Origin: Spirochaetota bacterium
GTDB lineage: Bacteria; Spirochaetota; Spirochaetia; Treponematales; UBA12059
DNA: 64,000 nt
Reading direction: 5' to 3'
Assembly: GCA_026398615.1 (NCBI GenBank)
Contig: JAPLSN010000036.1
Location: forward strand, 62,001-126,000
The position numbers and the translations under genes were made by a program. This document shows, one piece after another, positions 1 through 64,000 of the stretch. The notes beneath the pieces were generated by a model. The model had not been told where the DNA came from. It did no database searches and saw nothing but the letters and a program-made list of their open reading frames with translations. Each line of letters begins with the position of its first letter. Position 1 is the first letter of the stretch.

Positions 1-985
1 AATCCTCGCCAAGGGTCGGCCGCAGTCCGGCGAAGCTCGTGATGACGTCGGTCTCGGAAATCGAGGGGATCATCGTTCGCGCGCTCCCGAGTATCTTCTC
101 GAGCTCGGACCGCGTCGTGGAAAGGTCGGTCTTGTCCTCGATGGATTCGGCGGTCGGGCCGAGGAGAACGGTGCCCTCGACGGTCGGGATGACGAGCATG
201 CCCTTCGACACGCTCGTGGGGACGGGGAAGACCACGCGGTCCGGCCGCGCCTTCGTGAGACGGTCGAGAAGGTAGTACTCGCCCTTGCGGGCGCGGATGC
301 GGTACTCCTCGGCGCCGAATATCCGCGAAACCTCGTCCGCGAAGAGGCCGGCCGCGTTGACGACGTAGCTCGCGGAAACCGCGCGGCCGTCGGATGCCCC
401 GACCGTCCAGCGCTCGCCGGAGCGCTCGGCGCGTTCGACCGCGAAACCCGTGAGGACGCGGGCGCCGTTCTTGACCGCCGACTCGACGAGGGAAAAGGCG
501 AAGCGGTACGGCTCCACGATCCCGCCGCCGGGCGCCCAGAGCCCGCCTACCGTGTCGGGGCTCAGCTTGGGCTCGAGTCCGAGCATCCTTTCCCGCGAGC
601 ACATCTCGATCCCGATGACGCCGTTCTCGACACCCTGCCGGTAGAGCTGGTCGATGGCCAGCATTTCGTCGTCGTGGAGGGCCGCGACCACGATGCCGCA
701 GCGCCTGAACGGGAAGTCCAGTTCGAGGGCGAGCCGGTCGAACATCATGGCGCCCTGGATCTCGAGCCTCGATTTCAGGTATTTCCTGTTATGGTGGAAT
801 CCGCCGTGCACGATACCCGAGTTCGCCTTCGAGGTGCCGAAGGAGACATCCGCTTCCTTGTCCAGGAGGACGACGTCGAGTTCGTAGGCCGACAGCCGGC
901 GCGCGATGTTCGCCCCGCTGACGCCCGCGCCGATTATGGCGACATCGTAGCCGTCGCAGCTTCCCTTGCCGCTGGTTTCGCCCAT
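1..985 (-). CDS. FAD-dependent oxidoreductase, GlpA/LhgO-like (3' end cut by window edge)
   Basis: This is the N-terminal part of a flavoprotein oxidoreductase of the glycerol-3-phosphate dehydrogenase / 2-hydroxyglutarate dehydrogenase superfamily. I translated it directly from the minus strand. It opens with a dinucleotide-binding motif (YDVAIIGAGVSGANIARRLS) followed by a TSKANSGIVHGGF stretch, typical of bacterial GlpA-like FAD proteins that oxidise glycerol-3-phosphate or 2-hydroxy acids. The start at 985 has an AAGGGAAAGG ribosome site; an in-frame ATG at 1006 is the alternative. About 328 codons are present and the C-terminus lies beyond base 1. The substrate cannot be settled from this part. 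Confidence 0.85.
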   Translation of the reverse strand, partial: MGETSGKGSCDGYDVAIIGAGVSGANIARRLSAYELDVVLLDKEADVSFGTSKANSGIVHGGFHHNRKYLKSRLEIQGAMMFDRLALELDFPFRRCGIVVAALHDDEMLAIDQLYRQGVENGVIGIEMCSRERMLGLEPKLSPDTVGGLWAPGGGIVEPYRFAFSLVESAVKNGARVLTGFAVERAERSGERWTVGASDGRAVSASYVVNAAGLFADEVSRIFGAEEYRIRARKGEYYLLDRLTKARPDRVVFPVPTSVSKGMLVIPTVEGTVLLGPTAESIEDKTDLSTTRSELEKILGSARTMIPSISETDVITSFAGLRPTLGED

Positions 986-1308
986 GGCCTTTCCCTTGTG
1001 AGTCATTGTATGCCGACAGTGTACTCCCGGCTTCCCCGCAAGGCAAGCGCATCTCCCGATGGCAAAATGACGCTGGCAAGGTCAACCTCGTCCTCATGGA
1101 TATCGATCTCGGGAAGAAGATGAAAGCCGGAAAAAGCCAAGTGGTCCGGGGAATACATCGGAAACCGGGCAGAATCGCGTCGTCCCCCTCCGGCTTCTTC
1201 CCGGTTACATTCGCTCTCCCTCCATTATCCCCCTCCCGCATTGCCTCCTTGTCCCCGTGTCTCCGTGGTTCTTCCTGGATGGCATCAAGGTGCTGACTGC
1301 GTCCCGGT
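986..1308. other. Intergenic region with short imperfect repeat
   Basis: This lies between the divergent-facing start of the FAD oxidoreductase and the stop of the glucan phosphorylase. Open frames here look like chance. On the minus strand around 1230-1275 there is a short imperfect tandem pattern of CGGAGACA / CGGGGACA / AGGAGGCA units, of a low-complexity kind often seen between genes. I see no convincing promoter or RNA gene. Confidence 0.4.
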
Positions 1309-3846
1309 TCACGCCCACTTCACGAGGCCGGGGATGAACCCCTGCGCGAGCCCTTCGTGCTTCGGGAGCACGCGGACCGAATAGCCCTGCCGGCCGGTTC
1401 GCGAGCAGGTGACCTTGATGGAATACTCCCACTCGTCACCATGCCGTTTCACGGCGCTCATGATCTCGCGGTCCGGCCGTTCGATCTGGTCCTTCATCGA
1501 GACGTCGCCGTGGAAAATCTCGACGGCGACGGCGTCGGGATCGAGCGCGCCGAGCCGCACGAAGGCCGTCACGGTCACCGGGTCGCCCCGTTCCATCACC
1601 GGCTTGGCGTCGGTCTTGAAATCGGTCACCTCGATCTGCCCCCACGCCGCCTTGGCCCGCGTCAGGTAGTCGGCGGCGGCCTTGGCCTGGACGGCGCCGT
1701 CGGCCGCGAGACGGGCGGCGTTACCCAGGGCGGGGTAATAGAATTTTTCCGAGTACTCCATGAGCATGCGGTGGGACGAGAAGCGCTTGCCGGTCATCTT
1801 CATGCTCGCCTTCATCTTCTTGATCCACTCCCGTGGCAGACCGTCACGCCCCCTGGCGTAGAACATGGGCACGATCTCGCGCTCGAGGAGGTCGTAGAGC
1901 GCCTTGCTCTCGATCTCGTCCTGGAGCGCTTCATCCGAGTATTCTTCGCCGCGGCCGATGGCCCAGCCGACGGCCTGTTCGTAGGCTTCCGCCCACCACC
2001 CGTCGAGCACCGAGCAGTTCAGGACGCCGTTCAACCCGGCCTTCATGCCGCTCGTGCCCGACGCTTCGAGGGGCCGCCGTGGCGTGTTGAGCCAGAGGTC
2101 GGAACCGCTGGTCATGTACCGGGACATGGTCATGTCGTAGTTTTCGAGGAAGACGATCCTGCTCATCACCTCGTCGCGCCGGGAGAAATGGACGAGTTCC
2201 TTGATGATTTCCTTTCCCGGGAGATCATGCGGGTGCGCCTTCCCCGCGAAAATGAGCTGCACGGGGCGGTCATGGTCGGACAGGAGGCGAAGCAGGCGGT
2301 CTGGGTCGGAGAGGAGGAGGTCGCCGCGCTTGTAGGTGGCGAAGCGCCGCGCGAACGAGATCGTGAGCACGTAGGGCGAAAGCGCGTCGTCGGCACGCAT
2401 GAGGCTGGAGTCGGACGCCCCGATGCGCTTGAGCCCGGTCTTGAGCCGGTCGCGCGAAAAGGCGACCAGGCGTTCCCGCCGGCGTTCGTGGGTTCGCCAG
2501 AGCTCCTCGTCCGAGATCCGGTCCATGCGGTCCCAGATGTCCAGGTTCATGGGCTCGTCGTAGAACCTCGGTCCGAAGTAGCGGTCCAGCAACTCCAGCA
2601 TGTTCCACGAGATCCAGGTGCGTGGATGGACGCCGTTGGTCACGTAGTCGATCGGGACTTCCTCGTCGGAGAGCCCGGGCCAGATGGTTTTCCACATCTC
2701 GCGGGAGACGCGGCCGTGCAGCCTGGATACGCCGTTGCAGTACGCGGAGGTCTTGAGGGCCAGCACCGTCATGCAGAACGGCTCCTGGTCGTCGGAGGGT
2801 TTTTCGCGGCCGAGCGCCAGGAAATCCTTCCAGTCGAGCTTGAGCTCTTCGGCCCAGGGCCGGAAATACTTTTCCATGAGATCGATGCCGAAGCGTTCGT
2901 TGCCTGCGGGCACGGGCGTGTGAGTGGTGAAGATGTTCGTCTGCCACACCACCTGGGCGGCTTCCTCGAACGAGAAGGACTTTTCGCGCATGACCTCACG
3001 GACGCGTTCCAGGGCCAGGAAGGCGGAATGCCCCTCGTTCATGTGCGTAACGGCCGGGTCGATGCCTATGGCGCGCAAGGCTCGGATGCCGCCGATCCCG
3101 AGGAGTATCTCCTGCCTGATCCGGGTTTCCTTGTCGCCGCCGTAGAGCGTCGCGGTGATGCCCCGCAGTCCCTCGCCGTTCTCTTCGATGTTCGTGTCGA
3201 GCAGGTAGAGCCTGGCGCGTCCGACCTCGACTTCCCATACCTGCGCGATCACCAGGCGTCCGGCCATGTCCACCGAAATCTTGACGGCTTCGCCCTTGGC
3301 GTCCAGGCATCTGTGCACGGGCATGTTGTACCAGTCGTTCTCCGGGTAGGACTCCTGCTGGAAGCCGTCGGCGTTGAGGTACTGCCGGAAGTAACCCTGC
3401 CGGTAGAGGAGGCCGACGCCGACGAGAGGAAGCCCGAGGTCGGAGCTGGTCTTCATGTGGTCGCCGGACAGGATGCCCAGGCCTCCGGAATAGGTGGGCA
3501 GGGAAACGTCCATGCCGTATTCCATGGAAAAGTAGGCGACCATCTTCTCGTAGTCGCCCTTGTACCAGGTTTCGCCGTTCCGGTAGCGTTCGACCTTTCC
3601 CCACACTTCAGCGAGGGCTGCCATGTACGAGTCGTCTTTCGCCAGCTCCTCGTACCGCGCCTGCGTCACCATCCCGAGCATCTTGGCGGGGTTCTGCTCG
3701 CTCTTGAGCCATACCTCGTAGTCCAGGCGGATGAACAGCATGACCGCGTCGAAGTTCCAGGAAAGCCAGAGGTTGTGCGCTATCTCCTCGAGCGGTGCCA
3801 GGGCGGCGGGAATCTTCGGCTTGACCGTATGCGTGATGATCTTCAT
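1309..3846 (-). CDS. glgP: Alpha-glucan (glycogen/maltodextrin) phosphorylase, GT35
   Basis: Phosphorolyses alpha-1,4-glucans to glucose-1-phosphate with pyridoxal phosphate. The 845-residue protein belongs to the short bacterial/archaeal alpha-glucan phosphorylase type: it begins with a DUF3417-like N-terminal domain (HNLWLSWNFDAVMLF), carries HMNEGHSAF and TNGVHPRTWIS motifs, and has the PLP-lysine signature EASGTSGMKAGLNG. A beta-sandwich-like tail follows the catalytic region. The start at 3846 is chosen because AAAGGTGG precedes it by a normal spacing; upstream in-frame codons lack family similarity. It is an isolated gene with no glg neighbours, so it probably works in storage-glucan turnover on its own promoter. 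Confidence 0.95.
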   Translation of the reverse strand: MKIITHTVKPKIPAALAPLEEIAHNLWLSWNFDAVMLFIRLDYEVWLKSEQNPAKMLGMVTQARYEELAKDDSYMAALAEVWGKVERYRNGETWYKGDYEKMVAYFSMEYGMDVSLPTYSGGLGILSGDHMKTSSDLGLPLVGVGLLYRQGYFRQYLNADGFQQESYPENDWYNMPVHRCLDAKGEAVKISVDMAGRLVIAQVWEVEVGRARLYLLDTNIEENGEGLRGITATLYGGDKETRIRQEILLGIGGIRALRAIGIDPAVTHMNEGHSAFLALERVREVMREKSFSFEEAAQVVWQTNIFTTHTPVPAGNERFGIDLMEKYFRPWAEELKLDWKDFLALGREKPSDDQEPFCMTVLALKTSAYCNGVSRLHGRVSREMWKTIWPGLSDEEVPIDYVTNGVHPRTWISWNMLELLDRYFGPRFYDEPMNLDIWDRMDRISDEELWRTHERRRERLVAFSRDRLKTGLKRIGASDSSLMRADDALSPYVLTISFARRFATYKRGDLLLSDPDRLLRLLSDHDRPVQLIFAGKAHPHDLPGKEIIKELVHFSRRDEVMSRIVFLENYDMTMSRYMTSGSDLWLNTPRRPLEASGTSGMKAGLNGVLNCSVLDGWWAEAYEQAVGWAIGRGEEYSDEALQDEIESKALYDLLEREIVPMFYARGRDGLPREWIKKMKASMKMTGKRFSSHRMLMEYSEKFYYPALGNAARLAADGAVQAKAAADYLTRAKAAWGQIEVTDFKTDAKPVMERGDPVTVTAFVRLGALDPDAVAVEIFHGDVSMKDQIERPDREIMSAVKRHGDEWEYSIKVTCSRTGRQGYSVRVLPKHEGLAQGFIPGLVKWA

Positions 3847-4101
3847 GGGCAATCCACCTTTCAGGAAACTGTCGCGCCGGCCGGCATCATTCGTCGGTAC
3901 GCGGTTCCTGTCGTCTACAGCATATTGAATTTCAAGCTTAAAGGAATACAGCGACAACCGCAAGTATAAACCGGTTTAGGAGATTGGCCATTGTTGGTAG
4001 TGTTCGTCCCATAAACGAGCTGGTTCCCCGCCGGCAATCAAAACCACTCGGGGGAATCCCCAGAGGATGAGGTTATCATGAAAATCGCTTGAGGATCGAC
4101 C

Positions 4102-5400
4102 TCAGGGCTTGGCCCGCGAGATCAACTTGAGGAGGTACTTGCTCTTCATCTGCTCGCTGGCCATGAGGCGTTTCACGGGGGGCAGACGCAGGATGACGCC
4201 CAGTATCGCCGCCAGGGCGCGGTGGCTGGCAAGCGCATGGTTGTCGAAGATGAGGTTCTGGAGCTTTCCCCGCTCGATCGCCATGAGAACCGCCCGATGC
4301 GTCGTATCGACGGGCGTGAAGACCCGCGCCGGACGCGCGACCAGGGAGAGGCTTCCGTTCGGGCAGGCCCGGACGCACACCCCGCAACCCAGGCAGGATT
4401 CCTCGAGCAGCCTGGCCTTGCGTTTCGCGGGGCGCTTCGGGTCCTCTGCGGATACGAGTGCCATCGCCTCGACCGGGCAGGCGTCCATGCACTTCCCGCA
4501 GCCCGTGCACGTCCCGGCGTCGACCAGCGGCATGAAGTTCGTGGTGTGCACCGGGTGGAGAATGCCGAAGCGGCGCTGGGCTATCAGCGCCTCGCAGCAG
4601 CACCCGCAGCAGTTGCAGATGAAGTTGACCCGTTCCCGGACGTTCTCCCCGAACTGCACGAGCCCGTGATCGTACGCCGTGTCGAGCAGGTTCATGCACT
4701 CGGATACGCCGATCGCGCGGGCATGGCCATGCCTGGTCAGCGACTCCGCGGACCCGTTGAAGGTCATGCAGATGTCCATGGGGGCGTCGCAGGCGCGACC
4801 CAGATGCTGCATCTTGTGCCGGCAATAGCACATGCCCACGCCGATGTGCGACGCGGTCCTGATGACCTCGCTGGCGCGCTCGTAGTCGAGCACGTGGAGG
4901 GCCTTGTCGTCCGCAAGCGCCGCCTCCTTCGGAAGCGAGGGTTCCTGCACGAAAACGCGGCCCAGCTGGGTATCGCCGTCGGTGAACAGCGTCTTGATGA
5001 AATCTTCCTCGACGTTCAGGTACTGGTAGAACAGCTCGGCGAGCGCCTTCTGGTCCAGGTCGCTCCGCAGGCGCATCATGCTGAATTCGAAAAAACCCGC
5101 CATCGGCGGCGGTAGGCAATAGACGGTGTTGCCGTCGCGTTCGGCGTCCACGAGCAGGGCCCTTCCCGCCAGGTCATCGAGCAGTTTTTTCGCCTCGGCG
5201 GGGCTCGTCCGCCATGCCCGGCCCGCCCGTTCGGCGTCGAAGGGACGGATGGGGAGCAGCGACACCATCTCGGCTTCCTTCTCGTTGAAGAGGAGCTTGA
5301 GTATAGAGAAGAGCAGGTCGGAAGGGGGCGCTCCCTGCGGGAAGCGGTTCAGGCGTTCCGTCAATTGCTCGTAGCCGGTCTTTATCGTGCGATGCGCCAT
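4102..5400 (-). CDS. Cys-rich 4Fe-4S dicluster protein, function unknown
   Basis: A 432-residue soluble iron-sulfur protein. Near the C-terminus are two ferredoxin-type motifs, CTGCGKCMDACP and CLGCGVCVRACP, enough for two 4Fe-4S clusters. Upstream lie two more cysteine groups, CYCRHKMQHLGRACDAPMD and a dense CNCCGCCC run, which could hold a further cluster or metal. The N-terminal 170 residues look helical, like a winged-helix or regulatory segment. This resembles an uncharacterised family in anaerobes, probably an electron carrier or redox sensor. The start is supported by GGGAGGAAGCC. It stands alone, so no pathway can be inferred. Confidence 0.8.
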   Translation of the reverse strand: MAHRTIKTGYEQLTERLNRFPQGAPPSDLLFSILKLLFNEKEAEMVSLLPIRPFDAERAGRAWRTSPAEAKKLLDDLAGRALLVDAERDGNTVYCLPPPMAGFFEFSMMRLRSDLDQKALAELFYQYLNVEEDFIKTLFTDGDTQLGRVFVQEPSLPKEAALADDKALHVLDYERASEVIRTASHIGVGMCYCRHKMQHLGRACDAPMDICMTFNGSAESLTRHGHARAIGVSECMNLLDTAYDHGLVQFGENVRERVNFICNCCGCCCEALIAQRRFGILHPVHTTNFMPLVDAGTCTGCGKCMDACPVEAMALVSAEDPKRPAKRKARLLEESCLGCGVCVRACPNGSLSLVARPARVFTPVDTTHRAVLMAIERGKLQNLIFDNHALASHRALAAILGVILRLPPVKRLMASEQMKSKYLLKLISRAKP

Positions 5401-5547
5401 GGCTTCCTCCCGAACCCGCCGTAGATGGAACCGTCAGCAGCATAATCCCCCGCGGATGAATGGCAAGATGCCGCAGCCGCTCCCGCCGGTTCCCCCCGGA
5501 CTGGCATGCGCAGCCGCGGCAAGCCGGAAGGCAGCATCCAGAACCTC

Positions 5548-6153
5548 TCAGCCAACGGGTTGCCGGATGATGGTCTTCATGGCTTCGGGTGCCGATCGAC
5601 GCGGGTCGCTCAGGTAAATCTCATGGTGGCGTCCAACGCGCGAAAGTCCCTGCTCCGCGATGAAATCATGGAGCCGGCGTATGGTCGGCGTCTCGGCTTC
5701 GTAAGGGCCGACGTGGAGCAGGTGTGCGGCCCGGTGGGCGGGCAGCTCCATGAAGCGGACCGCGTCGGCGGCGGCGCAGGGTTTCTTCGCGGCTGCGGCC
5801 CTGATCGCTTCGGCAGCGGCTTCTGCCCCAACGGCGTCCGGCTGGACGACGAACAGTGTCCAGAGCCACTCGTCCTTGCGGTCACTCGAAAAATCCTCCA
5901 TGCGTTCGCAGTACCAGTCGCCTTCCAGGGGCAAGACGGTCCAGTCGATGCCCCTCGCCTTCTTGAACGCGAACTTGAGCGAGTACGCCGCCGCGTACAG
6001 CGCCCCGGTCGCTTCCGCGAACCAGGGCGCGCCGTCAGGGTCGCCCGCGCCGTCGATGGCGAGCGCGCCCAGGCGCGGGACCTCCACGAATCCGGGTTCC
6101 TTGCCGGCCGAGTACACCGTCTTGTACGTCTTCCTCAGATCGAGCTTGTCCAT
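5548..6153 (-). CDS. GyrI-like small-molecule-binding domain protein
   Basis: About 201 residues matching the stand-alone GyrI-like / SOUL-type effector-binding fold: a beta strand VPRLGALAIDGAGDPDG, a WTVLPLEGDW segment and an AHLLHVGPYEAETPTIRRLHDF segment are typical. Members bind hydrophobic small molecules, and some hydrolyse or sequester toxic compounds. Two adjacent ATG codons (6156 and 6153) follow AAAGGAGGCG; the second has the better spacing. A tiny ORF lies immediately upstream on the same strand. No DNA-binding domain is attached, so it is not an AraC-type regulator. Confidence 0.85.
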   Translation of the reverse strand: MDKLDLRKTYKTVYSAGKEPGFVEVPRLGALAIDGAGDPDGAPWFAEATGALYAAAYSLKFAFKKARGIDWTVLPLEGDWYCERMEDFSSDRKDEWLWTLFVVQPDAVGAEAAAEAIRAAAAKKPCAAADAVRFMELPAHRAAHLLHVGPYEAETPTIRRLHDFIAEQGLSRVGRHHEIYLSDPRRSAPEAMKTIIRQPVG

Positions 6154-6170
6154 CATCGCCTCCTTTCCCA

Positions 6171-6266
6171 TCATTCCGTCGCGTCGTTGCGGCCGGCTTC
6201 GATGACGGTATCCGGCGCCATGGCGGGCGCCCGTTCCGCGGCGACCGACGCGGTCTCGTCCTTCAT
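6171..6266 (-). CDS. Possible 31-residue leader peptide or small ORF
   Basis: A 31-codon frame (MKDETASVAAERAPAM...) ends 14 bases before the GyrI-like gene. A TATACT box (6273-6278, minus strand) sits exactly six bases before its ATG, the geometry seen at several other starts in this window, but no good -35 is visible and there is no ribosome site. It may be a leaderless small protein, a leader that couples translation to the next gene, or chance. Confidence 0.25.
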   Translation of the reverse strand: MKDETASVAAERAPAMAPDTVIEAGRNDATE

Positions 6267-6334
6267 GAGTCCAGTATAATCCATCATCCCGCCGTGAGCG
6301 AGGCCTGCCGACACGGCGGCGGGTGCATCGCGGC

Positions 6335-6363
6335 TTGCCGGAAGCGGCGGGCGCCGTTACACT
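6335..6363 (+). promoter_or_regulatory. Promoter of rlmN (leaderless geometry)
   Basis: TTGCCG (6335-6340), 17-base spacer, TACACT (6358-6363). The rlmN ATG follows six bases after the -10 box, so transcription would begin at or next to the start codon. There is no Shine-Dalgarno sequence. Confidence 0.55.
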
Positions 6364-6369
6364 CCGCGG

Positions 6370-7425
6370 ATGCACCCGTCCGCCGATTCACTCGATATTC
6401 TCGGACTGGATTTCAAAACCTTCGCCGAGGCGACGGCCCTCCCTCGCGGGCAGCTGCCGCGCCTCCGGAATCTCTATGCCGCGGCGTTCCGGGAAGGGCG
6501 CTTCGAACCCGGGGACTTCCTGGATTCCCGCGCGGCCGAATCGCTCCGGGCGCGTTGTTCGTATGCCCTTCCCCTCCTCGTTCGCGCGATCGAAGAACCG
6601 GGCGCCTTCGGTACGACGACAAAGGCAGCCTTGGCGCTGCCCGGCGGTCAGGTGGAATGCGTGCGCATCCCGTCGTCCGGCGGCGACGGCTCGCGATCGA
6701 CGATCTGCGTCTCCTCGCAACTGGGCTGCGCGATGGGCTGCGCCTTCTGCGAAACGGGCCGCGGCGGCTTCATCCGAGACCTGGCGGCCGCCGAGATCGT
6801 CGCGCAGGTCGTCGCGACGAGGCTCTTGCTCGGCTGGAACTGCCGCAACGTCGTCTTCATGGGGATGGGCGAACCGCTGGCCAACTTCGATGCGCTCGCG
6901 GGCTCCCTGCGCGTCCTCCTGGACCCGAACGGGCTCGCCTTCGCGCAGGAACGGATCACGGTCTGCACCTCGGGACTCGTCGACGGGATAGTACGCCTCA
7001 AGGCGCTCGGGCTCCGCAGGCTCAACCTTTCGATCAGCCTCAATGCGACGGACGATGCATCACGCACCCGGCTCATGCCCGTCAACGCGGCCTCCGGCAT
7101 CGCGGGCCTCGCGAACGCGCTCGCCGCGTATCCCGATCGGCGCAACTTCGTGCTCGGCGTCAATTATTGCCTGCTGCCGGGCATCAACGACTCCCCCGGC
7201 GATGCCATACGCATCGCCGACTTCTGCGCCCGGGTGGGGCGCTCGCTCGTCAACGTGATACCCTACAACCCCGGTTCCTCGCCGATCGTCCGCGCTCCGA
7301 CCGACGATGAAGTCGACCGTTTCATCGCCCGCCTCTCGGATGCGGGCGTCAGCGTGCGCCGCCGTGCGACCAGGGGCCGGTCGATCATGGCCGGCTGCGG
7401 CCAGCTCGGGTCGCCGCGCGCATGA
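6370..7425 (+). CDS. rlmN: 23S rRNA (adenine-C2) methyltransferase, RlmN family
   Basis: Radical SAM methyltransferase of the RlmN/Cfr family, which methylates C2 of A2503 in 23S rRNA and A37 of some tRNAs. The 351-residue protein has the cluster motif C120-x3-C124-x2-C127 (GCAMGCAFCETGRGGF), the extra conserved cysteine C113 (TICVSSQLGC), VVFMGMGEPLANF, and the C-terminal methyl-accepting cysteine C343 in AGCGQL. These fit RlmN; a Cfr-type C8 methylase is less likely but not excluded by eye. It is somewhat shorter than E. coli RlmN because the N-terminal domain is compact. No ribosome site is present; see the promoter at 6335-6363. Confidence 0.9.
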   Translation: MHPSADSLDILGLDFKTFAEATALPRGQLPRLRNLYAAAFREGRFEPGDFLDSRAAESLRARCSYALPLLVRAIEEPGAFGTTTKAALALPGGQVECVRIPSSGGDGSRSTICVSSQLGCAMGCAFCETGRGGFIRDLAAAEIVAQVVATRLLLGWNCRNVVFMGMGEPLANFDALAGSLRVLLDPNGLAFAQERITVCTSGLVDGIVRLKALGLRRLNLSISLNATDDASRTRLMPVNAASGIAGLANALAAYPDRRNFVLGVNYCLLPGINDSPGDAIRIADFCARVGRSLVNVIPYNPGSSPIVRAPTDDEVDRFIARLSDAGVSVRRRATRGRSIMAGCGQLGSPRA

Positions 7426-7524
7426 TACCCGGCGCTTCCCCCGTACCGTTGCCGTTTCCGCCCGCTTCGCCGAGAATGTGAAAGGGCGCCGCTCCCTGCC
7501 GGCGCGACGTCCCGGAGGAATACG

Positions 7525-8949
7525 ATGCCCGTCCTGTTTGCCATCGCGTCGCTGCTCGTCTTCATCCTCATCGTCGCAACCGCGCTTTACGCGGCGCCGC
7601 GGCTCCTCATGAGGCCCACCCCGTCCACCCGCTCGACGTCGACCCGTCGGGATTTCCCTCCAGGCTTCCTCTGGGGTTCCGGCGAGGACGCGTACCAGCA
7701 CGAGGGCGGCAACGATCGCGCCGACTGGTTCGCCTGGGAGCGGACCGAACCCCGCCCCTTCAAGGACGGTTCGGTTTCAGGCGCATGCGCCGACTTCTGG
7801 AACAGGTATGACGAGGATTTCGACCGCGCCGCGGCCGACGGGCACAACGCGCACAGGATCGGCATCGAGTGGAGCCGCGTGGAACCCCGCGAGGGCGAAT
7901 GGGACGAAGCCGCCTGGACGCAGTACCGCGCGATGGTCTACGGCATGAAAAAGCGGGGCTTTGCCGTCTTCGTCAACCTCTGGCATTTCACCCTCCCCGC
8001 CTGGGCCGCCGCGAAAGGTGGCTGGGAAAATCCCGCGCTCATGGCACGCTGGGAAGCATACGCCGCGGAGGCTGCGTGCAGGTTGGGCGACGCCGTGGAC
8101 TGGTGGAGCACCATGATCGACGCCCAGATCTACGCCCTGCGCGCCTACGCCCTCGCCGAGTTCCCTCCGCTGGTCGCCGACCAGGGGCGCGCGCTCGCGG
8201 TGATGGGCAAGCTCGTCGAAGTCCATGTCGCCGGCGCCAGGGCGATCAAGGCGAACTCCCCCCGCGGCGCAGGGTCCAGGGTCGGGCAGATCTGGTTCTT
8301 CTCCCGCTACGAAAGCAGGGGAAACCCGCTCGACCGCCTCGTCACCTCGGCCCTCGACTCGATCTTCAACCGCGCCATCCTCGACGCCTTCGCCAACGGT
8401 CGCTTCGCCGCGTCGGCGCCGGCTGGCGCCAGCGTCACCGTGAACATACCCGGGGCGAAGGGCGCGCTCGACTGGCTGGGCGTCAACTACTACTACCGGG
8501 AGATCGTGTCCTTCAGTCCGCGCGCCGCGGGATTCGTGAAGCGGACGCCGACGCCCGGCGCGGAACTCAGCGAGATGGGATGGGAAATCTATCCCCGCGG
8601 CCTCTACGAACTCTGTGTCGACCTGGCCGCCCGCTATCCCGGCCTGCCGCTCGTGATCACCGAAAACGGCATCGCCGACGCGACGGACTCGGCCAGGCCC
8701 CGGTTCATCGTCGAACACCTCGAATGGCTGCGCAAGGCCATCGACGAGGGAATCCCCGTGCTGGGTTACCTGTACTGGTCCATGACGGACAACCTGGAAT
8801 GGCTGGACGGCTTCACGCCCAGGTTCGGCCTCTACCGCGTCGACCGCGCGACGATGGCCAGGGAGCGCACCCGTTCGGCCGCCGTCTTTTCCGCCATCGC
8901 CCGGACCGGCCGACTGCCGACGGACGAGGAACTGGAAGGCATCAGGTGA
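7525..8949 (+). CDS. Membrane-anchored GH1 glycosidase-like protein with altered acid/base motif
   Basis: A 474-residue glycoside hydrolase family 1 TIM barrel behind an N-terminal hydrophobic anchor (residues 2-24). Fold landmarks include FLWGSGEDAYQHEGG, RIGIEWSRVEP, the NLWHFTLPAW histidine and YWSMTDNLEW. The nucleophile is present: E380 in VITENG. The acid/base motif, normally T-x-N-E-P, reads T196-M-I-D199-A-Q, so the glutamate is aspartate and the neighbouring asparagine and proline are lost. This predicts changed or weak hydrolysis, a transferase role, or a binding role. Its start follows CCCGGAGGAATACG. The stop overlaps the convergent YkgJ-like gene by eight bases. Confidence 0.88.
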   Translation: MPVLFAIASLLVFILIVATALYAAPRLLMRPTPSTRSTSTRRDFPPGFLWGSGEDAYQHEGGNDRADWFAWERTEPRPFKDGSVSGACADFWNRYDEDFDRAAADGHNAHRIGIEWSRVEPREGEWDEAAWTQYRAMVYGMKKRGFAVFVNLWHFTLPAWAAAKGGWENPALMARWEAYAAEAACRLGDAVDWWSTMIDAQIYALRAYALAEFPPLVADQGRALAVMGKLVEVHVAGARAIKANSPRGAGSRVGQIWFFSRYESRGNPLDRLVTSALDSIFNRAILDAFANGRFAASAPAGASVTVNIPGAKGALDWLGVNYYYREIVSFSPRAAGFVKRTPTPGAELSEMGWEIYPRGLYELCVDLAARYPGLPLVITENGIADATDSARPRFIVEHLEWLRKAIDEGIPVLGYLYWSMTDNLEWLDGFTPRFGLYRVDRATMARERTRSAAVFSAIARTGRLPTDEELEGIR

Positions 8950-9244
8950 TCGGATCTGGATCTGTCAGCCGCTCGAGTTCAGCAAGATAGTCGAACGCGG
9001 CCGCCGGTCCCTGCCCGCACATCTCCCGGTTCGGCTTGAGCGACACGCACACATCCGGCCGCTCCGCCCGTCCCCAGATCCCGCAGCTCCTGTCCGCCCG
9101 GAGCTGCAGGCACGGCACCCCCGCAGGCTTCCCGTCAGGCATCCCCGGATGCCCGTTCGCCGCCGGAATCGCCGATGAAATGGACGGCGCGACGCAACAC
9201 GCCCCGCACCCCTTCACGCACGCTATGTCATCTTCGGATTTCAT
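8942..9244 (-). CDS. YkgJ-family cysteine cluster protein
   Basis: A 100-residue protein with the zinc/iron-chelating YkgJ pattern: CVKGCGACC near the N-terminus, then a central cysteine (VPCLQL), CGIW and a later DVCVSL and MCGQG. The family is thought to bind a metal cluster through these cysteines; no reaction is established. It is complete at this size (family members run about 90-140 residues). It lies downstream of tRNA-Leu on the same strand, separated by two hairpins, and runs into the GH1 gene tail to tail. Confidence 0.85.
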   Translation of the reverse strand: MKSEDDIACVKGCGACCVAPSISSAIPAANGHPGMPDGKPAGVPCLQLRADRSCGIWGRAERPDVCVSLKPNREMCGQGPAAAFDYLAELERLTDPDPIT

Positions 9245-9313
9245 TCATGCAATCGGAGAGAGACCATTCTGTCTCTTGATCCTGTTCGTCGCCGAAAACC
9301 GCCATCCGGTGCC

Positions 9314-9386
9314 GGCGATGGGTCGAACGCTTCCGTGCGAGCCCATCGCCATCGACATTTCGCGAGGTCTTCGACCTCTCGAAATG
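9314..9386. repeat. Two strong inverted repeats flanking tRNA-Leu
   Basis: Hairpin one (9314-9350) pairs GGCGATGGG with CCCATCGCC. Hairpin two (9356-9386) pairs CATTTCG and GAGGTC with GACCTC and CGAAATG, with one mismatch and a three-base loop. Both are immediately downstream of tRNA-Leu in its transcription direction but neither has a U tract, so they look more like a dispersed palindromic element or a processing signal than a simple terminator. Confidence 0.6.
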
Positions 9387-9392
9387 ACCCTC

Positions 9393-9475
9393 TGCCGGCG
9401 ATGGGACTTGAACCCATACATCCTCGCGGACAGCGGATTTTGAGTCCGCCGCGTCTGCCATTCCGCCACGCCGGC
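9393..9475 (-). tRNA. tRNA-Leu (anticodon CAA)
   Basis: Full cloverleaf: acceptor GCCGGCG pairs with CGCCGGC, the anticodon loop CTCAAAA gives anticodon CAA for UUG, a long variable arm is present as expected for a class II leucine tRNA, and the T arm has GGTTCAAGTCC. Discriminator A; the CCA is not encoded. Length 83. Confidence 0.95.
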
Positions 9476-9503
9476 CCGGATCGTCTATACTACGCCGCTA
9501 CGA

Positions 9504-10496
9504 TTAGGTCAAGGCAGTCGGGACGGCGGCGCTTCCCTGCCGCATCCCGTTTCGCTCCATGTACTCGTCGAGATCCCGGTAGAAGCGGGCCTTGTCGATC
9601 TGCCGCTTCGGAAGCAGGCGCGCTGAATCCAAGGTTTCACAGGTGAATCGCTCAACGACGACCCTGCGAGGGATGAGTTCGAGCGCGCGGGCACAGAGTT
9701 CCAGGTGATGCCCATGGCAGAGCGTCGTCATTTCGCCGGCCAGGACGGAGGCGGCGAGCGCGGACCCGCGGGGGATATGCAGGTCGTGGATCTTCAGCGC
9801 GTCGACGCCCTGCGCCACCGCAAACGCGATCGTCCCGAGCATCATGGCATCCGTTTCCCCCGGCAGTCCGAAAATGACATGGGCCGTCGTCCTCACTTTT
9901 TCACCGCGGCAGAGCGCGACGGCCCGCGCGAAATCGTCGGCAGTATGCCCGCGCCCGATCCGTGTCAGCGTGGCATCATTCGAGGACTGGAGTCCGAGTT
10001 CCATTTCGACGTCGAAATCCGGGCGGCGGTACGAAACGAGAAGCGCGAGCTTCGCGGCATCCAGGCAATCAGGTCTCGTGGAAACCACGAGCCCCCGAAA
10101 ATCGTCAGCCGTCAAGCCTTCGTCGATGGCGGCTTTCAGGGCATCGGGCTCCGCGTTGGTGGACGTATATGCCTGGAAGTAGAGGAGGAGCTGCGAAGGT
10201 CCGTATCGGCGTTTCGCGAAGGACGCCGCGCGCCGGACCTGGGCCGAAATGCCTTCGACGGCATCCAGTTGGGGCGACCGGCTCCCGGCAGGAGCGCAAA
10301 ACGAGCAGCCGCCCGATCCGTCGGGACGCTTGTGGGGACAGGGAAAGCCTGCGTCCACCGGGACCCTCCGCACCTGCGTCCCGTAACGCTTCCTGAGATG
10401 GTCCGCGTAGCGCTCGAAGGTAAACGCGCGGCGCCGGTCACCGGGGCCGACTCCCGTCCTTGATTCGTCATCGTCTTTCCGGTACCGTGGCTCCAT
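9504..10496 (-). CDS. TIGR01212-type radical SAM protein (YhcC-like)
   Basis: About 330 residues of the YhcC family of radical SAM enzymes, related to the Elp3 branch. The cluster cysteines are in the pattern DAGFPCPHKRPDGSGGCSFC; other family signatures are QLLLYFQAYTSTNA, STRPDCLD, ELGLQSSND and a HLHIPRGSALA-like stretch. The reaction is not established, although the family is linked to tRNA or RNA modification by its relatives. The start at 10496 overlaps, in opposite orientation, the start codon of the divergent lipoprotein gene; a GTG/TTG further in is possible. No clear ribosome site is visible. Confidence 0.85.
   Translation of the reverse strand: MEPRYRKDDDESRTGVGPGDRRRAFTFERYADHLRKRYGTQVRRVPVDAGFPCPHKRPDGSGGCSFCAPAGSRSPQLDAVEGISAQVRRAASFAKRRYGPSQLLLYFQAYTSTNAEPDALKAAIDEGLTADDFRGLVVSTRPDCLDAAKLALLVSYRRPDFDVEMELGLQSSNDATLTRIGRGHTADDFARAVALCRGEKVRTTAHVIFGLPGETDAMMLGTIAFAVAQGVDALKIHDLHIPRGSALAASVLAGEMTTLCHGHHLELCARALELIPRRVVVERFTCETLDSARLLPKRQIDKARFYRDLDEYMERNGMRQGSAAVPTALT
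10460..10488 (+). promoter_or_regulatory. Promoter of the solute-binding lipoprotein gene
   Basis: TTGATT (10460-10465), 17-base spacer, TACCGT (10483-10488), then six bases to the ATG at 10495. The arrangement matches other probable leaderless starts in the window. The -10 box is a weak match on its own. Confidence 0.4.
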
Positions 10497-11754
10497 GAGA
10501 TCCAGCCCGCCATTCCTCTCGTTCGCGTCCGCCATCGCCATGGCGTTTTCCGCAGCAGCCGTTTTTTCCTGTGCGAACTCGTCCGCCGCGACAATCTGGA
10601 CGGATACGCCTATCGTCGCGTTCTACGCGGCCGCTTTCAACGAATCCCAGTCCAGGTTCAAGATCGAGGTCAAATACCGCGACGATATCGCGAACGTCCT
10701 TTCGCTCGAAAAGGAGCAACCGGCCCTCGTCATCGGCAGGTATCTCAAGAACTCGGACGCCCGCCGCCATTTCCAGCCGATCGACTACCTCTTCGGCGAA
10801 ATGATCATCGACAAGACCGCATTCTATCCGACCCTCCTCTCGCTCGGCAACATCGACGGCCGCCAGCTCCTGCTCCCCCTCTCCTTCAACATGCCGCTCA
10901 TCCTGTACCGCGGCGATGTCCCGAAACCCGCGAAGGACAACTTCGTCGTCTCGCCCGACGAGTTGATGGAGGCAGCTGCCGGATTCAATGCCCAGGGCAG
11001 GCAGGGCTTCGCGCGCATGGGGTATTCGCCGCGCTGGGACGACGACGTGCTCGCGCTCGCCGCGCGGATGTTCGGTTCGGACATCAGGGAAGGCCGGCCG
11101 TTCTCCTGGAACGACGGGGGCTTCGAACGCGCCGTCGCCTTCATCCGGCTCTGGTCCGCGCGCAACCGTTCACCAGTGGACGAGGAAGACTTCAAATTCA
11201 AGTACCTCTACCTGCCGGGTTACAAGTCGGTGGAAGAAGGCCGCGTGCTCTTCGCGTACATGGATTCATCGGCTTATTTCCTGATACCCGAGGAAAAGAG
11301 GATGCCCTTCGACTTCCGCTGGCTGGCCCGCGATCTTGCGATCCCGATCGACGAGGACATCATCTATGCCGCCGTATGCCGGAACGGCAGGGGCAAGCAG
11401 GCGGCGGAGGCATTCCTCAAGTGGCTGTACCGCGAGGACACCCAGAAAGGGATCCTGGATCAAGCCAGGAAGAACAGGTCGAACGAAAGCGTGTTCGGCA
11501 TAGCTGGAGGCTTTTCGTCGATTCGCTCCGTCAACGAGCGCGTCTTTCCGCTTTTCTACCCCTCGCTCCTCGGTCACGTGCCCCCCGAGAACTACCTGAA
11601 ATCGCCCGGGGTCTTTCCGCGCGAATGGCCGGCGATCAAGAAGCGCATCCTCGTGCCCTTCCTATTCGACGCGACGGGTGCCAACCCTCCTGGAGACTTG
11701 CGGGATGATTTTCGCAAGCGGGTCGACATCTGGGTCAAGCAGGGCGGGGGTTAA
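10495..11754 (+). CDS. Extracellular solute-binding lipoprotein, sugar ABC type
   Basis: A 419-residue probable lipoprotein. The signal region ends in AAAVFSC, a relaxed spirochaetal lipobox with Cys26. The rest has the bilobed family 1 substrate-binding pattern: PLSFNMPLILYR, FSWNDGGFERAVAFIRLW and an AAEAFLKWLYREDTQ segment near the C-terminus, as in carbohydrate-binding proteins of ABC importers. No permease or ATPase genes adjoin it, so it is an orphan receptor or serves a transporter elsewhere. The stop overlaps the convergent dus gene by four bases. The start lacks a ribosome site; an internal ATG at 10540 is an alternative. Confidence 0.82.
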   Translation: MRSSPPFLSFASAIAMAFSAAAVFSCANSSAATIWTDTPIVAFYAAAFNESQSRFKIEVKYRDDIANVLSLEKEQPALVIGRYLKNSDARRHFQPIDYLFGEMIIDKTAFYPTLLSLGNIDGRQLLLPLSFNMPLILYRGDVPKPAKDNFVVSPDELMEAAAGFNAQGRQGFARMGYSPRWDDDVLALAARMFGSDIREGRPFSWNDGGFERAVAFIRLWSARNRSPVDEEDFKFKYLYLPGYKSVEEGRVLFAYMDSSAYFLIPEEKRMPFDFRWLARDLAIPIDEDIIYAAVCRNGRGKQAAEAFLKWLYREDTQKGILDQARKNRSNESVFGIAGGFSSIRSVNERVFPLFYPSLLGHVPPENYLKSPGVFPREWPAIKKRILVPFLFDATGANPPGDLRDDFRKRVDIWVKQGGG

Positions 11755-12752
11755 AACGGCTGACCGGCCGCGGCCGAGCGCCATTCTTCGAACACCGCCT
11801 TCCATTCATCGCAGGTGGACGCTTTCACGGCCCGCGCGCGAAGGAGGGCCCCGTGCTCGCCGCCCTTCGTGTAGGCGCAAAATTGCTTCCTGAACTCGAC
11901 GCAGGCCGTCCGCTCCCCGAGGAAGCGCAAGCATAGACCGAAATGACGCCAGGCAACTTCGATCCGCGCTTCGACCGGAACTTCGTGCAGCGTTCCGGTC
12001 GCCGCGAGTTCCTTGGTTTTCATGAACACGAATGGGTCCCCCATGACGCCGCGGGCGAACATGACGCCGTCGACTCCGGTCTGGGCAAGCATGCGAAGCG
12101 CGGCCTCGGGCGAGGAGACGTCGCCCGAACCGAAGACGGGAACGGCGAGGGTCCGCTTCAGGTCCGCGAGCTTCGTCCAGTCGGCCCGGCCCGAATACCC
12201 TTGCGCACGCGTGCGGGCGTGCATGGTCACCGCGGCCGCCCCGGCATCCTGCGCGACGGAGGCCGTCTCGAGGAAATTGACCGACGCGTCGTCCCACCCG
12301 AGGCGGATCTTCACCGTCACCGGTACGGGAACCGCCGCCGCCATCGCGCGGACGATCTCGCCGATCTTCGCGGGCTCCCGGAGCAGGGCTGAACCGGCGC
12401 CGGTCTTCACGATCTTGGGTACGGGACAGCCGCAGTTCACGTCGATCAGCGACGGCGACCACTCCATGGCTCGAATGGCCGCCTCTGCCATTCGAGAAGG
12501 ATCGGCACCGAAAAGCTGGATCGCGTAGGCCGTCTCGTTCTCGGCGCGCTCGAGGAGCGGGAGGGTTTTCCGCGAACCGCGGGTGAGGGCTTCCGAGCTT
12601 ACCATCTCGGTGAAAGCGAAATCGCAGCCGAGCCCGGCGACGATCGACCGGAACGCCGCGTCGGAATAACCGGCCACGGGAGCGAGGCAGAGGTTGCCGG
12701 GCAGGACGCATGAACCCGCGTGTACGGGATGAAGGAGGTTTTCCGGGGTCAT
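11751..12752 (-). CDS. dus: tRNA-dihydrouridine synthase
   Basis: FMN enzyme that reduces uridines in the D loop of tRNA. The 333-residue protein shows the family landmarks: LAPVAGYSDAAFR at the N-terminal barrel, DVNCGCPVPKIVKTGAGSAL, TVKIRLGWD, the TMHARTRAQGYSG stretch, and PVFGSGDVSSPEAA with VMFARGVMGDPFVF. The active-site cysteine usual in Dus proteins is in DVNCGCPVPK. The start at 12752 gives the expected N-terminus although no good ribosome site is visible. It lies 83 bases downstream of tatD on the same strand, so co-transcription is likely. Confidence 0.92.
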   Translation of the reverse strand: MTPENLLHPVHAGSCVLPGNLCLAPVAGYSDAAFRSIVAGLGCDFAFTEMVSSEALTRGSRKTLPLLERAENETAYAIQLFGADPSRMAEAAIRAMEWSPSLIDVNCGCPVPKIVKTGAGSALLREPAKIGEIVRAMAAAVPVPVTVKIRLGWDDASVNFLETASVAQDAGAAAVTMHARTRAQGYSGRADWTKLADLKRTLAVPVFGSGDVSSPEAALRMLAQTGVDGVMFARGVMGDPFVFMKTKELAATGTLHEVPVEARIEVAWRHFGLCLRFLGERTACVEFRKQFCAYTKGGEHGALLRARAVKASTCDEWKAVFEEWRSAAAGQPF

Positions 12753-12835
12753 CTGCAATCCACGGCTACGGGACTCGAGGACCCGCGCCCCGGGAGAAGC
12801 GCGAAGGTCCCTCCCGGGAAGATCGGGTTCCCGCT

Positions 12836-13609
12836 TCAGTCCCGGATGCTGAAGAAACTCATGGCATTGTCGAAGGTGGCCTGCGCCGTATCCTCGACCG
12901 ACATTCCGAGCATCTCCGCCAGGAACGCCACGGTGGACGGCAGGTACTCGGGAAGGTTGCGCTTCCCGCGGTACTCGGCCGGAACCATGAACGGCGCTTC
13001 CGACTCGACGAGGATGCGCTCCACCGGAAGCACGCGGATGGTGTCGTGGAGGTTCTTGGCATTGCGGTACGTCAAGTTTCCCGCGAACGAAAAAAGCAGG
13101 TTGAGGTCCAGCGCGGCATTGGCGTACTCGGCGTCCTCCGAATAGCAATGGAGGATGCCGCCGGCGGGAGGCAGGCGGTCCTTCAGGATCTCGAGCACGT
13201 CGCGGCCCGCTTCGCGGTTGTGAATGATGACCGGGAGGTTGAAATGCGCGGCCAGCTCCAGCTGATCGATGAAGAGCTCGATCTGGGAACTCTTGTCCCC
13301 GAAACGGTGATGGTAGTCGAGACCGATCTCGCCGATGGCCACGACACGGGGCAGTTTGACGCCTTCCTCGATCTTCTTGCGCCAGTCCCTGCCGGGATTC
13401 ACGACCTCGGATGGCGAAACGCCCACCGCATGATAGACGTGCTCGGCAGACTTGAGGTTTTCGTAGACATGGCCAAAATCCACGATGCTGTTGCAGATGC
13501 TCACGATCTTGGCGACGCCAGCCTGTTTCGCCTGCTGGCAAACCAGTAGCTGCTCGATCGGCTCATCGTAGATAAGCCCGATATGGGCATGAGTGTCGAA
13601 ATACCGCAT
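12836..13609 (-). CDS. tatD: TatD-family metal-dependent hydrolase
   Basis: A 257-residue TIM-barrel metal hydrolase. Metal ligands are visible: FDTHAHIG at the start, GEIGLDYHH with the bridging glutamate, PVIIHNREA, ILHCYSED and VESEAPF near the end (usually LETDAP; here S-E replaces T-D). Family members act as DNA exonucleases or on D-aminoacyl-tRNA; which applies here is unknown. The start at 13609 follows GGAAGAC. It leads a pair with dus. Confidence 0.9.
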   Translation of the reverse strand: MRYFDTHAHIGLIYDEPIEQLLVCQQAKQAGVAKIVSICNSIVDFGHVYENLKSAEHVYHAVGVSPSEVVNPGRDWRKKIEEGVKLPRVVAIGEIGLDYHHRFGDKSSQIELFIDQLELAAHFNLPVIIHNREAGRDVLEILKDRLPPAGGILHCYSEDAEYANAALDLNLLFSFAGNLTYRNAKNLHDTIRVLPVERILVESEAPFMVPAEYRGKRNLPEYLPSTVAFLAEMLGMSVEDTAQATFDNAMSFFSIRD

Positions 13610-13776
13610 TTGTCTTCCAATGGAAATTCGATTAGGAATCCCGAACGGGGTAAATAACAATCTACCACCCGCCGTGTCCATCGTCAATATCGCGGGTAGG
13701 GGTCATCGAGTATGAAGTCTGTCTGAAGCAACGTATTTCTACATCATTTGCGGGAAAATGTAAAGGACTCCAGTAC

Positions 13777-13938
13777 ATGCGGAATAGCGGCGTTGACGAA
13801 TTCGTTCCAGAAAAGGAGGCGTACGTCCCGGAAAGCGATTACAAGCCACCGAAAGGCATGCAACTCCCGGCTCACGAACCCAAACTCCCTGGCGACCCAG
13901 CGGCCCTTTCGCGGAAAAAATCGGAAGACGGTTCTTGA
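13777..13938 (+). CDS. Small hypothetical protein, 53 residues
   Basis: A complete small frame beginning MRNSGVDEFVPEKEAYVPES and ending KKSEDGS. It is acidic, proline-rich and hydrophilic, with no signal or membrane segment, so probably disordered. AAAGGA lies eight bases before the ATG. It ends 24 bases before the next gene in the same direction. I do not recognise it. The amino-acid make-up is protein-like and the ribosome site is good, so I think it is more likely real than chance. Confidence 0.5.
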   Translation: MRNSGVDEFVPEKEAYVPESDYKPPKGMQLPAHEPKLPGDPAALSRKKSEDGS

Positions 13939-13964
13939 TGACGACGTTAGACGGAAACTATAAT
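13935..13964 (+). promoter_or_regulatory. Promoter before the 13963 hypothetical gene
   Basis: TTGATG (13935-13940), 18-base spacer, TATAAT (13959-13964). The -10 box overlaps the first possible ATG (13963), which argues that the in-frame ATG at 13975, ten bases after the box, is the working start when this promoter is used. Confidence 0.55.
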
Positions 13965-15627
13965 GGCCGCCGTCATGGACAAGCCCGCCATCGATACCAG
14001 GGAAAAACTCATTCATCGCGTCTTCCCCGACCTGCGGTACGGGGGTGATCCCGACATCGAACGCTATTTCGAGCTGCGCAAGACAGGCCGCGTCCAGGAA
14101 GCGCTATCCGTCTACCACGGCAGGTTGCGCGTCCGTTATCCCGACGACGGCAAGCGCTTCGCCCTTCTCGCCGCGTTCCGCGCCAGGGATCCCCGCTTCG
14201 CGGACTTCCTCCTCACCCTCCTGCTCGAGCTGGCCGACGCCATGATCGTGCGCATCAGGGCCAACATCGACATCCTCGCTGCCTGCTTCGACGGGGTCGA
14301 CCTGCGCAACATGTACAGGGCCCTCAAGGCGGTGGAAGCCGTCGTACGTTACCTTCCCCCCGATTCCGACGACGCCATTGCGGCGCTCGACCGCTACTCG
14401 GAATTCTCGGAACTGCTCGATTACCGTGCCGAGCGGATGGAGCGGGTCCGCTTCCTGACCCGCGAATTCTTCGCCCAGTCCGGCGCGGAGGATCCGGAGG
14501 ACTGGAACTTCCTGGAGCGCGGCCGACGGATGGAGGAAGACAGGCGCGCCGCCGCCAGAAAGAATTTCTTCGACCTGTCGAAAATCGAATTCGCGCCCGA
14601 GGACGTCGAACGCATCGAGATACCGTCCCGGCTCTCCCGCAAGGAAGACAGGGTGCTCGCCTTCTGCTACAAGTACTGGACCGGCGTCGACGACCCCGGC
14701 TTCGAGCGCATCGTATTCCTCTTTTCGCGCAAGTACGGGACGCACCACTACGACATCTTCAGGGTCGTCAAGAACGCCCGCGCGCGGAAGCATAACGACG
14801 ACGAGATGCTCAACATGGTCTCGACCGTGATGTCGTCGAGATACTCGTACTCCGTCCAGGGCGACCGCTACATGCAGCTCACGTGGCGCAGGCTCAAGGT
14901 CCGCCTGCTCGGGGAGATCGAACTCCTGGCTGCCGATTCGGCGAACGCGGCCGCCATCGTACCCGCCGAAGCAGCTGACCGGTACGCCGGGGGAAAGGCC
15001 GTCTGGCGCCTGCCCGCACCGAAAGCGCCCGCAACCCTGAAACCCGTCAGGCTGCCGGCCCCGATCCGCTCCGCTCCCGTGGCCGGGCCACAGGTTCCGG
15101 CAGCGGCGTTCCACGTCGTTGCACGTCAGGTGATACCCTTCACGGAAACGGTACCCGGACGCCGCCCCGCGGAAAGCTCGGCTCCACCCGCTCCGGAACG
15201 GCCGCCGGTCCGGGTCGCACCGCGCAAGGACGAACGCCCCGTCATGAAGATTCTCGCGACCGGGGCACGCATGCTGGCGGCGAGGGCGAAAACGGAAATC
15301 ATCCCCCGCCCCGTCGCCAACGGATCGGTTTCCGATCGCATCAAGAAACTATCGGGACGTTCATACGACGTCTACCGCGAACTCTTCCTCGCCCGCGTGC
15401 GCGAGTCGATCAGGAAGCACCTGTCATCGGGCAACGGGAACGGCAAATCAAGTTCTCCGGACAGCGCACTGAAAGCCGAGGATCTCATCTTCGAATTCCT
15501 GGAACGGAATTACGCCAACCCGTACATGGACTGGGAAGATTCGGACGAACGGGCTCGGCTCGGCGCCCTGGGTTTCGGCATCCTGGCCATCGACCCCGTC
15601 ATCGAGCACTGCTACCGGCGGTTGTAA
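13963..15627 (+). CDS. Conserved-looking hypothetical protein with Pro/Ala linker
   Basis: A soluble protein of 554 residues (550 if it starts at 13975). I do not recognise the family. Three parts can be seen: a helical, charged N-terminal region (1-330) with aromatic-rich stretches such as VLAFCYKYWTGVDDPGFERIVFLFSRKYG; a linker of about 110 residues rich in proline, alanine and arginine (340-450); and a C-terminal helical domain ending NPYMDWEDSDERARLGALGFGILAIDP. No catalytic motif, signal peptide or membrane segment is evident. It follows the 53-residue small ORF and converges with recR. Confidence 0.85.
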   Translation: MAAVMDKPAIDTREKLIHRVFPDLRYGGDPDIERYFELRKTGRVQEALSVYHGRLRVRYPDDGKRFALLAAFRARDPRFADFLLTLLLELADAMIVRIRANIDILAACFDGVDLRNMYRALKAVEAVVRYLPPDSDDAIAALDRYSEFSELLDYRAERMERVRFLTREFFAQSGAEDPEDWNFLERGRRMEEDRRAAARKNFFDLSKIEFAPEDVERIEIPSRLSRKEDRVLAFCYKYWTGVDDPGFERIVFLFSRKYGTHHYDIFRVVKNARARKHNDDEMLNMVSTVMSSRYSYSVQGDRYMQLTWRRLKVRLLGEIELLAADSANAAAIVPAEAADRYAGGKAVWRLPAPKAPATLKPVRLPAPIRSAPVAGPQVPAAAFHVVARQVIPFTETVPGRRPAESSAPPAPERPPVRVAPRKDERPVMKILATGARMLAARAKTEIIPRPVANGSVSDRIKKLSGRSYDVYRELFLARVRESIRKHLSSGNGNGKSSSPDSALKAEDLIFEFLERNYANPYMDWEDSDERARLGALGFGILAIDPVIEHCYRRL

Positions 15628-15709
15628 GTCCCCGATCGGCACAAGCCGTTCGCCTGGCAGGTTGCTGTCACGAGCGTACTCGCGCAGCCTCGGGTTTTCC
15701 CAGAACCGG

Positions 15710-16297
15710 CTAGAGCCTCACGCGCCCCCGGAAGGACCGGGCAAGGGTCAGGCGGTCGGCGTACTCGAGGTCACCCCCGACGGGGATGCCGGTCGCCAGC
15801 CGCGTCACCTCGGCTCCCGTTCCCGCCAGGATCTTCTTCACGTAAAGCGCCGTCGTATCGCCTTCCACGGTCGGATTCGTCGCGATGATGATCTCGCGGA
15901 TGCCCCCGGTCCGCACCCGCCGCTCCAGCGCATCCAGGTGGAGGTTTTCCGGCCCGACGCCGTCGAGCGGCGCGATGAGGCCGCCGAGCACGTGGTAGAG
16001 CCCCAGGTACTCCCTGCCCGCCTCGATCGTGAGCACGTCCTGGGGTTGCTCGACGACGCAGAGGATGCTGCGGTCGCGGGCGGGCGAGGAGCACACGGGG
16101 CAGGGATCGGATTCCGTGTACGCCCCGCAGACCGAGCAGAAACGGACTGATTCCCTGAGCCGGGAAATGCGCTCCGCGAGGGTCCGGGCGAAGGATTCAT
16201 CGGCCTTGAGGAGATGAAAGGCGATGCGCGACGCGCTCTTCTTGCCGATCCCTGGCAGCCGGGACAGCAGCGCGACCAGGTCCTCGAGCGCCTTCAC
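15710..16297 (-). CDS. recR: Recombination mediator RecR
   Basis: RecFOR-pathway protein that helps load RecA on gapped DNA. The 195-residue protein has the helix-hairpin-helix (LLSRLPGIGKKSASRIAFHLL), a zinc finger CSVCGAYTESDPCPVC, and a Toprim domain with VVEQPQDV and GVGPENLHLDAL. The GTG start at 16297 follows GGGGGATAGG and sits one base after the ybaB stop, so the two are translationally coupled. dnaX-ybaB-recR is a classic conserved gene order. Confidence 0.95.
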   Translation of the reverse strand: MKALEDLVALLSRLPGIGKKSASRIAFHLLKADESFARTLAERISRLRESVRFCSVCGAYTESDPCPVCSSPARDRSILCVVEQPQDVLTIEAGREYLGLYHVLGGLIAPLDGVGPENLHLDALERRVRTGGIREIIIATNPTVEGDTTALYVKKILAGTGAEVTRLATGIPVGGDLEYADRLTLARSFRGRVRL

Positions 16298-16298
16298 C

Positions 16299-16613
16299 CT
16301 ATCCCCCGAAGCCCGGGAAGCCGGGCAGCCCTCCGGAGATCTCGGAACCCAGTGACTCCCGGATGCGCGCGAGCGCATCGGCATGGGCGGCCCGGACGAG
16401 ATCCTGAAGCATCGTCAACTCCGCCGGATCGACGACTTCGGGCGCTATCTCGATCGACAACAACTCCATCGAACCATTCATGACCACCTTGACCATGCCG
16501 CCCCCGGACGAGCCGACCACCGTGATCGCGGCCATGCGGCTCCGCATCTCCTCGGCGCGGGCCTGGAGCGCGGCGGGATCCCCCAGCATCTTGAGAATTT
16601 CGGAAAGATCCAT
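16299..16613 (-). CDS. ybaB: YbaB/EbfC nucleoid-associated protein
   Basis: A 104-residue DNA-binding nucleoid protein. The family pattern is clear: an N-terminal helix (LSEILKMLGDPAALQARAEEM), then AITVVGSSGGGMVKVVMNG, then LLSIEIAPEVVDPAELTMLQDLVRAA. The C-terminal glycine-proline tail is usual. It sits between dnaX (one-base gap) and recR (one-base gap), so all three come from one transcript. Confidence 0.95.
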   Translation of the reverse strand: MDLSEILKMLGDPAALQARAEEMRSRMAAITVVGSSGGGMVKVVMNGSMELLSIEIAPEVVDPAELTMLQDLVRAAHADALARIRESLGSEISGGLPGFPGFGG

Positions 16614-16614
16614 G

Positions 16615-18303
16615 TCATCCTCCCTTGCGGGTATCGGGTTTCCCGGGAATCCGCCGGCCGCGGAACACGCGCTCGACGATAGTCACGGCATCTTCGCCGC
16701 CCGATGCGTCCCGGGCCGCGACGGGCGCGTCAGGAGCTTTCGGTTCGACCCGGAATTCCACGCGGAGCGCCCGTCCCCCGAGTTCGCGCACCGTCCGGGT
16801 GACGACCTCGGCGTCGTGCCTGGCAAGGCTCGCCTCGTAGTCCCCGGGGAAAAAGATCACGAGGCGCCCTTCGTCCACCACCCAGCGCGTGGATTTCCGC
16901 AGGGAGTTGGCAAGGAAGATGTTCGATTTCCCGAGCGCCCCGACGACGACCCCGCAGAGTCTCGCAGGATCCTCGATGACGCCCTCGGGCGGCGCAGTCT
17001 CGTCGGCGAATACGGATTCGTGCACCCCGCCAAGGATGCCGGTAGCTTGCGGGGTGTCTCCGTTCAAAGGAGGGTCAGGCTTTTTTTTTTCAGCTTCCGG
17101 AGCCGCAACCGCCGGATTGCTACCCGCCGCCGGTACTCCGGCGACGCCCGGTACTCCGGCGAGGTAGACTGATGAACGCAGTGATTCGACGGCCCGGGCA
17201 AGCTCCACGGGCGAGATGTAATCCATGATCGAGCAGAGTCGCGCGATCTCGAGTTCGAGTTCGTAGCGCGGATTGAGGCTGTACCGCATGGAACGATGCA
17301 GGTCGAAGAATCCGGCGAGCGCACGTTCGATCTTGTCGGGTGACAGGGCTTCGAGGACGGGCGCCGAGAAATTCCCCGGGACATCCCCGAGCAGGGCCTC
17401 TGACTTCACGCCGCTCTTGATGAGCAGGAGCGCGCGGCAGTACTCGACGGCGTCGATGACGCACTGTTCCACGGACACGCCCCGGGAAAGCAGGTCGTCC
17501 AGCGAGGACAGCGCGGCGCCGCGGTCGCCGGAGACAACTGCGATAAAGAGCTCGTTGAGCCGCTCCACACCGACGAGGCCGAGCTTGTCGCGGATGCCGG
17601 CGATGGTTACGCGCCCGTCCGAAAACGAAACCACCTGGTCGAAAAGGGTATAGGCGTCGCGGAGCGAGCCTGTCGCTTCCTTGGCGATCCAGGACAGGGC
17701 TTCCTCGTCGGCCTTGACCCCGAGCTCCGCCGCGGCTTCCCCGAGAAGGCGCTTGATGGTCGCGTGCGGGATGAGCCTGAAGTTGAACCGCTGGCAACGG
17801 CTCTTTATCGTGGCCGGGACCTTGTGGAGCTCGGTCGTGGCGAAGATGAACACGATGTAGGGGGGCGGTTCCTCGATGGTCTTGAGCAGGGCGTTGAAGG
17901 CGCTGTTGGAAAGCATGTGGACTTCGTCGATTATATAGATCTTGTGCCTGCTCGAGTTCGGCGGGAAGAGGACCTCGTCCTTGATCTGCCGCACGTTGTC
18001 GACGGAGGTATTGGACGCACCGTCGATCTCTATGACGTCCAGGGACGCGCCGGCGCGAATGGCCGCACAGTTGGCGCACACCCCGCAGGGCGAAGTCGTG
18101 GGGCCCTTTTCGCAATTGAGCGCGCGCGCGAGGATACGGGCGGTGCTCGTCTTGCCGCATCCGCGCGGACCGGAGAAAAGGTAGGCATGGGCGATGCGGC
18201 CGCTCTCGATGGATGCCTTAAGCGTCGCGGAGACGAATTCCTGGCCGGCCAGCTCGTCGAATCCCTTCGGGCGGCGCCTCGTCGCGGTGACTTCGTATGC
18301 CAT
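16615..18303 (-). CDS. dnaX: DNA polymerase III subunit gamma/tau
   Basis: Clamp-loader ATPase of the replisome, 562 residues. The Walker A motif GPRGCGKT is at 45-52, the zinc module uses C64, C73, C76 and C79, and IYIIDEVHML is the Walker B region; LKTIEEPP follows. Domain III ends near residue 370, then a linker rich in alanine, proline and lysine precedes a tau-like C-terminal domain. Codons 405-408 run through an A10 tract that would let ribosome or RNA polymerase slippage make a short gamma form (see separate entry). The start at 18303 has a TATAGT box six bases before it and no ribosome site. Confidence 0.96.
   Translation of the reverse strand: MAYEVTATRRRPKGFDELAGQEFVSATLKASIESGRIAHAYLFSGPRGCGKTSTARILARALNCEKGPTTSPCGVCANCAAIRAGASLDVIEIDGASNTSVDNVRQIKDEVLFPPNSSRHKIYIIDEVHMLSNSAFNALLKTIEEPPPYIVFIFATTELHKVPATIKSRCQRFNFRLIPHATIKRLLGEAAAELGVKADEEALSWIAKEATGSLRDAYTLFDQVVSFSDGRVTIAGIRDKLGLVGVERLNELFIAVVSGDRGAALSSLDDLLSRGVSVEQCVIDAVEYCRALLLIKSGVKSEALLGDVPGNFSAPVLEALSPDKIERALAGFFDLHRSMRYSLNPRYELELEIARLCSIMDYISPVELARAVESLRSSVYLAGVPGVAGVPAAGSNPAVAAPEAEKKKPDPPLNGDTPQATGILGGVHESVFADETAPPEGVIEDPARLCGVVVGALGKSNIFLANSLRKSTRWVVDEGRLVIFFPGDYEASLARHDAEVVTRTVRELGGRALRVEFRVEPKAPDAPVAARDASGGEDAVTIVERVFRGRRIPGKPDTRKGG
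17081..17091 (-). other. A10 slippage site inside dnaX
   Basis: On the coding strand the sequence is G-A10-G-CCTGA, read as GAA AAA AAA AAG CCT. A -1 shift, or one extra A in the mRNA, gives AAA GCC TGA and stops at once, making a product of about 409 residues. A lost A also stops within six codons. Position and outcome match the gamma-producing slippage in Escherichia coli and Thermus dnaX. Confidence 0.7.
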
Positions 18304-18309
18304 GGGGGG

Positions 18310-18339
18310 ACTATAGCGCGGAGACCCGAGGCATCGCAA
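18310..18339 (-). promoter_or_regulatory. Promoter of dnaX (leaderless geometry)
   Basis: On the minus strand, TTGCGA (18334-18339), 18-base spacer, TATAGT (18310-18315), then six C residues and the dnaX ATG. No Shine-Dalgarno sequence fits in the gap. Confidence 0.5.
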
Positions 18340-18404
18340 GGTGCCGTGGATCACGAGATGCGTGCGCCGTCGGGGGCGGAATTCCGGTTTTCCGGGGGAG
18401 GACC

Positions 18405-18525
18405 TCAAGCGCTCGCAGCCAGGCTTGCCACATCACAACGTCCATCCGCTTACCGTTGCTCCCTTCCGGGCCTGGCGGGGTTAGGCGGCGGCCGCTAGCG
18501 TGGGGCCTGGCTGCGAACGCTCGAA
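18405..18525 (-). ncRNA. ffs: Signal recognition particle RNA (4.5S type)
   Basis: The conserved SRP apical domain is present on the minus strand (GCCAGGCCCGGAAGGGAGCA, within about 18456-18476). The ends pair: a stretch at 18505-18521 complements 18408-18424 (AGCG..CGCAGCCAGGC with GCCTGGCTGCG..CGCT). That gives a hairpin of roughly 120 bases, the small bacterial SRP RNA size. It lies between dnaX and the tRNA cluster. End positions are estimated to within a few bases. Confidence 0.9.
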
Positions 18526-18536
18526 GAAAAAACGTA

Positions 18537-18623
18537 CGGAGAGAGAGGGATTTGAACCCTCGGTACCCTTACGGATACACGCGACTTCCAATCGCGCACC
18601 TTCGGCCGCTCGGTCATCTCTCC
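18537..18623 (-). tRNA. tRNA-Ser (anticodon GGA)
   Basis: Acceptor GGAGAGA pairs with TCTCTCC, discriminator G, anticodon loop TTGGAAG gives GGA (reads UCC/UCU), long class II variable arm, T loop TTCAAAT. Length 87, no encoded CCA. Last gene of the tRNA cluster before SRP RNA. Confidence 0.95.
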
Positions 18624-18655
18624 CGAATTTCGGATTTTTACCTGTGGAAAAGAGA

Positions 18656-18720
18656 CGGGGACTCCGGTTCGAATCCCCCACCTGCCAGCAGGCAATAATC
18701 AGCGGAGAGAGGGGGATTCG
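18656..18720. repeat. 65-base direct repeat, copy 1 (contains tRNA-Ser 3' end fragment)
   Basis: This is identical over 65 bases to 18810-18874. It contains only the last 17 or so bases of a serine tRNA (T-arm side and acceptor) followed by the tRNA's downstream flank, so it is a truncated tRNA copy rather than a working gene. The repeat also carries an internal CCTGC/GCAGG hairpin. Confidence 0.8.
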
Positions 18721-18755
18721 GTTTTTGTCGCGAACATCGTGTTCGCACCAAAAAC
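18721..18755. repeat. 35-base palindrome between tRNA-Ser repeats
   Basis: GTTTTTG and GCGAACA pair with TGTTCGC and CAAAAAC around a three-base loop, with a two-base mismatch inside the stem. It directly follows repeat copy 1. It lacks a U tract on either strand, so a terminator role is doubtful. Confidence 0.6.
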
Positions 18756-18809
18756 CCGCCTCCGTCCCCTGACGGCGGCCTCGTGCCGCCTTTTCCTCCC
18801 GTTGGTCGG

Positions 18810-18874
18810 CGGGGACTCCGGTTCGAATCCCCCACCTGCCAGCAGGCAATAATCAGCGGAGAGAGGGGGATTCG
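18810..18874. repeat. 65-base direct repeat, copy 2 (3' end and flank of tRNA-Ser CGA)
   Basis: Second copy, 154 bases from the first. Here the tRNA part belongs to the intact tRNA-Ser(CGA) gene. Direct repeats ending in a tRNA 3' end resemble the attL/attR pair left by an integrase-type element or a partial tRNA duplication. Confidence 0.8.
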
Positions 18875-18943
18875 AACCCCCGGAACCCTTGCGGGTTCAA
18901 CGGTTTTCGAGACCGCCCGATTCAACCGCTCTCGCATCTCTCC
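18857..18943 (-). tRNA. tRNA-Ser (anticodon CGA)
   Basis: Acceptor GGAGAGA pairs with TCTCTCC, discriminator G, anticodon loop CTCGAAA gives CGA (reads UCG), long variable arm, T arm GGGGGTTCGAATCCCCC. Length 87. Its 3' end is part of the duplicated 65-base repeat. Confidence 0.95.
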
Positions 18944-18980
18944 GGGTCGGGCGTCGGCGCGTGCCGGACATCCGTATCGA

Positions 18981-19017
18981 CAAAAACGATCCGACGGACA
19001 TTCCGACGAATCGTTTT
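18981..19017 (-). terminator. Hairpin terminator after tRNA-Arg
   Basis: On the minus strand AAAACGAT and CGTCGGA pair with TCCGTCG and ATCGTTTT (one T-T and one flanking mismatch), followed by a short T run. It begins at the last base of tRNA-Arg and may end transcription or mark 3' processing. Confidence 0.55.
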
Positions 19018-19090
19018 GAGGCTAAGAGGATTCGAACCTCCGACCTTCAGATCCGCAATCTGAAGCTCTATCCAGCTGAGCTATAGCCTC
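19017..19090 (-). tRNA. tRNA-Arg (anticodon GCG)
   Basis: Acceptor GAGGCTA pairs with TAGCCTC, D loop AGCTGGATAGAGC with the arginine-type A20, anticodon loop TTGCGGA gives GCG (reads CGC/CGU), T arm GGAGGTTCGAATCCTCT. Length 74. Most bacteria use ACG, edited to ICG, for these codons, so a genomic G34 is notable. Confidence 0.92.
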
Positions 19091-19137
19091 ATTCGTGAAA
19101 CGGCCCGGAGACGATCCAAGACCCGTCAGCGGACCTA

Positions 19138-19225
19138 CGGAGAGGGGGGGATTCGAACCCCCGGTGCCCTTGAGAGGCACAACTCCTTAGCAGGGAGCCC
19201 GATTCGGCCGCTCTCGCACCTCTCC
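19138..19225 (-). tRNA. tRNA-Ser (anticodon GCT)
   Basis: Acceptor GGAGAGG pairs with CCTCTCC, discriminator G, anticodon loop CTGCTAA gives GCT (reads AGC/AGU), long variable arm, T arm GGGGGTTCGAATCCCCC. Length 88. Confidence 0.95.
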
Positions 19226-19243
19226 TTGCTCGATCCGACAGTT

Positions 19244-19328
19244 CGGAGCAGGCGGGATTCGAACCCGCGGTACCTGACGGTACAACGGTTTTCAAGACCG
19301 TCTCCTTAAACCGCTCGGACACCGCTCC
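19244..19328 (-). tRNA. tRNA-Ser (anticodon TGA)
   Basis: Acceptor GGAGCGG pairs with CTGCTCC (one G-U), discriminator G, anticodon loop CTTGAAA gives TGA (reads UCA/UCG), long variable arm. Length 85. First gene of the cluster; its promoter lies 16 bases upstream. Confidence 0.95.
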
Positions 19329-19344
19329 AAAAAGCGTGGAGCCA

Positions 19345-19373
19345 ATACTACGGAAAGCTCATGGTCTTGTCAA
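19345..19373 (-). promoter_or_regulatory. Promoter of the tRNA cluster
   Basis: On the minus strand, TTGACA (19368-19373), 17-base spacer, TAGTAT (19345-19350), then 16 bases to tRNA-Ser(TGA). This is the best sigma-70 match in the region and probably drives the whole tRNA cluster. Its -35 box overlaps the -35 of the divergent pth promoter. Confidence 0.75.
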
Positions 19374-19395
19374 TAACCGGGTCCCCGGCTAACCT
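19367..19395 (+). promoter_or_regulatory. Promoter of pth
   Basis: TTGTCA (19367-19372), 17-base spacer, TAACCT (19390-19395), then eight bases to the pth ATG. It shares its -35 bases with the tRNA promoter on the other strand. Confidence 0.5.
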
Positions 19396-19403
19396 AGGGA
19401 CAT

Positions 19404-19985
19404 ATGATCAAACTGTACGCGTTCCTCGGCAATCACGGCCGGCAGTACGCCGGGAACCGCCACAACGTGGCATGGCAATTCCTCGAAGCCCTCCCTGTCA
19501 ACGCGACGCTGTCGTGGTCGCGCGGCTTCGGGGGCAGGTTCGCCGCGCTCGAGGCTCCCGCGGGCCGGGCCTGGTTCCTCAAGCCGGAAACTTTCATGAA
19601 CCTTTCAGGCGATGCCGCCTCCGAGCTCGCGCGCTTTCACAAGATCGCCCCGGCAGAGATCCTGGTCGTCCACGACGAACTCGAGCTGGGATTCGGCTTT
19701 TTCGGCTTCAAGCGGGGCGGCGGCCTGGGCGGGCACAACGGTCTCAGGTCCATGAAGGAGCGGCTCGGGACACCCGACTTCCTCAGGCTTCGCTTCGGGA
19801 TCGGCAGGCCTTCCCACGACGACGTTGCGGGCTACGTCCTCTCGGACTTCACCCGCGAGGAGCGGGAGCTGCTCGACTGCCCGGTCTTCCCGCGCGCGAC
19901 GGCAGCCTTCGAACTCTGTCTCGCGGAAGGCTTCGACGCGGCGTTCGCGAAATACCAGAAGGCCAATGCGCTTGCGCAAGCGTGA
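19404..19985 (+). CDS. pth: Peptidyl-tRNA hydrolase
   Basis: Recycles tRNA by cleaving peptidyl-tRNAs released prematurely. The 193-residue protein keeps N10 (FLGN), catalytic H20 (GNRHNVAW), the KPETFMNLSG loop and VVHDELELGFG with D near residue 93, then GGGLGGHNGLRSM and RFGIGRP. The usual HNAG has changed to HNVAW. Its promoter is back-to-back with that of the tRNA genes, which links the tRNA-recycling enzyme with tRNA synthesis. It converges with the tfoX-like gene. Confidence 0.95.
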   Translation: MIKLYAFLGNHGRQYAGNRHNVAWQFLEALPVNATLSWSRGFGGRFAALEAPAGRAWFLKPETFMNLSGDAASELARFHKIAPAEILVVHDELELGFGFFGFKRGGGLGGHNGLRSMKERLGTPDFLRLRFGIGRPSHDDVAGYVLSDFTREERELLDCPVFPRATAAFELCLAEGFDAAFAKYQKANALAQA

Positions 19986-20014
19986 AACACCGAACACCGC
20001 GGTAAAATGGATTC

Positions 20015-20332
20015 CTACTTCAACCCTTCGACGAAGCGCTTGGCCGTCCCGATCCAAGCCTCGATCTCCGAGATTCCGAGTTCGCCGCCCGCGATCGTTA
20101 TCCAGCCTTTCATGACCTTGCCGGTAATGTCGAAAACGCGGGCCTTCCCCGATGACAGGGCGGTGGCGGCCGCTTCCGTCCCTATTCGCAGGATCAAACT
20201 GTCCTTGTAGACGCCGCATACCATCTTGCCGTCAAGCAAGTGGCAAGTTCCGCCGAACATCTTCTTTCTCACCATGTTCCACTTCTCGACAATGGCGGAA
20301 ATCTTCATGTCCAGCATTTCATCATACGCCAT
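20015..20332 (-). CDS. TfoX/Sxy N-terminal domain protein
   Basis: A 105-residue protein matching the TfoX/Sxy N-terminal domain (VRKKMFGGTCHLLDGKMVCGVYKDSLILRIG and FDITGKVMKGWITI). In Gammaproteobacteria Sxy works with CRP to turn on competence genes. Stand-alone domains like this are widespread and their role is unknown, so a competence function should not be assumed. It lies just downstream of era on the same strand. Confidence 0.85.
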   Translation of the reverse strand: MAYDEMLDMKISAIVEKWNMVRKKMFGGTCHLLDGKMVCGVYKDSLILRIGTEAAATALSSGKARVFDITGKVMKGWITIAGGELGISEIEAWIGTAKRFVEGLK

Positions 20333-20402
20333 GGCGCCTCCCCGGACGTGCCCGTCCCCTCTCCTGCCCCGTGACGGCGCAGGGGCGATTCCCGCACCCC
20401 CC

Positions 20403-21287
20403 TTAGTGGATGAGCCGCTTCAGCAGGGCTTCGTTCTTCTTCCATCCCGGGTCCACGCGTACCTTGAGAGAGAGTTTCACCGGGTAGTCGAAGATCTCGG
20501 CGAGGTCAGCCTCGGCTTCCTCGCGAATGAGCTTGATCATCCCGCCCTTGGCCCCGATCAGGATGCCCTTCTGTGTTTCGCGTTCCACGACGAGGTCGGC
20601 TTCGTAGACAAGCGTGCCGTTGTCGAGAAAATGCGAATCGGTATAGTCCACGTAGATCGCGTGCGGCACTTCGTCGCGGGTGTGGAGAAAGACCTTTTCC
20701 CTGACGATCTCGGCGATGCGGAAGACGGGCTCCTGGTCGGTATAGACTTCCGTGTCCGGGTAGTACATGGGGCCTTCCGGCGACGCTTCGAACAGGGCAT
20801 CGACGAGCTGGCTGACCCCGGTCCCCGCGAGCGCGCTCGTGTCGAAGGCCCTGACTCCGGGCAGGCGCTCCCCGAGGAAGAGCCGCGTCCCCGCGGTGTC
20901 GGATCCCCTGGCGTCGATCTTGTTGACGCAGGCCAGGGTCTTGGCGGCGAACGACGCGAGTATGACGGCGATGGCCTCCTCCTCCCTCCCCGCCTTCCGC
21001 GCGGAATCGAGGACGTAGAGGACGATCTCCGCCTCCTTGAGCGACTGTTCGGCGATGTCATGGAGCTTTCTGTTGATCCGCTTGTCGGAATCGTGGATGC
21101 CCGGCGTGTCCATGAACACCAGTTGCCCCCGCGGGTCGTTCAGGATGCCCCTGACCGTGTTGCGCGTGGTCTGCGGAACCGGCGACACGATGGACACCTT
21201 CCCCCCGCAGATCGCGTTCATCAGCGTCGATTTGCCCGCCGACGGCCTTCCCACCACCGCGACGAACGCGGATTTCTTCCCTGCCAT
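20403..21287 (-). CDS. era: GTPase Era
   Basis: Ribosome-assembly GTPase that binds the 3' end of 16S rRNA. The 294-residue protein has G1 GRPSAGKST, G2 region PQTTRNTVRG, G3 DTPGIHD, a G4 read as NKID, and a C-terminal KH domain with GILIGAKGGMIKLIREEAEADL. The start follows GGAGAGGAAGCAC. It is followed by the TfoX-like gene and preceded by aroDE on the same strand, forming a likely operon. Confidence 0.96.
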   Translation of the reverse strand: MAGKKSAFVAVVGRPSAGKSTLMNAICGGKVSIVSPVPQTTRNTVRGILNDPRGQLVFMDTPGIHDSDKRINRKLHDIAEQSLKEAEIVLYVLDSARKAGREEEAIAVILASFAAKTLACVNKIDARGSDTAGTRLFLGERLPGVRAFDTSALAGTGVSQLVDALFEASPEGPMYYPDTEVYTDQEPVFRIAEIVREKVFLHTRDEVPHAIYVDYTDSHFLDNGTLVYEADLVVERETQKGILIGAKGGMIKLIREEAEADLAEIFDYPVKLSLKVRVDPGWKKNEALLKRLIH

Positions 21288-21362
21288 GTGCTTCCTCTCC
21301 GTGCGGCCCGGCCGCCGGTCACGCGCGCCCGTGGCGTCGGGACGGCCGCGGTATCGCGTGGG

Positions 21363-22868
21363 TCATTCGATGGGTTCCAGGTCCGACGGGTAGGCGGTGC
21401 CGGTAAACAGCTCGAACTGCTCCGCCGCCTGTTCCCGAAGCATGCCGATACCGTTCGCGCAACGGCATCCGGCTTCACGCGCGCGCGCGAGGAACGGGGT
21501 CTCCCGGGGATTGTAGATGAGGTCGTAGACTGCCTCCCTGCCCGTGAACTCGTACAGCTCGAGCGGGTCGCCGGGCACGCCGCCGTTCATTCCCATCGAC
21601 GTGGTCTGCACGATCAGGTCGCTGTAGCGACCGAGCATCTCGACCGCGCGCTCGTTCTGGCCGGCCCACTCGAAGCCGAAGCGTTCCGCGAGCGCCTTCG
21701 CCCTCCACATGGTCCGGTTGACGATGCATGCTTCCCCGCCGAGCGTCTTGACCGCCTGCGCCACCGCTCGGGCGGCGCCGCCGGCGCCGACGATGCAGAC
21801 TCGGATGCCCTCGAGGTTTTCCCTGCCGATGAAGCGGAGCACGTCGACCCCGAAGCCCCGGGTGTCCGTATTGTATCCCGTCCATCCGTGCTCGGTGCGG
21901 ACGACGGTGTTGCAGGCTCCGATGCGCTCCACCTCCGGCGAGCGTGAAGAAAGGTAGGGCAGGATCTTTTCCTTGTAAGGGGCGGTGACCGAAAACCCCC
22001 GGATGTCCAGGATGTCAGCCAGCCGGAAAAAAGCGGCCAGGTCGTCGGCCGGAAACGGGATGTACACGGCCTCGATCCCGAGCCCGGCGAACCCGGCGTT
22101 GTGGATACGCGGCGACAGCGCGCCGATGACGGATGGACCCCCGAGAATGCCATAGAGGGCGTAATAATCCCCGAGCAAGCGCGTGCGATAGACGTCCTCG
22201 AGCAGATCCGGGTCGATCTGCCCCGGAGCGGCGGCTTCCATGCCGGCGCCGGTCGCACTCGCGTACTGGATGGTACTGCCGGTCTTCGAGGCGAGCAGGC
22301 GGGTGCAAAAACCGTAATCGCCCATGCCCACGACGATCCGTTCCCGGGAACCGATCGACGCGCATTTTTCGAAGATCCGCAGCACATCCCCGGTACCGCG
22401 CGGGTGAACCGCTATCTTCGGAATCTCGCCGGGTTCGCGGGAAACACTGTCCCACATGGCACCGAGGTCGTCGGGCACGCCGTCGGGGTCGTGGCAGGAA
22501 CGGATGATTCTCGTTCCGAAGATCCTGGCCGCCTCTTCGAGCGCGGGAACGCGGAAATCCTCCTCGAGATCGATGTAGGCGAAATTCTTCTGGGGATCGT
22601 CACTCGCGTACGCCAGGCCCTTCGCGAGCAGGACGAGACGGACGCCTTCGCCTTCGTCGAACCTGCCGCCGTCCACCCGCCTGCGCGCTGTCAGGATGCA
22701 GGGCAGGCCGGCTTTTTCCGGAAAGGAACGGATATGGAATTTTTCCTGGGGCTCGAGGTAATCGACGCGCAGTTCGACCATGTCGACGAGGTCGCGGTAG
22801 CGTTCGAGCGCCGCGAAATCATCGGCGAGGGTCGAACCGGTCAGGCACAGGCAGCGTTCCGCCATCAT
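21363..22868 (-). CDS. aroDE: Fused 3-dehydroquinate dehydratase / shikimate dehydrogenase
   Basis: Two consecutive shikimate-pathway steps in one 501-residue protein. Residues 1-225 form a type I dehydroquinase: IIRSCHDPDG carries the catalytic histidine and PKIAVHP the Schiff-base lysine. Residues 235-501 form AroE: SPRIHN substrate motif, FSVTAPYKEK with the catalytic lysine, GYNTDTRGF with the aspartate, then GAGGAARAVAQAV for NADP and NRTMWRAKAL. Such AroD-AroE fusions are known from plants, chlamydiae and spirochaetes. Adjacent ATGs at 22868 and 22865 follow AAGGAG. Confidence 0.95.
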   Translation of the reverse strand: MMAERCLCLTGSTLADDFAALERYRDLVDMVELRVDYLEPQEKFHIRSFPEKAGLPCILTARRRVDGGRFDEGEGVRLVLLAKGLAYASDDPQKNFAYIDLEEDFRVPALEEAARIFGTRIIRSCHDPDGVPDDLGAMWDSVSREPGEIPKIAVHPRGTGDVLRIFEKCASIGSRERIVVGMGDYGFCTRLLASKTGSTIQYASATGAGMEAAAPGQIDPDLLEDVYRTRLLGDYYALYGILGGPSVIGALSPRIHNAGFAGLGIEAVYIPFPADDLAAFFRLADILDIRGFSVTAPYKEKILPYLSSRSPEVERIGACNTVVRTEHGWTGYNTDTRGFGVDVLRFIGRENLEGIRVCIVGAGGAARAVAQAVKTLGGEACIVNRTMWRAKALAERFGFEWAGQNERAVEMLGRYSDLIVQTTSMGMNGGVPGDPLELYEFTGREAVYDLIYNPRETPFLARAREAGCRCANGIGMLREQAAEQFELFTGTAYPSDLEPIE

Positions 22869-22880
22869 TCCGCTCCTTCC

Positions 22881-23354
22881 TCAGAAATCGGCGCGATAGA
22901 GATAGAGGTCCGCGACCTTGCCGTCCATGGCGAGGACGCGAAGGCGCACGGGGAACCCGTCGAAGGGCACGCGCCACTCGGCTGCGGATGCCTCCTCGCG
23001 GTAGGGACGGCCCAGCATGGAATACGCCTTGTCCCACGCGTCTCCCAGGAAGACGCCGAAGCAAGCCCCGGCATAGGGCGAGACGAGCCGGACCTGCCAG
23101 ACCCGGTCGCCGAAAAGGAAGAGTGAAAAACCGGAGTCATACTCGAAGACCACGTCATCCTGCCACGGCTCGAGGCCACGCGCCGCGTACACCCTGACAG
23201 GGGCGCCGAAATCCTTGAGAACCTGGGAGAGCGTGGATCCAAGCACGATGGAGGGGTCGTCGGGGAGCTCGGCCGCGGCCGTCGCGGCCGTCAACGACAG
23301 GAGCGCGGCAAACAGCGCGGACACAGGCATCGGTGAACGGGAAATACGTATCAT
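22881..23354 (-). CDS. Exported hypothetical protein
   Basis: A 157-residue protein with a type I signal peptide (MIRISRSPMPVSALFAALLS, cleavage near AAA|ELPDD). The mature part is compact and beta-rich (VFEYDSGFSLFLFGDRVWQVRL, then a short repeat-like half ending DGKVADLYLYRADF). I do not recognise the family. It ends 12 bases before aroDE, so they are probably co-transcribed from the promoter at 23362-23390. Confidence 0.75.
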   Translation of the reverse strand: MIRISRSPMPVSALFAALLSLTAATAAAELPDDPSIVLGSTLSQVLKDFGAPVRVYAARGLEPWQDDVVFEYDSGFSLFLFGDRVWQVRLVSPYAGACFGVFLGDAWDKAYSMLGRPYREEASAAEWRVPFDGFPVRLRVLAMDGKVADLYLYRADF

Positions 23355-23361
23355 TGATGGT

Positions 23362-23390
23362 ACTCTATCGGCGGGAACAGGGAAACGCAA
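23362..23390 (-). promoter_or_regulatory. Promoter upstream of the exported protein and aroDE
   Basis: On the minus strand, TTGCGT (23385-23390), 17-base spacer, TAGAGT (23362-23367), seven bases to the ATG at 23354. Same short-leader geometry as rlmN and dnaX. Confidence 0.4.
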
Positions 23391-23582
23391 GCCTCGCGAA
23401 ACTCCGCGCCGCGAAAATTCACGACGCCTGACGGCCGGCGCGGACTGCACTTGTGTAAAACGCCGGTATCCGCCACAATGGAGCGAGGCACGGTGTCGAT
23501 CCTCCATATCGTTCGACCGCATGCCATGCTACACCCGGCTGATTTCACGCCGGATTTCCAATAACAGTTCGAGGAGCGTCAC

Positions 23583-24371
23583 GTGTCGACCCGAAGACAG
23601 AGCCCAGGCTTTCCCCATGGAAAAATCGAGGAAATCATCGAACGCACGATCGGCGAAATCCGTTCCTCCGGGGATACCGGATTCCTGAACGAATGCAGGG
23701 CCCTTTTCCGCAAGAAAACGCCACTCTCCCTGCGCGCCTACGTCGCGGCCGCCCTGCTCCTCAAGGCCGGGGGATCACCCCGGCCCGATCCCCGCCGCGA
23801 GCGCAAGGACAAGCGGGACCGCCGCGACGAACGGCCGGCGGAGGATCACCGCGAACCCAGGCGGGATGAACGAAAGCCCGCCCCCCAGCGCAACAAGCCC
23901 GCGGAAATCGGGCGCGAGGAAGACGCGCTCCCCAAGACGGAAGCCCGTTTCCGCGAAGGCCACTACGCGGGAGAAGGCGCAACGCTCTTCGTGAGCGCCG
24001 GCCGGCGGCAGCATGTCTATGCCCGCCACATTTTCAGGCTCCTGTCCGATGTGCCCGTCGCCGACGAAAACACGATCGGCGCCGTCCGCGTCCTCGACAA
24101 CTATTCTTTCGTTGTCGTCGATCCATCCATCGAGGACGCCGTCACGACCGCACTGAACGGCAAGAACCTCCGGGGTCGCGTGCTCGTCGTGAACCGGGCG
24201 CGCAAGCGCGCTTCCGAGGAATCCGTCTCCGACGACGTCTCCGGCAACCGGGTGGAGGACGATGCGGACTGCGACATCGCGGCGGCGCCGGGCGATGACG
24301 ACGGACCGGGCGACGAAGGGACGTCCTCGTGGGACGACCGCGACGGGGATGCCGACGAACCAGTCACCTGA
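23583..24371 (+). CDS. DbpA-like RNA-binding domain protein without helicase
   Basis: A 262-residue protein. Residues 1-65 form a helical head (KIEEIIERTIGEIRSSG). Residues 66-120 are a very charged Arg/Lys/Asp/Glu linker. Residues 130-205 match the DbpA C-terminal RNA-recognition domain (TLFVSAGRRQHVYARHIFRLL, then VLDNYSFVVVDP and ALNGKNLRGRVLVVNRAR). The tail is acidic. In DbpA this domain binds 23S rRNA and is attached to a DEAD-box helicase, which is absent here. The GTG start has GAGGAG six bases upstream. The last eight bases overlap the convergent membrane-protein gene. Confidence 0.8.
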   Translation: MSTRRQSPGFPHGKIEEIIERTIGEIRSSGDTGFLNECRALFRKKTPLSLRAYVAAALLLKAGGSPRPDPRRERKDKRDRRDERPAEDHREPRRDERKPAPQRNKPAEIGREEDALPKTEARFREGHYAGEGATLFVSAGRRQHVYARHIFRLLSDVPVADENTIGAVRVLDNYSFVVVDPSIEDAVTTALNGKNLRGRVLVVNRARKRASEESVSDDVSGNRVEDDADCDIAAAPGDDDGPGDEGTSSWDDRDGDADEPVT

Positions 24372-25518
24372 CGAGGAATCGAAAACCGAAAAATATCATC
24401 GCGCTGCTCGAAAGCACCGCCGACACGAAGGCCACGCCAGCCAGCGCGGCCTTTTCCCATGCCGCCTTGCCGCAAGCCGAGGCCAGGGACAATGGCTCCT
24501 TCCCCCGAACGTAGAGCGGGGCCAAGCCTGATTCGGGATCCTCGGGAACGAACACGGACCATCCTTCGAGACCGGCCAGCATCGGATCGAGGAACCGGGC
24601 GCTGTCGGGTTTCTTTTCGCTCCAGGCCGTGATATTTCCCGGCGATCCCTTGGGTTCCGTCTTCCGCCTGCTCCCCATGTGGTGCCTGAAACGTCGGATC
24701 GCCACCTTCACCACATCCCGCCTCGCCCGCCACACCCTGCCCTGGTGCCAGAACCTCCGATAGAGGAGGAAAAATGCAGTCCCCGGTGGAATGAGCGGCA
24801 TGATCGGCAAAAGCGCGAGGCAGGTGGTGAGGATGATCGTGAACGAAAACGAAGGCCGCAGGAGAACGCTCGACAGGGCGACGACGGTAGCGGAAATCCC
24901 TACAGCCAGGGACGTGAAGGTCGCGGGATTCCAGTACTCGTTCCGGTGCCTGCCCGCCCAGATGGCGCGCAGCAGCAGGTCCGCGTCCTCGCCATCGTAG
25001 AACACGACGATGGGACGTTCGGTCTTGCCCGCGAGGAATGTGGCAACACCCCGTTCGGCGAAAACCGGCCCCCCGACAAAAACCCGCATCCCCGAGTCGA
25101 TGGCGGAAAACTCGCGCCATGGCGTTTCCACGAACCGCTCGTCAGCCGATTCCAGGCCGGCGAGGAGGTCGGCCCCGGGAAGTCCCCCTCCCCTGAGCAG
25201 GAAGACCGACGCTTTCCCCATCTCGACGAGAGCCGACAGAATGCCATCCCTGACCCAGAGGCGATCGACTCCTTCCACGGCTTCGACCGAGCCGTAGAGC
25301 GCGTGGATGCCGACCGCTTCGCGCTCAGCGCAGGCTGATGCGCGGCGCCGCTCGGCCGCGGATACCTCGGCGAAAGAGAGGGTCGGGCGCGTGCAGAGGT
25401 ATTCGAGCGCGATACGCACGGATCGCCAGTGCGACCTGACCCGGAAAGCCCCCATGACGGGTATCCCGAGATAGAAGAGGAAGGCTATGGCTGCGACGAC
25501 ATATACCGGCGTGAACAT
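24364..25518 (-). CDS. Hypothetical membrane protein
   Basis: A 384-residue protein with an N-terminal membrane segment (VYVVAAIAFLFYLGIPVMGAF), a soluble domain of about 190 residues, two or three membrane segments in the middle (LAVGISATVVALSSVLL; FTIILTTCLALLPIMPLIPP) and a hydrophobic C-terminus. I do not recognise it. The soluble loop contains PIVVFYDGEDADLLLRAIW but no known motif. The start at 25518 follows AGGACAGG; an upstream in-frame ATG at 25572 would overlap the divergent gene. Confidence 0.75.
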   Translation of the reverse strand: MFTPVYVVAAIAFLFYLGIPVMGAFRVRSHWRSVRIALEYLCTRPTLSFAEVSAAERRRASACAEREAVGIHALYGSVEAVEGVDRLWVRDGILSALVEMGKASVFLLRGGGLPGADLLAGLESADERFVETPWREFSAIDSGMRVFVGGPVFAERGVATFLAGKTERPIVVFYDGEDADLLLRAIWAGRHRNEYWNPATFTSLAVGISATVVALSSVLLRPSFSFTIILTTCLALLPIMPLIPPGTAFFLLYRRFWHQGRVWRARRDVVKVAIRRFRHHMGSRRKTEPKGSPGNITAWSEKKPDSARFLDPMLAGLEGWSVFVPEDPESGLAPLYVRGKEPLSLASACGKAAWEKAALAGVAFVSAVLSSSAMIFFGFRFLVR

Positions 25519-25532
25519 CCTGTCCTGTCTGC

Positions 25533-25562
25533 TTGCCCAAGGCCGCGACCCGTCGATAGGAT
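25533..25562 (+). promoter_or_regulatory. Promoter of the MBL-fold hydrolase gene
   Basis: TTGCCC (25533-25538), 18-base spacer, TAGGAT (25557-25562), eight bases to the ATG at 25571. Short-leader geometry, no ribosome site. Confidence 0.35.
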
Positions 25563-25570
25563 AGCATATC

Positions 25571-26245
25571 ATGCCCCATGTCATCACCGTAGGCCCCCTC
25601 GGGGTGAACGTGTACATCGTCGATCTCGGAGACGGCAACAGTGTGGTAGTCGATCCGGGCGCCGAACCGGAAACCATCATGGCGGAGCTCGACCGGTTCG
25701 CCCTGGTTCCCGTCCTCGTCGCCCTCACCCACGGCCACCTCGACCACACCGCCGCCATCCCCGGACTGGCGCGCGCCTGCGAAACCCGGGGATGGCGGTT
25801 TTCAGTTGCGATCCACGAAGCCGACGGCCGCTACCTGGGCAGCGAGGCGGAAGCAACCAACCTGCGGGTCTTCGACGACATCGGAGCCAGCTCCTTCTTC
25901 AAACGCTGGTTCTCCCCGATGCCCGAAGCGAACACGCCGCTCCGCGATGGCGACCTCCTGCCCGGCACCGGGATAGCCGTGATCCATACGCCGGGGCATA
26001 CCGCCGGATCATGCTGCTTCCTCCTGCCCGACGGCGGTGGACTGCTCTCCGGCGACACGCTGTTCCGCGGCGGGGTCGGCCGAACGGACGGCTTCGATTC
26101 AGGTGAAGCTGAACTCTACCGCAGCATCACCACCCGCCTGATGGCGCTCCCTCCGGAAACCATGGTATACCCCGGCCATGGCGGGTCCACGACCATCCGG
26201 GCTGAGGCGCGCCGTTTCCCGCGGTCACTCCGGAACGCCGAATGA
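25571..26245 (+). CDS. Metallo-beta-lactamase fold hydrolase, glyoxalase II-like
   Basis: A 224-residue hydrolase with the dinuclear metal pattern: THGHLDHT, HTPGHTAGS, GDTLFRGGVGRTD and YPGHGG. The GDTLF..GRTD motif is typical of YcbL-like hydrolases related to hydroxyacylglutathione hydrolase, which act on thioesters. The substrate is not determined. It starts immediately after a likely promoter, and apbE follows 37 bases downstream in the same direction. Confidence 0.9.
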   Translation: MPHVITVGPLGVNVYIVDLGDGNSVVVDPGAEPETIMAELDRFALVPVLVALTHGHLDHTAAIPGLARACETRGWRFSVAIHEADGRYLGSEAEATNLRVFDDIGASSFFKRWFSPMPEANTPLRDGDLLPGTGIAVIHTPGHTAGSCCFLLPDGGGLLSGDTLFRGGVGRTDGFDSGEAELYRSITTRLMALPPETMVYPGHGGSTTIRAEARRFPRSLRNAE

Positions 26246-26282
26246 ACCCGGTTGGAGCCGGCCGGCCCATCGAGGAGCTACC

Positions 26283-27311
26283 ATGCCAGCGAGCCGATTG
26301 ACCGCGCTCCTGTGCGCCGCCGTCCTGTGCGGCGCCTGCGCCCGCCCCGCCGCGGAACAGCCCATGACCGATTCGCGATACATGCTCGGCACCGTCTGCA
26401 CGATCACGCTTCTCTCCGGCGGGAACGATGCCGTCCTCGGTGCCGCCTTCGCCCGCCTCGCCGAGATCGAAGGGCGGATGAGCGCGAACAAGACCGGCAC
26501 GATGCTCGAAAAAGTCAACGAGGCGGCGGGGAAAGGTCCCGTCGCCGTGAGCGAAGACCTGTACACGGTCATAGAGCGCGCCCTCGCGTTCGCCGAAGCG
26601 TCCGGCGGCGCATTCGACCCGACGGTCGGCCCGCTCGTCAAGCTCTGGGAGATCGGTTTCGACGACGCGAAGGTCCCGTCAGAAGCTGGCATCCGGAATG
26701 CGCTGACCCTCCTCGGTCGGAAGGACGTCGTTCTCGACGGAAAGGCGAAGACCGTCTTCCTGAAGCGCCCGGGCATGCGGCTCGACCTCGGCGCCATCGC
26801 CAAGGGCTACGCCGGCGACGAAGTGGTGCGGATCCTCGGGGAAGGGAAGGTCGGAAGCGCCATCGTGGACCTGGGCGGCAACATCGTGACCTTCGGCAAG
26901 AAGGCCGACGGGAAACCGTGGAGGGTCGGCGTGCAGAACCCCTTCGACTCGAGGGGCGACTACATCGGCATCCTCAAGGTCGACGGCACCATGGCAGTGG
27001 TGACGAGCGGCGTCTACGAACGCTTTTTCGAGGAAAACGGGAAACGGTACCACCACATCCTCGACACGACCACGGGCCGCCCCGTGGAAAACGGGATAGT
27101 CTCGGTCACCATCATCGCCCCCTCGTCCTTCGACGCGGATGGGCTGTCCACATCGGTCTTCGCGCTCGGCCTCGGGAAGGGCTTCGAATTCGTCGCCCGG
27201 TATCCCGGCATGCACGCCGTCATAATCGACAGTAACAGCAGAGTCTACCTAACGCCGGGAACATCCACCGTCTTCCAGCTCGTCGACACGTCCTTCTCGA
27301 TCGCTGAATAG
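26283..27311 (+). CDS. apbE: FAD:protein FMN transferase, lipoprotein
   Basis: Covalently attaches FMN to threonine residues of exported flavoproteins such as NqrB/RnfG subunits. The 342-residue protein has a lipoprotein signal ending LCGAC, then RYMLGTVCTITLL, DLGAIAKGYAGDEV, DLGGNIVTFGK, and the C-terminal HHILDTTTGRPVENGIVSVTII and DADGLSTSVFALG that form the Mg-FAD site. GAGGAG precedes the ATG. No target flavoprotein gene is nearby in the window. Confidence 0.95.
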   Translation: MPASRLTALLCAAVLCGACARPAAEQPMTDSRYMLGTVCTITLLSGGNDAVLGAAFARLAEIEGRMSANKTGTMLEKVNEAAGKGPVAVSEDLYTVIERALAFAEASGGAFDPTVGPLVKLWEIGFDDAKVPSEAGIRNALTLLGRKDVVLDGKAKTVFLKRPGMRLDLGAIAKGYAGDEVVRILGEGKVGSAIVDLGGNIVTFGKKADGKPWRVGVQNPFDSRGDYIGILKVDGTMAVVTSGVYERFFEENGKRYHHILDTTTGRPVENGIVSVTIIAPSSFDADGLSTSVFALGLGKGFEFVARYPGMHAVIIDSNSRVYLTPGTSTVFQLVDTSFSIAE

Positions 27312-27435
27312 ATGGGGCAGGGTGCAGTGTAGCGCCATCCAGGCACAATCGTTGCAGAGTAGCCGAAAGCGGAAGAATCCGCCGCTGCGCCAGACTTTCC
27401 GGAAACGCCGGTGTCGTGACGTTTGCGTTATTATC

Positions 27436-27624
27436 ATGTACCCGATCCTCTACCGGCTGGTTCCCGCCTCAAGAATCCTGGCATTCATGGATACCGACAG
27501 CGATTTCCCCCGCCTTGTCGCCGATACTACAGGAAACCCGCTGGTCTGGCTGGCCAACCTCTTCCTGAGCGCAGGTATCTCGTTCAAATTCTACAGGGAA
27601 TGGCTGCTGGAAGACAAGTTGTAG
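27436..27624 (+). CDS. Possible small hypothetical protein (62 residues)
   Basis: The frame MYPILYRLVPASRILAFMD... ends FYREWLLEDKL and is moderately hydrophobic. It lies in a patch with lower GC than its neighbours, between apbE and a small membrane protein. There is no clear ribosome site and no recognised family. It may be a decayed fragment of a transferred gene. Confidence 0.3.
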   Translation: MYPILYRLVPASRILAFMDTDSDFPRLVADTTGNPLVWLANLFLSAGISFKFYREWLLEDKL

Positions 27625-27695
27625 GGGCTCAGGGATTATCATGGAGAAAAACGGCAGGAAAGAACTGCCCGTAAGATAAAGTTCAGGAGGATCAT

Positions 27696-28163
27696 ATGGA
27701 GCAGTGCCCCATGACTGACGGGGAAGCCTGGAAAATCAGTAAAAGCCTCAGGCAATCCAAAAATTATGGATGGATCATGACGGCTTTATCGCTCCCTTTT
27801 ATCGCTGCAATCGTCGTGAATTCGGTACGGGGTGATATCGTTATTGTGGCCGTGGTTTCCCCAATTACGCTCCTTTTCATTATCATGGCAGTCAATGGTT
27901 TTATCGCCGCGGCAAGATGCGCCGCGGACTTGCTCGGAAAAAGGACTTTTGCCGACCGGCGTGCCGTTACCGGGAAAAACTGGATATCCCGCAAGACATC
28001 GTTTTCCTATTATTTGCAATTCGGCAAATCCAAATATTCCGTGCCCAAGGAAATATACGACCGGATCGAGACAGGCGATGAAATGGACTTGCGGTTTACG
28101 GTCCGTTCCGGGCAACTGCTGTCGATGAAAAATTCCGCCGGCGAAAATTATCCGATGACATGA
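27696..28163 (+). CDS. Small membrane protein, function unknown
   Basis: A 155-residue protein with two membrane segments (about 24-44 and 47-72), then a soluble C-terminal domain with alternating strands (SFSYYLQFGKSKYSVPKE, MDLRFTVRSGQLLSMKN) resembling a small beta-barrel. The ribosome site AGGAGG is five bases before the ATG, the best in this region. Base composition is lower in GC than in neighbouring genes, and a transposase remnant adjoins its 3' end, so recent acquisition is possible. Confidence 0.7.
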   Translation: MEQCPMTDGEAWKISKSLRQSKNYGWIMTALSLPFIAAIVVNSVRGDIVIVAVVSPITLLFIIMAVNGFIAAARCAADLLGKRTFADRRAVTGKNWISRKTSFSYYLQFGKSKYSVPKEIYDRIETGDEMDLRFTVRSGQLLSMKNSAGENYPMT

Positions 28164-28466
28164 TACCCCGGGTTATTCTGGCCCATTCCGGCATCTCATC
28201 GAGCAGTTCGCGGCATCCTGCCCGAACATGGGCAAGGCTTCCGTACCGCCACTGCCAGCGATCCGTCACCTGGCTGGCCTCCACCGGGTTGTCGTCGATA
28301 TATGCAAACACCTGCAGGAACTCCCGCAAGCTTGCGATGATCCGTGAGAAGAACCGGCATCCCCAAACGTGTCCGGTGAATCCGGTAATCCTAGTGAAAA
28401 TGGTTGCCCATGATGCAGAAGTTCTCGATCCGGAAATCGTACTTCGTCTTCGCCCGCTTCACTGGT
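28164..28466 (-). pseudogene. Remnant of REP-associated tyrosine transposase (Y1_Tnp)
   Basis: Pieces of a Y1-type transposase occur in two frames on the minus strand: FSPVKRAKTKYDFRIENFCI followed by MGNHFH, the HUH motif, then a stop and frame change, then FTGHVWGCRFFSRIIASLRE and EFLQVFAYIDDNPVEA. About 15-20 residues that normally join these parts are missing. It is clearly inactive. It starts directly after the terminator of the LamG lipoprotein gene. Confidence 0.75.
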
Positions 28467-28467
28467 G

Positions 28468-28502
28468 AAAAAACAGGCGGTCGCATGACGACCGCCTGTT
28501 TC
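28468..28502 (-). terminator. Rho-independent terminator of the LamG lipoprotein gene
   Basis: On the minus strand AGGCGGTCG pairs with CGACCGCCT around a short TCATG loop, followed by TGTTTTTT. It lies 13 bases after the stop codon. Confidence 0.85.
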
Positions 28503-28515
28503 GTCCAAGACATCG

Positions 28516-29766
28516 TCAGAGGGCGTTGCCGTAGAAAAGCTTGGCGACGTCTTCGGGAGTGAGCGCGACCCCGTAGAAGCTGACGTCCTTCAGCCAGCCT
28601 TTCAGGAAAAACGCTTCGCCATGATCGCCCGTCCCGATTAAAACAGGCCTGTCGGTCGACTCGATCCCGGGCAGCCCGACGCTCCCGACGAGCGCGCCGT
28701 CGACGTAGAGCGCGAGCTCGGCCCCGTTCCAGGTCGCGACGACGTGGGCCCATGCGTCCGCCCGCGACGCGAAGGGGAAACTCACCCGTTTCTCGCCGCT
28801 GTCCTGGCCGTTGCTCGACCCGCGCCAGACCAGGTTGCCGTTCTCGAAGTTGAGCGACCACGAGCGATCGCTCACGGGCTTTCCGTCATCGCCGATGTAC
28901 CACCATTTGTCGACGATGTATTTGTACGAATCGAAGCTGGATGTCTTGATCCAGAGCGACATCGAGAAGGAATCGACGTCCTTGAGCGCCTCGGAGCTTT
29001 CGATCCTCACGGAATCGCCGCCGTCAAGGTACGTCGCGTCACCGACGTCCGCCGGGACGACCGAAGGGCCGCCGGCCGAGAGGCCCGGATTGTTCCCGTA
29101 GACGTCCGCGCCGACCGGTACCGCCGCATCCTCGAAATTCCAGGTCGAGACCAGGGACGGATGATGGGCCTCACGGTCCACGGTCACGACGTAGGTCGAA
29201 CTCATTCCGTTCTCAGCGAAGACGCGGTATTCCACTGGCGCCTCGAAGTCGTTCGGTGTCTCGCCGCTCGTTTGGACCGCGCCGTTCACGGTCACGCGGG
29301 ATCCGTCGTGGCTGAAGGTCGCGATCAGGTTCTTTCTGTCGGTTCCCCACGGGAGCGTGAGGTTTATGGAACCGCCCGATATCGAAGCTTCGACGCCATT
29401 GATCGAGAAGGAGAGCATCTCGCGGCTGTCGGAAAGGATTGCGATCCAGCGAGCGCCGAGCGTAACGTCGGATTCGATGCGCACGGCCTTAAAATCCCAG
29501 GCTGCCGTGGCCGACGGATCCCCGAACCAGCCGTCGAAGGTAAAACCGTCCCGCGACGGATCCAAGGGGCGCGTCGCCAAGTCGCCGCGATCCACGACCT
29601 GCGACGGGATTTCGGATCCGCCGGCGGAATCGAACAAGATGACGAAAGTTTCCACGACGGGGTCTGCGGGCGTTTCTGCGGGCTGCAACGGGTTCGCGCA
29701 CCCGATCGCGAAGGCGAACGCGATTGCGCAGGCGATCAAGGAAATCGTTCCGCTCCGGTTATTCAT
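28516..29766 (-). CDS. LamG-domain surface lipoprotein
   Basis: A 416-residue lipoprotein (signal ending FAIGC). After the lipobox, residues 30-115 form a Listeria-Bacteroides (InlB B-type) repeat (FVILFDSAGGSEIPSQ to LGARW). A beta-sandwich segment of the cadherin-like / DUF5018 kind follows (FSINGVEASISGG, EYRVFAENGMSSTYVVTVD). The C-terminal 200 residues are a LamG/concanavalin-like domain (FSMSLWIKTSSFDS, WAHVVATWNGAELALYVDG, WLKDVSFYGVALTPEDV). This points to a cell-surface, carbohydrate-binding or adhesive role. GAGGAG precedes the ATG. A sigma-54 promoter and three regulator boxes lie upstream, next to the gene for a sigma-54 activator. Confidence 0.88.
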   Translation of the reverse strand: MNNRSGTISLIACAIAFAFAIGCANPLQPAETPADPVVETFVILFDSAGGSEIPSQVVDRGDLATRPLDPSRDGFTFDGWFGDPSATAAWDFKAVRIESDVTLGARWIAILSDSREMLSFSINGVEASISGGSINLTLPWGTDRKNLIATFSHDGSRVTVNGAVQTSGETPNDFEAPVEYRVFAENGMSSTYVVTVDREAHHPSLVSTWNFEDAAVPVGADVYGNNPGLSAGGPSVVPADVGDATYLDGGDSVRIESSEALKDVDSFSMSLWIKTSSFDSYKYIVDKWWYIGDDGKPVSDRSWSLNFENGNLVWRGSSNGQDSGEKRVSFPFASRADAWAHVVATWNGAELALYVDGALVGSVGLPGIESTDRPVLIGTGDHGEAFFLKGWLKDVSFYGVALTPEDVAKLFYGNAL

Positions 29767-29803
29767 GGCAAGCTCCTCGCAGGTTATCCTGCGATAAGGT
29801 AGC

Positions 29804-29820
29804 TGCAATAACCATGCCAG
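29804..29820 (-). promoter_or_regulatory. Sigma-54 (-24/-12) promoter of the LamG lipoprotein gene
   Basis: On the minus strand CTGGCATGGTTATTGCA matches the RpoN consensus, with GG and GC separated by exactly ten bases. Transcription would start near 29793, about 27 bases before the ATG, with the GAGGAG ribosome site between them. Confidence 0.8.
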
Positions 29821-29854
29821 CTAGGCCGGCAGCTTGAACTGGGCTTTTTTCTGC

Positions 29855-29947
29855 TTCCGGAACGGTTCGCCGCCGCGTTTCGCGGAAGATCACCCCGATT
29901 CCGCTGCGATCGGCGTTCCGGAACGGAATGCCGGTTCCGGAACGGAA
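29855..29947 (-). promoter_or_regulatory. Three CCGTTCCGGAA boxes, probable activator binding sites
   Basis: The 11-base string CCGTTCCGGAA (core palindrome TTCCGGAA) occurs three times on the minus strand, within 29855-29865, 29916-29926 and 29935-29945. They lie about 65, 125 and 145 bases upstream of the predicted sigma-54 start, the usual place for enhancer sites of an NtrC-type activator. They fill the gap between the activator stop and the promoter. Confidence 0.7.
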
Positions 29948-29948
29948 C

Positions 29949-31799
29949 TCAGATCAGCCCGTAACCCTTGAGCTTGCGGTAGACGGTCGTCCGCCCGATC
30001 TTGAGCGCCTCGGCGGTCCTGTCCAGGTTCCTTCCCTTCGCGTCCCACATCCGCACGATGGTCGCCCGTTCGAGATCGGCCATCGACCCTGATCCTTCGG
30101 CGGCCGTCGCTTCGTCCCGGCGGGCTTCCGCCCGGGCGAAAGAATCGATCATGAGGATATCTTCCTTCCCGATGACGGTGCCGCCACTCATCAGGACAAG
30201 ACGCTCGACGACGCTCTTGAGTTCCCTGACGTTGCCGGGCCAGCCGTACGCGACGAGGGAATCCAGCACGTCCGGGGCGAAACGGCGTTCCCCGAGTTCG
30301 AACAGGTCCAGGAACCTCCCGAGGAAGGCTTCGCACAGGATCGGCACGTCCCCCGTCCGCTCGCGCAGGGGCGGCACGAAGACGGGATACTCGCCGATCC
30401 TGTAATACAGGTCCTGCCTGAACCCGCCATTGCCGATTTCCTTTTCTATGTCCTTGTTCGTCGCGGTGATAAGCCGGAAATCGATCTTCTTCGACGTCGC
30501 GCCGCCGACCGGCCTCACGCTCTTGTCTTCGATGACGCGAAGAATCTTCGCCTGGATCGCGAACGGCATGTCCCCGATCTCGTCGAGGAAGAGCGTTCCG
30601 CCGTCCGCCTGTTCGAAATAGCCGCGGCTGTCCGCGATCGCGCCGGTGAACGAACCTTTCTTGTGCCCGAAGAGAAGGCTCTCGGCGAGCTCCCCGGATA
30701 TCGCCGAGCAGTTGACGATCACGAAGGGACCGTTCTTCCTCCCGCTGCCGTCGTGGATCGCCTTGGCCAGAAGGTCTTTTCCCGTGCCGCTCTCGCCTCT
30801 CAGGAGCACGTTTATGTCCCTGTCCATGAACCGCTCGAGGCCGGAGAAGAGTTTTCCTGTCGCCGCGCTCGCGCCCAGGAAATCCCTGAAAACGGGATTC
30901 ACCGGAACCGAGCCGATGATCCGGCGCGACAGGAGGGGAACGGAGTCCGGGAACCGCTCCCCGCCGATGTCCTTCGAAATACCGAAAACGCATTCCTCGC
31001 CGTTCCAAACGCCACGCCATGCCCTGGTTTCCACGGGGACGATCGTCCCGTCGCAGGCCGCGAACTCGAGAGGGCAGGAGTCGCGCTCGCCGGCGACCAT
31101 GGATTCGAATATGGCCGTCGCTTCGTCCCGGAGCGCTTCGGGGTGGAGCCCGGCGACGTTCATGGCGTACAGCTCGGCGGGCGGGTATCCCAGCTTCCGG
31201 AAAACCGCGTCGTTGGCATGGATGATCGTCCCGTTCCCGCTGGCGATGATCATCATTTCGTCCACGGTATTGAAAAAACTTTCGTAGTTGGATTTGACGG
31301 AATCGAGTCTCGCACGGACCGCGCGCGTCTCGAACGCGTTCGCGATCAGCAGTGAGGAGGTGCGGAGGACATCTGCCACGCTTGCGGTCCAGCTTTCCGG
31401 CGCGTCGGGCCGTTCGAAGGCCGTGAACCCTTCCCGCCTGCCTTCGACGACCAGCGCAAGGACGATCGCGGAAAAACCGTCGCGAAGAGCGAGCGCCGCC
31501 GGTACTGAACCCCGCGAGTTCCCGTCGACCGTGACTAAGTCCCCTTGCGTAAAAACTTCTTCCCATCGGCGTGACTGCGACAGGAGCGATTCCCGCGCGT
31601 GCTTGTCCCCGGGAGGAGTCGTTTCCTCAGGCCATTCCTGAATTTCAATTGCCTTGGAGCCCGCGTTGAAAACCGCGTAAGCCGCGGTCGCCCCCGCGAA
31701 CTCCCCGGATATCCGGAGCAGGGCGCGGATGCGGAGGTCGAAATCCGGCTCGCCGACGAAAGCCCGCGCCATCCCGGAGAGAAGATCGATTTCAGTCAT
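29949..31799 (-). CDS. Sigma-54-dependent transcriptional activator (GAF-PAS-AAA-HTH)
   Basis: A 616-residue enhancer-binding protein. Residues 1-150 look like a GAF-type sensor, 165-290 a PAS domain (MMIIASGNGTIIHANDAVFR), 305-530 the AAA+ domain with Walker A GESGTGKD, the sigma-54 contact loop GSFTGA (GAFTGA with A to S), Walker B TLFLDEIGD and GWPGNVRELKS. Residues 570-616 form a Fis-type helix-turn-helix (RNLDRTAEALKIGRTTVYRKL). The PAS/GAF input suggests a small ligand or redox signal. The likely target is the adjacent LamG lipoprotein gene with its sigma-54 promoter. Confidence 0.93.
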   Translation of the reverse strand: MTEIDLLSGMARAFVGEPDFDLRIRALLRISGEFAGATAAYAVFNAGSKAIEIQEWPEETTPPGDKHARESLLSQSRRWEEVFTQGDLVTVDGNSRGSVPAALALRDGFSAIVLALVVEGRREGFTAFERPDAPESWTASVADVLRTSSLLIANAFETRAVRARLDSVKSNYESFFNTVDEMMIIASGNGTIIHANDAVFRKLGYPPAELYAMNVAGLHPEALRDEATAIFESMVAGERDSCPLEFAACDGTIVPVETRAWRGVWNGEECVFGISKDIGGERFPDSVPLLSRRIIGSVPVNPVFRDFLGASAATGKLFSGLERFMDRDINVLLRGESGTGKDLLAKAIHDGSGRKNGPFVIVNCSAISGELAESLLFGHKKGSFTGAIADSRGYFEQADGGTLFLDEIGDMPFAIQAKILRVIEDKSVRPVGGATSKKIDFRLITATNKDIEKEIGNGGFRQDLYYRIGEYPVFVPPLRERTGDVPILCEAFLGRFLDLFELGERRFAPDVLDSLVAYGWPGNVRELKSVVERLVLMSGGTVIGKEDILMIDSFARAEARRDEATAAEGSGSMADLERATIVRMWDAKGRNLDRTAEALKIGRTTVYRKLKGYGLI

Positions 31800-31907
31800 A
31801 GTTCCAGCATCGCGCTCCCGGGCTTCGGAGGCAAGCGCCGGTCATGGCGGAAAGCGGATTCTCGTCAGTCGCGTCCGGCGGCCATGGTCGCGAAAATCGC
31901 GTATCCT

Positions 31908-32023
31908 TCATCCGGCCTTCGCGTCCGCCAGGAACGCGGCGATCTCGGCGCGAACTTTCTCCGACTGCCCGACCCACGAGCAGTGGCCGAATTTCCCGAC
32001 GAATGCGAGCTTGATTACCGCAT
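31908..32023 (-). pseudogene. C-terminal remnant of an alpha/beta-hydrolase
   Basis: The frame IKLAFVGKFGHCSWVGQSEK, followed by VRAEIAAFLADAKAG and a stop, looks like the end of an alpha/beta-hydrolase: a strand, the catalytic histidine in GHCSW, and the last helix. Its upstream part is replaced by IS66 sequence, so the gene was probably cut by the insertion. The match rests on about 38 residues. Confidence 0.5.
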
Positions 32024-32039
32024 GGTACCGCACCCCTGA

Positions 32040-33026
32040 AATCCCGCAGCTGAGGCGGATTCCGCTTTCAGCTACCCGGTAACGACCGTTGGCCTTGGCG
32101 GTCTCAATGACGAGTAGAGGTTTGCGCTGGCGGTCGCTCGATATCGTACAGCCTTGAGATGAGGGAGATCGCTTCGCGAGCCCGCCCTTTCCCCTGCGCC
32201 GCGATGGACGCATCGACCAACTTCCGCCGCGCATGCGCCCAACACGCAACATGGGTAATGCCTTCTTTCTCGCCTATCGCGCTGTAACCAGCGTACCCGT
32301 CGGTCTGGAGGTACCCGCGCCAGTCAATGAGGAATTTCTAGATGAAATTGGCTTCGCGCGAGACATGGTAGCGGTACAGGATCACGGCCCGGCGGCCCAC
32401 CGGTCATGACCCCCATGTACGACTTGCTCGTGTTCGGCCTTTCTTCCTCGCCCATGACCTGGAAGTACGTCTCGTCGCAATGGAGGCGCGGCGGCACAGG
32501 AGCGATGCGGAACTCGGTTGGATTTCCTGGCGCACCGGAACCGCCCACGGGTTTCACGACGTACTTCGGACGCACATGCGGATCACGACCATTTTCTGCG
32601 GGATCCCGTGAACCTGCTCCTTTCCCCCTTCCCCGATCTGCGTGAGTACGCAGCCGGGAGGGACTATCTTTTCTTCATCGGAAAGATCCACGACGATATC
32701 GATGCGGGCGAGGTGCTCGTCCGGGGGCTTCCTGCCCGGCTTCGCCCGCGTGTACTCGGTCTTCCGAATGCGGACGGTTTCGGTTCCGGCTCCTTCATCT
32801 GGTGGCGACGCGAAGGTTCCGGCTTCGATGAAGAGGAGCCCCCTGTCTCTTGTCTTCTTGGGTGAGCTTTTCCGAGCTTTTACCGTATTTCCGCGCCCGT
32901 AACATGCGTATCTCTTCCTGCTGGGCGGCATTCGTCCGTGCCAGTTCGGCGACGATGCGGCAAGGCTTGTCATTTCTCAGCTTGATTGAGGCGGTTTTTT
33001 CCCCGTATTTCTGCTGCATCAGACAT
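32040..33026 (-). pseudogene. Degenerate IS66-family transposase (TnpC)
   Basis: Fragments of the IS66 TnpC transposase occur in order but in shifting frames: the N-terminal helical region (CRIVAELARTNAAQQEEIR, ARKYGKSSEKL), the GRKPP..HLARIDIVVDLSDEEK zinc-finger part, IRPKYVVKP, the DDE-domain start DETYFQVMGEEERPNTSKSY, and, in another frame, WRGYLQTDGYAGYSAIGEKE with THVACWAHARRKLVDASIAA. At least three frameshifts or stops make it inactive. A TATACT box sits six bases before the original ATG. Confidence 0.85.
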
Positions 33027-33065
33027 GAACCAAGTATAACACAGTATGCTTTTTCTATCACGCGA

Positions 33066-33182
33066 TTACGGCACGCTGGAATGCGAATTACTCTTGTGCT
33101 TCCTCCAGAAGTCGATGCCCCGCAAGAAGAGCCGCACTTGTTCACGGTCGATCTCTCGGGCTTTGGCCTCGTCGGATGGAAA
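33066..33182 (-). pseudogene. IS66 TnpB (Orf2) C-terminal fragment
   Basis: A short piece reading AREIDREQVRLFLRGIDFWR and ending HSSVP-stop resembles the C-terminus of the IS66 accessory protein TnpB. It lies upstream of tnpC, the normal IS66 order, and is cut where the PAP2 phosphatase gene ends. The left end of the element is missing. Confidence 0.6.
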
Positions 33183-34097
33183 TCAGGGGATACCCGTACC
33201 ACCCGCCGTCATGGGCATTTCCGCTTCGGCCAAGCCCAGTCGGATGAACGCGAGCGGCGCGCCGAGGGATATCCACGCACCCAGGAGACCGTAGCGGGCG
33301 AACCGGAACAGCGCATACGACTGGTCGCCTTCACCGGGAAGGATGGCCTTGAGCCCGAAGTAGATGAGACCCGCGCCGGCCATACCGATCCCGTAGCGGG
33401 CGGCTTTCGCGGGCAAGGTTCCGGCTGCCCGGTACCCGCCGAGTTCCGGCAGGAAGGCCGCGCCTCCCGCTACGCCCAGGAAGAGGCCGGCCAGGCCGGT
33501 TTCTTCCCTGTTGAGCATGTTCATGAAAAAGGCGGCAACGGCAGCCGCGAGGATCTTGAGACGGACGTTCTGGACCGAAACGAAGCGGGTTATATCCGAT
33601 CCGAACACCAGCCACGCGACGGCGATCATGCCGCCGATCGCCCAACCCGCGAAGACGTCGGTGGGGAAATGGACGCCGAGGTATATCCGGGAAAACCCGA
33701 CGATCAACGGTATGCCGATGGCAAGCGACACACCGACAAGCCGCGGCAGGCGAGACGCCGCTACGCCCCAGAAGACCGCCGAGGATTGGGAATGCCCCGA
33801 GGGCAGGCCATAGCTCGGCTCCTTCGCGAGACCCAGGGAAGCATCCAGCTGGTACGGCCTCGGCTGGGCGAAAAGAACCTTGAGCCAGGCATTGAGAAGG
33901 CCGGAAAAGACGGAGAGGAGCGCCAACTGCACGCCGAAACGGTAATCGACGCACCAGGCTGCGAAGGGCAGGAGGATGCCGTAGAGATAGATGGTTCCCC
34001 CCGCGGACACGACCTTCATCGCCAAGGTCAGCGCGGGCGACGCGAACGACTGCGCGACCCGGACGACAGCCAGGCCCCACGAGAGCACATCTTCCAT
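33183..34097 (-). CDS. PAP2-family membrane phosphatase
   Basis: A multi-pass inner-membrane phosphatase of 304 residues (306 if it starts at 34103). The three PAP2 motifs are complete: K-x6-RP (KVLFAQPRP), PSGH (LPSGHSQSS) and SR-x5-H-x3-D (SRIYLGVHFPTD). The family dephosphorylates undecaprenyl pyrophosphate, phosphatidate or similar lipids. A further C-terminal stretch holds several more membrane helices of unknown role. AAAGGGGA fits the ATG at 34097 better than 34103. Its stop abuts the IS66 remnant, but the reading frame looks intact. Confidence 0.9.
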   Translation of the reverse strand: MEDVLSWGLAVVRVAQSFASPALTLAMKVVSAGGTIYLYGILLPFAAWCVDYRFGVQLALLSVFSGLLNAWLKVLFAQPRPYQLDASLGLAKEPSYGLPSGHSQSSAVFWGVAASRLPRLVGVSLAIGIPLIVGFSRIYLGVHFPTDVFAGWAIGGMIAVAWLVFGSDITRFVSVQNVRLKILAAAVAAFFMNMLNREETGLAGLFLGVAGGAAFLPELGGYRAAGTLPAKAARYGIGMAGAGLIYFGLKAILPGEGDQSYALFRFARYGLLGAWISLGAPLAFIRLGLAEAEMPMTAGGTGIP

Positions 34098-34302
34098 ATT
34101 CATTCCCCTTTCGCGGCGCCCGGCTCGCGAGACGCCGGGTTTTTCGACAGACTCGCGGGCATCCCTCGCTGGAGTCTCGCACACCCGGCACGATAAGGCA
34201 ACAATGCCGCGATACCAGTCCGGAAACGCCCGCGGGCGGCACGCGTGCATCCGGGCTTTCCGATAGCCAATCTCCCCGAAAGCTACTATACTCCATCCCG
34301 TG

Positions 34303-34779
34303 ATGCTGACGAAAAACCCCGAGGTCATCTCCCTCATCGAGAGCATTGGCGAGCACTTCCGCAACAACATCTCGAACCGCTATACGCGGAGGGCACTGTC
34401 ATCCATGACGATCGACGCCAATTCCTGGACGCTCATCGAGGAACTGACCGAGAAGACCGAGAACTACCGGTACCAGGGCTACCATCTCGACGAGCTTTAC
34501 GCGCAGATCCTGGCCATGGGACGGTTCATCCAGCACGCGCGGCGGGAGGTAGTCCCGAATCCACGCCTGTTCGCGGCAGGCAGCGAAGCTTCGTCCGACA
34601 GGGTATTCTCGAACATGGCGGCAAGCAACTTCGGGGCCAACCTGAAAGTCCTCGCCGACAAGATCCACGACCTGTACATGAAAACCGTCGAGATCGACAA
34701 GGAATCCTCCGGCCCGAAAGCTCCGGCCTACACGCAGATACCCGAACTGCAGGAACTCGGCCACTACCTCGTCGAATAG
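34303..34779 (+). CDS. Hypothetical helical protein
   Basis: A 158-residue, mostly helical soluble protein (LTKNPEVISLIESIGEHFRN; TENYRYQGYHLDELYAQILA; NFGANLKVLADKIHDLYMKT). I do not recognise the family. A TATACT box lies at 34287-34292; a GTG at 34300, seven bases after the box, could be a leaderless start, with ATG at 34303 next to it. It precedes the broken alpha-galactosidase gene. Confidence 0.75.
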   Translation: MLTKNPEVISLIESIGEHFRNNISNRYTRRALSSMTIDANSWTLIEELTEKTENYRYQGYHLDELYAQILAMGRFIQHARREVVPNPRLFAAGSEASSDRVFSNMAASNFGANLKVLADKIHDLYMKTVEIDKESSGPKAPAYTQIPELQELGHYLVE

Positions 34780-34825
34780 CGTTTGAGCGCGCGCCCCTTT
34801 GTCCACCGGCATCACGGAGCAACCC

Positions 34826-36185
34826 ATGACCCCGAACCGGATCCAGAAAACCGTCACACCGGCCACGGGTGGCTGCTCGATCGCGTACGCGCTGTCGGCT
34901 GCCTCGCCGCGCACCGTTTTCATCGAGGCGCTCAACACCTACACGGAGCGCCCCTTCACGCCGAAGCGACGAGGCCTCGTCGCTTCGCATTTCCTCACCT
35001 GGCTGCGGAAGGGCGACCGTTTCCTTGCGCTCGTATCCGTGATGGCGGACGGCAAGACTTACTCGGAGGGCGAAAGGATCGCGGAACTCCGGGTCATCAT
35101 CGCCAACGACTTTTTCTCGCTCCGTGACGAGATACAATCGATCTTCTCCACGCGAGAGCGATTCGATTCCTTGCGTTTCCTCGGGTCGGAATCGTATACC
35201 CGCCTCGTGCCGGGCGGCTACGAATCCTGGTACAATCACTGCTCGGCGATCGACGAGTCCATCATCACGGCCGATCTGGAAGGATTGTGCTCCATGCCCA
35301 ACCTCATAAACCGCCTCTACCTCGGCCGCGGCAAGCCCACGGTGTTCGAAGTGGACGACGGCTGGGAACGGACCGTCGGCGACTGGCGTGCCGGCGAATC
35401 GCGGTTCCCGGACGGGATGAAGCCCGTGGCGGACCGGATCCGCGCGAAAGGCTGCTTGCCCGGGCTCTGGTTCGCGCCCTTCGTCGCCACCCGCGCTTCC
35501 CCGGTATTTGCCGAAAAACCGGAATGGCTCCTGCGCGACGGCGCGGGCAACCCCGTCGTCGCCGGCTGGATGGCCGCCTGGGGAAGGGATTTCCATTGCC
35601 TGGACCTCTCTCGCGCGGACGTCCTGGACCATCTCGACGGGATCATCGAAACGGCCATCGACGACTGGGGCTACCGCTACATCAAGCTCGACTTTCCTCT
35701 ACGCGGGGATCCTCCCCGGGGCACATGCCGAACCCGGCGCTCCTTGCGAGATCCACTCGGCCGCCCTGCGCCGGCTGGCGCGGAGATCAGCCAACGCGCG
35801 CGGAGAACCTGTCGCGTACCTCGGCTGCGACACCAAGGAAGACTGGGACGACCGGGCGGGCAGGTTCGTACGGCACCAGGGAAGGTCGGGCGCCCATTTG
35901 AGCGTGAGGGATACGATCAGCAGGGCGATCCTGGACCGCGCTGTATTCCTCCACGATCCGGATGTCGTGTTCTGCCGCCGCGGGAACATCAGCCTCACCG
36001 ACACCGAAAAGGAGCTCATGGCGCTCGTCGCCTTCCTGTTCGCGTCCCAGGTCATGTTCTCCGATGACATGAGCTCGTTCGATCCCGGCCGCGAAAAGGA
36101 TTTCACCGACAGGCTCGACGGCCTGCGGGACCGCCTTGCCGACGTCGAGGCTTGCGCGCTCCGCGTCCCCTGCTTCAGCGCTTGA
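34826..36185 (+). pseudogene. Frameshifted GH36/GH-D alpha-galactosidase
   Basis: The first part reads as a GH36-type barrel: SWYNHCSAIDESII, FEVDDGWERTVGDW, GLWFAPFVATRASPVF and YIKLDF with the nucleophile aspartate. One extra base in ACTTTCCTC (35692-35697) then breaks the frame; the next frame continues with FLYAGILPGAHAEPGAPCEI and FLHDPDVVFCRRGNIS up to 36185. The segment that should carry the acid/base aspartate is also shortened. Either this is a genuine pseudogene or the indel is a sequencing error; the missing segment favours decay. Confidence 0.75.
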
Positions 36186-36281
36186 AATGACAGGTTGCCG
36201 GAAAGCTTTGGATCTTCCAGCGACCTGACAAGTTCCGTGAAGGCAAAAAAGTGCCCGGCTCCGGGTCAAGGAACCATCGCG

Positions 36282-37934
36282 ATGGAAAAAACCGTATACG
36301 TCATCGGGCACAAGAACCCCGATACCGACAGCGTCGTGGCCGCAGCCGCGTACGCGTATCTGAAACGCTCGCTCGGCCTCGCCCGCTGCGTCGCCGCCCG
36401 GGCGGGACGCGTCAACCCGCAGACGGAGTACGTCTTCGAGCGCTTCGACGTGGAACTGCCGACCTTCCTTCCCGACCTCGTGCCGAGGGTCGCGCACCAG
36501 ATGCGCGGCCTCTCCGACGTCGCACGCCGTGGCACTCCGCTGTGGCGCGCCCTCGGGATGATGGGCGACGACGGGACGAAATCCCTGCCTATCGTCGACG
36601 ACGGCGGCGCGTACGTCGCCATGCTCCATTACGGGGCTTTCGCGCGCAACATCCTCAAGAAGATCAACCCGCACCGGAAGGCGGTCGTCCCCACGAGCGT
36701 CTCGCGCATGGCCGAGACGATGAAGGCCCAACCCGTCTGCGTCTTCGACGGGGACGAGTCGTTCCGGGGCCAGATCCTCGTCGCGGCCCTCGAGACCGGC
36801 AGCTTCAAGGCGCACCTCGACGCGGAGGCCAAGGATTCCGTGATCGTCGTGGTCGGCGACCGGATCGACGTCCAGCGCTACGCGATCGAATCCGGCGTGC
36901 GCTGCCTCGTCATCACGAACGGCAGCCTGCTTCCCCGGGAGCTCAAGGACCTGGCCGAGGAGCGCAGGGTGTCGGTCCTCGTCTCGCCCTACGACACGAG
37001 TTCCACGACCCTGCTCGTGATCTATTCCACGCCGGCGGAAACCATGGCCGACGCGGACATCGCGCCGGTGGGCGTCGACACGCCCCTCAAGCGCGCCCGG
37101 GAATCGGTCATGGCCAGCGCGAGCCGATCGGTGGCCGTGGTGGACGACGCAGGGCTGGTGATCGGCCTCCTCACGGAAAGCGACCTCATCGCGGAGCCGA
37201 ACGTCGAGCTGATCCTCGTCGACCACAACGAGCTGTCGCAGGCCGTGGAGGGCGCCGAGCACTACCGTATCCTCGAGGTCATCGACCACCACCGCCTCGG
37301 TTCGTTCTCGACGAAATACCCAATCACCTTCATCAACCGCGTGGTCGGATCCACGAGCACGATCGTCACGTCGATGTTCCGTGAAACCCGCACCCCCATC
37401 CCGAAACCGATCGCATCCATTCTCCTGTGCGGGATCCTGTCCGACACGCTCACGCTCAAGTCAGCCACGACCACCGACGTCGACCGCGAAACCGCGGAGT
37501 ATCTGGCCAACATAGCCGACCTGGAAATCGCGGACATCGGCCGCGACATCCTCTCGTCCGCGAGCTTCGTCGGGAAGATGCCGGCAAAGGACATCGTGAG
37601 GCTCGACATCAAGGAATACGTGACCGAGTCCGGCAGGATTTCGGTTTCTCAGGCGGAAGCCGACTCTCCCGACGGGATCCTCGCCCGCAAGACGGAGATA
37701 TTCGCGGAACTCCGCGCTTTGCGCGAGTCCAGGGGCCTCCTCCTGGCCGCGCTCATGGTGACAGACATCACCGCGCTCACGAGCCTTTTATTCCTGGAAG
37801 CCGACAGGGACCTTCACCACCTCGTCGCCTATCCCCGCGTCGACGCGGGGATCTACGAGCTGAAGGACATCCTCTCCAGGAAAAAGCAGCTCATGCCCGT
37901 CATATTCGAACTCGTTGAAAGGGCGGCGAAATAG
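36282..37934 (+). CDS. ppaC: Manganese-dependent inorganic pyrophosphatase with CBS-DRTGG regulatory insert
   Basis: Family II pyrophosphatase of 550 residues. The DHH-superfamily catalytic part is split: the N-terminus has VIGHKNPDTDSV, and later come LVDHNELSQAV, EVIDHHRLGSF and the DHHA2 domain with SRKKQ near the C-terminus. Between them (about 65-300) lie CBS-type segments (SLPIVDDGGAYVAML; SVAVVDDAGLVIGLLTESDL) and a DRTGG-like domain, the architecture regulated by adenine nucleotides in clostridia. Start ATG chosen at the conserved N-terminus with AAGGAACC upstream. It lies just after the broken galactosidase and converges with the moxR operon. Confidence 0.92.
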   Translation: MEKTVYVIGHKNPDTDSVVAAAAYAYLKRSLGLARCVAARAGRVNPQTEYVFERFDVELPTFLPDLVPRVAHQMRGLSDVARRGTPLWRALGMMGDDGTKSLPIVDDGGAYVAMLHYGAFARNILKKINPHRKAVVPTSVSRMAETMKAQPVCVFDGDESFRGQILVAALETGSFKAHLDAEAKDSVIVVVGDRIDVQRYAIESGVRCLVITNGSLLPRELKDLAEERRVSVLVSPYDTSSTTLLVIYSTPAETMADADIAPVGVDTPLKRARESVMASASRSVAVVDDAGLVIGLLTESDLIAEPNVELILVDHNELSQAVEGAEHYRILEVIDHHRLGSFSTKYPITFINRVVGSTSTIVTSMFRETRTPIPKPIASILLCGILSDTLTLKSATTTDVDRETAEYLANIADLEIADIGRDILSSASFVGKMPAKDIVRLDIKEYVTESGRISVSQAEADSPDGILARKTEIFAELRALRESRGLLLAALMVTDITALTSLLFLEADRDLHHLVAYPRVDAGIYELKDILSRKKQLMPVIFELVERAAK

Positions 37935-37953
37935 CCGACCACACGGCCGCCGT

Positions 37954-39756
37954 TCAACGGTCGACCGTGTGGATGGAGCGGACGAGAAAGTCCGCGATCG
38001 CGGGCGCCCGGGTTTCGCCCACCGACGCGAATGAAGTCTTCCCGCCCGCCAGCACTGCGCCCGTCCTCTTCGACGCAAGTTCGTACGCCACGACAGCCCC
38101 CTCGACGGATACGGTCAACGAATATGCAAAAGCGCTCTCGCCGCCGGATCGGGCCGTTTCCATCCCGGAGGCTGACAGGACGCGCCCGAGTCTCCCCTGA
38201 AACCGGGCATCGGCTGAGCGTACCCGCAGTTCGACGGGAAGCCCGAACCCGTTCCGCCTGAACGAGCCGCGGTTCACGAGGTAGAGCCGTTCGAGCGTCT
38301 CCCTGAGCCCGATCCGGTCCCCCCGCCGCGCGAGCAACCCCGCCGCTTCAGAAAGCCCCCGGGCGACAAGATCGAGTTCCCATGCGGGGTCGAGAGCAGG
38401 CAACGCGCGCTGGAGCATGGCCGGATCGGCGTCCAGGATCGCGCGTTCCAGGTCGTACATCGCTTTCGATTCCGGTACCGCCTCCGTTTCGAATCCGGCC
38501 AGGGACTCGAGGTAGCGCCTCGCCGTTCCCGGGTAGCGAATGAACGCGAGGTAGCGGTTGTAGTCGGCGTTGCGCCTGTTGCCAAGCCTCGCGTAGTCGT
38601 CCGCCTCTGCCCTGGCCGCCTTGCCGGCGAGCAATTCGTGCCATGACGAAAGGAGCTTCCATCCGGCCGCGGCGAACAGCCCGGCCGCAATGTCCGGGAA
38701 ACCCCTCTTCGGGCGGAGAAACTCGACGTTCGCGAGCCCCGAGCAGACCTCCGCATAGGAATCGTGGAGCGCCTGAGAAAAACTCTCGGGATTGATGCCG
38801 AAATTGACCATCCAGGGGTGCTTCCGGATCTTCGCGACGTCGTCGAGGTACGCGAGGGCTTCTTCGAGCCTGCCCGCCTCGAGGCAGGCGTCCGCGAGGT
38901 CGAGCCGCGAGAGCGGCGTCTTGTCCAGCGCGAACGCGGCGCCGTAATCGGCGAATGCGGCTCGGAAATCCTGCCTGCGCTGCCTGAGCTCTCCACGCGC
39001 GAGCAATCCGCTCGCACGGCGCTCCGCGTCGATGGACTTGCCGGCCCCGGCGAGCGCCTCGTCGAAGCGGTGGAACGCGGAATCGAGTAGCGAGAGGTTG
39101 TACAACGCTATCGCCGCGAAATGCCCGTCGCCCGCTCCCGTCGCCTCGTCGATGGCGATCCGGTAATACGATTCCGCCTTGGCGTAATCGTAGATCTCCG
39201 AATAGAGTGTCCCGAGGGTCATGGCGAAACCTCGGTTCATCCCAAAGCGTCCGGCGGCGTCCAGGAGGAGCTTGATGCCCGCTTCGAGCTCGTGGACCTT
39301 GTAGCGCATCCAGCCCAGCTCGCCGATCGCGTCAAGATTGTCCGGCTCCAGCATGAGGGTCCGTTCGAGTGCCGTGATGGAATCTTCCTCCCGGTTGAGA
39401 CGGCCGTAGCAGTCGGAAAGCAGGAACCAGACCTTGGCCGATCCAGGATCGATCCTCGCAGCCGCCTCATATTCCCCCGCGGCCAGCTCGTAGAACTCCC
39501 TGTCGTAGAACACGCCGGCCAGCTCGATCCTGATCGGCGCGGAATCCGGGTACGATTCCTTCGCCTGTTCGAGGAGGACGACCGCGCCGCCATAGTCGCC
39601 TGAATCCATGAGCCCGTAGGCCTTTTCCACGATGCCCATATCCGGCGGCTCGTCAGGCGGAGCGTCGCCCTGCGCGCCCGGACTTGCGACCGTTCCGATC
39701 GAGAGGATGATGGCGAGAGCCGCCGTGCGGAACGATCCGATGCTGCGCCGCGTCAA
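37954..39756 (-). CDS. Exported TPR-repeat protein of the moxR operon
   Basis: A 600-residue protein with a signal sequence (ALAIILSIGTVASPGAQ) and many tetratricopeptide repeats (AYGLMDSGDYGGAVVLLEQA; YEAAARIDPGSAKVWFLLSD; ALERTLMLEPDNLDAIGELG). The C-terminal part has a beta-rich ending (AYSLTVSVEGAVVAYELASK). The start is a TTG with AGGAGG five bases upstream, and it overlaps the stop of the transglutaminase gene (TTGA), so translation is coupled. It is the last gene of the operon and probably a periplasmic assembly or scaffold partner. Confidence 0.85.
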   Translation of the reverse strand: MTRRSIGSFRTAALAIILSIGTVASPGAQGDAPPDEPPDMGIVEKAYGLMDSGDYGGAVVLLEQAKESYPDSAPIRIELAGVFYDREFYELAAGEYEAAARIDPGSAKVWFLLSDCYGRLNREEDSITALERTLMLEPDNLDAIGELGWMRYKVHELEAGIKLLLDAAGRFGMNRGFAMTLGTLYSEIYDYAKAESYYRIAIDEATGAGDGHFAAIALYNLSLLDSAFHRFDEALAGAGKSIDAERRASGLLARGELRQRRQDFRAAFADYGAAFALDKTPLSRLDLADACLEAGRLEEALAYLDDVAKIRKHPWMVNFGINPESFSQALHDSYAEVCSGLANVEFLRPKRGFPDIAAGLFAAAGWKLLSSWHELLAGKAARAEADDYARLGNRRNADYNRYLAFIRYPGTARRYLESLAGFETEAVPESKAMYDLERAILDADPAMLQRALPALDPAWELDLVARGLSEAAGLLARRGDRIGLRETLERLYLVNRGSFRRNGFGLPVELRVRSADARFQGRLGRVLSASGMETARSGGESAFAYSLTVSVEGAVVAYELASKRTGAVLAGGKTSFASVGETRAPAIADFLVRSIHTVDR

Positions 39757-41927
39757 GGCCGCCTCCTGAAGGGTCGCCTGGGGTCCAGGAAGCCGAGGAT
39801 CCTCGCAAGGCAATGCGCCTTCGTACCAAGCTCCCGCGCTGCCCGGGCCGACCGCGCGGCGAAATCGGCCGCGTCGCGCTCATCGACAACCGGGGAAAAG
39901 CGCGCCCGGTCGAAATCCGCCGACAGGGCGCGAAGGGGAACGCCGGTAGCCGTTTCCGTCCTCGCGGCGAATTCCTGGGTCGTCTCGTCGGCCTTCCTCC
40001 TGCAACCGTGGACGGCGGCCGCGTCCACGACCAGTGACCAGGCCAGGAGCGCGAGGGCGCGTCCCTTCGCGGTCCTGACGCGAAGCGCAAGGATCGTCCA
40101 ACCCGCCGCCAGGACCATCGCGAAGAGCGCGACGAGGGTCAGTGGCCAGAATCTCGCGGCAAGTTCGGCCGCTCGACGAGCCCCCTGCCACCCGGACGGA
40201 GAGTCGACGGCTCCATCCTCCACGGATCCGAAGGGCAACGGCTTGTTTTTCAGGATTTCCTTGAGCAGGCTCTCGAAAAGCTCGGGATCCACGCTGTTGG
40301 AAAACTCGATCGACTCGCCCGGCGCCGGGGTCTGGCTCGTGGGATCGAACTCGATCCAGCCATACGGGCCCATCCATGCTTCCACCCACGCGTGCGCCAT
40401 GTTTTCCTTTACCGGGAAGAAGCCGAGTGCCTCGGTTTCGGGATCGACGAAAAAACCCACGGCGATGCGCGACGGTATTCCCGAGGCGCGGAGCAGGAGA
40501 GCCATCGAAAAGGCGAAATAGGAGCAATAGCCCTTTTTCGTCTCGAAGAGGAACCGCCCGATCTTGTCCCCGTTCGGCGCCGCGCCGGGATTGAGTGAAT
40601 AGAAATAGTTGTCGCGCAGGTAGGTTTCGACGGCACGCGCCTTTTCGAATGGGGTCGAACGGCCGGCCGTGATGTCGTTCGCCAGTTTTGCGATGCGCCC
40701 GTCCCGCCCGAAGTCGAGGAACGCGCGCAGGGCTTCGGCTGAAATAGCGTTGCCTGCCCCGCTGCCGCGGGGGTCGTACCCGTCGGCCGGTGCATCGACC
40801 GATTCATCGTACCACGAAGCGTCCCTGACCGAAGATACGACGCCGTAGACGCTGGAAAACGACGATCCGCTCCACGGCCTCATCGGCTCGACCGACACCG
40901 GCCGGTTCATGGCGACCAGGGCTCCGGGTTCGAGCGACAGCACGTAGTAGTCCTGCATCACCGGGACGCGTTTTCCCCATCCCGGGTCGGGGAAGGATTT
41001 TGGCCGGTCCGGGAGAACCCTCGATTCGTCTTTCGCGGGGCCGGAATCGATCGAGTCGAAATAGTTCCCGGCTTCGTCGAAACGCGACAGGGTCTGGCCG
41101 CGAAGGTACACGTTCATGTCGCCCGGATCCTTCCGCACGATGAGTACGAGCCCGTCCCCGAGTTCGATCTTGCTCTCGAGCTTCAGGTATTGCGAAAAGT
41201 CGAAGCGGAACAGCGTCGGCTTGAGGAGGCCGCCGCCCGAGGCCGTGGCGTTTTCCGTGTATCGCCCGAAGAGCCAGACGAGGAGGAGCGCGAGCGGCAC
41301 GAGAAGCGGCAGCGCCCGCCTGGCGCGCTTGCCGACGGTTGACCGTTCCGATTCGCCCGCGGCGCGGTAGAGCAGGAGAAGCGAAAATACCAGCGCGACG
41401 ATTCCCGCCCCTGCCAGCATGCTGGGATGCGGGTAGATCGTGACGCGCCTGCCGCCCTGGGGCCACGCGGACAGAGCCAGGATGACCAGGTCGATCGCCG
41501 CTTCCGCGACGATGAAAGCCCGCTTCCGCCCGGCCATCGCCGCCGACGCGGCCGCCCACGCCCAGAGCGGCAGGAAGGGCAGCCAGGTTTCATCGAAGAC
41601 GGCGTACAAGGCGTCCGTCGATGGCGATGGCCAGACCCCGCGTGCCGCCGCGATCCCCGCGAAGGCCGCGGCCCTCATCGCGAATGACGCTGCGACTGCG
41701 GCCGAAACCGCGACCCATGCCCGGAGCGGCGTCCTCCCGATGACTGCGCCGGCAACGGTAGCTGCGGCGAAGCAACCGGCGAACACGGGGTAGAGCGAAA
41801 GTTCCCTCGCGTAGAGATACGCTTGCGACGATACCGCGAACAGCGCTACCGCCCGCAGGACGCGGGTGAACGCGGATGGCCGCCCGGAAAGCGCCGCGCG
41901 GGCCGGTTCGGGGAAACCGGCTTTCAC
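39753..41927 (-). CDS. Transglutaminase-like membrane protein (TgpA type)
   Basis: A 724-residue membrane protein. Residues 1-240 hold six or more membrane helices; a periplasmic domain follows with a transglutaminase core: KKGYCSYFAFSMALLLRASGIPSRIAVGF (cysteine), ENMAHAWVEAWMGPYGWIEF (histidine) and DPTSQTP (aspartate). One more membrane helix lies near 640. GTG start at 41927 overlaps the DUF58 stop (GTGA). Proteins of this type always accompany MoxR and DUF58 and may cross-link or cleave envelope proteins. Confidence 0.9.
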   Translation of the reverse strand: MKAGFPEPARAALSGRPSAFTRVLRAVALFAVSSQAYLYARELSLYPVFAGCFAAATVAGAVIGRTPLRAWVAVSAAVAASFAMRAAAFAGIAAARGVWPSPSTDALYAVFDETWLPFLPLWAWAAASAAMAGRKRAFIVAEAAIDLVILALSAWPQGGRRVTIYPHPSMLAGAGIVALVFSLLLLYRAAGESERSTVGKRARRALPLLVPLALLLVWLFGRYTENATASGGGLLKPTLFRFDFSQYLKLESKIELGDGLVLIVRKDPGDMNVYLRGQTLSRFDEAGNYFDSIDSGPAKDESRVLPDRPKSFPDPGWGKRVPVMQDYYVLSLEPGALVAMNRPVSVEPMRPWSGSSFSSVYGVVSSVRDASWYDESVDAPADGYDPRGSGAGNAISAEALRAFLDFGRDGRIAKLANDITAGRSTPFEKARAVETYLRDNYFYSLNPGAAPNGDKIGRFLFETKKGYCSYFAFSMALLLRASGIPSRIAVGFFVDPETEALGFFPVKENMAHAWVEAWMGPYGWIEFDPTSQTPAPGESIEFSNSVDPELFESLLKEILKNKPLPFGSVEDGAVDSPSGWQGARRAAELAARFWPLTLVALFAMVLAAGWTILALRVRTAKGRALALLAWSLVVDAAAVHGCRRKADETTQEFAARTETATGVPLRALSADFDRARFSPVVDERDAADFAARSARAARELGTKAHCLARILGFLDPRRPFRRRP

Positions 41928-43204
41928 GGGCCGGCCTTTCCTGCGGGAAGCGTGGCACCGACAGGCGGTCCGCGGCCTGAATCCGGAATCGCGGGAAGCA
42001 GGAAAGCGTTCCTGGCGCGGGAAGCCAAGGATCGGGGGGACAGGGTCCACCCGGCTTCCACGATCGAGAACGGAATACCGCGAGCCTCGAATTCCCGTTT
42101 CAGCCGGATCGAGCGCTTCGACCCGGCAGCGGCATAGGACACGACGCGGGGAGCCGGATCGGGCGGGAATTCGACGGCCGACGTACCGTCATCCCACGCG
42201 GCGTCAGCCAGGTAATCCCCCGCTTCGATCGCCTTGGGATTCGGGGAGAACCCCGGCATCACGCACACCGTTTCATGTCCAGCCAGTTTCCCGGCGTCCG
42301 CGAACGCCCTCGCCGCCGCCACCATCCCGTCGAGCAACGAAGCCGATGCCGACGCGGGGAGCCGTTCGGGGCGTTCCGTGTCGAGGAGCACGACGACGAG
42401 GGAGCGCGGGGGCGGCACCGGTTCGCCGATCCTCAGGTAGAGTTCCCCGTAATGCCCGTACTGCTTCCAGTTGAGCCGGCGCGGATCGTCGCCTGGCACG
42501 TATCTTCGCGAATCGTAGAACTCGTCGCTCCTCGACAGGCGCGGCGTCGGGGAAATCCGGTCTCCTCCGGGGGAAAGGGCGGGAACGAACGCGCTCTCCG
42601 CGCCTCCAGGCGGGACCAGGAAGGAAAACGGGCCTTCGATCCGGAGCCCGGCCGTGCAATACCCGAAAACGTCCGCCGCTTCGACGACGGCCGAATCCGC
42701 GCGATAGACGCCCCGCCCCGGATGCGCTGTCCCGGATTCCAGGGTAGCTTCGGCGGACTTGGGCGGATCGGGCAGGACCAGGGAAGCCGACGCCATCCTC
42801 CCGCATCGGGCTTCGAGGCGTATCCTGACCCGCGCATATACCCCGGGCATGATCGGCCCGTAACCGGAAGGATTGTCGATGACGAGGACATCCGACGGTT
42901 CGTCGCCGGAGGTTCGCCTCGTGACGGCAGGGTCGAAGGCCGAGGGCATGCGCAACCTGGCTTTCAGGAGGCGTCGGCGTTCGACGATGACGCCCGCAAC
43001 CGACAGCAGGAAGGATGCGGTGAGTCCCGAACCGGCCAGGAGGGAGGCGGATTCGTTGCGCAACGCACCCGCAGCGGCCATCGCCGCGCCAAGCAGGAAG
43101 AAAATGATTCCACGGGCGGATACCGCGAACGCCGGGGAACGCCCGGGTTCAGGGGCATGCCCTCCGCCCTCGAGGCTACGACCTGCGCTTTTCGACCGCG
43201 GCAA
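41924..43204 (-). CDS. DUF58 domain membrane protein
   Basis: A 426-residue protein with two membrane helices near residues 30-70 and the DUF58 signature RRYVPGDDPRRLNWKQYGHYGELYLRIGE followed by a von Willebrand-like fold (SLVVVLLDTERPERL). The start is TTG at 43204, with GGGAGG six bases before it, inside the end of moxR (29-base overlap). Partner of the MoxR ATPase. Confidence 0.9.
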   Translation of the reverse strand: MPRSKSAGRSLEGGGHAPEPGRSPAFAVSARGIIFFLLGAAMAAAGALRNESASLLAGSGLTASFLLSVAGVIVERRRLLKARLRMPSAFDPAVTRRTSGDEPSDVLVIDNPSGYGPIMPGVYARVRIRLEARCGRMASASLVLPDPPKSAEATLESGTAHPGRGVYRADSAVVEAADVFGYCTAGLRIEGPFSFLVPPGGAESAFVPALSPGGDRISPTPRLSRSDEFYDSRRYVPGDDPRRLNWKQYGHYGELYLRIGEPVPPPRSLVVVLLDTERPERLPASASASLLDGMVAAARAFADAGKLAGHETVCVMPGFSPNPKAIEAGDYLADAAWDDGTSAVEFPPDPAPRVVSYAAAGSKRSIRLKREFEARGIPFSIVEAGWTLSPRSLASRARNAFLLPAIPDSGRGPPVGATLPAGKAGP

Positions 43205-44189
43205 CCGTTTCCTCCCGGACCAGTCGCGCGGCGTCGACGCGGGAGTCCCTGGGTTTGAGCCTGTGCGCGAGGACCGGGATGCAGAGATCGGCCAGGTCCT
43301 GCCCGATGACGCGCTCCCTGCCCTTTATCAGGGCCCAGGCCCGGGCCGCGTGAACGAGCGCGAGGGCGGCGCGGGGCGACGGCCCCAGTGCCAGTTCGGG
43401 GCGTGAACGGAGCGCGCGGACGGTATCCACCACGGCGAGGGATATCCGCACATCCACCTCGACGGCGGCGGCGGCGGTCTGGAGGCCGGTGAGATCCGCG
43501 ATCGTGCAGACGGGGCGGAGCGTCCCGAGCACCAGCCTGGAAGGGTCGTCGATGACGATGGAGAGTTCCGCCTCCGCGTCCGGATACCCGATGGACAGCC
43601 GCATGAGGAAACGGTCGAGCTGGGCGGCGGGAAGCGGGTAGGTCCCTTCGGCGTCGATGGGATTCTGGGTGGCTACGACGAAGAAAAAATCCGGCAGGCG
43701 GCGCGTGTAGCGGCCGACGGTCACCTGGGATTCGGCCATGGCTTCGAGCAGGGCCGACTGGACTTTCGGCGTCGTGCGGTTCAGTTCGTCGGCAAGCACG
43801 AGATTGGCGAAAACGGGACCGGGCCGGAATTCGAAATTGCGCAGGTCGGGATTGAAGACGTCGACGCCGGTGATGTCGTAGGGCAGGAGGTCCGGCGTGC
43901 ACTGGATGCGGCGGAAGGAAGCGGAGCGCCCCTCGCCGGCCGAGACGAGGGAGGCGAAGGTCTTGGCGATCGTCGTCTTCCCGAGCCCGGGAAGGTCTTC
44001 CACGAGGAGATGCCCGCGGGCGATGAAACAGGCGGCGAACTTTTCGAGCGCGTCGCGCTTTCCCCTGATGACCTTTTCCATCCCGTCCACGAGGCGCGAC
44101 ACGATCACGGAGGGCTCGCACGGCGCGGCGGGAACCGCCGACTCCCCGTCATCCGGGGGACCGGAGGCGGAAACAGGGGATTCATTCAT
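43176..44189 (-). CDS. moxR: MoxR-type AAA+ ATPase
   Basis: A 337-residue AAA+ ATPase with Walker A LPGLGKTT, Walker B NLVLADELNR, sensor 1 FFVVATQNPID and sensor 2 GPSPRAALALVHAARAW. MoxR ATPases are thought to act as chaperones that activate von Willebrand-domain partners; here the partner is the DUF58 protein encoded next. Leads the operon moxR-DUF58-transglutaminase-TPR. A TATAGT box nine bases before the ATG and TTGAAG 17 bases further up form the likely promoter. Confidence 0.94.
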   Translation of the reverse strand: MNESPVSASGPPDDGESAVPAAPCEPSVIVSRLVDGMEKVIRGKRDALEKFAACFIARGHLLVEDLPGLGKTTIAKTFASLVSAGEGRSASFRRIQCTPDLLPYDITGVDVFNPDLRNFEFRPGPVFANLVLADELNRTTPKVQSALLEAMAESQVTVGRYTRRLPDFFFVVATQNPIDAEGTYPLPAAQLDRFLMRLSIGYPDAEAELSIVIDDPSRLVLGTLRPVCTIADLTGLQTAAAAVEVDVRISLAVVDTVRALRSRPELALGPSPRAALALVHAARAWALIKGRERVIGQDLADLCIPVLAHRLKPRDSRVDAARLVREETVAAVEKRRS

Positions 44190-44198
44190 ATCCTGTGG

Positions 44199-44227
44199 AC
44201 TATAGCACGCCCCCCGGAGGCCTTCAA
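44199..44227 (-). promoter_or_regulatory. Promoter of the moxR operon
   Basis: On the minus strand, TTGAAG (44222-44227), 17-base spacer, TATAGT (44199-44204), nine bases to the ATG. The -35 box overlaps the stop codon of the gene at 44224. Confidence 0.5.
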
Positions 44228-45045
44228 CGCATTTCAACCCTGCCCGCAGCCTTCCACGCTTCCTGAGCCTTCGCGGAAAACCACCCGAATACCGCTTCCG
44301 CGCGGTTCCCGAAGGAGCTCTCCAGCCTGCCACGGACTCCCGGAAGTATCGTGGCGCTCGCGCTCGAGCATGCCCAGAAGAGCATGCCTTCCTCCGTGGC
44401 CACGACGAGGATGCGGGTCCTGACCTTTCCGGGTCCCGCGATCGGGACTGGCCCGTAGGACAGGCCGGTGAGGTTCGTCGATTCCACGAGTATCGAGTCC
44501 CGGCTCGTGCGGAAATCGTAACGATACACGTTCCCGCCGAAGGTCAGGTCTTTCTGGAATGCGAAGATGGTTTCGGCGGTGGGGAGTTCGAGTACGGGTA
44601 CGTCCTTCACGGACGTACGGTCGGTCGGACCGGCGATCCTGTATGACTTTTCATAAAAAAGCCGCATTTTCTTGCGGCTCGCGGACCAGTACTCGACGCC
44701 TTCCAGGGTTCCCATGGCGCGGAACACGTTGTAGGCAGCGAGCAGCTCGTTCCGGGCCACGAAAGGTTTGCGCCAGAAAAATAGGGTTTCGACGACGACG
44801 TCCGGTTTTTCCATGGCCAGCGCGTCGGCCACGAGGCGGACCTCCGGATGGTTCGGCGCGAACGAGAACGTCCCGATTTTCCCTGTTTGCACCGCCCGGA
44901 GGTCTTCCCCGGCGGCCAGCCTGTCCAGAAGGGCGGCCGGCACGAAATTGGCCGCGGGCTGCGCCGCCGCGATCACGGTCATCAAACAGAACCAACTCAA
45001 GTTCATGCCAGCTCGATAGCCGCTGTTCAATGGAAGAATTCTCAT
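44224..45045 (-). CDS. Exported hypothetical protein
   Basis: A 273-residue protein with a signal-like N-terminus (YRAGMNLSWFCLMTVIAAAQ). The mature part contains VVVETLFFWRKPFVARNELL, VEYWSASRKKMRLFYEKSYR and YDFRTSRDSILVESTNLT, features I associate with an uncharacterised spirochaetal family. AAGGAAC precedes the ATG. It lies between the YkvA-like gene and moxR on the same strand, but has its own upstream gap, so membership of the moxR operon is uncertain. Confidence 0.75.
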   Translation of the reverse strand: MRILPLNSGYRAGMNLSWFCLMTVIAAAQPAANFVPAALLDRLAAGEDLRAVQTGKIGTFSFAPNHPEVRLVADALAMEKPDVVVETLFFWRKPFVARNELLAAYNVFRAMGTLEGVEYWSASRKKMRLFYEKSYRIAGPTDRTSVKDVPVLELPTAETIFAFQKDLTFGGNVYRYDFRTSRDSILVESTNLTGLSYGPVPIAGPGKVRTRILVVATEEGMLFWACSSASATILPGVRGRLESSFGNRAEAVFGWFSAKAQEAWKAAGRVEMR

Positions 45046-45068
45046 GATGTTCCTTTCCCGAACCCCGG

Positions 45069-45446
45069 TTATACGGCGATCAGCGCACGGATCACCGCAA
45101 CGGCTCCCGCGAGCCACAGGAGTACGACCACGACGGCCGCCGGCCGGCTGACGAGCCGTTTCCCGACAAGCTCGATCGCCGCTCGCTCCCTGCACGAAGC
45201 CATGATCCCCGGCGGGACCATCCGCAGCACCAAGGCGATCCCGGCAGGCACGAGGATGAGATCGTCCAGCTGCCCGAGTACCGGTATGAAATCCGGGATG
45301 AGGTCGATCGGGCTCAGGGCGTAAGCGACCACGAGTCCGGCCAGGATTTTCGCGCACCATGGCGTGCCGGGATCCCGGCACGCCAAATACAGGGCATAAA
45401 CCTCGGACTTGAGGCGCCTGGCGTTCGCCTTGAGTTTTTCGAACAT
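45069..45446 (-). CDS. YkvA/DUF1232 membrane protein
   Basis: A 125-residue protein with the DUF1232 signature: [20 protein letters not shown] followed by [19 protein letters not shown], and a C-terminal membrane helix. Function of the family is unknown. The ATG at 45446 has no strong ribosome site; a TATTAT box lies 11 bases upstream. It ends 23 bases before the next gene on the same strand. Confidence 0.88.
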
Positions 45447-45514
45447 GCTCTGGTCAGATAATAACGCGCGTCGCGGCGTTTTCATGCGGTGGCCCATATC
45501 CCCGGAACCCTGCC

Positions 45515-46162
45515 TTACACTCCGAACAGCCCGGGCAAAGCATACACGTCCCCGACTCCGTCCACGAGCACGGCCCCGCAGCCCAGTCCGAGCGGCACGG
45601 CCAGGTCCACGTCGTAGCGGTCGCCGATTGAGACGCAAGCTCCCGCATCCGTTCCCAGGAGCTTTATGGCCAGCTCGAAAGGTTCGCGTGAGGGCTTGGA
45701 AACCATCGTGTCGTCGAGCCCGACGACGACGCGGAATACGGCCGAAACGCCGAGCGCTTCCAGGGCTGCACGGCCGACCGAGCGGGGGTTGTTCGTCACG
45801 GCTGCCAGCCGGAACCTCGCCGCGAGTCGCCCGAGCGCCGCCGCCAGCGCCGCGTCGGAATCCAGCCATTCAGCCGGCTGGATGAGCCGTTCCCGCCATG
45901 CCACGCTCGTGGCGATGGGGATCCCGAGCTCGAGGAAGGCATTCCCGAGGCTCGTCCTGCCTGCGCCGTTCCGTTCTGCCCATCGGACCCGGGCTTTTTC
46001 CGTCTCCAGCAGGGCTTGCTGGAAATCCATGCCGCGCGTGCGCGCGAGTTCGCCGACGAGCACGTCGTTCTGGAACCCCGCATAGGCTTCGTCGGTATAC
46101 AGCGTGGAATCGATATCGAAGAGAATCGCGGAAACATGGACCGGAATTCGGTAGACCTTCAT
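45515..46162 (-). CDS. HAD-superfamily hydrolase (pyrimidine 5'-nucleotidase-like)
   Basis: A 215-residue phosphatase of the HAD fold. Motif I FDIDSTLY holds the nucleophile, motif II AAVTNNP, motif III lysine in [12 protein letters not shown], and motif [21 protein letters not shown]. The helical cap resembles YjjG-type 5'-nucleotidases. Substrate is not shown by sequence. It starts 38 bases after prs on the same strand. Confidence 0.88.
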
Positions 46163-46200
46163 GTCGGGGTGCCGTCAGCTTCGAGTCGTCCGACGACCCG

Positions 46201-47463
46201 CTACGCGTCCTGCTGACCCGAATCCAGGCGCCCCGTCTTGCGGATCCGCTTGGCGATGAGCTCGCGGTTGTCGAGCATGGGCGACAGGGAACGGTCGTGG
46301 TGCAGGAGCGAGATGATCTGCGCGAAAAGCGTGGTCACGTCGGCCTGTATGTACCATTCCATCTGGAGCAGCCGGTCGTGGGCGATCGCGTTGGTCCCGA
46401 TGATGCGGTAGAACAGGCCTTCGCGGAAAGCGGCATCGAAATCGTCGATGGCCGTGGCCGAGAACATCGGCAGCGAAACCGCGCAGATGACGTTCTTGGC
46501 GCCCTGCTCCCTGAGAAAGCGCATGGCCTTGAGGAGGGTTCCGCCGGTCCCGAGCATGTCGTCCGCCATGAAGACGATCTTGTCCCGCACGTCGCCGAGC
46601 AGCTTCATCTCGGTGATGTTGGACTCGTTCGCGTTCTTTGTGACTTTGGAATAATCGCGTTCCTTGTAGAGGAGGGCGAGCGGCCTCTGGAGCGTGCTCG
46701 CGTAGAACTTGTTCCGGTCGACCGCCCCGGTATCCGGCGACAGCACCACGAGTTCGTCGGAATGCACGTCGATGATACCGGCGAGTTTCTGGATGATCTG
46801 GTACGACGCGTGGAGATTTTCGAGCCTCAGGCGGCGGAAGCTGTTCTCGATCTCGCGCGAATGGACGTCCAGGGTGATGATGCGATTCACCCCGAGGAAC
46901 TCGAGCGTCTGGCCGACGCGCGCCGCCGTGAGGCCTTCGCGTCCCTTTTTCTTGTGCTGGCGCGAATACGGGTAGGTGGGCATCACGAGCGTGATGCGAC
47001 CCGCCCCGGCCTGCACGGCGGCGTCCACAGTCACGAAGACATTGAACATGTGGTCGTTCACCGAGAGGATGCGCTCGTCGCAGCCCTCGTTGAACTTGAC
47101 CGCGAGGTGGTTCTCCACGTCCTGGAAAATGTAGAGGTCCTTGCCGCGAACGGAGTCCAGGAGTTCGCTCTTGACCTCGCCGTTCGGGAACCACGTGAAC
47201 CGCGATTCGATCTTGAACAGTGGCGGACGGAACCTGTCCACGTCCCCGGGGTTGTAAAGGAGTGTAGTCTGGATGTCGTTGTCGAAATTGAATTTCCGCG
47301 TGACGAGTTCGCGGGACAGGTTGTACCGCTCCGCCAGCACCTGGGTCTTGCGCTCGAAGCGCCGCCGGTATATCGACGACAGCCTCCGGACTACCTGTTC
47401 GGCGAATTTTTCCGCACCGGGACAGGCCAGAATGCCGAGTTTCGTGGGATCGGAGTAGTTCAT
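46201..47463 (-). CDS. prs: Ribose-phosphate pyrophosphokinase, inserted spirochaetal form
   Basis: Makes PRPP from ribose-5-phosphate and ATP. At 420 residues it is about 100 longer than the usual bacterial enzyme; extra sequence occurs at the N-terminus (RRFERKTQVLAERYNLSREL) and in the middle. Recognisable parts are LVMPTYPYSRQHKKKGREG, RIITLDVHSREIENSF, VVLSPDTGAVDRNKFYA and the PRPP loop IVFMADDMLGTGGTLLKAM (normally VDDMIDTGGT). The enzyme is probably active, though some loop residues differ. It has a clear promoter at 47495-47523. Confidence 0.9.
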   Translation of the reverse strand: MNYSDPTKLGILACPGAEKFAEQVVRRLSSIYRRRFERKTQVLAERYNLSRELVTRKFNFDNDIQTTLLYNPGDVDRFRPPLFKIESRFTWFPNGEVKSELLDSVRGKDLYIFQDVENHLAVKFNEGCDERILSVNDHMFNVFVTVDAAVQAGAGRITLVMPTYPYSRQHKKKGREGLTAARVGQTLEFLGVNRIITLDVHSREIENSFRRLRLENLHASYQIIQKLAGIIDVHSDELVVLSPDTGAVDRNKFYASTLQRPLALLYKERDYSKVTKNANESNITEMKLLGDVRDKIVFMADDMLGTGGTLLKAMRFLREQGAKNVICAVSLPMFSATAIDDFDAAFREGLFYRIIGTNAIAHDRLLQMEWYIQADVTTLFAQIISLLHHDRSLSPMLDNRELIAKRIRKTGRLDSGQQDA

Positions 47464-47494
47464 GCTGTTCGCTCGTGGGGTGGAAAGGTGGCCA

Positions 47495-47523
47495 ATCCTA
47501 CACCGGGGGCAGATGGGTGTCAA
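47495..47523 (-). promoter_or_regulatory. Promoter of prs
   Basis: On the minus strand, TTGACA (47518-47523), 17-base spacer, TAGGAT (47495-47500), with the ATG 31 bases further on. Among the clearest sigma-70 sites in the window. Confidence 0.7.
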
Positions 47524-47605
47524 TGAGACGTGGGACTCCGGGAAAACCGCGCCCCGGAATCAGGACCCGGAACCAGCCCTTGGAGCCGTTTGAAACCCGG
47601 CCGGA

Positions 47606-47634
47606 TTGTTTTTACTCCCTGGACGCGATAAAAT
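47606..47634 (+). promoter_or_regulatory. Promoter of the surface-repeat protein gene
   Basis: TTGTTT (47606-47611), 17-base spacer, TAAAAT (47629-47634), 56 bases before the ATG. A second TATACA-like box at 47664 may serve a nearer start. Confidence 0.5.
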
Positions 47635-47690
47635 CCTTTTCGTGCGCCTTTTGGGGCACAATATACACTCGCCTGTCCGAGGGAGTTACC

Positions 47691-48887
47691 ATGAAACGCA
47701 TCGTATCGCTGCTTGCGGCGGTGTCATTGGCCATGTGCGCCGTTTCGGCGCATGCCCAGACCGCCGGCGAACCGGACGCCCAGTCGGTTCTCGAAAAGGC
47801 CCGGGAAGAGTACAATTCTCCCGACCAACCCGAAATCCCCGATCAACCGGAATCTCCCGAAGCACCCGGCATTCCCGAATCCCCGGCCCCTTCCCGGGAA
47901 GGGGAAACGTCTGAATACGAATTCACGCCCTTTCAGGTTTCATGGGTGCCCGGCATCGGCGAACCCGGCGGCATCCGGAACGTCGGCATCGCGCTCGGCT
48001 GCATCGGAACCATCACCGGCAACGTGGACGGCTTCGCGGCCGCGACCATCTTCAACATCGCGGACGGTTACGTTCGGGGCTTCCAGGGCACCGGAGTATT
48101 CAACATCGCAGACGGCTACGTCCAGGGCTTCCAGGGCTCGGGCGTATTCAACATCGGCGCGAACGTCGACGGCTTTCAGGTGGCCGGCGTCTTCAACATC
48201 GCCGAAAACGTCCAGGGCTTCCAGGTGGCCGGCGTCCTCAACGCCGCCGGGAAGACCGACGGCATCCAGGTGTCCGGCGTCGTCAACATCGCCGAAACGA
48301 ACTCGGGAGCGATGATCGGGCTCGTCAACGTCGCCGAACGGGCGGACGGCCTCGTGCTCGGGCTCGTCAACGTCGTAGGCAACGGGATCTACAGCGGCAT
48401 CGCCTGGTACGAGTTCGATTCCCGCATGTGTTACGGCGGCATCCAGACCGGCACCCCGTTCCTCTACGGCGTCTATTACGCGGGCGCTCTCCGCGACGAC
48501 CTCTTCGAACGTGCCGAATCCTTCGTGGCGGGCATGGCCATAGGCCACCGCTTCGGAGACCGGGGATCTTACATTGATCTCGACGTGGGTTGCGAAAGCA
48601 ACATCGGCCCCCGGCTCGACGGGCTGGAAGCGGCAGCGGGAAGCGACGGACCCCGCTGTTCTTCCGACTGGCAACCTTGGGTCTCCGCCCGGCTCACGGC
48701 CGGATTCCCCTTGGCCGGAAGGCTGGAAATCTTCGGTGGCCTGAAGGTCGACGCGGATTTCATGGGCGCGGACAACGTTCCCGTCTTCCTCCGGAACGGC
48801 ACGTCGGGCGAGCAAGGGCGGGACGGAAACATCCTCGGCCTCGACTGCCGCGCCTGGCCGAAGTTTTTCCTCGGTCTCAAGATCTGA
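47691..48887 (+). CDS. LA_2272-type surface repeat-containing protein
   Basis: A 398-residue exported protein (signal MKRIVSLLAAVSLAMCAVSA, cleavage near AHA|Q). A proline-rich segment is followed by about seven tandem repeats of 18-20 residues built on GFQVAGVFNIAENV: each has a hydrophobic x-x-G-V-F-N-I core, as in the Leptospira LA_2272 surface-repeat family. The C-terminal 170 residues look like an outer-membrane beta-barrel (aromatic alternating strands ending WPKFFLGLKI). GGGAG precedes the ATG. Probably a surface-exposed outer-membrane protein. Confidence 0.78.
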   Translation: MKRIVSLLAAVSLAMCAVSAHAQTAGEPDAQSVLEKAREEYNSPDQPEIPDQPESPEAPGIPESPAPSREGETSEYEFTPFQVSWVPGIGEPGGIRNVGIALGCIGTITGNVDGFAAATIFNIADGYVRGFQGTGVFNIADGYVQGFQGSGVFNIGANVDGFQVAGVFNIAENVQGFQVAGVLNAAGKTDGIQVSGVVNIAETNSGAMIGLVNVAERADGLVLGLVNVVGNGIYSGIAWYEFDSRMCYGGIQTGTPFLYGVYYAGALRDDLFERAESFVAGMAIGHRFGDRGSYIDLDVGCESNIGPRLDGLEAAAGSDGPRCSSDWQPWVSARLTAGFPLAGRLEIFGGLKVDADFMGADNVPVFLRNGTSGEQGRDGNILGLDCRAWPKFFLGLKI

Positions 48888-48987
48888 GGTTCGAAAAAAC
48901 CGCTTTCGCGCGCTATACTAACAGGGTGCCGCGGGCCGGCGACGGCTTGCGGCGCCCTTTCACGTTCCGATCCACGAGGAGTCCGCA

Positions 48988-50100
48988 ATGAACAAACGTA
49001 TGACAATCGGGATGATCCTGCTGCTCTCGGCTTTTCCTCTCTTCGCGGCCGACGTCCCCTTCGGCACCGTCGACTACGTCGAGGGCGATGTCACGATCAC
49101 CCGTTCTGGCAAGACCATGAACGACCTCAACATCGGCGATTCCATCGCGGTCAACGACATGATCAAGACCGGGAACGACGGAGCCCTCATCATCGCGCTG
49201 GACAAGCGCACCGGGATGCGCGGCACCCTCGTCGTCAAGGCCAAGTCCGTCGCCTATATACGCCTCACCGAGGACGCGACATCCCCGAAAACGACGATCG
49301 ACCTGGTGGCGGGATCGGTGGCCAGCAAGGTCGCCAAGCTTTCGGGCAGCCCCTCGATGCAGGTGCAGACCGCATCGGCCGTCATGGGCGTGCGCGGCAC
49401 CGAGTATGGCGTCGCCGCTTCGGTCAACGGGTCCATCATGGCATGGTGCGCCGAAGGGATGGTCGAATGCTCCGACGGGACCGACACGGTTCCGCTCCCG
49501 CCCGGCAAGGCCGTCGAAAAGCAGCCCTCGGAGCGCCTCAGGCTCATGCCGGTGGCCGTATCTACCCCCGAAGAATTCGAAAAGCAGTGGATAGCCGAGG
49601 AAATCCAGGCTTTCCGCTCGGGCGGCGTCAGGCTCGTCCAAGACTATGAGAAGCGCTATATCGACCTCTACGCCCAATTCAACAAGCAATTCGACGCGCT
49701 CCAGAAGAGCTCCGTGCTCGGCAAGTGGCTGTCCGAGGACAAGGAAGGACGCAAGATCAACCCGAACGATCCCGCGACCATGCGCGACAAGAAGGACATG
49801 ATCGGGCCGATCATGGACTTGCGGAAAAACCTGTTCATCTTCGAGCGCATCTACTACCGGCTCGAGGAAATCGACGGCATCGTCACCGGCACGCCGATCG
49901 AGCGGGCGGAACTGCGCCCCGGCATCAAGGTTTCCGACTTCTTCAAGCGCTTCAGGGCCGACCGCGACGCCCTTGCCCGCAAGGTGGCGCTCTTCCGCTA
50001 CGCTGAAAAACTGTACGAACTCCGGAACCAGGGAGGAGCGGGCTTGCCGGGCTCAGGCGGCCTCTCCGACGATGATTTCTTCGGATCCTCGGACTTCTGA
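48988..50100 (+). CDS. FecR-domain exported protein
   Basis: A 370-residue protein with a cleavable signal (MTIGMILLLSAFPLFAAD) and an N-terminal FecR domain (GTVDYVEGDVTITRSGKTMN, GDSIAVNDMIKTGNDGALII, VQTASAVMGVRGTEYGVAAS). The C-terminal 180 residues are helical and charged and not recognised. FecR domains here need not mean iron sensing; in spirochaetes they occur as periplasmic or surface proteins. GAGGAG precedes the ATG. pyrH follows 22 bases downstream. Confidence 0.88.
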   Translation: MNKRMTIGMILLLSAFPLFAADVPFGTVDYVEGDVTITRSGKTMNDLNIGDSIAVNDMIKTGNDGALIIALDKRTGMRGTLVVKAKSVAYIRLTEDATSPKTTIDLVAGSVASKVAKLSGSPSMQVQTASAVMGVRGTEYGVAASVNGSIMAWCAEGMVECSDGTDTVPLPPGKAVEKQPSERLRLMPVAVSTPEEFEKQWIAEEIQAFRSGGVRLVQDYEKRYIDLYAQFNKQFDALQKSSVLGKWLSEDKEGRKINPNDPATMRDKKDMIGPIMDLRKNLFIFERIYYRLEEIDGIVTGTPIERAELRPGIKVSDFFKRFRADRDALARKVALFRYAEKLYELRNQGGAGLPGSGGLSDDDFFGSSDF

Positions 50101-50122
50101 AGGATAGCCAAAGGAGCCGCCC

Positions 50123-50812
50123 ATGACGACCGTTATTTCCCTCGGAGGATCCATCGTGGCGCCGGACAGGCCGGACGTCCCTTTCCTCCGCGATTTTTCG
50201 AAACGAATCCGCGTATATCTGGCCGGCGGGCCGGAGCGGAGGCTGATTTTCGTCGTGGGAGGCGGAGGACCGGCGCGCGAGTGGCAGGGAGCCTGCCGGG
50301 CCGTCGCCGCCTCGCCGACTGCGGATGCCCTGGACTGGGTCGGCATCATGGCGACCCGGCTCAACGCCCAGCTCGTCCGTGCCATCTTCGAGCGGGAATG
50401 CCCCCACGAGGTGATCATGGATCCCGGCGCCGTGACGGTATTCACGGGCCGCATCCTGGTGGCCGCCGGATGGAAGCCCGGATTCTCCACGGATTACGAC
50501 GCGGTGATGCTGGCGGAACGCTTCCAGGCAGACACCGTGGTCAACCTGTCCAACATCGCCAAGGTCTATACCGCCGACCCGAAGAAAGATCCGTCGGCCA
50601 AACCGATCGACGCCATCGGGTGGGACGGTTTCCGCGCACTCGTGGGCGACGAGTGGTCGCCGGGCGCCAATCTGCCCTTCGACCCGATCGCCACGAAAAA
50701 AGCGGCCTCTCTCAGGCTCAGGGTGGTGTGCGCGGCGGGACGTGACCTTGACAACCTCGATGCCATCCTCAATGGGCGCCCGTTCACCGGAACGACCATC
50801 GGCCCGGACTGA
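50123..50812 (+). CDS. pyrH: UMP kinase, short archaeal-type
   Basis: Phosphorylates UMP to UDP. The 229-residue amino-acid-kinase fold protein starts ISLGGSIVAP, with VVGGGGPARE, DYDAVMLAERFQADTVVNLSN and KVYTADPKKDPSAKP. Length and the N-terminal VISLGGS pattern fit the archaeal-type PyrH rather than the usual 240-residue bacterial form with KLSGE. AAAGGAG precedes the ATG. Confidence 0.92.
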   Translation: MTTVISLGGSIVAPDRPDVPFLRDFSKRIRVYLAGGPERRLIFVVGGGGPAREWQGACRAVAASPTADALDWVGIMATRLNAQLVRAIFERECPHEVIMDPGAVTVFTGRILVAAGWKPGFSTDYDAVMLAERFQADTVVNLSNIAKVYTADPKKDPSAKPIDAIGWDGFRALVGDEWSPGANLPFDPIATKKAASLRLRVVCAAGRDLDNLDAILNGRPFTGTTIGPD

Positions 50813-50831
50813 AGCCGGGAGAAGCCGTCGT

Positions 50832-51752
50832 TCACATCGACGCGTTCAGCTTTTCCAGTTTGGCCGAATACTCGGCCAAGTCCGCTTCGTTCCCGAGTTC
50901 GGCAGCCAGCTTCACGACGGCCTCCAGGCAACGCTTCACCCCGGCGACTTCGTTGATCGTCAACCAGACATTGAAGCTGCGGATGTACAATGGGTATGCG
51001 CTCTCCGGTTTTCCCGACTTGAGATTGTACGAAGCGAGCGCTTCGAGATCGCCGGCTATACCCCGCGAAAATTCCGCGGTCTTGTCGGCGACGAGCGCTT
51101 TCCTGGCGAGTTCAACAGCGCCCGCGTAGTTTTCCCGTTTTGCCTCGATCGTGGCCAGCACGTAGTAGTTGGAGGATAATTCGGTCCAGGCTTTCAGCCG
51201 CTCGTTGATCTGGGCGGCCTTTTTTATCTCGATGATGGCTTCGTCGGGCAAACCGCCGTCCCTGATCAGGACCCCCCGGTCGTGGAAGAGGATCGCGAGG
51301 ACCCGCTGGTCATTCTGGGCCAATGGGGCGGCTTCGTCGAAAAATCCCGTGGCGCCGTCCCGATCGCCGCGCGCGTATGCCAGCTCGCCGAGGTTTATGA
51401 GGGCTCCGGCCCTTACTGCGGCCTTGCCGGAAAGCTTCCCGTACATGAGGGCGTCAAGGAAGGATTCCCCCGCGAGGTCGAAACTCCCGGCCTGCAGGTA
51501 CACGCGCCCGATGGAGTTGTATGCGATCGCGATTCCCTCGAGATTGTCGATGGACATGTTGGCCTGGAGGGCCTGGTCGTAGAACTTGAGGGCGCTGTCG
51601 TAGGCGCCGCTCGCGAAAAAGCCGTCGCCGAGCTTGGAGTATTCCGCGGCCTGGTTGGCCTTCTCGATGATGACGACTTTTTTCTTGGGCGTCGAAGAGC
51701 AGCCGGCGCACAGCGCCAAGATCACCAGCGCCGCGGCAGCGATGCGTTTCAT
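50832..51752 (-). CDS. TPR-repeat lipoprotein of the Mla operon
   Basis: A 306-residue lipoprotein (ALCAGC lipobox) with about six tetratricopeptide repeats (YSKLGDGFFASGAYDSALKF, LINLGELAYARGDRDGATGF, NYYVLATIEAKRENYAGAVE). Its ATG overlaps the mlaD stop (TGATG), and GGAGGT is eight bases upstream, so it is translated with the transporter. Likely a periplasmic or outer-membrane partner of the Mla system, in the place where other bacteria encode MlaC or an outer lipoprotein. Confidence 0.85.
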   Translation of the reverse strand: MKRIAAAALVILALCAGCSSTPKKKVVIIEKANQAAEYSKLGDGFFASGAYDSALKFYDQALQANMSIDNLEGIAIAYNSIGRVYLQAGSFDLAGESFLDALMYGKLSGKAAVRAGALINLGELAYARGDRDGATGFFDEAAPLAQNDQRVLAILFHDRGVLIRDGGLPDEAIIEIKKAAQINERLKAWTELSSNYYVLATIEAKRENYAGAVELARKALVADKTAEFSRGIAGDLEALASYNLKSGKPESAYPLYIRSFNVWLTINEVAGVKRCLEAVVKLAAELGNEADLAEYSAKLEKLNASM

Positions 51753-52888
51753 CAATATTCACCTCCGCGCATGCTCTGGTACAGCGACTGTTGCTCGCTG
51801 CGCTCCGGGATTCCGCCCGATATGAGCGGGTTGGTCTTGAGGCCCTGGAGCACGTCCTGGGCCTGCCGGAGGGCCGTCCTGCTCTCGTTGAGAATGGCCG
51901 CGATCTTCGGCATCTCGTCGTTGAGCGACGACGCTATCGCCGAAAGGCTTTTCACGCTCTTCTCGATCTCGGTCATCATCGACGTCACCTTGTTGTAGAT
52001 GGCGTTCTTGTCGTCGAGGAAGGTCTTGATGGATCCCTGGGGATCCAGGAGCCGCGGCACGAGCCCGGTCGGGTCGCGCATCGCCTCGGTGGTCGCCTCG
52101 AGGTTGCCCGTGATGGCCTGCACGGACGCCATGAGCTCGGAAGTCTGGGCCATCAGCGCGCTGACCTGGCTCACGACGGTCTCCACCTGGGCTTTCGCAT
52201 CCGTCACCGTCCCGTTCACGTTCACCACGACGTCATTGACGTTCCCGACGACCTCGTTCACGCCGCGCATGGTCTTCGGCAGTTCAACGATGGACTGCCC
52301 GAGCGGCCCCGTACTCTGCCCGGCCAGCGCTCGGTTCACCTCCGTGAGGGTCCGGTTGGCGGTGACGACTATCTTGTTCACGTCTTCGAGCAGCGGGTTC
52401 ACGTTGGCAAGGAGCCTCGTGACCGTATCGTCCTTGGGCGGGATCTCCGCCAGCTCCTGCTCGACGATCGCCGCGCCGTCCGGAGAAGAGGCTTCGGGGA
52501 TGAATTCCCCCGGCTGGATCAGGTTTTCACCCTTGCCCGGATGGAAGAGAATCTGCGTCCCGAGGCCGATGGGTGAAACGGAGAGTTCGATGAGGGAGTA
52601 TTCGCGGACCTTCGGATAATAGGTGTCGAAAATGACGAACTCGACGTCCACCCTGTTTTCGTCGTCAAGTTCCACCTTGGCGATCTTCCCCACCGGGAAA
52701 CCCTTCATGACGATGGCTGTCCCGGCGGAAACCCCGGCGCCGGATTCAAAGCGGGTCTTGAAGCTGTAATTCTTGGCAAACCAGCGCTGGTTCATCCCGA
52801 GAAGCACGATGATCCCGCAGAAGATGACAAGGGCAATCACGATGAAAACGCCCACCACCTGGTCGGCGTACCGGATCCTGAACTTCAT
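51752..52888 (-). CDS. mlaD: MlaD-type MCE domain protein
   Basis: Membrane-anchored substrate-binding subunit of a phospholipid transporter. The 378-residue protein has one N-terminal membrane helix (VVGVFIVIALVIFCGIIVLL), an MCE domain (FKTRFESGAGVSAGTAIVMK, GFPVGKIAKVELDDENRVDV) and a long C-terminal helical region (about 160-360) that probably forms coiled coils. It overlaps mlaF by four bases (ATGA). Confidence 0.93.
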   Translation of the reverse strand: MKFRIRYADQVVGVFIVIALVIFCGIIVLLGMNQRWFAKNYSFKTRFESGAGVSAGTAIVMKGFPVGKIAKVELDDENRVDVEFVIFDTYYPKVREYSLIELSVSPIGLGTQILFHPGKGENLIQPGEFIPEASSPDGAAIVEQELAEIPPKDDTVTRLLANVNPLLEDVNKIVVTANRTLTEVNRALAGQSTGPLGQSIVELPKTMRGVNEVVGNVNDVVVNVNGTVTDAKAQVETVVSQVSALMAQTSELMASVQAITGNLEATTEAMRDPTGLVPRLLDPQGSIKTFLDDKNAIYNKVTSMMTEIEKSVKSLSAIASSLNDEMPKIAAILNESRTALRQAQDVLQGLKTNPLISGGIPERSEQQSLYQSMRGGEY

Positions 52889-53682
52889 TGTTCCGTCTCC
52901 TTGCTGGTCTTCTCGCCTCGTGTCCGCTCGCCGCGGATCTTGAGCCGGCTCACGATCCCGACGAACTCGTGGGCTTCGTTGTTCACGATCTCGTCATACG
53001 GCCCGAGGATCGGTATCACGCCGTCGCGGACGATCCCGAGCCGGTCCGCGTGCCGGAACGCGATGTCGGAATTGTTCGTCACCATGATCACCGTCCGGTC
53101 GCGCATCTTGAGTTCGCCGAGGATGCCGAAAACCCTGTCGACGGCATCCTCGTCGAGGTGGGACGTGGGATCATCCATGAAAACGAGCTCGGGGTCGGTC
53201 ACCAAAGCCCTCGCGAGCGAGATGAGCTTCTGCTCGCCGATCGAAAGTTCCGCCGGCCGCATGGAAAGGCTCTCCAGGTACCCGACCTTCTCCGCGACGA
53301 CGCGGGCGGCGCGTTCCATCTCGGTCGCGTTCATCCACGCGCAGTGGACGCTCAAGGGCAGCGTCAGGTTACCCAGGATGCTCGTGTTCGCCCAGAGCGC
53401 CGCGTCCTGGAACACGTAGCTCGTCCGCCTGCGGAATTCCAGCTCCTCCTTGCGGTTGAACGATGCGATCGACTTCCCGAAGAATTTCACGGTTCCGGCG
53501 TCGGGCACGACGAGTCCGGCGGCGGCCTTGAGCAGCGTGCTCTTGCCCGCACCTGCGCTTCCCATCACGACGGTGATCTCGCCCGCATAGAACGAGGCAT
53601 CGGCGTCCCTGAGGATCTCGAAGCCGCCGCTCGAGGCGCTGACGTGGGAAAGTTCTATGATCGGTTCGCTCCACTGCGCCAT
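52885..53682 (-). CDS. mlaF: MlaF-type ABC transporter ATPase
   Basis: ATPase of the Mla phospholipid transporter, 265 residues. Walker A GSAGAGKST, Q-loop YVFQDAALWAN, signature LSIGEQKLISLARAL and Walker B ELVFMDDPTSHLDE (the usual catalytic glutamate is aspartate). The C-terminal tail (RLKIRGERTRGEKTSKETEQ) is charged. Seven bases separate it from mlaE. The Walker B change may slow hydrolysis and should be noted. Confidence 0.92.
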   Translation of the reverse strand: MAQWSEPIIELSHVSASSGGFEILRDADASFYAGEITVVMGSAGAGKSTLLKAAAGLVVPDAGTVKFFGKSIASFNRKEELEFRRRTSYVFQDAALWANTSILGNLTLPLSVHCAWMNATEMERAARVVAEKVGYLESLSMRPAELSIGEQKLISLARALVTDPELVFMDDPTSHLDEDAVDRVFGILGELKMRDRTVIMVTNNSDIAFRHADRLGIVRDGVIPILGPYDEIVNNEAHEFVGIVSRLKIRGERTRGEKTSKETEQ

Positions 53683-53689
53683 GCCGGCC

Positions 53690-54475
53690 TCACGCGTACT
53701 GCACGAGCGTGATCGCCACGTCGGCGATGATGCAGAGGATGAAACTCTGGCCGACAGCCTTGATTCCCGCGACGGGGATTTCCGTGCTGGCCCTGGCTAC
53801 CGAAAAACCCTGGAAGGTGGAAACCACGGAAATGATCACGCCGAAGACGAGAGCCTTCACGAGACCGGACACAACGTCGCCCACGCTGAGTATCGTGAGC
53901 AGGTTCCCGAAATATTCCTGGAAATTGAGCGGCTTGATGACCTGTACGATGATGTAGGACCCCAGCAGGCCGAACAGGTTGAAGTAGACGCTCAGGATGC
54001 CCATGGAAAGCACCACGCCGAGGAAGCGCGGCACCACGAGGTAGGCGATCGGGTTGATGCCGACGGACAGGTATGCCTCGATCTCGTGGTCGACCACCAT
54101 CGTCCCGAGTTCCGTGGCAATGGCCGTCCCGGAACGGGCTATGACGATGAAAGCGGTCAGCAGGGGACCGAGTTCCCGCGTGATGATGACGATGAGTATG
54201 GAATACATCAGCTTGCTCTGGCCGAACTGCGGCAGGAAGGACGACCCGATGACATTTATGGCCGCGCCGATGGCCAGGGCCATGACGGCGGAGATCTTGA
54301 GCGCCTCGAAGCCCGTGAACAGGAGCTGCATGACGAGAACCTTGAAGCCGACCTGGCGCTTCCTGAAAAAGGTCGTGGTCTCCTTGAGGACGTTGAAGAA
54401 GAACCCGAGGCCGTACAGCAGGTTGCGTATTTTCTCGATCGCGGCCGCGCCGATGTTGGTCAGGAAACGGATCAT
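53690..54475 (-). CDS. mlaE: MlaE-type ABC transporter permease
   Basis: A 261-residue permease with about six membrane helices. Family signatures: TITRELGPLLTAFIVIARSG (ITRELGPLLTAF here), EIEAYLSVGINPIAYLVVPR and LVKALVFGVIISVVSTFQGF. Forms the core of the MlaFEDB-type transporter that moves phospholipids between membranes. The ATG at 54475 lacks a strong ribosome site. No mlaB gene follows. Confidence 0.93.
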   Translation of the reverse strand: MIRFLTNIGAAAIEKIRNLLYGLGFFFNVLKETTTFFRKRQVGFKVLVMQLLFTGFEALKISAVMALAIGAAINVIGSSFLPQFGQSKLMYSILIVIITRELGPLLTAFIVIARSGTAIATELGTMVVDHEIEAYLSVGINPIAYLVVPRFLGVVLSMGILSVYFNLFGLLGSYIIVQVIKPLNFQEYFGNLLTILSVGDVVSGLVKALVFGVIISVVSTFQGFSVARASTEIPVAGIKAVGQSFILCIIADVAITLVQYA

Positions 54476-54509
54476 TGCGTTTCTACTATCGACTGAAAGC
54501 TCCGAAAAT

Positions 54510-55184
54510 TCAATCGGCTGCGGCGCCTCCGACGGGAACTCCTGCCGGCCCGCATCCGCGCGAGACCGCGCAGCCATGCTCCGCGAAGGCCGGGACGACG
54601 GCAGCGAGGAAAGCCTCGGTGCCTCGGGCGGTGCCCGACAGCCGTCCGCCGAATCGTTCGGCCCACGGCGGCAAACGCGGGGGCTTCGTCCCCGCCATCC
54701 GCGACCGCCACCGGCGGGGCGGGGCTCCGGACGGCAGGATGGCCCGGGCGACCGCCCGAAGGAGATCGTTGAGCCGCGCGAAACGGCGTTCTTCCCCATG
54801 TACGGCAACGCTTGCGCTGGAGCCGGCCGCGGCGGAAAGGCTGCGCCTGACCAGCGGATCCCTGGCGAACCTGGTCAAATCCAGTTCGATGGCCGACCAG
54901 AGCGCGAACGCCGCGTCCCGCCCCAGGGGATCGGGCCAGGCCGCCTCGTCCGTCGCGCGGACATCGCCGCGAACGATCCCGGCCATGAGCGAATCCAGGA
55001 AGTCGTACGAAAAATGACCCAGGCGATATGGACGGAACAGCGGAGAAACGATGCGAACCTCCGTCCAGCCGGGCAGGACGGAGCCCGGGTCGGTCGATAC
55101 CGCCATCCACAGGCGAGCGGCGTCATCGCCCGAATCGAACCGGAACGACATCCAGGGATCTCCGGTCATCCCATGCCCGTTCAT
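54510..55184 (-). CDS. Hypothetical protein between the cNMP protein and mlaE
   Basis: A 224-residue soluble protein, rich in alanine, arginine and proline in its C-terminal third. I do not recognise it. The first 140 residues look folded (EVRIVSPLFRPYRLGHFSYD, DAAFALWSAIELDLTRFARD). Its ATG overlaps the upstream stop (ATGA), so it is made together with the cNMP-binding protein. It could be a partner or regulator of that protein or of the Mla transporter. Confidence 0.75.
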   Translation of the reverse strand: MNGHGMTGDPWMSFRFDSGDDAARLWMAVSTDPGSVLPGWTEVRIVSPLFRPYRLGHFSYDFLDSLMAGIVRGDVRATDEAAWPDPLGRDAAFALWSAIELDLTRFARDPLVRRSLSAAAGSSASVAVHGEERRFARLNDLLRAVARAILPSGAPPRRWRSRMAGTKPPRLPPWAERFGGRLSGTARGTEAFLAAVVPAFAEHGCAVSRGCGPAGVPVGGAAAD

Positions 55185-57235
55185 CGCCCGCTTCCCAGGA
55201 TGCCGGACAGCACTTCGCGCGTGATCGCATACAGGGGAGGGACTCCTTCCGCCGGGGACAGGGGTTCGCTCAGGTTGGATGAGCGGTCAAGCGGCAAGTC
55301 CGAAACGTAGTAGAGGAAGCGGCGTGCCGCTCCCGGTTTCAGCACGCCAAGCTGTTCCGACTCGATGATCGCCCTGAGATACCAGATGCCTTCCATCTCA
55401 AGGCCGATGCATCCCCAGAGTCGGCGGTAGAAATTGAGCATCGGCCGGTTCTGGAGCAGGGTTCCCTCCACGGTCAGCATCGGCCCCCGGTGCGCCGTCC
55501 GGCCGGGCAGGAGGGCTTCGATCCGCCCGACCTGTTCCTCGTCCTCCACCCCGGCGACCGGCAGGAAAGAATCCGATACCTGTTCGACGAAGGAGCCGGG
55601 AAGCAGCACGTCGCCGCGGCGGCCGGTCAGCGCTCCCGCCTTTCCCAGGACGTTGATGGATGCCACGTTCCTCCCGAACAGTATCAGGAGGTTTTTCATG
55701 ATCTCCTCGGCCTGCTCGCCGAAGGCATAGTCGATATTGACGATGAGGGACCTGGCGTCGCAGCTCCCGGAGCGGATGCCCGGGTCGATCGGCCGCATGC
55801 ATACCTTGCTGACGTCCACGAGCTGCACCGATATCCCGGTCGTCACCGTATCCGGCAGGCGCATGATTCCCCATTCCCGTTCAGTGTCGTAGAAGACTCT
55901 CCGCTGTTCGGGAAAGGCCTTGAAAAAACCGCGGGAAAGATGATAGAGCTCGTCCGCCCCGACAGTCCATCCCGAGGTCCTGATTCCTTCGTGTTCGGCC
56001 CAGTCGAGTATCCCCGCCCCGTGCTCCGGGAAAAAGGGATTGAGGCAGTTGGAAACCGAGTGGGTGTTGGACGAGATGATGTGCACGCCGAAGTCCTCGG
56101 GGAAATCGGCGGGCGAAACGCCGAGCAAGACCCTGGCGGCGTCGCCTACCTGGGCAGTCCAACGCTCGGAAAGCCTCCCGTTGTAGTTGTTGGTCTGCTT
56201 CCGGATATCCACCGAGTACACCTGCCGGTGGAAAACGACGTTGCGCAAGCGGTCCACCGTCCCTTCCGGCCACACGCGCTTCAAGCCCCGTCGCTCCTCT
56301 TCCGAGAACGGCAGGGTCGCCATGAATGCGTCATCGTCCCCGCGCGCGGCGGGATCGAGCCGGACGCGATTGGCGAGCGCGAGCACCGCGTCGGGATGGT
56401 TCAGCTTGTACCGTATCTTCCGCGTTTCCACGGCGAACAGGCAGAGGCAGCTGACAAAGTCCATGAGGTCGGAGAGCCCGGAACGGATCAGCACCATATT
56501 CTTGCCCTCGAGCATCTCGTAGACGAAACGGTTCCGAGAATCCGAGTGTACGAAGGGAAACAGGAGGTCGGGACTCGTGTAGACCACCGGCAGGTCATCC
56601 GTCAGGAGGAAGACGAACACCCGTTCGACGTTGTCCGGCAGGCGGCGAGCCGCGTAGTCCAGCGCTCCGAAATCGATGACCGAGTCCTCGTTCCCGTGCG
56701 GGTGCAGGGCCGGTTCGAGCTTCTTGTACAGTTCCACGAGCCGCCGGATCTCGAGATGTCCGAGCCCGACCGCGCGTACCACCTCATTCCTGAAAGCGTC
56801 GAAGGCTTCGAATGCTCCTCTCCCTTCCCGGAGCTTCTGGGCGAAGGCCTGGGAAAACGGCGGCGATTCGGAAAAAAGCCGACGGAAACTGTCCCCGGGA
56901 ATCTCGATGCAGCGCGCGTCATCGAGGGCCGAAACGCGCAACGCCTGCGGCATGTCGAGCACGCAGGATCGTTCCCCGAATACCGCCCCGGCCTCGATGA
57001 CGTTGACGCGGAAAGCCGGCGTCCTCGACACGTCGAGGGACTCCGCAGATCCGGCCAGGAGGACGAAGACCGAATCGGGGGCTGAAGCACCCTGCTCGAT
57101 GACCGTTTCCCCGGCACGGAAATCCCTGACGGAAATCTCCCGCACCAGCCGGAGCATCGACGCGGTGGCAAGGAACCTGAAAGGCACGAGCGACGCGAAC
57201 AAGTTTCCCGTCAATTCACGATCCGTCTCAGTCAC
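55181..57235 (-). CDS. cNMP-binding domain fused to nucleosidase-like domain
   Basis: A 684-residue protein. Residues 15-130 form a cyclic-nucleotide-binding fold (ISVRDFRAGETVIEQGASAP, VFVLLAGSAESLDVS, GAVFGERSCVLDMPQALRVS). The middle is unrecognised. Residues 470-655 resemble the nucleoside phosphorylase / AMP nucleosidase fold: SLIVNIDYAFGEQAEEIMKN, GKAGALTGRRGDVLLPGSFV, LEMEG (612-616) and YYVSDLPLD (644-650). The GTG start at 57235 has GGGGGAGG upstream. It leads a minus-strand run into the Mla genes. I infer a cyclic-nucleotide-controlled or nucleotide-sensing enzyme; activity is unproven. Confidence 0.72.
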   Translation of the reverse strand: MTETDRELTGNLFASLVPFRFLATASMLRLVREISVRDFRAGETVIEQGASAPDSVFVLLAGSAESLDVSRTPAFRVNVIEAGAVFGERSCVLDMPQALRVSALDDARCIEIPGDSFRRLFSESPPFSQAFAQKLREGRGAFEAFDAFRNEVVRAVGLGHLEIRRLVELYKKLEPALHPHGNEDSVIDFGALDYAARRLPDNVERVFVFLLTDDLPVVYTSPDLLFPFVHSDSRNRFVYEMLEGKNMVLIRSGLSDLMDFVSCLCLFAVETRKIRYKLNHPDAVLALANRVRLDPAARGDDDAFMATLPFSEEERRGLKRVWPEGTVDRLRNVVFHRQVYSVDIRKQTNNYNGRLSERWTAQVGDAARVLLGVSPADFPEDFGVHIISSNTHSVSNCLNPFFPEHGAGILDWAEHEGIRTSGWTVGADELYHLSRGFFKAFPEQRRVFYDTEREWGIMRLPDTVTTGISVQLVDVSKVCMRPIDPGIRSGSCDARSLIVNIDYAFGEQAEEIMKNLLILFGRNVASINVLGKAGALTGRRGDVLLPGSFVEQVSDSFLPVAGVEDEEQVGRIEALLPGRTAHRGPMLTVEGTLLQNRPMLNFYRRLWGCIGLEMEGIWYLRAIIESEQLGVLKPGAARRFLYYVSDLPLDRSSNLSEPLSPAEGVPPLYAITREVLSGILGSGR

Positions 57236-57400
57236 GTCCCGCCTCCCCCGACTCATTGGCTTTTCGCAGCCCGGCCAGTATATTGTACACCGTCGACCTC
57301 CGTACGCGCTTTCGCGGGCGACCGGGAGCCGGACGATATCGCACACGTTCGGAAAGCTCGCGCGGAAACGGCCGGCATCGAACGGTACATGGAGGTTCTC

Positions 57401-58009
57401 ATGGGCAATTTTCCCTCCCGGTTCCAGGACGCCGAGGCGCCTGCCAGCATCGATCGACGGAGACAGGCCGTCATGGACAGGCTTACGGAAGCCTTTTCAT
57501 CCGACGCGCTCGACATGGAAGAATACGAACGACGGGCGTCGGCGGCCAACATCGCTTCCACGACCCTCGACCTCGATCTCCTGGTGGCGGACCTCGACCT
57601 GTCCCGGCCAAAACCCGTAGCATCCCCGGGGCGCCGCACGGCTTCGGACGTTTCCGATCGCAGGGGCGGGCCCGAGCAGACCGTGGCCTGCATCATGGGC
57701 GAACGCACCCTTTCAGGCGACTGGTTGACGAGCGACCGCGTATCGACCTTTACCCTCATGGGGAACACCCAGATCGACCTCCGGGACGTGAGCCTTCCCG
57801 CCGGCCCCACCCGCATCGACATCTTCACCCTCATGGGCGAAACCGTGATCATGGTTCCGCGCGATCTCCCCGTCCGCATGACGGCCACGCCCGTCATGGC
57901 GGAAGCCAGGTTGAACCGCGACGTCAATGGCAACACCCGGGATGCCGACACCTGGATCGAAGTCGGCGGAATGGTCGTCATGGGCTCCCTCGTCGTGAAG
58001 ACGGTCTGA
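57401..58009 (+). CDS. DUF1707/LiaF-like cell-envelope protein
   Basis: A 202-residue protein. Residues 22-70 resemble the DUF1707/SHOCT-like head (RRQAVMDRLTEAFSSDALDM), and the C-terminal half is a LiaF-like beta-helix with repeated F-T-L-M-G motifs (STFTLMGNTQIDLRD, IDIFTLMGETVIMVPRD, VVMGSLVVKTV). LiaF-type domains sense or signal envelope stress in Firmicutes. No membrane helix is seen. GGAGG five bases upstream supports the ATG at 57401 over 57389. Confidence 0.82.
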   Translation: MGNFPSRFQDAEAPASIDRRRQAVMDRLTEAFSSDALDMEEYERRASAANIASTTLDLDLLVADLDLSRPKPVASPGRRTASDVSDRRGGPEQTVACIMGERTLSGDWLTSDRVSTFTLMGNTQIDLRDVSLPAGPTRIDIFTLMGETVIMVPRDLPVRMTATPVMAEARLNRDVNGNTRDADTWIEVGGMVVMGSLVVKTV

Positions 58010-58046
58010 CCTGGGCAGTCTGACGTACCTTCCCGTACCTCTTGCG

Positions 58047-58077
58047 AAAAAAAACCGCCCTGCTGGCAGGGCGGTTT
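58047..58077 (-). terminator. Bidirectional rho-independent terminator
   Basis: AACCGCCCTG and CAGGGCGGTT pair around a four-base loop. The minus strand has eight T residues after the stem (58047-58054), so it terminates the glycosidase gene; the plus strand has a shorter TTT for the LiaF-like gene. Confidence 0.85.
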
Positions 58078-58105
58078 CCATCACCGGCCGGAACCCCGGA
58101 ACGCG

Positions 58106-59530
58106 TCAAAGCTTGTCGATCAGCATCGAGCACTTACCCGAGGGTATCGGCAGGGTCTTTTTCTTCTTTCCGAGTATGTTCATCGTGAAATAGTAGAGCT
58201 TTTCGCTTTCCATGTGGATCTCCCACCCTCGGCCGCTCTTGTTGGAGAGGATCGTCACCATGTTGCGTTTCAGGCTCAGGTTCTCGATTCCCATGATCTC
58301 GAGATTCGGGATGATCCAGTCGACGGTCTTCCGCGGGAGGCTCACCGCGAGCCCGACGATATTCTCGATCATGAGCGCGATGGTGGAAAGCGCAGTATAC
58401 GGAAGGTACTGCGCGCGCGGCCAGCCGGGTTTTTCGGGCCAGATGGCCTTGCCCTCGTTCTGGGGTTGATACGCTTCCCATACCATCGGTTTCGATTCGC
58501 CGTTCGCGTGCATCGAATCCAGCACGAAGTAGAGATGCCGGATCGCGCAATCCCTGGCGAGTTCCCAGTGGTTGTATTTTTCCAGGCCTTTTATGATCAT
58601 GTACGTGAAGATGGGGACGACCGAACCGCAGTAACCCATCCCGCGCTTGTCGTAACAGGGGTTGTCCACCGAAAGCGTCGGGAAGGGGTGCTCGGTGCCG
58701 AAGGAATTCGGATCCGTCAGGTGGGCAATGATGCGCTCAGCGCGTTCCTCGTTCGGGATCTCCGCGAGCAGGGGCCAGAAACCGCCGACGTGCTTGATCC
58801 GCACCTGCCGCTCGGACCTGTCCAGGCAGTAATAGAACCCGTCCTCGGGATTCCACATCATCGTGTTGATGCGGGTCTTGAGTCCGAAGTACGCGCGCTT
58901 GTACTGAAAACTTATTTCCTTGTCGTTGAGGATATCCCCGAGCGCCGACATGTAGAGGGCTGAAACGGCCATGGCGCTGTTGAAGTCCACGAGGTAGAAA
59001 GCGCCGTCCCGCGGTTGGTCCTCCATGCCTGAGGCTGCGACCGGGACGCCGTACAGCCCGTTTTCCTTCTTGAAGGTCTTCTCCAGCCATTCGAAATACT
59101 TCTGGAGAATGGGCATGACTTCCTTGACCCGTTTCTTGTTTGCCGTCTTGTGATAGAGGTTGTACTCTGCCCAGGGGAAAAGCGGCAGGACGACGTTTTC
59201 AGGGTTGTCATGATGACGATACTGCTTGCCGGTCTCTATCGAATACGCGCTCCGTATGGCGCCATTAGCCTCCTGCATGCCGTAAAATGCGTCGAGGCCG
59301 TTGGAAGCATTGAAAATCCTGTTCGAATACACGAGAAAGAACGAGGCGAAAGTCTGTTCCAGCTGCGTCGTTATCTTGCTTTCGGGGTAATGGAAGAATT
59401 TATCCTTGGGGAATCCCTTGGCCTGGTCGCCCGAAGCCCAGAAGTCGGCGATCCACACCCAGGATTTATCATAGATGTCAACGAAATCCTGATCATAAAA
59501 ATGTATTCTGGGAAAATCGCGCTTGGTCAA
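58106..59530 (-). CDS. Trehalase/GH63-like glycoside hydrolase
   Basis: A 474-residue (alpha/alpha)6-barrel enzyme of the trehalase-glucosidase I superfamily: PENVVLPLFPWAEYNLYHKT, GMEDQPRDGAFYLVDFNSAM, YKRAYFGLKTRINTMMWNPE, and near the end KPMVWEAYQPQNEGKAIWPE and YLPYTALSTIALMIENIVGL, where the base glutamate is expected. The substrate (trehalose, mannosylglycerate or an alpha-glucoside) is not clear. The start is a TTG (59530) with GAGGAG ten bases upstream, behind a leader of about 200 bases from a strong promoter. Confidence 0.82.
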   Translation of the reverse strand: MTKRDFPRIHFYDQDFVDIYDKSWVWIADFWASGDQAKGFPKDKFFHYPESKITTQLEQTFASFFLVYSNRIFNASNGLDAFYGMQEANGAIRSAYSIETGKQYRHHDNPENVVLPLFPWAEYNLYHKTANKKRVKEVMPILQKYFEWLEKTFKKENGLYGVPVAASGMEDQPRDGAFYLVDFNSAMAVSALYMSALGDILNDKEISFQYKRAYFGLKTRINTMMWNPEDGFYYCLDRSERQVRIKHVGGFWPLLAEIPNEERAERIIAHLTDPNSFGTEHPFPTLSVDNPCYDKRGMGYCGSVVPIFTYMIIKGLEKYNHWELARDCAIRHLYFVLDSMHANGESKPMVWEAYQPQNEGKAIWPEKPGWPRAQYLPYTALSTIALMIENIVGLAVSLPRKTVDWIIPNLEIMGIENLSLKRNMVTILSNKSGRGWEIHMESEKLYYFTMNILGKKKKTLPIPSGKCSMLIDKL

Positions 59531-59745
59531 AAGGATGTGCTCCTCACAACAAACCGGTGAAAACGCCGTTGACGCTTTTCACGATTCTTTGGCTCCGCAC
59601 TTGTACAACATCGGGAAAGAGATGCATGGCACGTTGCCGCAAAATGCTTTTTTCAGCAACTTTCCTGAAAAGTATGCATTCTTCCTGCGGAAAACCGCAC
59701 TATTTTCTAGCCTATGACACAAAATGCCGGCAAAATCAGATTAAA

Positions 59746-59774
59746 AATATAGTGTCAATATATCCATTTGTCAA
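59746..59774 (-). promoter_or_regulatory. Strong promoter of the trehalase-like gene
   Basis: On the minus strand, TTGACA (59769-59774), 17-base spacer, TATATT (59746-59751). The transcript would have a leader of about 210 bases before the TTG start. A further TTGACA lies within the spacer. The surroundings are AT-rich compared with the rest of the window. Confidence 0.75.
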
Positions 59775-60021
59775 ATGAATATTCGTTCCACGGCGATCCC
59801 TACACTCCTCTGATCCTCGCGGAAACACTTGATTTCCAATGGAAAGACAGTACATTTAAAGAGAAGGTTACAGCAGAACGGCGCCCTGCCGTTCCATGAT
59901 ATTTGTTCCACACGAGAGGAGGCCATATATGGACAATCCTCCGTTCCCTTACCAGCCGGAATAAATACCGGCAGCCACAACGATCACATCGCGTACAACG
60001 ACATTTTTTGCCTTGTTTTTT
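59775..60021. other. AT-rich intergenic region
   Basis: No convincing gene. One 11-codon frame (59929-59964, MDNPPFPYQPE) has a strong GAGAGGAGG ribosome site but is too short to call. Repeated GTTCCA strings occur at about 59785, 59890 and 59908. Confidence 0.4.
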
Positions 60022-60096
60022 CTATGCTTTTTCAAGCATAGGGTTTGCGTGCCATTCACGCAAACATTCGGGGGTCGGTATGAGAAACCGACCCCC
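60022..60096. repeat. Three perfect hairpins in series
   Basis: CTATGC/GCATAG (60022-60041), GTTTGCGTG/CACGCAAAC (60043-60065) and GGGGGTCGGT/ACCGACCCCC (60070-60096) follow one another. The third lies 13 bases beyond the chemoreceptor stop and is a likely transcript end on the minus strand, but no U tract follows it. Confidence 0.65.
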
Positions 60097-60109
60097 TTGT
60101 CATGTATTG

Positions 60110-61444
60110 CTAGATCTTGAATTCTTCGATCAACGAAGCCATCCGTACGTTGAGTCCGGCGGCTTTCCGCGACAAGTCCTGCAGTTCTGCGATGGATGTC
60201 CGCACGGATTCGTTCTGCTTCCTCATCGCCGCCGAATCGCGCTCGGTGGTCTTGGCGTCTCGTTTCAGGGCGGACAGGCTTTCCTTGGATTCCTTCGTCT
60301 GGCGCGCGGTGTTTTCCGCCAGGCTCCGGATCTCGTCGGCGACAACGGAAAAACCTTTGCCGGCATCGCCAGCATGGGCGGCTTCGATCGCGGCGTTCAT
60401 GGCCAGGAGGTTCGTCTGGGAAGCGATCTTCGCGATTATGGCGTTGATTCCCCCTATCTTCCGGGACAGTTCCGAGATGGTCCGTACGGAATCGAGGGTC
60501 TCCTGGATGCTCTTGCCGCCGTCCTCGAACGTCGTCCGCAGCTCTTCGACCTTCGAGTGCACGGTAGCCGCCTTTTCGTTGGCCTCGCTCACCGCCTCGA
60601 TGGCTATCTCGGTGGACATGACGGTGTTCTTGATGGCATCGTTCTGAGCCTTGATCGTCCCGATGACGGACTGAACGTCTCCCGCCAGCCGCTCCCCCGC
60701 TTCGTGTGCCTTCGCGACGCTTTCGCCTTCCCGCTCGATCGCGGAACGCACCCCGTCGATGTTCCCGTCGATGGCGCTCGTTCCCGACGACGCATCCTCG
60801 ATGCTTTCAAACAGACGGCGCTCGATCCCGGAGAGGGATGCGAATGTACGCTTGAGCTCGGTAAAGCTGGCGGCCAGCATGTCGCTGAAAGAGTTGATGT
60901 ACCCGGTTATGGACGCGATCTCGTCCACCGAGGCGATGTTGATGCGCCCGGTCAAGTCCTTCTCCGATGAAGAAATCTGCGTCAGCCTGTCCAGCACAAG
61001 CTTGTAGAGCGTCGAATTGTTCCTCGTCCACACCAGAACCAAGGCCATGACCACGGCCTGATACACGATGCCGTACGGGATGATCCTGAACACGAGGGAT
61101 ATCAGGTCGGCGTCGCCTGAAGTCGTCACGGATCCGGTAAATACAAGGAATATGATGAAGCACTGGAGCGGAGCCTCGCCGAGCTTGGCGATCCCCTGGC
61201 GGTATGCCGCGGGATTCCCGCGTTCCAGACTCCGGAAATCCAGGACAAACCAACGGAGCTTCCCCCTGACGAGGAAGAGGTAGGCGATCGCGAGCGCAGC
61301 CCCGGTGGCGACGCGCACGAGGAAGGCGTCGGAACGGAAATGCTCCTCGACGAAGAAAAAATCGAGCGCGAAGCTGAGCGCCATCGCGACGGCGGTTACG
61401 GTGCAGACCACCGAATATGACTTCAGCTTGACGTTGAATCGCAT
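60110..61444 (-). CDS. Methyl-accepting chemotaxis protein
   Basis: A 444-residue chemoreceptor. The N-terminal 170 residues hold about four membrane helices with only short loops ([40 protein letters not shown]), so it lacks a large periplasmic sensor and may sense membrane state. The cytoplasmic part ends in the conserved signalling tip [21 protein letters not shown] with [27 protein letters not shown] precedes the ATG. It is near the flagellin gene but transcribed the other way. Confidence 0.92.
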
Positions 61445-61493
61445 GGTGACTCCGAAACTTTTCTTGATGGCAATTGGCCATCTACACAAGACC

Positions 61494-61522
61494 AGTATCG
61501 CCAACGAAAGCGCTTTTCGCAA
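61494..61522 (-). promoter_or_regulatory. Promoter of the chemoreceptor gene
   Basis: On the minus strand, TTGCGA (61517-61522), 17-base spacer, GATACT (61494-61499), about 50 bases before the ATG. Confidence 0.45.
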
Positions 61523-61575
61523 GCTCGGGGCACATTGGGCGCCGATTCGTCTCCATCGGACTTGCGGATGCGCCG

Positions 61576-61923
61576 ATGATCATGAGAACCATGCTGATAA
61601 CCTTGTTTAAAAAAACGCCGATTGGCGCCCTGCACTATTTTACGCTCCACGACCGACAGCCCATCCTGACCGCCCCCTATGCCCTCACCACGGCATGGAG
61701 TATGGGAGAACGGCGGGAACGCGAACGCCTCTACGCGTTCGAGACCCTCGGGGCGATGGACAGGAAGATCCGCGAGATATTCAGCCGCCGCATCCGGGAA
61801 GGCTACCGCCTTCTCTACAGTTTCAGCCGCGATCCTGCATCCCTTCTTTCGATTTCCCGCCTCTCGGACGGCGCAATGCCTTCCGACAGAACCGGTCAGG
61901 TCATGCCCGTCCGAAAATGCTAG
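61576..61923 (+). CDS. Hypothetical protein near flagellin
   Basis: About 115 residues (ATG choices at 61576, 61582 and 61591). The sequence [40 protein letters not shown] and [20 protein letters not shown] looks like a small globular protein, but I do not recognise it. No clear ribosome site. It overlaps the DRTGG-type gene on the other strand by four bases. Confidence 0.5.
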
Positions 61924-62147
61924 CGGGTCTCCCGCGAGCCGCCGGATTTGAGACCGGCTTCGCAGAGTCGTCCGCAGGCAAGAAACACCGAGTGGCGCGT
62001 GCTCAGGAGTACGACCCTGTCCTTGACGAAGGCCATGATGTCGCTCATGAGGTCGGCGCCGCAGGCCGCGGTCACATCAAGCACGAGGTTGTCTTCTCCT
62101 GAATGCACCCTGGCATCCGGAATATCGATTATTTCACGTGCGGTCAT
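61920..62147 (-). CDS. DRTGG-domain protein with internal deletion
   Basis: A 75-residue protein. The N-terminal half VHSGEDNLVLDVTAACGADL and MSDIMAFVKDRVVLL matches the start of the DRTGG-domain proteins found near hydrogenases, and the C-terminal STRHSVFLACGRLCEAGLKS matches their end. The roughly 40 residues that normally lie between, including the DRTGG core, are missing in frame. It may be a relic or a shortened working form. No ribosome site is evident. Confidence 0.6.
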   Translation of the reverse strand: MTAREIIDIPDARVHSGEDNLVLDVTAACGADLMSDIMAFVKDRVVLLSTRHSVFLACGRLCEAGLKSGGSRETR

Positions 62148-62226
62148 ATCGTGGCGGCATGTAGCGCGTCTCGCGCGCCATCATCAATCGTTCCCGCGAA
62201 ATCGCCGACCCGCCAGCATTTCCGTA

Positions 62227-62253
62227 AAGTCGGGAAATGGGGTTCCGATAACT
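62227..62253 (+). promoter_or_regulatory. Sigma-28 (FliA) promoter of flagellin
   Basis: TAAAGTCG, 11-base spacer, TCCGATAA (62246-62253), nearly the full sigma-28 consensus TAAA-N15-GCCGATAA. It lies about 185 bases before the flagellin start, leaving a long 5' leader. Confidence 0.85.
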
Positions 62254-62440
62254 GTAGATGAAGGTGCAACGGGCGCTCCGGCGTTCGTGGCCGCAGGACG
62301 CGGCCTGGATCTTCGCGGTATCACGTTCGCGGGCCTCCGGACTCGGGGGAGGCGAAGTCGAAAATCGACACGATGCCGGCAAGGATGCCGCGACGGACCG
62401 TTCAGGCCGTCGGATACTTCAAGGAAAGGGGTGACGGGGT

Positions 62441-63301
62441 ATGATCATCAATCACAACCTCAGTGCGATGTTCGCAGATCGCTCTCTCAGGGTTTCCAAC
62501 AACTCGGTAGACAAGAATATGGAAAAGCTCTCGTCCGGCATGCGGATCAACCGCGCGGGCGACGATGCTTCCGGACTCGCGGTTTCGGAAAAGATGCGGT
62601 CGCAGGTCCGCGGGTTGCAGCGAGCCTCCAAGAACGCCCAGGACGGGATTTCCTTCATCCAGACGGCGGAAGGCTTCCTGCAGAACACGCAGGACATCGT
62701 CCAGCGCCTCCGCGAACTCGCGGTTCAGGCGTCGAACGGCGTCTACTCGGCCGAAGACCGGATGCAGGTCCAGGTCGAGGTCTCGCAGCTCGTGGACGAG
62801 GTGGACAGGCTGGCGAGCCACGCGCAGTTCAACGGGTTGAGCCTGCTCACCGGGCGCTTCGCCCGCGAGACAGGTGAAAATACCATAACGGGGTCGATGT
62901 GGTTCCACATCGGCGCCAACATGGACCAGCGCGTACGCGTCTTCATCGGAACCATGACCTCGAAAGCCCTCGGGGTCCGCAACATCGGAGACGACACGCT
63001 CCTTTCGCTGTCGTCCCCGGACAACGCCAACCGCTCCATCGGCGTCCTCGATTCCGCTCTCAAGGCAGTCAGCAAGCAGCGCGCCGATCTCGGCGCCTAC
63101 CAGAACCGCCTCGAGTACGCGATCAAGGGAATAGACGTCGGGGCGGAAAACCTTCAGGCTGCCGAAAGCCGCATCCGCGATGTCGACATGGCCAACGAGA
63201 TGGTCGAGTTCACCAAGAACCGCATCCTCGCCCAGGCCGGAAACGCGATGCTCGCCCAGGCCAACCAGAAGACGCAGCAGGTGCTTCAGCTCCTCCAGTA
63301 A
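62441..63301 (+). CDS. flaB: Flagellin, FlaB core filament protein
   Basis: The 286-residue flagellar core protein. The N-terminal [20 protein letters not shown] and [20 protein letters not shown] and the C-terminal [20 protein letters not shown] with [12 protein letters not shown] are conserved flagellin ends. Length and the short variable middle fit spirochaetal FlaB, whose filament lies in the periplasm. The ATG follows GGAAAGGGGTGACGGGGT. Controlled by the sigma-28 promoter upstream, so a fliA gene must exist elsewhere. Confidence 0.97.
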
Positions 63302-63327
63302 GGCGGCATCCGCAACGTGACCGAACC

Positions 63328-63357
63328 GGGCGCCCCGATTGGGGCGCCCTTCCTGTT
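63328..63357 (+). terminator. Terminator of flaB
   Basis: GGGCGCCCC and GGGGCGCCC pair around a short loop (63328-63349), followed by TTCCTGTTT. Located 27 bases after the flagellin stop. Confidence 0.75.
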
Positions 63358-63402
63358 TATCAGGATGCTGCCGGGTCTACTTCCGTCCTTACCGGGTTCC
63401 TT

Positions 63403-64000
63403 CTAATAGTTTTCCTGAAGACGGACCTTATCCACCTTGCCGAGCTTCTTCAGTTCGGTGAACAGGTCCTCGTAATCTACTATCGCGGGAACTTTTACGA
63501 GCATGTTGATCCTGGCGGCTTTCTTGGCGAATGAAAGCTCCGCGTCGAAGGTCTGCATCGGGATTCCGAAGCGCTTGAGCACCGCCTCGAGCGAGGATCG
63601 CGGAGGCATCCTGCCCTCGTACCAGAGCTGGAGCAGCTTGTAGCGTTCGGAAGGGAACATCCGCCGTTCGACCTTCTCGACGAAGATGAGGGCCAGCAGC
63701 GACAGGAACAGGCCAACGAGCGAAATTTCCCACATGCCCGCCCCGATGGTGAGACCGAGCGCAGCGACGAACCAGATGGATGCCGCCGTCGTGAGTCCCT
63801 TGACGTTGTTCCCGATCTTGATGAAAGCCCCGGCTCCGAGGAAGCCGATCCCGGATACCACCTGCGCCGCGATGCGGCCGGGATCCTGTCCCGGGGCGAG
63901 TCGCTGCGGCACCCACGCCGAGAGCAGCATGAGCATGGTCGCGCCGAGGCCGATGATTATGTGCGTCCGCAGTCCTGCCGCCTGCCGCCTGGCTTCGCGC
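63403..64000 (-). CDS. MgtC/SapB-family membrane protein (5' end beyond window)
   Basis: C-terminal 198 or so residues of an MgtC-family protein. The visible part has QVVSGIGFLGAGAFIKIGNN and LTTAASIWFVAALGLTIGAG, the MgtC core, two more membrane helices, and then a C-terminal ACT-like domain (INMLVKVPAIVDYEDLFTEL). MgtC proteins support growth at low magnesium or modulate ATPase activity. The start lies beyond base 64000. It converges with flaB. Confidence 0.9.
   Translation of the reverse strand, partial: REARRQAAGLRTHIIIGLGATMLMLLSAWVPQRLAPGQDPGRIAAQVVSGIGFLGAGAFIKIGNNVKGLTTAASIWFVAALGLTIGAGMWEISLVGLFLSLLALIFVEKVERRMFPSERYKLLQLWYEGRMPPRSSLEAVLKRFGIPMQTFDAELSFAKKAARINMLVKVPAIVDYEDLFTELKKLGKVDKVRLQENY

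Follow-up and report, generated by a model that had tools for sequence, protein, structure and literature searches.

A putative one-component sigma-54 circuit with three palindromic sites upstream of a LamG lipoprotein gene in a Spirochaetota bacterium

The spacer between a sigma-54 activator gene and a predicted lipoprotein gene of a Spirochaetota bacterium contains a -24/-12 promoter and three exact copies of one box (Table 1). Because the boxes and a well-formed promoter lie between the two genes, we consider it probable (about 0.8) that the one-component activator binds the three sites and drives the neighbouring lipoprotein gene. The parts of this circuit, their spacing, the non-random clustering of the boxes and the presence of RpoN were computed directly. 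The account given in the first-pass annotation is most likely correct in outline. Positions refer to the window, i.e. the whole 64,000-nucleotide stretch of DNA that was analysed.

Table 1. Features of the activator-lipoprotein locus and its surroundings (window positions).
Feature	Position	Strand	Description
Predicted lipoprotein, 416 aa	28516..29766	minus	Signal peptide, List_Bact repeat, cadherin-like region, LamG_3
Activator-lipoprotein spacer, 182 bp	Activator stop (TGA, 29951-29949) to lipoprotein ATG (29766)	minus	TGGCATGGTTATTGCA/TGGCAtggttaTTGCA promoter and three boxes
-24/-12 promoter TGGCATGGTTATTGCA (as TGGCAtggttaTTGCA)	29819-29804	minus	10/11 consensus bases; predicted start about 29793
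Box A, CCGTTCCGGAA	29855..29865	minus	Core TTCCGGAA (8-bp palindrome); exact copy; centre about -65
Box B, CCGTTCCGGAA	29916..29926	minus	Within 12-bp palindrome CGTTCCGGAACG; exact copy; centre about -126
Box C, CCGTTCCGGAA	29935..29945	minus	Within 10-bp palindrome GTTCCGGAAC; exact copy; centre about -145
Hairpin from boxes B and C (RNA or single strand)	29914..29944	minus	11-nt perfect arms; begins 4 nt past activator stop
One-component sigma-54 activator, 616 aa	29949..31799	minus	GAF-like N-terminus, PAS, AAA+, lid, Fis-type HTH (weak match)
Decayed REP-associated tyrosine transposase	28150-28458	minus	Flanks the gene pair, opposite side from IS66
Decayed IS66 transposase	32107-33148	minus	Flanks the gene pair

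The three boxes share one orientation, with start-to-start distances of 61 and 19 bp. They had been described as three identical boxes, which holds for all three copies (3/3 exact). One correction concerns the box itself, which is not an asymmetric 11-mer: in every copy it makes up one side of a TTCCGGAA-centred palindrome. Palindromic sites of this kind would be better suited to binding by a Fis-type HTH dimer than a simple direct repeat.

The clustering of the boxes is not a product of chance, since none of 5000 dinucleotide-preserving shuffles of the spacer contained a 10- or 11-mer in triplicate, and the sole comparable cases in about 210 kb of the genome were two internal repeat arrays. 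These two, the only other cases of an 11-mer occurring three times within 185 bp, were an array at 48051-48299 in the window and a short tandem repeat in locus L113. The array at 48051-48299 repeats at intervals of 45, 48 and 90 bp, each divisible by three, and its consensus resembles repeated FNIADGYVQGFQ units. Allowing one mismatch, the box matched 14 times in the window against 3.6 expected, a number that 0 of 100 shuffles reached. Across the genome we counted 15 exact boxes, of which the 12 outside the spacer were scattered, the closest two being 396 bp apart; the trio in the spacer is the only tight cluster among these 15. Pattern searches of the genome for further box clusters found none among the matches listed. 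When the genome was scanned for further boxes near sigma-54 promoters, as proposed in the first-pass annotation, none of the 12 other exact copies had a site with at least 10 matches in the fetched 3 kb.

Promoter sequences were compared with the sigma-54 consensus GG-N10-GC in TGGCAC-N5-TTGCW surroundings (11 positions). The site upstream of the lipoprotein gene, which had been called near-perfect, matches 10 of the 11 positions and lies on the strand of its target. Searching the whole genome with TGGCAYN5TTGCW gave 5 matches versus 4 for the reversed control, i.e. the pattern is not enriched, and the weight of the promoter therefore comes from its location. At the genome rate of 5 matches in 3.38 Mb (both strands), about 1.3e-4 sites are expected in 182 bp of one strand. 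The predicted start was obtained from the usual 12-nt distance of sigma-54 promoters, setting the C of the -12 GC (29805) as -12, and leaves a leader of 27 nt to the ATG. Between this start and the ATG lies a Shine-Dalgarno sequence, GAGGAG, 6 nt 5' of the ATG. A TTG start at 29808 in the list of open reading frames was dropped, as it falls inside the promoter, while the ATG at 29766 with its Shine-Dalgarno sequence fits. Counted from the predicted start, the box centres near -65, -126 and -145 suit enhancer sites, in line with the earlier proposal. That proposal had named the absence of rpoN as a refutation; the genome encodes RpoN (PF04552, E 1.7e-50, C17:24885-25358).

Two further sigma-54-like sites were noticed. 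One, AGGCACAATCGTTGCA (10/11), lies at 27341-27356 (+) in the window after an ApbE gene, and has no clear target gene. The other, TGGCATGCTTCTTGCT, heads a same-strand gene run in L113 (G000:C26, 5901-13269) that ends in a receiver-type sigma-54 activator; this run looks like a further sigma-54 operon.

The regulator had been read as a GAF-PAS sigma-54 activator acting as a one-component system, and the domain searches, together with homology for the GAF part, bear this out. Pfam places a PAS domain at residues 171-278 and the sigma-54 interaction AAA+ domain at residues 309-472 (PF00158, E 1.4e-62), and the translation contains GESGTGKD and GSFTGA motifs, corresponding to a Walker motif and a GAFTGA-type loop. 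The first approximately 160 residues have no direct Pfam match; their assignment to GAF is by homology, as residues 3-282 share 32% identity with part of a GAF-PAS-GGDEF protein of a relative, in which this part is called GAF and PAS. HTH_8 at residues 573-613 scored weakly (20.2 bits versus a cut-off of 22) and aligns with the HTH of clear family members. Pfam found no Response_reg domain in the activator, although this domain is present in two of the genome's other activators. As far as the domains show, a sensory domain is thus present and a receiver absent. In total, the genome encodes nine strong sigma-54 activator domains.

The predicted lipoprotein contains a List_Bact repeat (residues 42-105), a weak cadherin-like match (142-199) and a LamG_3/concanavalin-like domain (248-408); the genome encodes no second LamG_3 protein. 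Its putative signal peptide ends in the lipobox-like AIGC (MNNRSGTISLIACAIAFAFAIGC), as read from the sequence. Against a receptor-binding lectin fold of clostridial neurotoxins, its LamG part scored below threshold (21.2 bits versus 23.8). This similarity most likely reflects the common concanavalin-like fold and is no evidence for a toxin.

Relatives of the locus were sought at several taxonomic levels. Among 23 genomes of the family we found no other member of the genus, and no ortholog of the activator or the lipoprotein. Nearly all of the activator matches listed for the family align via the AAA+ and HTH parts only, at about 33-50% identity, and their HTH sequences differ from that of the activator. 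The N-terminal part of the activator had no ortholog in the class sample and no relative in genome_contigs. The GAF-PAS-GGDEF protein mentioned above was rejected as an ortholog, since only a common sensory module is shared. Among 395 genomes of the class, the paired box was found in this genome only, plus one isolated match in genome G362. In genome_contigs 110 stretches had a similar box pair, and the activator motif was present in the fetched DNA of 0 of these 110. Lipoproteins of other families of the phylum have cadherin-like and LamG parts in common with this one; these relatives lacked both a good upstream sigma-54 site and, in the fetched DNA, the activator motif. A lack of orthologs does not equal a lack of conservation, and today's comparison neither confirms nor refutes the circuit.

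In the circuit that we propose, the GAF-PAS part of the activator would sense an intracellular cue, and the Fis-type HTH would bind as a dimer to each of the three palindromes that are centred on TTCCGGAA (near -65, -126 and -145). The AAA+ part would then remodel RNA polymerase-RpoN poised at TGGCATGGTTATTGCA, leading to transcription from about 29793 and production of the LamG lipoprotein. We infer DNA binding, transcriptional activation, the cue and the surface location of the lipoprotein as parts of this model.

The circuit type is well known and its mechanism is textbook knowledge; the present case is a sound further example, from one genome only. Work on Desulfovibrio vulgaris took those sigma-54 operons that lie together with an activator gene as the likeliest targets; the largest fraction of promoters lay within 100 nt of the closest activator site, and the predicted sites included palindromes (PMC4641369). 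Like that set, the locus described here has a receiver-less AAA+ activator encoded next to a -24/-12 promoter that is preceded by sites which include palindromes, but the Desulfovibrio set is backed by cross-species conservation, whereas the pair described here is known from one genome (PMC4641369). Sigma-54 has been broadly tied to control of the cell exterior, including lipoproteins (PMC3162934). The Rrp2-RpoN system of Borrelia likewise combines a sigma-54 activator with lipoprotein output, but Rrp2 is reported to act through rpoS, whereas here the promoter lies directly before the lipoprotein gene (PMC4014564, PMC3162934). NifA and NorR share with the activator the N-terminal GAF-type sensing, the AAA+ part and, going by its weak match, the HTH, and differ in that our activator has an extra PAS domain and a lipoprotein as its probable target. 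PrdR, NifA and NorR were among its best NCBIfam scores, with matches over the AAA+ part, from residue about 304 on only, and scores far below the curated cut-offs (294/795, 293/529, 284/476). Two papers contain TTCCGGAA together with sigma54; in the one examined it belongs to cloning primers, and no known activator site of this sequence was found. This palindrome is a candidate DNA site for an activator class whose targets often resist assignment. The locus leaves the general picture of sigma-54 control unchanged, and adds a concrete and readily testable set of regulator, sites, promoter and target from a little-studied genome.

Several observations count against control of the neighbouring gene, namely that no ortholog pair, and no paired box beside an activator, was found elsewhere, that the promoter pattern is unenriched, that the HTH falls just under the Pfam cut-off, and that boxes B and C form a hairpin beside the activator stop. 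The hairpin suggests a different division of roles, in which the neighbouring activator does drive a genuine sigma-54 promoter, only some of the copies are activator sites, and boxes B and C mainly end or protect the activator mRNA. Its perfect arms, its position just past the stop codon and its stability (-21.1 kcal/mol, z -3.27, equalled by 0 of 200 shuffles) speak for such a role. However, no run of T follows it, the terminator scan does not pick it, and a third exact copy, box A, lies outside it. Rfam gave no match. As a palindrome that occurs twice at short distance will always yield a hairpin, and box A is not part of this one, we take the hairpin to be a by-product or a second use of the boxes. 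We regard a mainly RNA-level role as unlikely, and keep a contribution to 3'-end formation of mRNA as a secondary reading. The boxes might also bind another regulator, with the sigma-54-like site being a chance match or served by another of the nine activators, a view with which the lack of enrichment over the reversed control agrees. Yet the site lies directly between the activator gene and the start codon at fitting distances, and no second box cluster among the matches listed hints at a wider regulon, which makes this explanation quite improbable.

The remains of mobile elements on both sides of the gene pair (IS66 and REP-associated tyrosine transposase) could suggest that such an element left the boxes behind as a repeat without a regulatory role. 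We judge this very improbable, as the matches listed for the genome include no second cluster of this kind, the boxes are not at the ends of either transposase remnant, and they lie at uneven distances from each other (61 and 19 bp).

The flanking remnants and the lack of orthologs allow, without showing, a joint arrival of the two genes. The G+C content across the two genes is about 0.62-0.64, like that of the surroundings, and recent foreign origin is therefore unsupported. An operator beside an activator was found at this locus only in the box searches of this genome, the 395 class genomes (with the isolated G362 match) and genome_contigs. A tentative and rather doubtful extension would be that a self-contained cassette of regulator, promoter and target, with a private operator, moved in as a unit between the mobile-element remains and works without a wider regulon. 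At 27696-28163 (+) in the window, a 155-aa open reading frame without a Pfam match lies in a stretch of lower G+C content (about 0.51).
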